34,092 bases of DNA from Burkholderiales bacterium (lineage in GTDB: Bacteria; Pseudomonadota; Gammaproteobacteria; Burkholderiales; Casimicrobiaceae). The stretch spans positions 1-34,092 of the forward strand of contig JAICXH010000023.1 of NCBI GenBank assembly GCA_025981645.1, given 5' to 3'. The first letter of the stretch is position 1. Each line of letters starts with the position of its first letter. A model generated the notes under the pieces. That model was not told where the DNA came from, did no database searches, and saw only the letters and a program-made list of their open reading frames with translations. Both the position numbers and the translations under genes were made by a program. This document shows positions 1-34,092 of this stretch, one piece after another.

Positions 1-885
1 GGCACCGGCGGCGGTGCCGACCAGATGTCGCGCTTCATTCAGGGCGTCGTATCGAAGCATCACCTGATGAAGGAACCGATCATCGTCGTCAACGAGTCGG
101 GGGGGGCCGGGGCGCAGGGCTTTCTCGACGTCAAGAGCTCGAAAGGTGATCCCGAGAAGCTCATCATCACGCTCTCCAACCTGTTCACGACGCCGATGGC
201 GACCGGCGTCCCGTTCAGCTACAAGGACTTCACCCCGGTCGCGATGCTCGCCCTCGACGAGTTCGTGCTGTGGGTGAACGCCGACACGCCGTACAAGACC
301 GCGATGGAGTACATCGACGCGGTCAAGAAAGCGCCCGGCAAGTTCAAGATGGGCGGCACCGGGTCGAAGCAGGAAGACCAGATCGTCACCGCCGAGATCG
401 AGCAAAAGACCGGAGCCAAGTTCACCTACCTCCCGTTCAAGGGCGGTGGCACGGTCGCCGTACAGCTCGTCGGTGGGCACATCGACTCGTCGGTGAACAA
501 TCCGATCGAGGCGGTCGCGCAGTGGCGCGCCGGCAAGCTGCGCCCGTTGTGCGTGTTCGACTCGCAGCGGATGCCGTACACGGCGAAGGTCACGGCAACG
601 ATGTCGTGGCACGACATTCCGACCTGCAAGGAGTCGGGTCTGCCCGTCGAGTACCTGATGCTGCGCGGCTTCTTCCTGCCACCCGGAGTCCCGCAGGATG
701 CCGTCAACTTCTACGTCGATCTGTTCAAGAAGGTGCGCGAGACACCGGACTGGAAGGAATTCACCGAGCAGGCGGCATTCAACCAGTCGTTCATGACGGG
801 TCCCGAGTTCGCGACGTGGCTCGCGAACGCCGAAACGATGCACCATGACCTGATGGAGAAGGCAGGCTTCCTCGCCAAGAAATAG
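1..885 (+). CDS. tctC: TctC-type tricarboxylate-binding protein (5' truncated)
   Basis: Periplasmic solute-binding subunit of a tripartite tricarboxylate transporter (TTT family), which captures a carboxylate and hands it to the TctA/TctB membrane pair. The reading frame is open from base 1, so the signal peptide and the first part of the N-terminal lobe lie outside the window; 294 residues are visible, close to a full mature protein. Family features seen are the early NESGGAGAQGF segment, the central KMGGTGSKQEDQI and FKGGGTVAVQLVGGHID segments, and a C-terminal helical end typical of Bug/TctC proteins. It is followed in the same direction by tctB and tctA, which fixes the assignment. The actual ligand cannot be read from sequence; citrate-like acids are the family default, but the neighbouring oxalate and malonate genes make a shorter dicarboxylate possible (inference). 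Confidence 0.93.
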   Translation, partial: GTGGGADQMSRFIQGVVSKHHLMKEPIIVVNESGGAGAQGFLDVKSSKGDPEKLIITLSNLFTTPMATGVPFSYKDFTPVAMLALDEFVLWVNADTPYKTAMEYIDAVKKAPGKFKMGGTGSKQEDQIVTAEIEQKTGAKFTYLPFKGGGTVAVQLVGGHIDSSVNNPIEAVAQWRAGKLRPLCVFDSQRMPYTAKVTATMSWHDIPTCKESGLPVEYLMLRGFFLPPGVPQDAVNFYVDLFKKVRETPDWKEFTEQAAFNQSFMTGPEFATWLANAETMHHDLMEKAGFLAKK

Positions 886-906
886 CGCGGGACGCGCGCC
901 GCGTCA

Positions 907-925
907 CCGGCCCGTGACGGGCCGG
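907..925 (+). other. Intercistronic stem-loop between tctC and tctB
   Basis: Perfect 8-bp inverted repeat CCGGCCCG / CGGGCCGG with a 3-nt loop, 22 bases after the tctC stop and before the tctB ribosome-binding site. There is no T-tract, so a complete terminator is unlikely. Such hairpins commonly protect the upstream binding-protein mRNA or attenuate read-through, which would give more binding protein than membrane subunits (inference). Confidence 0.55.
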
Positions 926-960
926 CGGCGCGGCGATTTCGATCGGCCAGGAGGAAGCCC

Positions 961-1482
961 GTGGACGAAGACGTCAAGGACGGCGAGCATCGCTCGCTCA
1001 TCTCGGTGCGCGCGGCGGAGATCGTCGTCGCAATCGTTGTGCTGCTGTTCGGCTCGACCTTCATGGTCAGCAGCTACAAGCTCGGTTTCCGCTGGGGAAT
1101 CGAGGGGCCGCAGTCGGGGTTCTTCCCGTTCTACGTCAGCCTGATCATCGTCGTCTCGAGCCTGTTCATCCTCGTTGGCGCAATGCGGATGCGCGGGCCG
1201 AAAGGACGGGCATCGTTCGTCGAGCGCGGCCAGATGGTCCAGGTGCTGAAGGTGCTGATCCCGGCGGCGATCTACGTGCTCGGGATCCAGCTGATCGGCA
1301 TCTACGTTTCGTCGATCATCTACATCGTCGGCTTCATGCGCTGGGTCGGACGCTATCCGTGGTGGAAGAGCGCGCTGATCGGCGTCGCGATCGTCGTCAC
1401 CTTCTTCTTCATGTTCGAAGTCTGGTTCCAGGTTCCGCTCTACAAGGGCCGTTGGGACCTCACGTCGTGGACCGGGTATTGA
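961..1482 (+). CDS. tctB: TctB small membrane subunit of tricarboxylate transporter
   Basis: Small integral membrane subunit of the TTT transporter; it pairs with TctA in the inner membrane. The product is 173 residues, normal for the family. A cytoplasmic N-terminus is followed by hydrophobic segments at about residues 20-40, 60-80, 98-122 and 138-160, giving the usual four-helix layout. The GTG start at 961 is chosen because an AGGAGG ribosome-binding site lies at 949-956 and the first hydrophobic helix follows directly. It sits 75 bases after tctC and 38 bases before tctA, so the three genes form one operon. TctB proteins are poorly conserved, so the call rests on size, topology and position as much as on residues. 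Confidence 0.9.
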   Translation: MDEDVKDGEHRSLISVRAAEIVVAIVVLLFGSTFMVSSYKLGFRWGIEGPQSGFFPFYVSLIIVVSSLFILVGAMRMRGPKGRASFVERGQMVQVLKVLIPAAIYVLGIQLIGIYVSSIIYIVGFMRWVGRYPWWKSALIGVAIVVTFFFMFEVWFQVPLYKGRWDLTSWTGY

Positions 1483-1520
1483 ACGAAGCGCTCGTGACCG
1501 CACCCCATCAGGAGTGACGC

Positions 1521-3050
1521 GTGACTGATCTTGGCTACCTGTTCCACGGATTCGCCGTCGCACTGACGCCGTTCAACCTCGGGCTGATGCTGCTCGGCAT
1601 CATCCTCGGCGTGATCATCGGCGTGCTACCCGGCCTCGGTGCGGCCAACGGGATCGCGATCCTGCTGCCGCTGACGTTCACGATGCCGCCGACGTCGGCG
1701 ATCATCATGCTGTCATGCATCTACTGGGGGGCGTTGTTCGGCGGGGCGATCGCATCGATCCTGTTCAACATCCCCGGCGAGCCGTGGTCGGTCGCGACGA
1801 CCTTCGAGGGCTACCCGCTCGCGCAGCAGGGCCGCGCGGGCGAGGCGCTGACGACGTCGTTCACGTCGTCGTTCGTCGGCGCCTTCGTCGCCGTCGTGAT
1901 GATCACCTTTCTCGCTCCGCTGATCGCTCGCTTCGCGCTGCAGTTCGGGCCGCCCGAGTACTTCTCGGTCTACCTGCTGACGTTCTGTAGTTTCGTCGGT
2001 ATGGGCAAGGGGTCGCCCGCCAAGATCCTCGCGTCGATGATGATCGGTTTTGCGCTTTCGGCGGTCGGCATCGACATCGTGACGGGTGGCCTGCGGCTCA
2101 CCTTCGGCTTCACGAGTCTCCTGAAAGGCTTCGACTTCCTGATCGCGGTGATCGGCCTGTTCGGCATCGGCGAGATCCTCCTCTCGATGGAGGAAGGACT
2201 GTCGTTCAAGGGCAGCACCGCGCGGATCAATCCAAAGATCGTGTTCGAGACGTGGCGCAAACTGCCGCGCTACTGGCTGACGTTCATCCGCAGCACGATC
2301 ATCGGCTGCTGGATGGGCATCACGCCCGGAGGCGCGACGCCGGCGTCGTTCATGAGCTACGGCGCCGCCAAGAAGTTCTCGAAGGACGGCGACAAGTTCG
2401 GCACCGGCGTCGTCGAGGGGCTGGTGGCACCGGAGACCGCCGCACATGCGGCGGGTACGAGCGCGTTGCTGCCGATGATCACGCTCGGCATCCCGGGCTC
2501 GCCGACGGCTGCGGTGCTCCTCGGCGGCCTCCTCATCTGGGGCCTGCAGCCGGGCCCGCTGCTGTTCCAGGAGAAGCCCGACTTCGTCTGGGGTCTGATC
2601 GCCAGCATGTACCTTGGCAACGTCGCCGGACTGATCGTCGTGCTGAGCCTCGTGCCGCTCTTCGCCAGCATCCTGCTGATTCCGTTCTCGATCATCGCCC
2701 CGGTGATCGTCGTCATCTGCGCGATCGGCGCCTTCACGGTCAACAACTCGATGCACGACATCTGGTTCATGATCGGCTTCGGAGTAGTCGGCTACGCGTT
2801 CAAGAAACTCAGCTATCCGCTTGCGCCGATGGTGCTGGCGCTGGTCCTCGGCAACAACGCCGAGGACTCGTTCCGGCAGGCGATGCTGATGTCGGGCGGA
2901 AGCCTGTCGATCCTGTGGTCGAACTGGCTGGTCGGCAGCATCTCGACGCTCTCGGTCGTCATGCTGTTCTGGCCGCTGATCTCGCAGGGCATTCGCATGC
3001 TGATCCCGTCGAAGCGCGACAAGCTCGCGAGCGAGCAGCCGGTCGATTAG
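1521..3050 (+). CDS. tctA: TctA large membrane subunit of tricarboxylate transporter
   Basis: Large permease subunit of the TTT family, which carries the solute across the inner membrane with the binding protein and TctB. The 509-residue length matches the family (about 500). The N-terminus shows the typical glycine-rich GVLPGLGAANGIAILLPLTF signature at about residues 36-55, then many hydrophobic helices; the second half repeats a related signature around ITPGGATPASFMSYGAAK (about 263-280) and LGIPGSPTAAVLLGGL (about 322-337). The GTG start at 1521 follows a CAGGAG ribosome-binding site. The gene ends the tct operon; the next gene begins 186 bases later behind its own promoter candidate. Confidence 0.96.
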   Translation: MTDLGYLFHGFAVALTPFNLGLMLLGIILGVIIGVLPGLGAANGIAILLPLTFTMPPTSAIIMLSCIYWGALFGGAIASILFNIPGEPWSVATTFEGYPLAQQGRAGEALTTSFTSSFVGAFVAVVMITFLAPLIARFALQFGPPEYFSVYLLTFCSFVGMGKGSPAKILASMMIGFALSAVGIDIVTGGLRLTFGFTSLLKGFDFLIAVIGLFGIGEILLSMEEGLSFKGSTARINPKIVFETWRKLPRYWLTFIRSTIIGCWMGITPGGATPASFMSYGAAKKFSKDGDKFGTGVVEGLVAPETAAHAAGTSALLPMITLGIPGSPTAAVLLGGLLIWGLQPGPLLFQEKPDFVWGLIASMYLGNVAGLIVVLSLVPLFASILLIPFSIIAPVIVVICAIGAFTVNNSMHDIWFMIGFGVVGYAFKKLSYPLAPMVLALVLGNNAEDSFRQAMLMSGGSLSILWSNWLVGSISTLSVVMLFWPLISQGIRMLIPSKRDKLASEQPVD

Positions 3051-3145
3051 CGGCGCGGGCGGCCAACGCGAACTTCCGCACTTCGCGCAGCGATCGCAAG
3101 CGACGTTGCGGTACGCCATCGTCACGGGCGATCTTGAGACCGATC

Positions 3146-3175
3146 TTGACACTCCCGAGGCGCCGAGACTACGCT
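3146..3175 (+). promoter_or_regulatory. Candidate sigma70 promoter for the lipoprotein gene
   Basis: A consensus TTGACA at 3146-3151 is followed, after 18 bases, by TACGCT at 3170-3175. The -35 box is perfect, the -10 weak. It would start transcription about 55 bases before the lipoprotein start codon. Confidence 0.45.
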
Positions 3176-3236
3176 TGATTCGCTGATCGTTGTCGCGTAC
3201 TGCGCACCCGCCGCCGAAGCTGCGGAGAAGGACACC

Positions 3237-3890
3237 ATGAAACCGACGTTGTCGTTTGCCGCGTTCGCATCGGCGCTCCTGGTCGCGGCGTGCAGCTCGC
3301 TCGGTTCATCGGGATCGGGCGCGCAGGGTGCCAATCAGACGCAGTGGAAGGAAGTCACCCGGCTCGAGGGCGGGCAATTCGTGACCTACCGCGTGCCGGT
3401 GAATCAGCAGGTCAACAACAATGTCAACTTTCATTCGTTCGATGCAAGCGCGACGCCGGCGCAGTCGGGCTCGACGTCGGCCGGCAGCGCAGCGCAGGCG
3501 GGCCGTGCCACCACGGCGCCGGGAGTCGACACGTCGAAGACGCCGCCGCTCCTTCCGACAGTCGGCAGCAGCGGCGATGTCACGCCGCTCTTCGGTGCGT
3601 CGGTGGCCGCGGCGGGCAACGCCGGCGCTGCAGCGGGCAACGCCGGCATCGCAGCAGGCAGCAGCCCTGCCGCTGCGGTCGGAAGCGCTGCGGCGCCCCG
3701 GCCGAATCTCTCGGGGGAAGCCGAGACGACGCTCGGCCAGGCGGAAATCGCCGTGCGTGACGCGCAGAGCCGCTACGAGACTGCGAAAGCCGCACTCAAC
3801 CGCGCACACCACGCGGCTGCGACTGGCGACAGCGTCGTCGTGATCGAATTCGCCCGCAGCGCGATCACCCTCGCCCAACCCGGGCACTGA
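3237..3890 (+). CDS. Alanine/glycine-rich lipoprotein, function unknown
   Basis: Predicted outer-membrane or periplasmic lipoprotein of 217 residues. It begins with a lysine-containing signal sequence and a lipobox ending LVAAC, so the mature protein would start at Cys19. An N-terminal region (about 35-68) looks folded; residues about 70-155 are low-complexity Ala/Gly/Ser/Thr with a repeated AAGNAG unit encoded by a 15-bp DNA repeat (3612-3626 and 3633-3647). The last 55 residues are a predicted helical segment (QAEIAVRDAQSRYETAKAAL) like the helical repeats of DUF4398-type lipoproteins, although I cannot confirm that family. An AGAAGGA ribosome-binding site precedes ATG 3237. Neighbours give no clear functional hint. 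Confidence 0.75.
   Translation: MKPTLSFAAFASALLVAACSSLGSSGSGAQGANQTQWKEVTRLEGGQFVTYRVPVNQQVNNNVNFHSFDASATPAQSGSTSAGSAAQAGRATTAPGVDTSKTPPLLPTVGSSGDVTPLFGASVAAAGNAGAAAGNAGIAAGSSPAAAVGSAAAPRPNLSGEAETTLGQAEIAVRDAQSRYETAKAALNRAHHAAATGDSVVVIEFARSAITLAQPGH
3612..3647 (+). repeat. 15-bp direct repeat inside lipoprotein gene
   Basis: GCGGGCAACGCCGGC occurs at 3612-3626 and 3633-3647, a 21-base period that keeps the frame and encodes the repeated AAGNAG-like peptide. It marks the flexible linker and may vary in copy number between strains. Confidence 0.7.
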
Positions 3891-3911
3891 TTCACGCCCC
3901 TCCCGAGGATC

Positions 3912-3930
3912 GAGCCCGAACCGCGGGCTC
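3912..3930 (+). other. Stem-loop after the lipoprotein gene
   Basis: Inverted repeat GAGCCCG / CGGGCTC with a 5-nt loop, 21 bases after the lipoprotein stop. A second hairpin, CCCGGCT / AGCCGGG, lies at 4003-4021. Neither has a T-tract, so they are weak or factor-dependent terminator candidates separating the lipoprotein gene from the promoter at 4088. Confidence 0.4.
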
Positions 3931-4063
3931 CGGGAGCGGTTCCTTCGAGCCTCTCCGGGCACTACCGCGCCCCTGATTCGGGACGTTGGCCCGTACCCCG
4001 AGCCCGGCTTCGTGAGCCGGGTAGTCCCCTCGTTGCGAATACGTCACACGGCTGCGAAACAGC

Positions 4064-4086
4064 TACGAAATACTCGTACGAAATAC
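4064..4086 (+). promoter_or_regulatory. Direct-repeat operator candidate upstream of the -35 box
   Basis: TACGAAATAC is repeated exactly at 4064-4073 and 4077-4086, 13 bases apart, ending one base before the -35 hexamer. Degenerate relatives (TGCGAATAC at 4034-4042 and TGCGAAAC at 4053-4060) lie further upstream. The location suits an activator that contacts RNA polymerase, or a repressor. No regulator gene is present in the window to pair with it. Confidence 0.5.
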
Positions 4087-4087
4087 A

Positions 4088-4116
4088 TTGACACGTCTTG
4101 ATATATCACATACCTT
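4088..4116 (+). promoter_or_regulatory. Sigma70 promoter of the beta-propeller/porin/OxlT operon
   Basis: Perfect -35 TTGACA at 4088-4093, a 17-base spacer and -10 TACCTT at 4111-4116, inside an AT-rich island that contrasts with the GC-rich surroundings. Transcription should begin near 4123. The rest of the 509-base gap between genes (3891-4399) holds the hairpins, the repeat operator and the short upstream ORF. Confidence 0.7.
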
Positions 4117-4202
4117 ATTTCCAATACTGATCCGGAGTGACCGCGTCGGCACGAAATCGACGTCGGCCTCTGGAGCCGCAGATCCCTAAGGAGGAAGGCG
4201 CC

Positions 4203-4310
4203 ATGCAGCACGTGCCCGACGGCAGTCGCAGCGATCGTTGCGCGCCGCGCGTGCGTTTGTGCGCCCCCGCGTCCGTTCGGACCTCCAATTTCGCATCACC
4301 CGTTGCCTGA
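4203..4310 (+). CDS. Short upstream ORF, possible leader peptide (35 aa)
   Basis: A 35-codon frame begins at ATG 4203 behind an almost ideal ribosome-binding site (AAGGAGG at 4190-4196) and stops at 4310, 89 bases before the beta-propeller start. It lies about 80 bases downstream of the predicted transcription start. The peptide is basic with two Cys and a run rich in Arg, and has no signal sequence. I do not recognise a family. The strong initiation signal and position suggest a translated leader that could regulate the downstream genes by translational coupling or attenuation (inference). It could also be a non-functional frame in the untranslated leader. Confidence 0.45.
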   Translation: MQHVPDGSRSDRCAPRVRLCAPASVRTSNFASPVA

Positions 4311-4399
4311 TGGACCAGCGTTCTGAACGCGCTTCACCGTTGCCGCTTGGCGCACATACCGCAGTGACCGACCAACAACGCAGCATGGGGGCTCCTCGC

Positions 4400-5500
4400 A
4401 TGAAATCGAAACACAAGCTACTGATCGTCGTGATGGCGGCTGCGGCGCTCGCCGGAATGTCCGCTACCGGCCAGGCCGCGGAATGGAAGCTGATCAAGAC
4501 CATCCAGGTACCCGGTCACCCGATCAACGTGGTCGACTTCAGCACGCTCGATCAGGAGAACGGACTGATGTACGTGTCCGACCGCTCGAACCGCGGCGTC
4601 GACGTCTTCGACACCAACAACGATACATTCGTGCGTCGGTACGGCGGCTTCCGCGGCGTCTGGCAGAAGCCCGAGCACTCGGGCCCGAACATCGCCATCC
4701 GCGAGGACGACGTGATGTGGGTGACCGATGCCCCGAGCAACGTCAAGGCCCTCGACATCAAGAGCGGCAAGATCCTCGACACCTTCGACTGCAAGGGAGG
4801 CGACGCGCGTATCGACGGCGCCGCGTTCGACCCCAAGGATCACGTGGTGATGGGCGAATCGGCCGACAGCACGATCCCGTACCTTTGCTGGATCGACACG
4901 AAGAGCATGAAGATCGTGCAGAACGAGAAGTGGATGCGCGAAGCGACCGCGGGCCTCGAAGGGTCGCAATGGGATTCGCGCACCGACCTGATCTACCTGG
5001 CGCTCCCCGAGGTGCGCCACGGTCCCGGCGCGATCTACGCCTTCGATCCTAAGACCCGCCAGGTCGTGAAGACGTATCCGCTGCCCGCGGGAGACAACTG
5101 CGAGGCGGGCGGCATCGCGCTCAACATGGAGCAGGACGAAATTCTCGTCGGCTGCGACACGAAGGATTACACCGACATCGTGAGCCTCAAGGACGGGCAC
5201 GTCGACCAAACCGGCATCCTCGGCGGGACCGACCAGGTCGCGTACGACCCGGGCACGCACATGTACTTCCTCGGCTCGCGCAGGGGCTCGAAGGGATCGG
5301 TGCTCGGCGTGATCGACGCGCGTACGCACAAGCTCGTCGCGGCCCCCGAGACGGCGCCGAAGACGCACGCGGTCGCCGTGAACGAGCACAACCATCACGT
5401 CTACCTGCCGATGGAGTCGAACTCGAAGCCGTTCGACAACAACCCGGCGAAGGGGCTCTCGTGCACGCACGGATGCATCGGTGTCTACGCCTACGAGTGA
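4400..5500 (+). CDS. Secreted YncE-like beta-propeller protein
   Basis: Predicted periplasmic seven-bladed beta-propeller of 366 residues, resembling YncE/SMP-30-like repeat proteins. A Sec signal (MKSKHK then a hydrophobic run ending GQAA) is cut near residue 24. Repeated blade motifs of the type LMYVSDRSNRGVDVFD, MWVTDAPSNVKALD, GAIYAFDPKTRQVVKTYPLP and GVIDARTHKLV occur about every 45 residues. Cysteine pairs are present, including CTHGC close to the C-terminus. The start at ATG 4400 is chosen because it begins the signal peptide; an in-frame ATG at 4385 is possible. The gene is the first large one after the 4088 promoter, followed by a DcaP porin and an OxlT-type exchanger, so a sensing or ligand-delivery role for the same substrate is possible. 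Function is not known from sequence. Confidence 0.85.
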   Translation: MKSKHKLLIVVMAAAALAGMSATGQAAEWKLIKTIQVPGHPINVVDFSTLDQENGLMYVSDRSNRGVDVFDTNNDTFVRRYGGFRGVWQKPEHSGPNIAIREDDVMWVTDAPSNVKALDIKSGKILDTFDCKGGDARIDGAAFDPKDHVVMGESADSTIPYLCWIDTKSMKIVQNEKWMREATAGLEGSQWDSRTDLIYLALPEVRHGPGAIYAFDPKTRQVVKTYPLPAGDNCEAGGIALNMEQDEILVGCDTKDYTDIVSLKDGHVDQTGILGGTDQVAYDPGTHMYFLGSRRGSKGSVLGVIDARTHKLVAAPETAPKTHAVAVNEHNHHVYLPMESNSKPFDNNPAKGLSCTHGCIGVYAYE

Positions 5501-5596
5501 TCGAGCTGTGCCTCGGCGGCAACCGCGGTTCGAACCAACGATTCGCGTGAACGCAAGTACGCGCAATTGCCACACACCCAGGAGAGGAGTCGAGCA

Positions 5597-7096
5597 ATGA
5601 GCACCAGGCACAAGCTCACGATGCTGGCGGGTATGACGTCGGTCGCGCTGTTGCCGCTGTCGGCGGTGACGCCCGCGGCCGCGCAGACGGCGCCCGATAT
5701 GCAGAAGCTGCAGGACGAGATCAAGGTCCTGCAGCAGCAGATCCAGGATCTGCAGTCGCAGGTCAACGACGCGCAGGCGACCGCGGACGATCTGAAGAAG
5801 ACGGGCGGCCCGTCGAACAAGGATCACCCGGGTTTCTGGAAGATTCCCGGAACCGAGACGTGGATGACGGTCGCCGGGCACATCAAGCTCGACGCGATCT
5901 ACGACCGCAAGCAGTCGGTGGGTCCGCAGACCGACTTCTCGGCGATCCCGATGGAAGGCGCGCCCGGCACCGATCGGACCGGCAACTTCCAGGCGAACGC
6001 GAAGCAGAGCTACCTCTACATCGAGACGCACACGCCGACACCGTACGGCGACCTGATGTCGCACCTTTCGACCGACTTCTATCTGTCGACCCAGGGCAAC
6101 ACCAACATCTCGAACTCGTACGCGATGCGCCTTCGCAACGCCTACGCGTCCCTCGGCGAGTGGACTTTCGGGCAGGACTGGACGGCGTTCCAGGACACGG
6201 CGGCGGGACCGAACGCGCTCGACTTCAACGGTCCGGCAGGGCAGGTATTCCTCCGCCAGCCGCAATTGCGCTGGACCCACGTCGTCAAGGGCGAAGGCAA
6301 CGCGCAGAACCAGTTCATCGTCTCGGTGGAGAACCCGACCGGCGACTACTTCAGCCCGGCCGGCCTCTATAACGGCAACACGACGAACGTCGACCAGGAT
6401 GGACAGACCGCCGACCCAGGCGGTTGCTCGGTCGGTCGCGTGACGCCGTGCCAGAACGGTCCGAGCCAGCTCGCGCGCGTTCCCGATCTGATCGGGCGTT
6501 GGGAGCACGACGACGACTTCGGCCACGTCTCGGTGCAGGCGGTGGCGCGCAATATCGCGGTCAATACCGGCGTCATCGGCGTTCCCGCCGACCAGCAGGT
6601 GAAGACCGACAAGTGGGGCTACGGGCTCGGCGTTTCGGCCGTCGTCAACATGAACACGGTCAATCCGATGCTCGGCGCCGACCAGGTCTACTTCTCGTTC
6701 CAGGGCGGCCCCGGAATCGGTCGCTACCTGCAGGATTTGCTCTTCAACGGCGCGATCCTGAACGACAACACGCACCAGCTCGACCTGATGACTTCGATGG
6801 GCGGCTTCATCTCGTACGAGCACTTCTGGCCGGGTGACGACTGGGAGACCAATCTCATCTACGGCTGGGAGAAGACCGACCTGAAGGACGTCGACCAGCT
6901 CGTCGCCGACGGAGCGCAGCTCACCAAGCAGTCGCAGTCGGTGCACCTCAACCTGATCTGGCACCCGGTGCCGAACACGAGCTTCGGTGTCGAGACGAGC
7001 TGGGGCAAGCGGCAGGTCGGCGGCTTCATTCCGCCGGGCCAGCAGGACCACGGCACGATGGAGCGTTATCAGTTCACCGGGGTCTACAACTTCTGA
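5597..7096 (+). CDS. DcaP-type trimeric outer-membrane porin
   Basis: Outer-membrane channel of 499 residues. A signal peptide ends PAAAAQ near residue 30. A short coiled coil follows (about residues 35-70, heptads in MQKLQDEIKVLQQQIQDL), a hallmark of DcaP-like porins, where it forms the periplasmic trimer stalk. The rest is a barrel with many alternating aromatic strands and a C-terminal aromatic residue (ending YNF), as needed for barrel insertion. Known DcaP proteins take up dicarboxylates and other anionic solutes, fitting the transporter downstream. The ATG at 5597 is used because a GGAGAGGAG ribosome-binding site lies just before it and the signal peptide begins there. It lies 96 bases after the beta-propeller gene and 233 before the exchanger. 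Confidence 0.88.
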   Translation: MSTRHKLTMLAGMTSVALLPLSAVTPAAAQTAPDMQKLQDEIKVLQQQIQDLQSQVNDAQATADDLKKTGGPSNKDHPGFWKIPGTETWMTVAGHIKLDAIYDRKQSVGPQTDFSAIPMEGAPGTDRTGNFQANAKQSYLYIETHTPTPYGDLMSHLSTDFYLSTQGNTNISNSYAMRLRNAYASLGEWTFGQDWTAFQDTAAGPNALDFNGPAGQVFLRQPQLRWTHVVKGEGNAQNQFIVSVENPTGDYFSPAGLYNGNTTNVDQDGQTADPGGCSVGRVTPCQNGPSQLARVPDLIGRWEHDDDFGHVSVQAVARNIAVNTGVIGVPADQQVKTDKWGYGLGVSAVVNMNTVNPMLGADQVYFSFQGGPGIGRYLQDLLFNGAILNDNTHQLDLMTSMGGFISYEHFWPGDDWETNLIYGWEKTDLKDVDQLVADGAQLTKQSQSVHLNLIWHPVPNTSFGVETSWGKRQVGGFIPPGQQDHGTMERYQFTGVYNF

Positions 7097-7110
7097 GATC
7101 GTGTGACGAG

Positions 7111-7146
7111 GCGCGCGCGATCGGGCACCGGCCCGGTCGCGCGCGC
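7111..7146 (+). other. Long GC-rich hairpin after the porin gene
   Basis: A 15-bp stem, 7111-7125 against 7132-7146, with one G-T wobble and a 6-nt loop, 14 bases after the porin stop. No T-tract follows. It may protect the porin message or reduce read-through into the exchanger. No other feature was seen in the 233-base gap to 7330 except the ribosome-binding site. Confidence 0.5.
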
Positions 7147-7329
7147 GGGCCCCGCGATCCGGACAGGACGCGAGCAGCGCGACGAATACCCTGCAATGCC
7201 GCACTCGAACGAACGCGCGGAAGACGCGTCGCGCGTGCGGCCCGAACCTTGGCCTGACGTCCCGGACGACCTGACCTTCCCCCACCCACGGTCGCAAGGT
7301 CGCCCCGGCATCTCCTGGAGGCAAACGAA

Positions 7330-8655
7330 GTGAACGCAACCGACGTGCATGACCCGATGCAGAACACCGGGTTGAAGAACCGATGGTCCCAGCTCGTCAT
7401 GGGGATCATCTGCATGGCGATGATCGCCAACCTGCAATACGGCTGGACGCTCTTCGTCAACCCGATGTCGCAGAAATTCGGCTGGACGCGTGCGGCGATC
7501 CAGGTCGCGTTCTCGATCTTCGTGCTCTGCGAGACCTGGCTGACGCCGATCGAGGGCTGGCTGATGGACAAGTTCGGTCCACGCCCGGTGATCCTCGTCG
7601 GCGGTATCCTCGCCGGGCTGTCGTGGATCATGAATTCGTACGCAACGTCCCTCGGCATGCTGTACTTCGCGGCGATCATCGGCGGGGTCGGCGCGGGCAG
7701 CGTGTACGGAACCTGTGTCGGCAACGCGCTGAAGTGGTTCCCGGACAAGCGCGGACTCGCCGCGGGCCTCACCGCCGCGGGGTTCGGCGCCGGCGCCGCG
7801 CTGACGGTGATCCCGATCGCGCACATGGTGCATGCCGGGAGCTACGAGCAGGCATTCTTCACGTTCGGCGTGATCCAGGGCCTGGTCGTCTTCGTCGTGT
7901 CGCTGTTCCTGATCCGGCCTCCGACGACGGCGGCCAAGGCTGCGGTGGCAGGCGCGGTGAACCCGCTCACGCGGCGCAACTTCACCCCGGGCGAGATGCT
8001 GAAGACGCCGGTGTTCTGGCTGCTCTACGTCTGCATGATCCTCGTCGCATCGGGCGGGCTGATGGCAGCGGCCGAGGTCGCTCCGATCGCCAAGGACTAT
8101 GGCGTCAATGCCGTTCCGGTCAATTTCCTGTGGTGGACGCTGCCGCTGCTGACCATGGCACTGTCGATCGACAGCCTCGTCAACGGCCTCACCCGTCCGC
8201 TGACCGGCTGGATCTCGGACCACATCGGTCGCGAGAACACGATGCTGCTGGTGTTCTGCGTCGAGGGGCTCGCGATCTGGGGCCTGATGAACTTCGGTCA
8301 CTATCCCGCCGGCTTCCTGATCTTCGCACCGTTGATCTTCCTCGGCTACGGCGAGATCTTCTCGCTCTTCCCGGCGGTGAGCGGCGACACCTTCGGCCCG
8401 AAGTTTGCGGCGACCAACAACGCGCTTCTCTACACGGCGAAGGGGACGTCGTCGCTCCTGATCCCGCTTGCCAACGTGCTGAAGCACTCGGCGGGAAGCT
8501 GGGTCCCGGTGCTGTGGATCGCCGGCGCGCTGCCGATCGTCGCGGCGATCCTCATCAAGCTCGTGGTTTCGCCGATGAGGCGTCACATGCTCGAGAACCT
8601 CACCCCGGAACCGGATGCCGGCGCGCCGGTGCAGAAGGCGCCGCAGACCGCGTAG
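7330..8655 (+). CDS. oxlT: OxlT-type oxalate/formate exchanger (MFS)
   Basis: Inner-membrane major facilitator of 441 residues with 12 hydrophobic segments, belonging to the oxalate/formate antiporter family. In Oxalobacter OxlT, Arg272 in helix 8 and Lys355 in helix 11 bind the two carboxylates of oxalate. Here helix 8 has NGLTRPLTGWISD with Arg289 and helix 11 has LLYTAKGTSSLLIP with Lys371; the spacing (82) is nearly identical to 83. The helix 2-3 loop carries the MFS motif GWLMDKFGPRP. The GTG start at 7330 follows a TGGAGG ribosome-binding site. It closes an operon with a porin and a beta-propeller protein. Oxalyl-CoA decarboxylase is encoded elsewhere in the window, supporting oxalate as a substrate. 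Related family members can carry other carboxylates, so substrate identity remains an inference. Confidence 0.85.
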   Translation: MNATDVHDPMQNTGLKNRWSQLVMGIICMAMIANLQYGWTLFVNPMSQKFGWTRAAIQVAFSIFVLCETWLTPIEGWLMDKFGPRPVILVGGILAGLSWIMNSYATSLGMLYFAAIIGGVGAGSVYGTCVGNALKWFPDKRGLAAGLTAAGFGAGAALTVIPIAHMVHAGSYEQAFFTFGVIQGLVVFVVSLFLIRPPTTAAKAAVAGAVNPLTRRNFTPGEMLKTPVFWLLYVCMILVASGGLMAAAEVAPIAKDYGVNAVPVNFLWWTLPLLTMALSIDSLVNGLTRPLTGWISDHIGRENTMLLVFCVEGLAIWGLMNFGHYPAGFLIFAPLIFLGYGEIFSLFPAVSGDTFGPKFAATNNALLYTAKGTSSLLIPLANVLKHSAGSWVPVLWIAGALPIVAAILIKLVVSPMRRHMLENLTPEPDAGAPVQKAPQTA

Positions 8656-8682
8656 CAAGCAGAGACTCTTTTTATCGGAAAA

Positions 8683-8709
8683 GGGGCGGTGTCGACCGCC
8701 CCATTTTTT
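8683..8709 (+). terminator. Intrinsic terminator after oxlT
   Basis: Perfect 8-bp stem GGGGCGGT / ACCGCCCC with loop GTCG, followed by A and six T. A-rich bases precede the stem. This ends the 4088 operon 28 bases after the oxlT stop and separates it from the RND operon. Confidence 0.93.
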
Positions 8710-8727
8710 GGGTTCGCGGAGAAAGGG

Positions 8728-10104
8728 ATGAGACTGCAACTCCTGACGGCGGCAGCCACGCTGGCGCTGCTGGCCGGCTGCGCGAGCTACCAGTCGAAGC
8801 CGCTCGTTTCGCGTCCGAGCATGCTCGACGCGGTGCCGCACGTCACGATCGACACGCGCGACATGCCGCTGCCGGAACTTCGGTCGCACGTGTTCGACCC
8901 GAGCCACGGTCTCGACATGACCGACGTCGCGATCCTCGCGGTCCTCGACAATCCGGACCTCAAGCTCGCGCGCGACGACGCGCACACCGCACGCGCGCAG
9001 GCGTTCGCTGCAGGCCTCCTTCCCGACCCGCAGTTTTCCGGCGAAGTCGATCGGCCGGGACCGAAGGTCGCCGGTAGCGACAACGCGGCGTTCAACTTCG
9101 GCCTCAGCTTCGACGTGGGCTCGCTCGTCTTCGGGCCGGTCAAGCGCAAGTCGGCCGAAGCTGCTGCACGACAGACCGATCTCAACCTGCTGTGGCAGGA
9201 GTGGCAGGTCGTCGCTCAGGCGCGCGTGCTGTTCGCGCAGATCACGTCGAACGCGCGCCTCGTCGGCGTGCTGACGCAGAACCGCGCGCTGCTGCAGGCT
9301 CGCTACGAGCACACGCAGGCGGCACTCGCGAAGGGGTTCACGACCGCCGACGTGGCGATCGCCGACTTGACCGCGCTCGCCGCCGTCGAATCGCAGATCC
9401 ACGACGCCGAGTCCGATCTCAGGAAAGGGCGCTCGGATCTCGCCGCGCTCCTCAACTTGAGCCCCGTGGTCAAGCTCGACCTCGTCGGCGCTGCACAGCT
9501 CCCGCCGCTCGACGAAGCCAAGGTGCGTTCGATCCTCCCCGATCTCGCGAGGCGCAGGCCCGACCTGATCGCGCTCCAGGCCGGCTACGAGAGCCAGGAC
9601 GAGACCTATCGCGCCGCGATCCTTCAGCAGTTCCCGGACATCACGATCGGGCTCAACCGGCAGCGCGACACGAGCCGGATCTACAGCACCGGGTCGCTTG
9701 TGAGCTTCAGCATTCCGATGTTCGACCGCAATCGCGGCAACATCGCGGTCGCCGTCACGACGCGCCAGAAGCTGTACGACGACTACGAGGCGAGGCTCAA
9801 CGCCGCCTACCGGAACGTCGAAGTGATCCTCCAGACCGAGCCCGTGCTCCAGCGCCAGCTCGAGGAGTCCAACGGGGCGCTCGCGAAACTCAAGGCCGCA
9901 GCAGTCGACGCCGACGCCGCGTTCCGCGCGGGCAACCTCGACGAACTGGGTTACGTCAACCTGCGGTCCGGCGTGCTCGCCAAGCAGGTCGAGATCATCA
10001 AGCTCGAGGAGACGATTCTCGAGCAGACCATCGCATTGCAGACCATGATCGGCAGCGAAGTCCCCGTCCGACCGGTCGTCACTTCCGCGGGAGCGAAATC
10101 GTGA
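8728..10104 (+). CDS. TolC-family outer-membrane efflux lipoprotein
   Basis: Outer-membrane factor of an RND efflux complex, 458 residues. The N-terminus is a lipoprotein signal with lipobox LLAGC (Cys18). Two related halves with long helices and conserved features (PELRSHVFDPSHGLDMTDVAILAVLDNPDLK near 50-80, RRPDLIALQAGYESQDETYRAAILQQFPDI near 275-305) match the TolC/OprM fold. The ATG at 8728 is preceded by GGAGAAAGGG and begins the signal peptide. Its stop overlaps the next start by four bases (GTGA), so translation is probably coupled to the membrane-fusion gene. No promoter was clearly identified in the short gap after the oxlT terminator. Confidence 0.92.
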   Translation: MRLQLLTAAATLALLAGCASYQSKPLVSRPSMLDAVPHVTIDTRDMPLPELRSHVFDPSHGLDMTDVAILAVLDNPDLKLARDDAHTARAQAFAAGLLPDPQFSGEVDRPGPKVAGSDNAAFNFGLSFDVGSLVFGPVKRKSAEAAARQTDLNLLWQEWQVVAQARVLFAQITSNARLVGVLTQNRALLQARYEHTQAALAKGFTTADVAIADLTALAAVESQIHDAESDLRKGRSDLAALLNLSPVVKLDLVGAAQLPPLDEAKVRSILPDLARRRPDLIALQAGYESQDETYRAAILQQFPDITIGLNRQRDTSRIYSTGSLVSFSIPMFDRNRGNIAVAVTTRQKLYDDYEARLNAAYRNVEVILQTEPVLQRQLEESNGALAKLKAAAVDADAAFRAGNLDELGYVNLRSGVLAKQVEIIKLEETILEQTIALQTMIGSEVPVRPVVTSAGAKS

Positions 10105-11204
10105 ATCGCAGATCAGGATGGCTGGTGATGCCGGTGCTGGCGGCGCTCGCAGTCGCGGCGACTCCAGCGTGGCCGGACGACAGTGCGCGGCACGCGGCAA
10201 CGGTGCTTGTCAAGACCGCGCCGCTTTCGAAGAAGACGCTGCCGGTGCTCCTCACCGCGTATGGCACCGTCCAGCCCGACAGCGGCAACACCGTGCACAT
10301 GGTCGTGCCGCGCGCGGGTCAGGTGACGAAGCTCGTCGTGAGTCCCGGCCAGGAAGTGCGCCGCGGACAGCAGCTCTTCGAATTCGCGACCGGCGCCGCG
10401 ACGCTGCTCGGCTACCAGCAGGCCGCATCGACGGTCAAATTCGCGACGGCCGACCTCGCGCGGACGCGCGAGCTGTTCAAGGAGCGGCTCGCTACCAATG
10501 CACAGGTCGCGACCGCCGAGAAGGCGCTGTCCGACGCCCAGGACGCGCTGAAGGCGCAGGAGCGGGTCGGGGCCGGGCGCAGCGTGCAGTGGATCGTGTC
10601 ACCGGGCGACGCGATCGTCACGGAGGTCAATGCCAAGGTCGGCGACCGCCTCGATCAGGGCGGCACCGTGCTGCAGCTTACCGAGCGCGGCGCCGTGCAG
10701 ATCATGCTTGGCATCGAGCCCGAGCAGGCCGACAAGGTTCACGCCGGCATGCCGGTCGCCATCACGTCGGTGTTCGACCCGTCGCGCACGATCGCCGGCA
10801 AAATCGACGGCGTGCACGGGATGATCGATCCGCAGACCCGCCTCGTCGATGCGGTCGTACGAATGGAAGGAAAGCCTGCCGCGGGGCTGCTGCCGAACAT
10901 GCGCGTACAGGGGGTGATCACGACCGGCGAGGTCAGCGGCTGGGTGGTGCCGCGCCAGGCGGTTCTCACCGACGACCAGGGCGCGTACGTCTACCAGATC
11001 AAGGACGGCGTGGCACAGCGCGTCGGCGTGAAGACCCTCCTCGACAGCGACGATGTGTACGTGATCGACGGTCCGCTCGATCCGAAGCTCGCGCTGGTCA
11101 CGCTCGGCAACTACGAGCTCTCCGACGGCCAGGCGGTGCGCGAGGCGGCTGCCGCCGGTGCTGCGGCGGCTGCGGCGCCGGCTGGTGCGGCGAAGGTGAA
11201 CTGA
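10101..11204 (+). CDS. RND periplasmic membrane-fusion protein
   Basis: Periplasmic adaptor (HlyD/AcrA type) of 367 residues that bridges the RND pump and the outer-membrane factor. A signal peptide ends near TPAWPDD. The lipoyl half-motif VPRAGQVTKLVVSPGQEVRRGQ (about 68-90) is followed by a helical hairpin (about 108-150), the second lipoyl half (about 155-190) and beta-barrel segments. An Ala-rich tail ends the protein. The GTG start overlaps the upstream stop by four bases; the stop is immediately followed by the RND start codon. The helical hairpin is short compared with AcrA. Substrate is unknown. Confidence 0.93.
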   Translation: MNRRSGWLVMPVLAALAVAATPAWPDDSARHAATVLVKTAPLSKKTLPVLLTAYGTVQPDSGNTVHMVVPRAGQVTKLVVSPGQEVRRGQQLFEFATGAATLLGYQQAASTVKFATADLARTRELFKERLATNAQVATAEKALSDAQDALKAQERVGAGRSVQWIVSPGDAIVTEVNAKVGDRLDQGGTVLQLTERGAVQIMLGIEPEQADKVHAGMPVAITSVFDPSRTIAGKIDGVHGMIDPQTRLVDAVVRMEGKPAAGLLPNMRVQGVITTGEVSGWVVPRQAVLTDDQGAYVYQIKDGVAQRVGVKTLLDSDDVYVIDGPLDPKLALVTLGNYELSDGQAVREAAAAGAAAAAAPAGAAKVN

Positions 11205-14200
11205 ATGAATTTCACCGGCTGGCTGCAGACCCACCGTCGATCGGTCCTGTTCCTGCTCGCGATCCTCGCGATCGGCGGGGTGATTGCTTCGTTTCAGCTT
11301 CCGGTGACGCTGTTTCCGGACGTGAGCTTCCCGCGCGTCGCGGTCGAGCTCGACTCGGGAGACCGGCCCGCCGACCAGATGGTCGCGCTCGTCACGCGCC
11401 CGGTCGAGGAGGCGATCCGCCACGTTCCCGGCGTGCTCAATCTGCGGTCGCTGACGAGCCGCGGCAGCGCCGAGATCCAGGTCGATTTCGGCTGGGGCCG
11501 CAACATGGTGGCCTCGACGCTCGAGGTCAATTCGGCGGTGACGCAGATGCTGCCGACGCTGCCGCAGGGAACCACCGTCGAGACGAAGCGAATGGACCCG
11601 ACGGTCGATCCGGTGATCTCGTACAGTCTGTCGTCCGACCGCCTGTCGCTCACCCAGCTCTACGACGTCGCGCAGTATCAGCTCCGCCCGCTGCTGTCGT
11701 CGGTGAGGGGGGTGGCGAAGATCGGCATCACCGGCGGCACGCCCGAGGAGTACCGCGTCACCGTCGACCCGGCGCGGCTCGCGGCCTACGGCCTCACGCT
11801 GACCGATGTGTCGAACGCGCTCGCGCAGGGCAACGTGCAGCAGGCCGTCGGACACGTCGAAGACCACTATCAGCTCTACCTCGTGGTTTCGGACAGCCGC
11901 TATCAGAGCTTCGCGCAGATCTCGAACACCGTCCTGCGTACGGGCCCCAACGGGCTTGTCCGCCTAGGCGACGTCGCCAGGGTGACCGACTCGACGGTGC
12001 CCCAGTTCATCCGCGTAACCGCCGACGGCCACGACGCCGTGCTGCTCGACGTCTACCAGCAGCCCGACGGCAACAGCGTGCAGATCGCCGACGACATCAA
12101 GAGCGTCCTCGCCACCTCGAAGGACGTGCTGCCGCCGGGCGTGAAGCTCGCGACGTGGTACGACCAGAGCGTGCTCGTGACGGAATCCGCGAAGAGCGTA
12201 CGCGACGCGATCCTGATCGGCATCGTGCTGGCGGCGATCGTGCTGTTCGTGTTTCTTCGCAACGCCAAGATCACGCTGATCGCGATCGTTGTCGTGCCGA
12301 CCGTGCTCGCGACTACCGTCACGCTGCTGCTGTTCTTCGGCATGGGCTTCAACATCATGACGCTTGGCGGCATGGCCGCGGCGGTCGGGCTCATCATCGA
12401 CGACGCGGTGGTCATGATCGAGCACATCGTGCGGCGGCTGCGCGACGCGCCGGAGAACCACAAGGGCCGGGTGATGCTCGCCGCGCGCGAGTTCTTCCAG
12501 CCGCTGTCGGGCTCGTCGGCCGCGACGATCATCATCTTCTTTCCGCTCGCCTTCCTCGGCGGGGTCACCGGCGCGTTCTTCAAGGCGCTGTCGCTGACGA
12601 TGGGTGGTGCGCTGGTCATCTCGTTCCTGATCACCTGGCTCGCGGTGCCGATCCTCGCCGATCACTGGCTGAACGAGAAGGACGCGAGCCACGAGGACGT
12701 CGGGCGCGCGACGCGCGCGGTCCATCGCCGCTACGACTGGCTGATGCGCAGGCTGCTCAAGTGGCCCGCACTGACGCTGCTCGGCGTCATCCCACTGATC
12801 GCGATCGGCTACCTCGCCTACCACGGCGTCGGCTCCGGCTTCATGCCGCACGAGGACGAGGGCGGCTTCGTCCTCGATTACATCTCGCCTCCCGGAACCT
12901 CGCTCGCCGAGACCGATCGGATGCTTCGCCAGGTCGAGGACATCATCCGGGCGAATCCGAACGTGCAGACCTACTCGCGGCGGACCGGCGCCCAGCTCGG
13001 TGGAGGCGTCACCGAGGCGAACACCGGCGACTTCTTCGTCCGCCTCAAACCCTACCCGCGCGCGCCGATCGACGACGTGATGCAGCAGGTGGCTAACCGC
13101 GTCAAGCAGGACGTGCCGACGCTCGACATCGACACCGCGCAGTTGATGGAGGACCTGATCGGCGACCTCACCGAAGTGCCGCAGCCGATCGAAGTCAAGA
13201 TCTTCGACGACAATCAGGCGCAGCTCGTCGCCCTCGCGCAGAAGGCGACCGACGCGCTCGGCAACATCAAGGGCCTCGTCGACCTGCAGAACGGCGTCAC
13301 GCCGGCAGGGGACGGGCTCAACGTCCAGATCGACCGCACCAAGGCGGCGGCGCTCGGCTTCAACGTCAACGACCTCACGACGCTGATCGACGGCTACCTC
13401 GAAGGCAACGTCGCAACGCAGATCCAGCGAGGCGCGAAAACGATCGGCGTGCGCGTCTGGGTGCCGAAGGACATCCGTTCGAACACGACGAAGCTCGACG
13501 ACCTGCTGCTGCGATCACCGTCCGGCAACGTCTTTCCGCTCGATGCCGTGGCGAAGATCGAGGTCGAGAATGGCCAACCCGAGATCACCCGCGAGAACCT
13601 GAAGCGGATGGCGTCGGTCACCGGGCGCATCGTCGGCCGCGATCTCGGCTCCACCGCGCGCGAGGTCAAGGCGGTTATGGACAAGCCCGGCATGCTGCCT
13701 CCCGGCGTCTATTACACGCTCGGTGGGCTCTACAAGGAGCAGCAGGAGGCGTTTCGCGGCCTCACGCTGGTCTTCGCCGGTGCCGTCGCGCTGGTGTTCC
13801 TGCTGCTGCTGTTCCTCTACGAGCGTTTCCAGATCGCGATCTCGATCATGGTCATGCCGCTCCTTGCGATGTCCGCGGTGTTCGTCGGCCTCTACGTGAC
13901 GGGGATCGAGCTCAATATCACCGCGATCATGGGCATGACGATGATCGTCGGTATGGTGACCGAGATCGCGATCTTCTATTTCTCGGAATACCGGGAGATC
14001 GTTGGCGAAGTCGGCCACTTCGAAGCGCTGATCGCCGCGGGGAAGAACCGGATGCGTCCGATCACGATGACCACGCTCGCGGCGATCCTGACGCTCTTGC
14101 CGCTGGCACTCGCGATCGGCCGCGGCTCGCAGATGCAGCAGCCGCTGGCGATCGCGATCATCTCGGGGCTGATCGTCGCGCTGCCGCTGGTGCTCTTGGT

Positions 14201-14288
14201 GATGCCGGTGCTCTTCAACCTTCTGTGTCGCGGGAAGAGCAGCCTGCGGCCTGTGCATCCGGCCGACTCCCCGCAGCCGAGCGACTGA
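11205..14288 (+). CDS. RND-family efflux permease
   Basis: Inner-membrane proton-driven efflux pump of 1027 residues, of AcrB/MdtB-like length and repeat organisation: N-terminal helix, first porter domain, helices 2-6, then a second copy. Motif A in helix 4 contains the proton-relay pair Asp399-Asp400 (GLIIDDAVVMIE), conserved in hydrophobic/amphiphilic efflux pumps. In helix 10, at the place of AcrB Lys940, the sequence is GMVTEIAIFYF, placing Glu920 there; this is unusual and discussed in the findings. The ATG is directly after the upstream stop (TGAATG), so the three genes form one operon. Substrates cannot be predicted; heavy-metal pumps have a different helix 4 motif. Confidence 0.95.
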   Translation: MNFTGWLQTHRRSVLFLLAILAIGGVIASFQLPVTLFPDVSFPRVAVELDSGDRPADQMVALVTRPVEEAIRHVPGVLNLRSLTSRGSAEIQVDFGWGRNMVASTLEVNSAVTQMLPTLPQGTTVETKRMDPTVDPVISYSLSSDRLSLTQLYDVAQYQLRPLLSSVRGVAKIGITGGTPEEYRVTVDPARLAAYGLTLTDVSNALAQGNVQQAVGHVEDHYQLYLVVSDSRYQSFAQISNTVLRTGPNGLVRLGDVARVTDSTVPQFIRVTADGHDAVLLDVYQQPDGNSVQIADDIKSVLATSKDVLPPGVKLATWYDQSVLVTESAKSVRDAILIGIVLAAIVLFVFLRNAKITLIAIVVVPTVLATTVTLLLFFGMGFNIMTLGGMAAAVGLIIDDAVVMIEHIVRRLRDAPENHKGRVMLAAREFFQPLSGSSAATIIIFFPLAFLGGVTGAFFKALSLTMGGALVISFLITWLAVPILADHWLNEKDASHEDVGRATRAVHRRYDWLMRRLLKWPALTLLGVIPLIAIGYLAYHGVGSGFMPHEDEGGFVLDYISPPGTSLAETDRMLRQVEDIIRANPNVQTYSRRTGAQLGGGVTEANTGDFFVRLKPYPRAPIDDVMQQVANRVKQDVPTLDIDTAQLMEDLIGDLTEVPQPIEVKIFDDNQAQLVALAQKATDALGNIKGLVDLQNGVTPAGDGLNVQIDRTKAAALGFNVNDLTTLIDGYLEGNVATQIQRGAKTIGVRVWVPKDIRSNTTKLDDLLLRSPSGNVFPLDAVAKIEVENGQPEITRENLKRMASVTGRIVGRDLGSTAREVKAVMDKPGMLPPGVYYTLGGLYKEQQEAFRGLTLVFAGAVALVFLLLLFLYERFQIAISIMVMPLLAMSAVFVGLYVTGIELNITAIMGMTMIVGMVTEIAIFYFSEYREIVGEVGHFEALIAAGKNRMRPITMTTLAAILTLLPLALAIGRGSQMQQPLAIAIISGLIVALPLVLLVMPVLFNLLCRGKSSLRPVHPADSPQPSD

Positions 14289-14299
14289 CCGCCGATCGA

Positions 14300-14324
14300 T
14301 CGCGGGCCCTGGCCGGGCCCGCGA
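14300..14324. terminator. Hairpin between convergent RND and small secreted-protein genes
   Basis: Perfect 10-bp stem TCGCGGGCCC / GGGCCCGCGA with a 5-nt loop, 12 bases after the RND stop and 18 before the end of the minus-strand gene. There is no long T-tract on either strand, but the symmetry and location suit a bidirectional terminator. Confidence 0.6.
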
Positions 14325-14341
14325 CCTTGATCAGGGCGCGC

Positions 14342-14740
14342 TCAGCCGAGCTTCGCGATCAACGTGTGGAGCGCCTTCTCGCACTCAGCCTTGTCGGGAG
14401 CTTTCGCTTCCAGCTTGCCGAGCGTGAGGTCGAGCTGGTTGTCGATCGACTTCCACGTGTTGTAGCTTTTCTTCTTGTGCGAGTCCTCGTGGTTGTCCCA
14501 CGTGGTCTCGAAGTCCTTCATCTTCTTGTGTGCGCCGGCGAAGTCGCCGGCCGTCACCGATTTCAGCGCGTCCTCGGCAATGGTCTTGTACTGGGACAGG
14601 TCGCCGAGCGGGGACATGTGCGCCGCCCCGGCCATCGAGCCGGTTTGCGCCTGCGCGACGACGACGAATCCGGGCGCCGCGAGCAGCGCGGCGCACAGCA
14701 CACTCGGAACGATCACCTTGAGCTTCAACGAACGTGGCAT
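14342..14740 (-). CDS. Small secreted helical protein, function unknown
   Basis: Predicted periplasmic protein of 132 residues. The signal peptide is MPRSLKLK plus a long hydrophobic run ending VVAQAQ. The mature part is rich in Lys, Asp and His and appears fully helical, in two or three segments (YKTIAEDALKSVTAGDFAGA, HKKMKDFETTWDNHE, YNTWKSIDNQLDLTLGKLEA), with a single Cys near the end. The pattern recalls small four-helix periplasmic proteins, but I do not see a CXXCH heme site and cannot name a family. The start at 14740 is chosen for the GGAG six bases upstream; a second in-frame ATG lies four codons earlier. An extended -10 element lies upstream. Confidence 0.78.
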   Translation of the reverse strand: MPRSLKLKVIVPSVLCAALLAAPGFVVVAQAQTGSMAGAAHMSPLGDLSQYKTIAEDALKSVTAGDFAGAHKKMKDFETTWDNHEDSHKKKSYNTWKSIDNQLDLTLGKLEAKAPDKAECEKALHTLIAKLG

Positions 14741-14862
14741 CAGAGTCTCCATCAGTTGGCGGAACGGCAGTTCCGCGGGGGTTCGACCTTCAAACTGGAT
14801 TCGAGGAAACGTATTCTTGTACCTGCCGAATGCAGCGATGCGTGGGACATGAAGCAGGACGA

Positions 14863-14868
14863 TGATAG
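14863..14868 (-). promoter_or_regulatory. Extended -10 promoter candidate for the small secreted protein
   Basis: On the minus strand TGCTATCAT gives an extended -10 (TG-N-TATCAT, hexamer at 14868-14863). The hexamer 17 bases upstream, TCGATT, is a weak -35. It would give a leader of about 115 bases before ATG 14740. Confidence 0.4.
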
Positions 14869-14969
14869 CAGCAGCGATGCGTCGAATCGAGCGTGAAATC
14901 GTGCGAAACGACAACGCCTCGCGAGCTACGCCAGCGCCGCGGCCGGACCATTCACCGAACGTCGGAAGG

Positions 14970-15737
14970 CTACAGACGGTTGACCAGCGATCCGATACCG
15001 GCGATGGCGATTTCGACGGTCGAGCCGTCGCGGATCGATCCCACGCCGAGCGAGGTCCCGCACGCGACGACGTCGCCCGGAACGAGCGTCATGTCGTGGG
15101 AGATCAGGCTGACCAGCTCGGCCGGCGGGAACACCATGTCGGCGAGCGGATAGTTCTGCCGCTCGACTCCGTCGACGCGCGTCACCACGCTGGCTGCGCG
15201 CCAGTCGAGATCGGTCGCGATGACCGGGCCGAGGCAGCCGAAGGTGTCGAAACCCTTGGCCCGGCACCACTGCGTGAAATGGGCATCCTCGTTCATCACG
15301 TCGACGGCGGTGACGTCGTTGACGCAGGTATAGCCGAAGATATGCGCGCCGGCCTCGGCGGGCGGCACGTTGCGCGTCCGCTTGCCGATGACGATCCCGA
15401 GCTCCCCCTCGAACGCGATCCTGCCGCCGTAGCCCGCGGGGCGCTCGATGCGGTCATCCGGGCCGGCGAGCGAGCTCGCCGGCTTGATGAGGAACAGCGG
15501 ATGCGCGGGGACGGGTTTGTCGAGTTTCGCCGCAAGGGCGTGGAAGTTGTTCCACAGCGCGATGATCTTCGACGGCGCACATGGAGCGAGCGGCGTGACG
15601 TCGGCGTACGCGGTGCGGTCGCCGGTTGGCCGGGCACCACTGAGTGGATCCCCGTCGTATTCGTCGATCCGGTCGGCGTCGAGCGTGCCGAAGCGGATCT
15701 GCCCTGCAGCCGTCCGGAAACGTACCCATCGCGCCAT
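14970..15737 (-). CDS. Fumarylacetoacetate hydrolase-fold enzyme
   Basis: Cytosolic enzyme of 255 residues with a single FAH domain. Family landmarks are the metal-binding FEGELGIVIGK segment (about residues 109-119), GYTCVNDVTA, the KGFDTFGCLGPVI segment and the C-terminal GDVVACGTSLGVG loop. Members of this short form hydrolyse acylpyruvates, decarboxylate oxaloacetate or hydrate 2-oxo-pentenoates; sequence alone does not separate these. A small N-terminal lid region (about 1-50) resembles FAHD1-like proteins. The gene starts 27 bases after the ketopantoate-reductase-like gene on the same strand, so the two are probably co-transcribed. Given the dicarboxylate theme, oxaloacetate or a related 2-oxo-diacid is a plausible substrate (inference). 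Confidence 0.9.
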   Translation of the reverse strand: MARWVRFRTAAGQIRFGTLDADRIDEYDGDPLSGARPTGDRTAYADVTPLAPCAPSKIIALWNNFHALAAKLDKPVPAHPLFLIKPASSLAGPDDRIERPAGYGGRIAFEGELGIVIGKRTRNVPPAEAGAHIFGYTCVNDVTAVDVMNEDAHFTQWCRAKGFDTFGCLGPVIATDLDWRAASVVTRVDGVERQNYPLADMVFPPAELVSLISHDMTLVPGDVVACGTSLGVGSIRDGSTVEIAIAGIGSLVNRL

Positions 15738-15764
15738 CGTGCGCTGCCGGTCCGGGTGACCGGG

Positions 15765-16832
15765 TCAGGCGTGGAGCGCGGCGCGCGGGTGCTGTGCGGC
15801 GGCGGCCGGCCGCATGACCGCGGCATTCGCCGTCGATTGCTCGCGGGTGCAGGCGCAGGCCGTGCACTCGCGCGCAAGCAGGTTGACGAGCGCGTGCACC
15901 GCCTCGATGTGCGGAGTCGGCGTGCCGGTGAGACGGCCGAGTTCGAGCACCGAGCTCACGAGCGCCGCGATCTCCGGCGGACGCCCGGACTCGACGTCCT
16001 GCAGCATCGATGTCTTGTGCTTGCCGACCTTCTCGGCTCCGGCGATGCGCTGATCGAGGCCGACGCGAAAGCGGATGCCGAGCTTTTCGGCGACCGCCTG
16101 CGCCTCGCTCATCATCGAGGCGGCAAGCGCGCGGGTCGGCGCGTACTGGCAGATATCGACCAGGGTCGAGCGGGTGAGCGCGCTGATCGGGTTGAAGGTC
16201 AGGTTGCCCCAGAGCTTCAGCCAGATCTCGGCACGAATGTCTTCGAGCACCGGCGCCTTGAACCCCGCCCGCGTGAAGCACTCGGCGGTTCGCTGTACGC
16301 GATCGCTCGTCGAGCCGTCGAGTTCGCCGACCGGAAAGCGGTTGCCCTCGATGTGACGGATCACGCCGGGTGCGACGAGCTCCGATGCCGGGTAGACGAC
16401 GCAACCCAGCACGCGTTCGGCCGGAACATTGCGGCCGATGATTCCGTCGGGATCGACGCTGCGCACCGGGCTTCCGGCGAGGTCACCTCCGTGACGGTGG
16501 AAATACCAGTAAGGAATTCCGTTCTGCATCGTCACGACGACGGTGTCGCGGTCGAAGAGCCGCGGTACATGCGGCGCCACCGCCTCGACCTGATGCGCCT
16601 TCATCGCCAGGATCACCATGTCCTGCGGGCCCGCGGAAGTGTAATCGTCGGTGGCCTTCACGCGCGCGACGAGCGGCTCGCCGCCGTCACCCGGAAGCAG
16701 CCGGACGCCGTTCGCGCGAATGGCTTCGAGGTTGGCGCCGCGGACGATGAACGTGACGTCCTCGCCGGCGAGTGCCAGCTTCACCCCGACGTACCCGCCA
16801 ATGGCGCCTGCACCTATGATCGCGATCTTCAT
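15765..16832 (-). CDS. Ketopantoate-reductase-like protein 1
   Basis: NADPH-dependent reductase of the ApbA/PanE fold, 355 residues. The Rossmann motif GAGAIGGYVG starts at about residue 8; the KAHQ segment and MQNGIPY (about 100) match the nicotinamide side; the C-terminal helical domain has EIWLKLWGNLTFNPISALT, which includes the catalytic lysine and asparagine of PanE. The ATG at 16832 has a GGGAGAG ribosome-binding site at proper distance; the upstream ATG at 16838 is too close to it. The protein is longer than typical PanE (about 300) and ends with an Ala- and Cys-containing tail (CTACAC). A second paralogue is encoded at 18759-19748. Such long paralogues often act on substrates other than ketopantoate. 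Confidence 0.9.
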   Translation of the reverse strand: MKIAIIGAGAIGGYVGVKLALAGEDVTFIVRGANLEAIRANGVRLLPGDGGEPLVARVKATDDYTSAGPQDMVILAMKAHQVEAVAPHVPRLFDRDTVVVTMQNGIPYWYFHRHGGDLAGSPVRSVDPDGIIGRNVPAERVLGCVVYPASELVAPGVIRHIEGNRFPVGELDGSTSDRVQRTAECFTRAGFKAPVLEDIRAEIWLKLWGNLTFNPISALTRSTLVDICQYAPTRALAASMMSEAQAVAEKLGIRFRVGLDQRIAGAEKVGKHKTSMLQDVESGRPPEIAALVSSVLELGRLTGTPTPHIEAVHALVNLLARECTACACTREQSTANAAVMRPAAAAQHPRAALHA

Positions 16833-16906
16833 CGGCATCTCTCCCGCACGCGGTTGATCGATGTCATCTCACCCGCATCGTAGGGCGCCACGAACATATA
16901 GACCAG

Positions 16907-16937
16907 TTTAACTTTCTTAACTCGTTCATAAGTTAAA
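16907..16937. promoter_or_regulatory. AT-rich inverted repeat in the divergent promoter region
   Basis: TTTAACTT (16907-16914) and AAGTTAAA (16930-16937) form a perfect 8-bp inverted repeat with a 15-base centre that contains another TTAACT (16917-16922). It lies between two divergent genes (reductase 1 and the zeta-like kinase), in a sharply AT-rich island, and ends seven bases before the kinase start. It looks like an operator controlling one or both genes. It could also shield the kinase start codon. Confidence 0.55.
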
Positions 16938-16944
16938 GCTTAAG

Positions 16945-18783
16945 ATGGCTTCCGATGCGTTCGGTCCGTGGCATCCGGGCGTCGAGTCGACGATCCCCGA
17001 CGCGCTGCGGCCGCTCGCCACGATCCTGCGGCCCGGGAACGTGTTCACCGGCGCCGCGCGTGCAGCGGAACTGCACGACCTCACCGGTCTTCCGCTCGCC
17101 GAGCTCGTTGCGTGGAGACCCGAGCGTCTCGCGCTGCACGAGCTCCTCGTCCGCGTCACCGCGAGCGTTTCGGTCCCCGATCCGGAGGGCTCGAAGATCG
17201 AGGACCTGGGCATCAACTTCCGCGAGATCACCCGGCGGATCCTGTCGCGCTACGTCGAGCCGAGGATGGAGGCCGTCGCGTCGGCGTGGAGCGCGGCGAG
17301 GCGCGAGCTCGCCGAGCTCGTGTCGCAGGCGCTCGCTGAAACGACCGCCGGTACGCCTTTGGTGCCCGCGCACCCGGTGCGATGGAGCATGCGGGTGCGC
17401 GACTGGTTGGGGTGGCGGCGTGACGCGCGTTCCGTTTCCGCGGTGTGCGACGCGACCGGGCACGGGTCCGCGTTCGATCTGCTGACGCACCGGATCACGG
17501 ACTGGGAGCGCCGCGCGCGCGCCGCGTCCGCCGGACGCGAGCGGGCGGCGCTGCGCGCACTCGCGAGGGTCGTATCGGCGGTACTGGTGAGGCACGGAGC
17601 GATTTGGGGAAGCCGCGAGCTCATCGCGTCGCTCGCCGTCGACATCGCGTGCAACGCGTTCGCCAGCGACGAGATCGGGCGCCTCGTCGAAGCGTGGGTC
17701 GTCGAGGCTGCGAAGGCGGAGGGTTACGCGCTGCTGCCGCGCCAGCCGCGGCCGGTCATCATGAACACGAAGGGGCCGTCGGCGTCCGGCAAGAGCACGC
17801 TACGGCCGCTCCAGAAGAAGCTCGCAGGCGAGCTCGGCGTCGACTGGAGCGAGTTCGCACTGATCAGTCCGGACATCTGGCGCAAGCAGCTCATCGATTA
17901 CGCGAGCCTCGGCGAAGCCTACAAGTACGGCGGAGCGTTCACCGGCGAGGAGCTGCACATCATCGATCAGAAGCTCGACCGCTACATGGCGCGGCGCGCG
18001 GCGGACGACGACGTGCCACACCTCCTGATCGACCGTTTCCGCTTCGACAGTTTCGCGCCCGATTCGAGCGAGGCCGGCAGCAATCTGCTGACGCGCTTCG
18101 GGCAGGTCGTCTATCTGTTCCTGATGGTCGCGCCGCCCGAAATGCTCGTCGAGCGCGCATGGAAGCGTGGCCTCGACGTCGGCCGCTACAAGGCGGTCGA
18201 CGACACGCTCGCCCACGCGGTCGAGGCCTACTCCGGAATGCCCGACCTGTTATTCACCTGGATCGACCGGCGCGACAAGGACGTCCACTTCGAGTTCCTC
18301 GACAACAGCGTGCCGAACGGCGAGCGTCCGCGCACGGCGGCCTTCGGCCACAACCGCAAGCTCAACGTGCTCGATGTTCGCTGTCTGCTCGATATCGAGC
18401 GCTTCTGCCGGATCGACGTCGACGCGACGGCGCCCGAGCGCCTGTACCGCGATCGGAACGTGCTCGACGCGGCGCGCAACGCGGGCTTTCTCGCGCGCTG
18501 CGTTGCACGCTTCCCCGAGGTCAACTTTGCCGACGAGTCGACCGGACGCATCTACGCGCACATGGCGTCGGGAGCGATCGCCTGGGTCGATCGCGTGGGG
18601 CTCGAGCGCGCGTTCGAGGACACCGACACGCGCGACGGGCTGCTCGCCGTGATTCCCGCACTGCGCGACTTTCCGTCGCCGGATGTGGCGGCGTCGGCGC
18701 CGGTGTCACCGGTATTTCTGCGCGACGACCTCGATGTCGCCGTGTTCCGGACGATCGGTCAGTGGGGTGCGGGCCGGCGCTGA
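16945..18783 (+). CDS. Large protein with zeta-toxin-like kinase domain
   Basis: Protein of 612 residues. The N-terminal 260 residues are helical and unassigned. A P-loop kinase domain begins with Walker A GPSASGKST at residues 277-285, followed by LISPDIWRKQ with Asp310 where zeta toxins have a catalytic Asp, then EELHIIDQKLDRYMARRA and RFRFDSF, a pattern like the zeta-toxin/kinase superfamily. Later, Arg-rich VERAWKRGLDVGRYKAVDDTL could provide phosphate-binding residues. The C-terminal 200 residues are unassigned. There is no obvious ribosome-binding site; the AT-rich start (TTAAAGCTTAAG) precedes ATG 16945. Its end overlaps the convergent reductase gene by 25 bases. No small antitoxin gene is adjacent, so a housekeeping or regulatory kinase role is as likely as a toxin. 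Confidence 0.8.
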   Translation: MASDAFGPWHPGVESTIPDALRPLATILRPGNVFTGAARAAELHDLTGLPLAELVAWRPERLALHELLVRVTASVSVPDPEGSKIEDLGINFREITRRILSRYVEPRMEAVASAWSAARRELAELVSQALAETTAGTPLVPAHPVRWSMRVRDWLGWRRDARSVSAVCDATGHGSAFDLLTHRITDWERRARAASAGRERAALRALARVVSAVLVRHGAIWGSRELIASLAVDIACNAFASDEIGRLVEAWVVEAAKAEGYALLPRQPRPVIMNTKGPSASGKSTLRPLQKKLAGELGVDWSEFALISPDIWRKQLIDYASLGEAYKYGGAFTGEELHIIDQKLDRYMARRAADDDVPHLLIDRFRFDSFAPDSSEAGSNLLTRFGQVVYLFLMVAPPEMLVERAWKRGLDVGRYKAVDDTLAHAVEAYSGMPDLLFTWIDRRDKDVHFEFLDNSVPNGERPRTAAFGHNRKLNVLDVRCLLDIERFCRIDVDATAPERLYRDRNVLDAARNAGFLARCVARFPEVNFADESTGRIYAHMASGAIAWVDRVGLERAFEDTDTRDGLLAVIPALRDFPSPDVAASAPVSPVFLRDDLDVAVFRTIGQWGAGRR

Positions 18784-19748
18784 TCGACGCTCTTCGCGCG
18801 CAGTCGCGTGAGGGCAAGGATGGTGTCGACGATCGGCGTCGGTACGCCGGTCGCGCGGCCAAGCTCGCTGACCACGCCGACGAGGGCGTCGACCTCCATC
18901 GGGCGCCCCTGCTCGAGGTCCTGCAGCATCGACATCCTGTGCGGCCCGAGGGCCGTGGCGCCGGAGAGCCGGCGCGACGCCTCGACGCGAAGCCTCAAGC
19001 CCAGCTTCGCTCCGATCGCTGCCGCTTCGTCCATCATCGCGACGAGCACGGCGCGCGTTCCCGTATCGGTGGTGACGACGTCGATCGTCGCCGACGTCAA
19101 CGCGCTCACCGGATTGAAGCAGAGATTGCCCCAGAGCTTGAGCCAGATCTCGTCGCGAATGTCGTCGCGGATCGGCGCTTCGAAACCGGCGGCGACGAAG
19201 AGTTCGTGCAGCGTCTCGATGCGCTCGCTGCGCCGGCCGTCGGGTTCGCCGATGGGAAAGCGCCCTCCGTGCTCGTGAACGATGACCCCCGGCTCGACGA
19301 TTTCGGTTGCCGGAAACACCACACAACCGACGGCGCGCGCATAGCCGAGCCGGCGTCGCTGCGCGCCACCCGGATCGACGCTCTCGAGCGCGAGTCCCTG
19401 GTACGAAACGCCCGGCGTTTCGAAGAACCAGTAGGGCAGGCCGTTGCTCGCCGTGACGATCGTCGTCCGCTCGTCGACGAGCGGCGCGATCGCGTCGAGC
19501 GCGGCGGGAATCGAGTGCGCCTTCAACGCAATGATGACGTAGTCCTGCGGTCCCAGTTCGCGCGGATCGCCAGTCGCGCGCACCGGCGTCGTTCGCTCCT
19601 CGCCCGCGATGCGCAGGACGAGCCCGCGGCGCCGCATTGCCTCCAGGTGCGCGCCGCGCGCGACGAGGCTGACGTCGATCCCGGCGCGCGCGAACTCGGC
19701 ACCCAGATAGCCGCCGATGGCGCCGGCACCGAAGATTGCGACCTTCAT
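18759..19748 (-). CDS. Ketopantoate-reductase-like protein 2
   Basis: Second ApbA/PanE-fold protein, 329 residues. It begins with the Rossmann motif MKVAIFGAGAIGGYLG, has KAHS and SNGLPYWFF at the active-site side and DEIWLKLWGNLCFNPVSALT with the catalytic Lys and Asn in the C-terminal domain. It is clearly related to the other copy at 15765-16832 (shared IWLKLWGN..FNP.SALT and RMSMLQD/KTSMLQD), so the pair arose by duplication or joint transfer. Its start codon overlaps the matB stop in ATGA, showing translational coupling to an acyl-CoA synthetase. Reduction of an acyl-CoA or 2-oxo acid made by that enzyme is a reasonable hypothesis. Use in pantothenate synthesis is not excluded, although other pan genes are absent here. 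Confidence 0.9.
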   Translation of the reverse strand: MKVAIFGAGAIGGYLGAEFARAGIDVSLVARGAHLEAMRRRGLVLRIAGEERTTPVRATGDPRELGPQDYVIIALKAHSIPAALDAIAPLVDERTTIVTASNGLPYWFFETPGVSYQGLALESVDPGGAQRRRLGYARAVGCVVFPATEIVEPGVIVHEHGGRFPIGEPDGRRSERIETLHELFVAAGFEAPIRDDIRDEIWLKLWGNLCFNPVSALTSATIDVVTTDTGTRAVLVAMMDEAAAIGAKLGLRLRVEASRRLSGATALGPHRMSMLQDLEQGRPMEVDALVGVVSELGRATGVPTPIVDTILALTRLRAKSVDQRRPAPH

Positions 19749-21250
19749 GCGGAGAAGCGCTCGCGCAGCACGTTCTTCTGCACCTTGCCCATCGTGTTGC
19801 GCGGCAGCGCGTCGACGACGTGCACGCGCTTGGGCACCTTGAAGCTGGCGATGTCGCGCTTCAGCGCCGCGATGATGGCGTCGCCGTCGACGAGCTCGCC
19901 GGGCTTCGTCACGACGATCGCCGTCACCGCCTCGCCGAAATCGGCGTCCGGAATGCCGATGACCGCCGACTCGGCGACGCCGGGCATCACGTCGATACGC
20001 TCCTCGACCTCCTTCGGATAGACGTTGAGGCCGCCGCTGATGATCAGGTCCTTCGAGCGCCCGGCGAGGCGCAGGTAGCCGGCGGCATCGCCGTCGGCGA
20101 CGATCTCGCCGAGGTCCCCGGTGCGGAACCAGCCGTCGGCGGTGAATTCCTCGCGGGTCCGGTCGGGGAGCCGCCAGTAGCCGGCGAACACGTTCGGCCC
20201 GCGTACCTGCACGCTGCCAAGCGTTCCCGGCGGACACACGCGATCGGCATCGTCGGCGATGCGCACACTGATCCCCGGCAGCGGGCGCCCGACGGTCCCC
20301 GCCGCGCGGATTCCGGCAAGCGGGTTCGACGCGATCATCCCGGTCTCGGTCATGCCGTAGCGCTCGAGGATCGCGTGCCCGGTCCGCGCGCGGAACGCCT
20401 CGAAGGTCTCCGCGAGGAGTGGCGCCGAGCCGGAGACGAACAGGCGCATACCGGGGCAGAGGTCGCGCGTGAACCGGTCTTCGGCGAGGAGCCGCGCGTA
20501 GTAGGTCGGCACGCCCATCATCACGGTCGCCGATCGCAGCGCGTGCAGCACCGGCTGCGCGTCGAAGCGCGGCAGCCACAGCATCCGCGCACCGGCGAGG
20601 AGGACGCAGTGAACGGCAACGAAGAGGCCGTGCACGTGGTAGACGGGGAGCGCATGCAGCAGTACGTCGTCGCGCGTGAACGCCCAGGCCTCGACCAGAG
20701 CGAGGGCGTTCGACGCGAGGTTGCGATGGGTGATCATCGCGCCCTTCGACCGCCCGGTCGTTCCCGATGTGTAGAGGATGGCCGCGAGATCGTCCGGTGC
20801 CGATGTTGCCGTCGCGAACGTCGCAGGCTCGTCGCGCGACCGGTCGCCGAGCTCGCCGCCCTGTGCATCGAGCGTCAGTACCCTCGCCTCCCGGGCGATT
20901 GCGGCGATCTCGCCGAGTCGCTCGGTCGAGCAGACGATCACCGTCGGTGACGCGTCTTCGAAGAACCACTCGAGCTCGCTCCTGCGGTAGCCGGTATTGA
21001 GCGGCAGGTAGACGAGTCCCGCGCGCAGGCACGCGAGATAGAGCGCGATCACCTGCCAGTGCTTGCCGGTCTGGACGGCGACGCGGTCGCCGCGGCGGGA
21101 TGCCGCCGCGACGAGCGCGTTGGCGATCTTCGCCGACTGGGCGGCGAGCTCGTCGTAGTGGACGACCGGCCCGCCGGGAATCAGGATGCAGGGTTGTTCG
21201 GATCCGCTCGGGAAGTGCGCTTCGAAGAGCGCGTACAGGTTGGCATTCAT
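19745..21250 (-). CDS. matB: Malonyl-CoA synthetase-like acyl-CoA ligase
   Basis: ATP-dependent, AMP-forming ligase of 501 residues that matches MatB malonyl-CoA synthetases throughout. Seen: adenylation motif ILYTSGTTGRSKG (158-170), HALPVYHVHGLF (199-210), MRLFVSGSAPLLAET (268-282), ERYGMTETGM (296-305), GPNVFAGYWR, GWFRTGDLG and the hinge/lysine region SGGLNVYPKEVEE, with the C-terminal catalytic lysine in NTMGKVQKN. MatB converts malonate, CoA and ATP to malonyl-CoA and AMP. In the A5 motif this protein has TETGM where MatB typically has TETNM (from memory), so another small diacid such as oxalate or methylmalonate is possible. The ATG at 21250 is chosen by family N-terminus (MNANLY); in-frame ATGs occur 9 and 15 codons upstream. 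Its stop overlaps reductase 2. Confidence 0.88.
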   Translation of the reverse strand: MNANLYALFEAHFPSGSEQPCILIPGGPVVHYDELAAQSAKIANALVAAASRRGDRVAVQTGKHWQVIALYLACLRAGLVYLPLNTGYRRSELEWFFEDASPTVIVCSTERLGEIAAIAREARVLTLDAQGGELGDRSRDEPATFATATSAPDDLAAILYTSGTTGRSKGAMITHRNLASNALALVEAWAFTRDDVLLHALPVYHVHGLFVAVHCVLLAGARMLWLPRFDAQPVLHALRSATVMMGVPTYYARLLAEDRFTRDLCPGMRLFVSGSAPLLAETFEAFRARTGHAILERYGMTETGMIASNPLAGIRAAGTVGRPLPGISVRIADDADRVCPPGTLGSVQVRGPNVFAGYWRLPDRTREEFTADGWFRTGDLGEIVADGDAAGYLRLAGRSKDLIISGGLNVYPKEVEERIDVMPGVAESAVIGIPDADFGEAVTAIVVTKPGELVDGDAIIAALKRDIASFKVPKRVHVVDALPRNTMGKVQKNVLRERFSA

Positions 21251-21270
21251 CGCGGGAACCGAGGTCTCTC

Positions 21271-21339
21271 GCATAAAGCGCTGCTTATGCAAACCATTAT
21301 GAACTTTCGCTTTCGATTATGGATCAGCGGCTTTACGAT
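21271..21339. promoter_or_regulatory. Divergent control region between matB and sucC
   Basis: GCATAA (21271-21276) and TTATGC (21285-21290) form a 6-bp inverted repeat with an 8-base centre. TTATG recurs at 21297-21301 and 21317-21321, the last two exactly 20 bases apart. A weak sigma70 promoter for sucC is TTTCGA (21311-21316), 17 bases, TACGAT (21334-21339). The AT-rich stretch is the only candidate site for joint control of the two divergent operons. Confidence 0.45.
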
Positions 21340-21378
21340 AGGGGATTCGGTTCGCCCGGCGGCGCGAGTGGAGGCGGC

Positions 21379-22548
21379 GTGAAGATTCACGAATACCAGG
21401 CGAAGGAACTGCTGCGTGCCAGCGACGTGCCGGTTCCGCGCGGCAAGCCCGCATTCTCCGTCGAAGAGGCCGTCGCCGCGGCGCGCGAGCTCGGCGGGCC
21501 GGTGTGGGTGGTGAAGGCGCAGATTCACGCCGGAGGGCGCGGCAAGGGCGGCGGCGTCAAGCTCGCGCGTTCGCTCGACGAAGTGCGAATGCTCGCCGGA
21601 CAGATCCTGGGCATGCAGCTCGTCACCCACCAGACCGGCCCCGCCGGCCAGAAGGTGAGGCGGCTCCTGATCGAAGAAGGCGCCGACATCCGCAAGGAGC
21701 TCTACGCGGCACTGGTCGTCGACCGGACCGCGCAGCGCGTCACGCTGATGGCGAGCGCCGACGGGGGGATGGACATCGAGGAGGTGGCGGCGAGGACGCC
21801 CGAGCGCATCCACCGCGTCGCGATCGATCCGGGCCGCGGCCTGACGGCCGACGACGCCGATGGTCTCGCGCGCGAGATCGGCGTGCCGGAGGCGAGCGTT
21901 CCTGCCGCGCGGGCGGTGTTCCAGGGGCTCTATCGCGTGTTCGAGGCGACCGATGCGTCGCTGGTCGAGGTCAACCCGCTCGTCGTGACCGGGGACGGAC
22001 GCGTCGTCGCGCTCGATGCGAAGCTCAACTTCGACGCCAACGCGCTCTTCCGGCATCCGGAGATCGCCGCTTTGCGTGATCTCGACGAAGAGGACCCCGC
22101 CGAGATCGAAGCGTCGAAGTACGACCTTTCGTACATCTCGCTCGACGGCGACATCGGCTGCCTCGTCAATGGGGCCGGGCTCGCGATGGCGACGATGGAC
22201 GTCATCAAGCTCTACGGCGGCAGCCCGGCCAACTTCCTCGACGTCGGCGGCGGTGCGTCGGCGGAGAAGGTGACCGAGGCCTTCAAGATCATGCTTCGCC
22301 ATCCGGGACTGAAGGCGATCCTCGTCAACATCTTTGGCGGCATCATGCGCTGCGACGTGATCGCGCAGGGCGTGATCGCGGCGTCGCAGGCAGTCAGGCT
22401 GACGGTGCCGCTGGTGGTGCGGATGAAGGGTACCAACGAGGACGAAGGCAAGGCGCTCCTCGCGCAGTCCGGCCTGCCGATCATCACCGCCGGCGACATG
22501 GCCGACGCCGCGCGCAAGGTCGTCGAGGCCGCGCACGGCCAGCGCTGA
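21379..22548 (+). CDS. sucC: Succinyl-CoA synthetase beta subunit-like (ADP-forming)
   Basis: Beta (ATP-grasp) subunit of an ADP-forming acyl-CoA synthetase, 389 residues against 388 in E. coli SucC. The N-terminal [12 protein letters not shown] is the family start, reached from GTG 21379 behind [27 protein letters not shown] holds the nucleotide-binding lysine and glycine loop, [14 protein letters not shown] and [10 protein letters not shown] the Mg-ATP site, and LDVGGGAS plus [11 protein letters not shown] the contacts with the alpha subunit and succinate end. It is followed 54 bases later by the alpha subunit. The usual place of sucCD is next to sucAB or mdh; here the pair precedes oxalyl-CoA decarboxylase. 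Malate-CoA ligase or another diacid ligase is an alternative specificity. Confidence 0.92.
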
Positions 22549-22602
22549 TCCGGCGACCGACGTGAGACAACGAGCGACGTCCACCAACGAGAGACGGGAC
22601 CG

Positions 22603-23478
<876 letters not shown>

Positions 23479-23553
23479 GCGCAATTGATGCAGTAAGCGG
23501 GACTACAATAATGGGTCGACGGCAAAGCGTCGGGCGACCTTGGAGAACGCCAC

Positions 23554-25347
23554 ATGGACAATGCCACTGCAGTACGTAACGCCACCGGGTCCGCGACCGC
23601 CATCAAGACCAGCGAAGCGCCTGCCGCACCTGTTGCCGAGACCGAGGAGACCGACGGCTTCCACCTCGTCATCGACGCGTTGAAGCTCAACGGGATCGAC
23701 ACGATCTTTGCGGTACCAGGCATCCCGATCACCGACCTCACGCGCAAGGCGCAGGCGGCCGGCATCCGGGTGATCTCGTTTCGACACGAACAGAGCGCGG
23801 GCTACGCCGCGTCGATCGCCGGCTACCTGACGCGGAAGCCGGGCGTGTGCCTTACCGTGTCGGCGCCGGGTTTCCTCAATGGCCTCACCGCGCTCGCCAA
23901 TGCGACGACCAACTGCTTTCCGATGATCCAGATCAGCGGCTCGTCGGAACGCGAGGTCATCGACCTGCAGCAGGGCGATTACGAGGAGATGGATCAGCTC
24001 GCGATCGCGAAGCCGCTCGCCAAGGCCGCCTTTCGCGTGCTGCACGCCGAGGACATCGGAGTCGGGGTCGCGCGCGCGATCCGTGCCGCGGTCTCGGGCC
24101 GGCCGGGGGGCGTCTACCTCGACCTGCCGGCGAAGCTCTTCCCGCAGGTGATGGACGCCGTGACCGGAGCGTCCACGGTGATCAAGGTGGTCGACCCGGC
24201 GCCGAGGCAGATCCCCTCGCGGGAAGCGGTCGATCGCGCGCTCAACCTCCTCAAGGGTGCGAAGAAGCCGCTCATCATCCTTGGCAAGGGGGCGGCGTAT
24301 GCGCAGGAGGATACCGCCATCCGCGCGCTCATCGAGAAGACGGGCATCCCGTACCTGCCGATGTCGATGGCGAAGGGGTTGCTGCCCGACACGCACGAGC
24401 AATCGGCGGCCGCAGCGCGCTCGTTCGTGCTGCCCGAGGCTGACGTCGTCGTGCTGATCGGTGCCCGCCTCAACTGGCTGCTGTCGCACGGCAAGGGCAA
24501 GACCTGGGGAGGCAAAACTCCGACGGCGTGGGGCGGACAGCGCTACATCCAGATCGACATTTCGCCGCAGGAAGCCGACAGCAACGTGCGCATCGATGCG
24601 CCGGTCGTCGGCGACATCGGCTCGTGCGTCTCGGCGCTCGTCGCCGGCATCGGCACATCGTGGCCGAAGCCGCCGTCCGAATGGCTCGGTGCGATCGCCG
24701 AGCGCAGGAATCGCAACGTCGCGAAGATGGCCGAGACGCTCGCGAAGAATCCGTCGCCGATGAACTTTCACAGCGCGCTCAACGTCGTGCGCGACATCGT
24801 CGGGGCCAACCCCGACGCCTACTTCGTCAACGAGGGCGCCAACGCGCTCGATTTTACGCGCAGCATCGTCGACATGGCGAAGCCCCGCAAACGGCTCGAC
24901 GTCGGTACCTGGGGCGTGATGGGCATCGGCATGGGGTTCTCGATCGGCGCCGCCGTCGTTGGCGGCGAGCAGGTGATCGCTGTCGAAGGCGACAGCGCGT
25001 TCGGCTTCTCCGGCATGGAAGTGGAGACGATCTGCCGCTACAAGCTGCCGGTATGCATCGTGATCCTCAACAACAACGGCGTTTACCGCGGCAACGAGGT
25101 CAATCCGACCGGAGGCGCCGATCCGCACCCGCTCGGCTTCGTCAAGGCCGCGTCCTACGAAAAGCTGATGGAAGCGTTTGGCGGGGTCGGCGTTCGCGTG
25201 ACCACTCCGGTGGAGCTTCGCGCGGCGATGGAAGAGGCGCTGCGCTCGAAGCGGCCGACGCTCATCAACGCACTGATCGACGAGAGCGCCGGAACCGAGA
25301 GCGGGCGCATCTCCAACCTCAATCCCGTATCGAAGAAGAAGTCCTGA
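23554..25347 (+). CDS. oxc: Oxalyl-CoA decarboxylase
   Basis: Thiamine-diphosphate enzyme that decarboxylates oxalyl-CoA to formyl-CoA and CO2. The 597-residue product matches Oxalobacter formigenes OXC along its length. Landmarks: catalytic Glu79 in [12 protein letters not shown] (Glu56 in Oxalobacter), [68 protein letters not shown] and the ThDP/Mg motif [18 protein letters not shown] (479-496) with [10 protein letters not shown] (506-515), then the C-terminal [13 protein letters not shown]. The N-terminus is about 23 residues longer than the Oxalobacter enzyme. TGGAGA precedes ATG 23554; the 75-base gap has a TACAAT hexamer (23504-23509) but no good -35. No frc is nearby, so the source of oxalyl-CoA is not established. 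Confidence 0.97.
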
Positions 25348-25375
25348 ACCCGGGCGCGCGTGGCCCGCGTGCCCG

Positions 25376-26713
25376 ATGACGAAGCGTTCGCCCGCTGTTG
25401 ACGAGGAAGGCCCGGCGCGCGAGCGCATCCGCTCGTTTGCCGACCCGGGCAGCGTCGAACTGCTGCCGTCGGCGGGCGCGAGCCCGCATCTCGCACGCTT
25501 CGGGATCGCCGCACGCGACGACGACGGCATCGTCGGCGCGCGCGTGCGCGTCGCCGGGCTGCCGATGCTCGTCGCCGCGCAGGATGCGAGCTTTCTCGGC
25601 GGCAGCGTCGGTGCGAGGCACGCGCAGGCGCTGCAGTCGCTGTTCGGGCTCGCGCGCGCCGAGTCCGCCGCTGCGGTGGTGCTGCTGCTCGCGTCGGGCG
25701 GCGTGCGACTGCACGAAGCGAACGCTGCCGAGCTCGGTCTCGCGCGCGCGCTCACCGCGCTCCTCGATGCGCGAGCGGCGGGGGTCCCGGTGCTCGCGAT
25801 CGCCGTCGGCCACGTGTTCGGCGGCGCGTCGGTGCTCGCCTGCGCCGCCGATCGCCTCGCCGTGCTTCCGCAGGTGCGGATCGGACTCTCGGGCCCGCGC
25901 GTGCTCGAGTCGGTCCACGGCAAATGGGAACTCGATGCCGACGACGAACGCGACGTCGACCTCGTGTTCGGCGCGCTGTCGCGCACCCGCGCCGGCTACA
26001 CCGAGCTCGTCAAAGACGAGCCCGAGGCGCTGCGCGCATGGGCCGCACGCGCGGCGGGCCGGCGTGAGCCCTTTGATGCGCAGGTCTTTGCGGCGCACAC
26101 CTGGCTCGCGGCGCGCGTCGCCGCGGACGTGGCGCAGACGCCGGCGTTCGAAGCCTTGCCGTGCTTCGATGGCGCGGCGCCGGTCGACCCGGCCGGGCGC
26201 CTCTGGCGGCATCCGCGCTGCTGGCTGACGGCGCCGAGCTCCGGCGTGACGATCGGGCCCGCCGAGGCGCACGCGCTCGACAGTGCGCTGCTGCTCCACG
26301 TCGCCGGTGCGGGCGCCGCAGCGTCCGCGCCGCTCGTGCTCGTCGAGGATTCCGCCGGCCACGCCGTATCGCGCGCGGCCGAGATGCGCTTCGTCTCGCA
26401 GTATCTCGCGCATCACGCCGCCGTGCTTGCGCTCCTGCGCCACCGCGGCCGGCGCCTTGTCGGCCTCCTCGCGGGGACCTGTCACAGTGCGGCATTCTTC
26501 AGCCACGCGCTTCAGGCGGATGAGCGTTACGCCCTGCCGCAAGCAACGGTCGTCGCGATGGAGCCGACCGCGATCGCGCGGGTGACCGGCCTCGACGCCG
26601 CCCCGTTGATCGAGAACGATCCGATGCTCGGACATCCGGTGCGGCACTTCGCCGCGCAGGGTGGCGTTGTCGCAACGATCGACGAAGCATCGCTTTCGGC
26701 ACTCGGAATCTGA
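25376..26713 (+). CDS. Malonate decarboxylase beta-gamma (MdcD-MdcE) fusion-like protein
   Basis: Protein of 445 residues made of two crotonase-like carboxylase domains. Residues about 20-240 match MdcD: SVELLPS, GGVRLHEANA (108-117), HVFGGASVLAC (146-156) and RIGLSGPRVLE (168-178). Residues about 285-440 match MdcE: GHAVSRAAEMRFVSQYLAHH (328-347), RRLVGLLAGTCHSAAF (359-374), HALQADERYALP and ARVTGLD. In biotin-independent malonate decarboxylase these two subunits decarboxylate malonyl-S-ACP. The partners MdcA (transferase), MdcC (ACP) and the prosthetic-group genes mdcB, mdcG and mdcH are absent from the window. It begins 28 bases after oxc, so it is in the same operon, and its stop overlaps the next start by one base. 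A substrate bound to CoA is possible. The ribosome-binding site is weak. Confidence 0.8.
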   Translation: MTKRSPAVDEEGPARERIRSFADPGSVELLPSAGASPHLARFGIAARDDDGIVGARVRVAGLPMLVAAQDASFLGGSVGARHAQALQSLFGLARAESAAAVVLLLASGGVRLHEANAAELGLARALTALLDARAAGVPVLAIAVGHVFGGASVLACAADRLAVLPQVRIGLSGPRVLESVHGKWELDADDERDVDLVFGALSRTRAGYTELVKDEPEALRAWAARAAGRREPFDAQVFAAHTWLAARVAADVAQTPAFEALPCFDGAAPVDPAGRLWRHPRCWLTAPSSGVTIGPAEAHALDSALLLHVAGAGAAASAPLVLVEDSAGHAVSRAAEMRFVSQYLAHHAAVLALLRHRGRRLVGLLAGTCHSAAFFSHALQADERYALPQATVVAMEPTAIARVTGLDAAPLIENDPMLGHPVRHFAAQGGVVATIDEASLSALGI

Positions 26714-27567
26714 TGCACACGGACATCCGGCCGCCCGAGCCCATCCGCGTGGGCGCATGTGCGGCGATGCTCGCCGCCGTCATCTGGGTCACCGCCATGT
26801 CGCTCACCGTCGTCCGCGCCGCTGACGCGAGCACCGCCGCGTTGGCGGCTTCCGGCGCTCAGGCGCAGCGCCCCGACGGCGCGCGCGAGGACCGCTGGGC
26901 CGCCGAGGTCGCACCCGACGTCGTCGTCGGCAACGTCGTGTGGCTCGCGACCGCTTCGCGCCCGCGCGTGCTCGCGATCTATACCGAGCCCACTTCGCGA
27001 CCCGCGCGCGCGGCGGTCATCGTCGTGCACGGCATGGGAGTCAATCCCGACTGGGGAGTGGTCGGCGTCCTGCGCAGCGTGCTTCCCGACGACGGTTTTG
27101 CGACGCTGTCGGTGCAGATGCCGGTGCTTGCCGCCGACGCCCCGCGCAGCGCGTATCGCGCGCTCTTCCCGGAAGCAAACGAGCGGCTCGATGCAGCCTA
27201 CGCGTGGCTCTCCACACGCGGTTACGCGCGGATCGCAGTGGTCTCGCACAGCCTCGGTGCGGCGATGACCGATGCATGGCTCGCGGCGCCGCATCCGTCA
27301 CCGATCGCCGCGTGGGTGCCGGTCGGCATGCCGGTAGCGTTTTCGCGGCCGCCGCGCGAGCCGGTGCTGGACGTCGTCGCCGAGCACGACCTCGCCGACG
27401 TCGTCGCAGCGGCACCGGCGCGCCGGGCCGAGCTCGTTCACGTTCGCTGCTCGCGCGAGCTACGCATGCCCGGGGCCGATCACTACTTCGAACGCGGCGG
27501 CAGGAAGCTGGCCGCGGCGATCGTGGCGTTCCTCGACGAAGCGCTTGCGGCGCGCTGCGCCTACTGA
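26713..27567 (+). CDS. Secreted alpha/beta hydrolase, DUF3530-like
   Basis: Predicted exported alpha/beta-hydrolase-like protein of 284 residues. A hydrophobic N-terminal segment (about 15-36, ending VVRA) is a signal or anchor. The oxyanion segment [11 protein letters not shown] (105-115) and nucleophile elbow SHSLGAAM (Ser180) are clear; a late GADHYFE supplies the likely catalytic His, and [11 protein letters not shown] the acid. The arrangement resembles the DUF3530 family of periplasmic proteins, which has no firmly known role. The start overlaps the upstream stop (TGATG), so it is the last gene of the sucC-sucD-oxc-fusion operon. Why an exported hydrolase is coupled to cytosolic CoA chemistry is unclear. 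Confidence 0.78.
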
Positions 27568-27592
27568 CCGGAACGCACCGGCAAACGCGAGC

Positions 27593-27622
27593 CGCGCGCG
27601 CGTACTTGCGTCGGCGCGCGCG
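27593..27622. terminator. GC hairpin between convergent genes
   Basis: CGCGCGCGC (27593-27601) and GCGCGCGCG (27614-27622) can pair around a 12-base loop, between the DUF3530-like gene and the end of tsaC. No T-tract. Candidate bidirectional terminator. Confidence 0.4.
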
Positions 27623-28645
27623 TCAGTCGCGGTCGTCGTCGATGCCCGCGGTCGCGCGCATCACCCGGTCGCGCACTGCTGCCCAGGCGACGCCCGTGGG
27701 CAAGTCCTCGATCAGGATCACGTCGACGGCGGCAGCGTCGAGCCGGCGCAGATTCGCGTAAAGCGCGTGCGCGTAGCGCGCCGGGTCGCGCGGGGCCGTG
27801 ATCCACACGCCGTCGAAGTCCTCGGGAGCATCCGGATCGAACGCGAGCACGCCGACCCGCTCATCGCGTCCGGCGAGCTGCGCGACTTCGGCGCGCAGCG
27901 CCGGGTGGGCGACTCGCGACGCTGCCGTGTGCGGGGCGTAGTGCGACGGCAGCGTGCCCGGCGCGCGCGGTGCGGTGGCGTGACCTTCGGCCGGCGTGCG
28001 GCCGAGCACGGCGGCGATCGCGTCGGCGCCGATCGCGCCCGGGCGCAGGAGGAGCGGAAGGTCGCCGTCGAACGCGACGATCGTGCTCTCGATCCCGACC
28101 TCGCAGGGGCCGCCGTCGAGAATCAGCGCGATCGCGTCGCCGAGATCGTCGGCGACATGTGCCGCGGTCGTCGGCGAAACGTGCCCGAAGCGGTTGGCCG
28201 AAGGCGCGGCGATGCCGCCGCCGAACGCTTCGAGGAGCGCGCGCGCGACCGGATGCGATGGCGCGCGCAGCCCGACCGTCGACTGCCCTCCGGTCACCGC
28301 ATCGGGGACCCGCGGCCCGCGCGGGACGACGAGCGTGAGCGGACCGGGCCAGAAGCGCCCGGCGAGTGCCCGAGCCCCTGCCGGCATCGAGCCCGACCAC
28401 TGCAGTGCCGAATCGAGCCCGGTGACGTGGACGATCACCGGGTGATCGGCAGGCCGGCGCTTGGCTTCGAACAGACGCGCGAGCGCGGCCGGATTCGACG
28501 CGTCGGCACCGAGGCCGTACACCGTTTCGGTCGGGAACGCGACGAGCTCGCCCATCCTGAGGAGGCGGGTCGCTTCGTCGATCGCCGGGTCACCGGCGAT
28601 CGCGGGGTTCCCGGCGCCGATCACGGCAAGGATGCGCGCGCTCAT
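27623..28645 (-). CDS. tsaC: Threonylcarbamoyl-AMP synthase (Sua5 type)
   Basis: Makes threonylcarbamoyl-AMP from threonine, bicarbonate and ATP, the first step of the t6A37 tRNA modification. The 340-residue product has the YrdC domain ([18 protein letters not shown] at 32-49, [13 protein letters not shown] at 65-77, [22 protein letters not shown] and [15 protein letters not shown]) plus a C-terminal Sua5 domain after the linker [12 protein letters not shown]. The start ATG 28645 fits the family N-terminus, but no Shine-Dalgarno is visible, so initiation may be leaderless. It is divergent from metK with about 110 bases between the two starts. Confidence 0.93.
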
Positions 28646-28689
28646 CGCGACGGCCGACGCGTGGGACCGCCGCGCACGACCCCGCCTGC

Positions 28690-28695
28690 TAAAAT
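28690..28695 (+). promoter_or_regulatory. metK -10 element candidate
   Basis: TAAAAT at 28690-28695, 58 bases before the metK start, in otherwise GC-rich sequence. The -35 region is poor. No SAM riboswitch structure was recognised before metK. Confidence 0.4.
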
Positions 28696-28753
28696 GCGCG
28701 GCTCGACCTGCGTCCGGCGCGATGGTGCACGACGCAATTCTGCAGGAGTGGCG

Positions 28754-29944
28754 ATGGACGAATACCTTTTCACGTCGGAGTCCGTTTCGGAGGGTCATCC
28801 GGACAAGGTGGCCGATCAGATCTCCGATGCGGTGCTCGACGCGATTCTAGAGCACGATCCGACCGGGCGCGTCGCGGCCGAGACGCTGGTCTCGACCGGC
28901 CTCGTCGTGATGGCGGGCGAGATCACGACGACGGCGAACGTCGATTACGGGCGCATCGCGCGCGAGGCGATCCGTGGAATCGGCTACAACGACCCGGAGC
29001 TCCGCTTCGACGCGGACGGCTGCTCGGTGATGGTCTGCTACGGCAGGCAATCGCCGAACATCGCCCAAGGGATCGATCGCGCATCGGATGATTACCTGAA
29101 CCAGGGCGCGGGCGACCAGGGGCTGATGTTCGGCTACGCCTGTGACGAGACGCCTGCGCTGATGCCGTTCCCGATCTACTACGCGCACCGCGTCGTGCAG
29201 CGGCAGAGCGAGGTGCGCCGCGACGGGCGGCTGCCGTGGCTGCGGCCCGATGCCAAGTCGCAGGTCACCGTGCGCTACGTCGACGGCAAGCCGAGGAACG
29301 TCGAAACCGTCGTGCTTTCGACGCAGCACCACCCGAGCATGAACGAGCGACAGAAGGAGCTCGCCGAGGCGGTGATCGAGGAGATCGTGAAGCCGGTCTT
29401 CCCGCGCGAGATGCTTGCCGGCGCGCGCTTTCTCGTCAATCCGACCGGCCGCTTCGAGATCGGCGGACCGCACGGCGACGCCGGCGTGACCGGTCGCAAG
29501 ATCATCGTCGACACCTACGGCGGTGCGGCGCCGCACGGCGGCGGTGCATTTTCGGGGAAGGACCCGTCGAAGGTCGACCGATCTGCCGCGTACGCGGCGC
29601 GCTACGTCGCAAAGAACGTCGTCGCGGCGGGCCTCGCGCGCCAGTGCCAGGTGCAGGTCTCCTACGCGATCGGCGTCGCGAAGCCCATCAACGTGACCGT
29701 CTACACCGAGAACACCGGACGCATACCTGACGCGCGGATCGCCGAGATCGTCCGGACGCAATTCGACTTGAGGCCGAAAGGGATCATTCGCATGCTCGAC
29801 CTCTTGCGGCCGATCTACCGCAAGACCGCGGCCTATGGACATTTCGGCCGCGACGAGCCCGAGTTTACCTGGGAGGCCACCGACAAGGTCGAGGCACTGC
29901 GCGAGGCAGCCGGATTGCGCGAGCCGGCGCTCGCCGGAGGCTGA
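28754..29944 (+). CDS. metK: S-adenosylmethionine synthetase
   Basis: Cytosolic MAT enzyme that makes S-adenosylmethionine from ATP and methionine. Length 396 residues, as expected. The N-terminal [23 protein letters not shown] (metal/ATP site with the SEGHPDK signature), [12 protein letters not shown] (methionine/ATP loop), [21 protein letters not shown] and [23 protein letters not shown] are all intact. ATG 28754 follows CAGGAG. SAM made here is later turned into SAH by methyltransferases; ahcY, which removes SAH, lies 3.5 kb downstream in the same direction. Confidence 0.98.
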
Positions 29945-29974
29945 GGCGGACGCCTCGTCCCGCTGCCGAGCGGG
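29943..29974 (+). terminator. Tandem hairpins after metK
   Basis: Two short stems, GAGGC/GCCTC (29943-29956) and CCCGCT/AGCGGG (29959-29974), follow the metK stop immediately. No T-tract; weak terminator candidate before the 30056 start. Confidence 0.4.
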
Positions 29975-30055
29975 CCCATTGCGCACCGAACGCGGGTCGC
30001 GGCAATCCCCCCGGGAAGGTCGGTGCGCCGAAGCTCGTGTGCTGACGCTCGTGGA

Positions 30056-31174
30056 ATGCCGGTGAACCTTTTCGATCCGATCGCGCTGCGCGGGCTCTCG
30101 CTCGTCAATCGCATCGTCGTCTCGCCGATGTGCCAGTACTCGGCGGTCGACGGCCGCGCGACCGACTGGCATCTCGTGCACTGGGCGCAACTGATGATGT
30201 CGGGGGCCTCGATGTTCACGATCGAGGCGACGTCGGTCACCGCAGACGGGCGCATCAGCCCCGGCGATCTTGGCCTCTACGACGACGGATGCGAGGAAGC
30301 GATCGCGCACACGCTCGCGCGTGCGCGCGCACAATGTCCGCCGGTCGCGATCGCGCTGCAGCTCACGCATGCCGGGCGCAAGGGGTCGTCGTACGAGCCG
30401 TGGAACGGTGGCGCGCAGATCTCGGTCGGCGCAGGTGGCTGGGTCGCCAAGGCACCGTCGGCGGTGGCGTACGCTGCAGGCGAGGCCGCTCCGGCCTCAC
30501 TCGACGACGCGGGGCTCGCCGCGGTTCGCGACGCCTTCGTCGCGAGTGCCTTGCGCGCTCACCGCATTGGCCTCGACGCACTCGGACTCCACTTCGCGCA
30601 CGGCTACCTGTTGCATGAATTCCTGTCGCCGCTCTCGAACCTGCGCACCGACCGCTACGGCGGCGGATTCGAAGGGCGCATCCGCTTTCCCCTCGAGGTG
30701 TTCGATGCCGTACGCGCCGTGTGGCCGGAGTCGCGTCCGCTCGGTGTGCGCCTCTCGTGCACCGACTGGGTCGACGGCGGATGGGACATCGAGCAATCGG
30801 TCGAACTCTCGCGTCGGCTCGTCGCGCGCGGCGTCGACTGGATCGACACGTCGAGCGGCGGCGTCTCGCCCGCGCAGAGGATCCCGCTCGCGCCGGGATA
30901 CCAGGTCGGCTTCGCCGGAGCAATCCGGCGCGCGACCGGCGCGACGACCGTCGCCGTCGGCCTGATTACGAGTCCCGAGCAGGCTGCGGCGATCCTCGCT
31001 GCCGGGGACGCCGACATGGTCGCGCTTGCGCGGGCATTTCTGTGGGACCCGCGCTGGGTGTGGCATGCAGCGGCTGCGCTGGGGGCGAGCGTCGCGCCGC
31101 CGCGGCAGTACTCGCGCGCGGCTCCGCGCAACGCCGCGGCGGCATTCGCCGGCGCGAAGATCGCACAGCGCTAG
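30056..31174 (+). CDS. Old Yellow Enzyme, NADH:flavin oxidoreductase (NamA/YqjM type)
   Basis: FMN-dependent ene-reductase of 372 residues with a TIM-barrel fold. The N-terminal segment LVNRIVVSPMCQYSA (16-30) has the Cys26 and Tyr28 of the YqjM subgroup; LTHAGRKGS carries the FMN-side His/Arg, HFAHGYLLHEFLSPLSN and RTDRYGGGFEGRIRFPLEV are classical OYE motifs, and the C-terminus has AGDADMVALARAFLWDPRW. These enzymes reduce activated C=C bonds of enones and similar compounds. ATG 30056 is chosen by homology; only a weak GGA precedes it. The physiological substrate is unknown, and there is no obvious partner gene. Confidence 0.94.
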   Translation: MPVNLFDPIALRGLSLVNRIVVSPMCQYSAVDGRATDWHLVHWAQLMMSGASMFTIEATSVTADGRISPGDLGLYDDGCEEAIAHTLARARAQCPPVAIALQLTHAGRKGSSYEPWNGGAQISVGAGGWVAKAPSAVAYAAGEAAPASLDDAGLAAVRDAFVASALRAHRIGLDALGLHFAHGYLLHEFLSPLSNLRTDRYGGGFEGRIRFPLEVFDAVRAVWPESRPLGVRLSCTDWVDGGWDIEQSVELSRRLVARGVDWIDTSSGGVSPAQRIPLAPGYQVGFAGAIRRATGATTVAVGLITSPEQAAAILAAGDADMVALARAFLWDPRWVWHAAAALGASVAPPRQYSRAAPRNAAAAFAGAKIAQR

Positions 31175-31237
31175 TTCACGCTTCCCGGCAAGGAGCGCCT
31201 CCTGGCGGCAAAGCGCGGGGCGCGCCCGCCGAGCGCT

Positions 31238-31243
31238 ATAATT
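31238..31243 (+). promoter_or_regulatory. Consensus -10 upstream of the small ORF
   Basis: Perfect TATAAT at 31238-31243, 26 bases before ATG 31270. The -35 position (CGCGGG) is not consensus. Transcription would start about 20 bases before the ATG. Confidence 0.5.
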
Positions 31244-31269
31244 CGTCGTTTTCCACGATCGATCCCATC

Positions 31270-31398
31270 ATGGCCGAACGCAACCGCACCCGCCGCAACA
31301 CGCTCGAACGCCGCTGCCTTCCGAAGACTTTCAAGCGCATGTTCGTAGGTTCCCCGAAGGGCGTCTTCAAGATGCTCGAGAAGATCAAGAAGGCGTGA
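31270..31398 (+). CDS. Small basic protein, 42 aa, unknown
   Basis: A 42-residue frame, rich in Arg and Lys, with no signal peptide: N-terminal MAERNRTRRNTLERR and C-terminal FKMLEKIKKA. Third positions are nearly all G or C, like the neighbouring genes, and a perfect TATAAT lies 26 bases upstream; no ribosome-binding site is visible, so the start may be leaderless-like. I recognise no family. The charge suggests nucleic-acid or ribosome contact (inference). It could still be chance, given the high GC content. Confidence 0.55.
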   Translation: MAERNRTRRNTLERRCLPKTFKRMFVGSPKGVFKMLEKIKKA

Positions 31399-31470
31399 CG
31401 CCGAAGTGCCGGCTGGCCACGGGGCCCCGCCGCCGCGCGATCGGGGTGACCCCGCCTCGAGCCCCGCCGG

Positions 31471-32040
31471 ATGCGTTTCGCCTACTATGACCGCCTGTCC
31501 GCCGCGCGCAAGAGGATCTATCGCGCGAGCGATGCGATCGACTCCGTCGCGCTGCCGAGCGAACTTGCGCTCGCACCGGTCGTCGGCGCGATCCGCCACA
31601 CGCTCGTGGCCGATGATCGCGCGCGCTTGCGTGCTGCCTGCCAGGAGCTCGTCGACAGTCTGACGCGCGGCTGGCAGGTTCCGCCGGTCGCGATCCGCGT
31701 GCTCGCCGCGCGCCCCGCCGATGACGGTGGCGAGCTGCACGGCCTCTACGAGCCTCCCGATGGGGGTACCCGCGCGCGCATCACCGTCTGGATGCGCACC
31801 GCGCAGCGGCGCCAGGTGGTCGCGTTCAAGAGCTTCGTTCGTACGCTCTGCCACGAGCTCTGCCACCACCTCGACTACGAGCTCTACGCGCTCGAGGAGA
31901 CGTTTCACACCGAGGGCTTCTACAAGCGCGAATCGAGCCTCGCCAACGCGCTCCTCGAGATGGAATCGGCCGCGGCAGGCGATTCGGGCTCCCGCGCGCG
32001 CCCGCAGCGCGACGTGGGCGCCGAAAGCACGCGCGGATGA
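31471..32040 (+). CDS. Putative zinc metallopeptidase with HELCH motif
   Basis: Protein of 189 residues with a HExxH zinc site, HELCH at 128-132, in TLCHELCHHLDYELYALEETFHTEGFYKRES. The following His/Glu residues could be the third ligand, as in SprT-like peptidases. The N-terminus (about 1-60) is helical and basic; a variable Arg-rich tail ends the protein. No signal peptide is seen, so it is probably cytosolic. The stop overlaps the next start in ATGA, so it is coupled to the MFS gene. The ATG at 31471 lacks a clear Shine-Dalgarno. Confidence 0.75.
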   Translation: MRFAYYDRLSAARKRIYRASDAIDSVALPSELALAPVVGAIRHTLVADDRARLRAACQELVDSLTRGWQVPPVAIRVLAARPADDGGELHGLYEPPDGGTRARITVWMRTAQRRQVVAFKSFVRTLCHELCHHLDYELYALEETFHTEGFYKRESSLANALLEMESAAAGDSGSRARPQRDVGAESTRG

Positions 32041-33224
32041 CCGGCGAGGACGAGCACGCGGCGATCTGGCGTCCGCTCGCGCTCCTGTGGCTGTCGGGTG
32101 TGGCGCTGCGACTGACGATCCTCGCGGTGCCGCCGGTGATTCCGGCGATCAGTGCCGAATTCGGCTTGAGCGCGACCGAGGTCGGGCTGCTCGGGAGCAT
32201 CGCTCCGCTCCTGTTCGCCGTGGCGGCGACGGGCGGTGCGCTGCTGGTCGCCCGGATCGGAGTACGCGGGGCGCTGGTCGGCGGTCTCGTGATCGTCGCG
32301 GCAGGCACGGCGCTGCGCGGTCTCGCGATCGACTTCACGTGGCTCATCGTCGCCAGCGTCGTCATGTCGGCAGGCGTCGCGATCATGCAGCCGGTGATGC
32401 CGACGACGGTGCGTCACTGGATGCCGCCGGGCCACATCGGGCTCGGTACTGCGACCTACACCAACGGCCTTCTCGTCGGCGAGGTGATCCCGGTGTTCGT
32501 GATGCTTCCGGTTGTCGTGCCGCTGATGGGTGGGAGCTGGCGCGCGGCGCTCGCCGTCTGGGCGATCCCGGTCGCGCTGACGGCGCTGTTCGTCCACCGC
32601 GCAGCACCGCGCTTTCCGGATCCGTTCGTCGCGCTGAGGCATTCGCCGCGCCGCTGGATGCCCGACTGGCGACGCGGGCTCGTGTGGAGGCTTGGCATCC
32701 TGTTCTGCTGCATCAATGCGATCTACTTTGCCGTCAACGCGTTCATTCCGATCTACCTGACGAGCCACGGGCGCGCAGACCTCATCAGCGCGACGCTGAC
32801 CGCGCTCAACTTCGGTCAGATTCCCGCCTCGCTGCTGTTGCTCGGCGTCGCGCGGCGCCTCGAGCGGCGTGCCTGGGCCTACGTCGCGTCCGGGCTGGTG
32901 TCGTTCGCGGCGGTCGTCGCCCTTGCCTTCGCAATCGGACCGCTGACGCCGTTGTGGGCCGGGATCCTCGGCTTCTCCGACGCCGCCGCGCTGATCCTCG
33001 GCTTGACGCTCCCACCGCTCCTCTGTGCACCCGAGGACGTCGCGCGCACGTCGGCAGGGGTCTTTACGCTGAGCTACGGAGGGGCGGTCGGCATCGCGCT
33101 CCTGGCAGGCGCGCTGTGGGACGCAACCGGAATCGCCTGGCTCACCTTCGCCCCGATGGCGGCATGCGCGGTGATCCTCGCGGCCGTTACGCTGGTCCTG
33201 CGCGCGCAGCGCGAACTCCGCTGA
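32037..33224 (+). CDS. MFS transporter, CynX/NimT-like
   Basis: Inner-membrane major facilitator of 395 residues with 12 predicted helices. The N-terminal LWLSGVALRLTILAVPPVIPAI and FGLSATEVGLLGSIAPLLFA segments, and LPTTVRHWMPPGHIGLGTATYTNG-like region (about 120-144), match the CynX/NimT family, whose members have been linked to cyanate, nitroimidazole and other small-anion transport, though few are proven. The substrate here is unknown. It starts inside the preceding gene's stop (ATGA). The SAH riboswitch and ahcY follow. Confidence 0.86.
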   Translation: MTGEDEHAAIWRPLALLWLSGVALRLTILAVPPVIPAISAEFGLSATEVGLLGSIAPLLFAVAATGGALLVARIGVRGALVGGLVIVAAGTALRGLAIDFTWLIVASVVMSAGVAIMQPVMPTTVRHWMPPGHIGLGTATYTNGLLVGEVIPVFVMLPVVVPLMGGSWRAALAVWAIPVALTALFVHRAAPRFPDPFVALRHSPRRWMPDWRRGLVWRLGILFCCINAIYFAVNAFIPIYLTSHGRADLISATLTALNFGQIPASLLLLGVARRLERRAWAYVASGLVSFAAVVALAFAIGPLTPLWAGILGFSDAAALILGLTLPPLLCAPEDVARTSAGVFTLSYGGAVGIALLAGALWDATGIAWLTFAPMAACAVILAAVTLVLRAQRELR

Positions 33225-33226
33225 GG

Positions 33227-33232
33227 TACAAT
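33227..33232 (+). promoter_or_regulatory. ahcY -10 element candidate
   Basis: TACAAT at 33227-33232, three bases after the MFS stop and about 14 before the riboswitch. A recognisable -35 is lacking. Confidence 0.45.
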
Positions 33233-33245
33233 CCGCCCTCTCCCG

Positions 33246-33333
33246 TGCCCCGAGGAGCGTTGCAACCCGTGCCGGCTTCGGCCGCCGGGCCAGGCTCGGG
33301 GCAGGCACTGATGCCTAGTGCAACGGCGCTCGT
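33246..33333 (+). promoter_or_regulatory. SAH riboswitch controlling ahcY
   Basis: S-adenosylhomocysteine-sensing RNA in the ahcY leader. Helix P1 pairs 33246-33254 (TGCCCCGAG) with 33295-33303 (CTCGGGGCA), nine perfect base pairs. The conserved GAGGAGCGTTGCAAC segment follows the 5' arm; a GC-rich internal hairpin lies at 33266-33289; the CCAGGCTCGG block leads into the 3' arm. The pseudoknot pairs GAGCG (33255-33259) with CGCTC (33327-33331) in GCAACGGCGCTC. The riboswitch is an on-switch: SAH binding raises expression of SAH hydrolase. About 80 bases follow it before the start codon. Confidence 0.93.
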
Positions 33334-33414
33334 TGAACCGCGGCTCGTCCTGCGGGCAACGGGCAACCGGTTCGCCCACCGCCTGCAGCCGGCCGCCCAC
33401 CAACGGAGTGAGCG

Positions 33415-34092
33415 ATGAACGCTGCCAACGAATCGAGAAACTTCACCGACTGCGAGGTCGCCGACCTCGCGCTGGCCGATTGGGGCCGCAAGGAGATCGC
33501 GATCGCCGAGACCGAGATGCCCGGTCTGATGGCGATCCGCGACGAGTACGCCGGGACCAAGCCGCTCGCCGGCGCGCGCATCGCCGGCAGCCTGCACATG
33601 ACGATCCAGACCGCCGTGCTGATCGAGACGCTGCAGGCGCTCGGGGCCCAGGTGCGCTGGGCTTCATGCAACGTTTTCTCGACGCAGGACCACGCGGCGG
33701 CGGCGATCGCTGTGCGCGGCACGCCGGTGTTCGCGCGCAAGGGCGAATCGCTCGACGAATACTGGGCTTACACGCACCGGATCTTCGAGTGGGACGGGGC
33801 GTCGGCGCTCGCGCCGAACATGATCCTCGACGACGGCGGCGACGCGACGCTCCTCGTCCACCTCGGCGTTGAGGCCGAGGCCGATCGCTCGGTGCTCGCG
33901 AATCCGGGGAGCGAGGAGGAGGTCGCGCTGTTCGGCGCGATCGCGAAACGCCTCGCTGCGGATCCGACGTTCTATTCGCGGATCAAGGCGAGCATCCGCG
34001 GCGTCACCGAGGAGACGACGACGGGCGTGAAGCGCCTCTACCAGATGCATCGCGAGGGGCGGCTCGGCTTCCCGGCGATCAACGTCAACGAC
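33415..34092 (+). CDS. ahcY: Adenosylhomocysteinase (3' truncated)
   Basis: Splits S-adenosylhomocysteine into adenosine and homocysteine, completing the methylation cycle. Only the first 226 of about 470 residues are in the window. The N-terminal substrate-binding domain is clear: [67 protein letters not shown] and [17 protein letters not shown], ending just after [11 protein letters not shown] 33415 follows CGGAGTG. Regulated by the upstream SAH riboswitch. Confidence 0.98.

Follow-up and report, generated by a model that had tools for sequence, protein, structure and literature searches.

A single-chain MdcD-MdcE fusion recurrently paired with malonyl-CoA synthetase in Burkholderiales, a candidate carrier-free malonyl-CoA decarboxylase

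The closest described counterpart of the protein analyzed here is the MdcD-MdcE pair of Pseudomonas aeruginosa malonate decarboxylase (PDB entries 5VIP, 5VIT, and 5VJ1), which has two crotonase-fold halves. According to the structural account of this enzyme, the oxyanion hole of MdcD is formed by the main chain at V121 and G162, and R180 lies near the pyrophosphate of CoA (PMC5534430). The mutational results in the same report indicated that the MdcE substitutions Q100E and S142A lowered the activity about tenfold, that Y102F had no effect, and that MdcE residues 242-268 contact MdcA, their deletion disrupting the complex (PMC5534430). In vitro, P. aeruginosa MdcDE decarboxylated malonyl-CoA with a k_cat of 2.3 per s. 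Its k_cat/K_m was 38-fold below that of human MCD, which makes it a poor malonyl-CoA decarboxylase, and the authors leave the physiological meaning of this activity open (PMC5534430). A second described system is the MatA-MatB module, which combines the decarboxylase MatA (PF05292) with a malonyl-CoA synthetase. A single chain of two crotonase-fold halves is also found in AccD6, PccB, and the transcarboxylase 12S subunit, and the acyl-CoA carboxylase carboxyltransferases act with carboxybiotin.

The window, a stretch of 34,092 nucleotides from a Burkholderiales bacterium (family Casimicrobiaceae; assembly GCA_025981645.1, contig JAICXH010000023.1), carries on its plus strand at positions 25376-26713 an ATG-initiated gene for a protein of 445 residues, designated FUS. 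An MdcD-like domain (residues 11-250, positions 25406-26125) is followed in the same chain by an MdcE-like domain (residues 293-439, positions 26252-26692), as delimited by NCBIfam models and PDB alignments. A beta/gamma malonate decarboxylase fusion of this length had been predicted from the letters of the window alone, together with its position 28 bases (25348-25375) behind the oxalyl-CoA decarboxylase gene oxc on the same strand (23554-25347, 978 bits), and both statements held. The Pfam scan at E ≤ 0.001 returned only Carboxyl_trans (residues 14-189, 42.5 bits, cut-off 22.3) and MdcE (residues 296-438, 77.7 bits, cut-off 32.7), with no match to the MatA family PF05292. The top NCBIfam models were MdcD beta (residues 11-250, 165 bits) and MdcE gamma (residues 293-439, 84 bits), which were under their cut-offs of 228 and 237, respectively. 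On sequence grounds, FUS is homologous to MdcD and MdcE, yet it is a member of neither family by NCBI's own thresholds. The same held more widely among the nine fusion chains scanned with NCBIfam: in the matches listed, none of eight chains passed either subunit cut-off, the ninth (L038) having no score there. The top PDB match was MdcD (5vip_B, E 2.4e-21), and the second half matched MdcE (5vip_A). A pattern scan of 84,980 species genomes, not exhaustive, yielded at least six relatives with 41-90% identity, which together with FUS make up the seven members of clade A. Between FUS and its nearest relative, L040, dN/dS over residues 17-445 was 0.057/0.570. Because of this ratio and the six relatives, FUS is regarded as a real gene maintained under purifying selection.

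The AlphaFold model of FUS, built from seven sequences, had a mean pLDDT of 67.7 and a pTM of 0.77; the N-terminal half was better, and the C-terminal half was weak, with pLDDT under 50 for residues 367-440. Foldseek aligned the N-terminal half with MdcD (5vit_D, TM 0.78 by target length). The structure prediction suggested at the outset was in this way informative for the MdcD half. The whole chain gave matches at 17-21 Å rmsd, too loose to place the two halves relative to each other, and most of the top ones were acyl-CoA carboxylase carboxyltransferases, from which one could argue for a subunit of a biotin-dependent carboxyltransferase, or for some other crotonase-fold enzyme acting on acyl-CoA, with no release of CO2 from malonyl-CoA. 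FUS does resemble AccD6, PccB, and transcarboxylase 12S in being a single chain of two crotonase-fold halves, but its sequence is closer to MdcD/MdcE (155-165 bits to MdcD versus 50 to AccD and 43 to MmdA). It also stood apart from AccD in a tree that had PccB-type proteins outside its scope, and we consider a carboxyltransferase role very unlikely.

Further fusions were collected from 250 genomes of the same order, Burkholderiales, and both halves of each chain were checked. Besides the window's own genome (G000) and a second Casimicrobiaceae genome (G083, whose fusion is the same gene as clade-A locus L045), chains of about 380-440 residues with both halves were found at no fewer than 17 loci in at least 15 genomes, and these were designated clade B. 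Two 430-residue frames with partial matches, in G109 and G246, were kept outside the fusion count. In a sample of 398 genomes of the phylum, searched with a mixed alignment at E ≤ 1e-40, matches were listed in 27 genomes; only that of the window spanned both halves, and the other 26 extended no further than profile position 285 of 417. At this strict threshold, fusions seem to occur mainly in this order. Among plasmid records, nine matched the FUS query, none of them covering 80% of FUS, and a clade-B query reached 80% coverage in 5 out of 29 records, with identities of 28-29%. The MdcD-half tree (50 rows, with canonical L016 and L017 of the FGGIG form left out) recovered canonical MdcD as one group (support 97/98) and clade B as another (99/97). 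Clade A grouped with canonical MdcD (93/80), with clade B outside and L045 apart from the other six clade-A members. A single clade of all fusions was not rejected (p-AU 0.167), and the branching order is unsure owing to long branches.

The residues of the MdcD half agree with the described active site. V110, G150, and R168 of FUS align with V121, G162, and R180 of P. aeruginosa MdcD, and both oxyanion motifs, GGVRL and FGG, are present; the loss of oxyanion-hole residues, named in the original prediction as evidence against itself, was not seen. The second oxyanion loop reads FGG in 23 of the 24 fusions and YGG in the remaining one. The first oxyanion position is Val throughout clade A (7/7) and Ala, Met, or Val in eight clade-B rows, a variation that need not matter since the contact is made by the main chain. 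In the MdcE half, H329, S371, and V331 of FUS occupy the places of Gln100, Ser142, and Tyr102. At the Gln100 place, all 21 canonical MdcE chains have Gln, clade A has His (7/7), and clade B has Gln in 10 and His in 7 chains; the clade-A His was counted against a malonyl-CoA decarboxylase. The Ser142 place holds Ser in 19 and Gly in 2 of the 21 canonical chains, Ser in 7/7 clade-A chains, and Gly in 17/17 clade-B chains. With S142A costing tenfold in P. aeruginosa, the clade-B glycine argues against a simple transfer of the mechanism.

The fusions also differ from the canonical enzyme at the C terminus. FUS ends 74 residues after S371; the chains continue for 74-82 residues past the Ser142 place in clade A (7/7) and for 55-77 in clade B (17/17), versus 111-133 in 21/21 canonical MdcE chains, fused canonical chains included (canonical locus L026, a short locus with no MdcE frame, was left out of this table). 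Because only 55-82 residues follow this place, against 111-133 in canonical chains, the MdcE docking tail is absent in all 24 fusions. FUS shares with P. aeruginosa MdcD-MdcE the two crotonase-fold halves, the oxyanion-hole motifs, the arginine for the CoA pyrophosphate, and, in clade A, Ser142. It differs in being one chain with no docking tail, in the clade-A His at Gln100, in scoring under both NCBIfam cut-offs, in its pairing with MatB, and in having no detectable MdcA or MdcC.

With respect to these carrier-system partners, the MdcA family (PF16957) scored over its cut-off in none of the 17 fusion genomes, compared with 15 of 16 genomes carrying canonical MdcD, and the MdcC family (PF06857) gave the same counts, 0/17 versus 15/16. 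Of the 17 fusion genomes, 15 have a completeness of 90% or more and a contamination of 5% or less. MdcA and MdcC had originally been reported missing from the window, and the genome search proposed then extended this result to the whole assembly (87% complete), in which neither was found; an mdc operon elsewhere in need of FUS, also named in the original prediction as evidence against itself, was not seen. A carrier-dependent malonate decarboxylase of the ordinary kind, with FUS as its decarboxylase part and MdcA, MdcC, and the prosthetic-group genes located elsewhere, would fit the fact that MdcD and MdcE are the closest sequences, the incompleteness of the window assembly, and a partial MdcA match of 23 bits, under the cut-off, in G023. 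Nevertheless, the absence of MdcA and MdcC over cut-off from all 17 fusion genomes and of the docking tail from all 24 fusions makes such an enzyme highly improbable, and hidden mdcA/mdcC genes were rejected on the same 0/17 count. Because MdcA, MdcC, and the MdcE tail are missing and the NCBIfam scores fall short of the cut-offs, FUS falls outside the carrier-dependent malonate decarboxylases. The only canonical genome lacking both MdcA and MdcC matches was G239, which is rated 100% complete and whose fused MdcDE keeps the docking tail (L048:7047-8714, same gene as L005); its congener G209 has both MdcA and MdcC.

The gene order around FUS was compared across clade A. A MatB-type malonyl-CoA synthetase is encoded on the minus strand of the window at 19745-21250 (ATG of MNANLY at 21250, frame open to 21292). 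As expected from the original prediction of a nearby synthetase, it scored 752 bits as malonyl-CoA synthase (NF005702, cut-off 558), and in the PDB it matched malonyl-CoA synthetase 4fuq with 560 bits and another malonyl-CoA ligase, 3nyq, with 241 bits, against 222 bits for the top oxalate-CoA ligase. A 2-dehydropantoate 2-reductase-like gene (PanE/ApbA, 18759-19748, minus strand) starts about at the end of MatB, and such a gene adjoins MatB in L040 and L044 too. Between MatB and FUS lies a plus-strand block that begins with sucC (21379-22548) and continues with sucD (22603-23478, profile match) and oxc. Behind FUS, a gene for a DUF3530 protein (26713-27567, plus strand) overlaps its stop codon, and the same gene stands 3′ of the fusion in L040-L043. 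Profile matches on the plus strand further identified the receptor TctC (25-885) and TctA (1521-3050) of a tripartite tricarboxylate transporter, and in L043 the Tct genes directly adjoin MatB.

In four of the seven clade-A loci (L041-L044), MatB and the fusion are immediate neighbors transcribed divergently, this MatB is 68-76% identical to the window MatB, and no matches to sucC, sucD, or oxc were found in these loci. The sucCD-oxc block separates the two genes in the window, at a distance of 4.1 kb, and in L040, where oxc still directly precedes the fusion. In the Casimicrobiaceae MAG of L045/G083, the fusion starts where a TauE-type transporter gene ends, and no MatB homologue was found in the genome at E ≤ 1e-90, which was counted against a partnership with MatB. 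Judged by gene order, MatB is the primary neighbor of FUS, and the seven loci suggest that its link to oxalate probably arose through a rearrangement specific to one lineage. The label of an orphan gene in an oxalate operon consequently had to be revised in both parts: the fusion recurrently pairs with MatB, and the oxalate setting appears secondary, since four homologues are paired with MatB in loci with no detectable oxc, sucC, or sucD. An action of FUS on oxalyl-CoA, formyl-CoA, or a product of Oxc within the sucCD-oxc operon would be consistent with the short distance to oxc on the same strand in the window and with the order in L040. The four loci in which MatB is adjacent speak against it, as does the substrate itself, since oxalyl-CoA lacks the beta-carboxylate typical of substrates of this enzyme family; there is little chance of an oxalate role, and a primary one was rejected on the evidence of L041-L044. 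The window also has sucC in one operon-like run with oxc (21379-25347), an odd place for an enzyme of the TCA cycle. No other SucC passed the cut-off in this assembly (87% complete); for that reason a dedicated oxalate-CoA ligase was rejected, and the sucCD product is more likely the TCA-cycle enzyme.

In clade B, a MatB homologue was located 51-357 bp from the fusion at 17/17 loci. Within the 250 genomes of the order, at least 66 MatB places were recorded in at least 64 genomes, made up of the 17 clade-B loci, the window, and 48 further surroundings that were fetched. The fusion stood within about 1.1 kb of MatB at 26 of the 66 places (4.1 kb in the window), and it adjoins MatB in several families of this one order. 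The 48 further surroundings contained the fusion alone (6), the fusion with MatA (2), MatA alone (18), or, as far as about 4 kb out or the end of the contig, no decarboxylase of either type (22). MatA was thus found at 2 of 26 MatB places with a fusion versus 18 of 40 others (Fisher test, p 0.001, relatedness being ignored); for the first 17 fusion loci and the window, MatA was searched by genome and contig instead of in fetched surroundings. Counted against a MatB partnership were the 22 surroundings with neither decarboxylase and two confirmed fusions that are not beside MatB (G018 and G185). In a single genome, G118, MdcD, MdcE, and MatB form one open frame (L038:6962-9781) of 939-952 residues depending on the start chosen, and its ligase part scored 720 bits as malonyl-CoA synthase. 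In G029, from the same genus, the fusion and MatB are separate genes a few bases apart.

In 12 of the 15 clade-B genomes, the fusion is accompanied by MatB, and the models detected none of MatA, MdcA, and MdcC. MatA was detected in 4 of the 17 fusion genomes and in 2 of the 16 canonical ones. The four include the window's genome, where MatA lies at G000:C149:72993-73676 (L046) with a profile match that skips about 38 positions, and three clade-B genomes. In G152 (L066) and G022 (L080), the fusion, MatB, and MatA stand in a row on one strand, and the two kinds of decarboxylase may act side by side there. Because of these MatA genes, some genomes offer a second candidate decarboxylase besides the fusion, and another substrate is possible. 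The substrate of FUS could be a malonyl-CoA bearing a methyl, ethyl, or hydroxyl group and supplied by the MatB-family ligase, leaving malonyl-CoA itself to MatA. The coexistence with MatA, the substituted malonates that MatB-family ligases accept, and the departures of the MdcE half from the canonical side chains in the active site would all suit this division of labor. We nonetheless regard it as rather unlikely, because the ligase is recognized by the malonyl-CoA synthase model (752 bits) and most clade-B genomes have neither MatA nor the carrier partners.

Fusion does not by itself mark a new type, and that idea was rejected. Three genomes (G166, G058, and G209) have canonical MdcDE fusions that resemble FUS in carrying the D and E halves in one open frame but that keep the docking tail and have MdcA and MdcC adjacent. 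New is the recurrent genomic form, in which a single chain has lost the tail, the carrier genes are not found, and MatB is adjacent or fused. In the titles and abstracts of the open-licence literature, which has most subscription journals outside it, no MdcDE chain paired with MatB was described.

The explanation we favor as likely is that FUS is a single-chain, biotin-free, and carrier-free malonyl-CoA decarboxylase serving MatB. It is favored because MdcA and MdcC are missing from 17/17 fusion genomes and the tail from 24/24 fusions, the oxyanion loop is kept, and the pairing with MatB recurs. The in vitro activity of P. aeruginosa MdcDE on malonyl-CoA provides a precedent for the chemistry, and the match of the N-terminal half to MdcD and the lack of MatA in 12 of 15 clade-B genomes also speak for it; the low efficiency of MdcDE with malonyl-CoA and the weak model of the C-terminal half were counted against it. 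Starting from the computed results (homology, conserved and altered residues, absent tail, undetected partners, MatB pairing, and place shared with MatA), we infer the reaction, its substrate, free CoA as the carrier, and the role of the transporter. A carboxylate transporter, Tct here and encoded by neighboring TauE- or TRAP-type genes elsewhere, would probably import malonate, which MatB would activate to malonyl-CoA. The MdcD half would bind most of the CoA thioester, with the SGGV and FGG loops forming the oxyanion hole that holds the thioester carbonyl, and the MdcE half would take the free carboxylate, with His329 standing in for Gln100 and Ser371 for Ser142. CO2 would then leave, the enolate would be protonated, and acetyl-CoA would be released. 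FUS would thus represent the catalytic half of malonate decarboxylase stripped of MdcA, MdcC, and the MdcA-docking tail of MdcE. The carrier-free decarboxylation of a CoA thioester originally predicted for the fused MdcDE gained support from the comparison of partners, tail, loop, and MatB, while malonyl-CoA decarboxylation in vivo stands as a proposal drawn from sequence.

In the best reading, FUS works like MdcDE and takes the place of MatA, as a member of neither the carrier-dependent malonate decarboxylases nor the MatA family. It resembles the MatA-MatB module in the proposed two-step route and in often occupying the same place near MatB, where it would fill the role of MatA, but MatA belongs to an unrelated decarboxylase family. 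If so, malonyl-CoA decarboxylation next to MatB would have been solved a second time by an unrelated enzyme, and the weak malonyl-CoA activity measured in vitro for P. aeruginosa MdcDE (PMC5534430) would acquire a physiological meaning. A bolder version is doubtful: that these proteins are a second malonyl-CoA decarboxylase family, unrelated to MatA, using free CoA and linked to MatB, that is older than the carrier-dependent enzyme, which gained MdcA, MdcC, and the tail later. The position of clade B outside clade A and canonical MdcD in the tree would suit this order of events, but a single clade of all fusions was not rejected. The fusions offer a comparison set for the gain or loss of the carrier by that enzyme. 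Annotation would benefit as well, since the models of the malonate decarboxylase subunits hit these proteins under cut-off although the carrier system that the names imply was not found. They also offer a single-chain enzyme with no carrier system for steering malonyl-CoA, and one genome has a natural ligase-decarboxylase chain.

Several further observations concerned individual loci. In G069, which has one of the eight fusion-type loci among the 48 further MatB surroundings, a single in-frame TAA at the linker splits the two halves of the fusion near MatB (L095:2532-3800). This may reflect reversion to two separate subunits, gene decay, or a mistake in the assembly. A TauE/SafE-family gene stands beside the fusion's MatB in G216 (L033:4007-4750) and beside the fusion in G083 (L032:11356-12165), and these transporters are possible malonate carriers. 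Just upstream of the fusion-MatB pair, a gene for an M20-family peptidase/amidohydrolase was present at three loci (L033:7577-8707, L036:6423-7685, and L039:5174-6298), a hint that malonate may derive from an amide.
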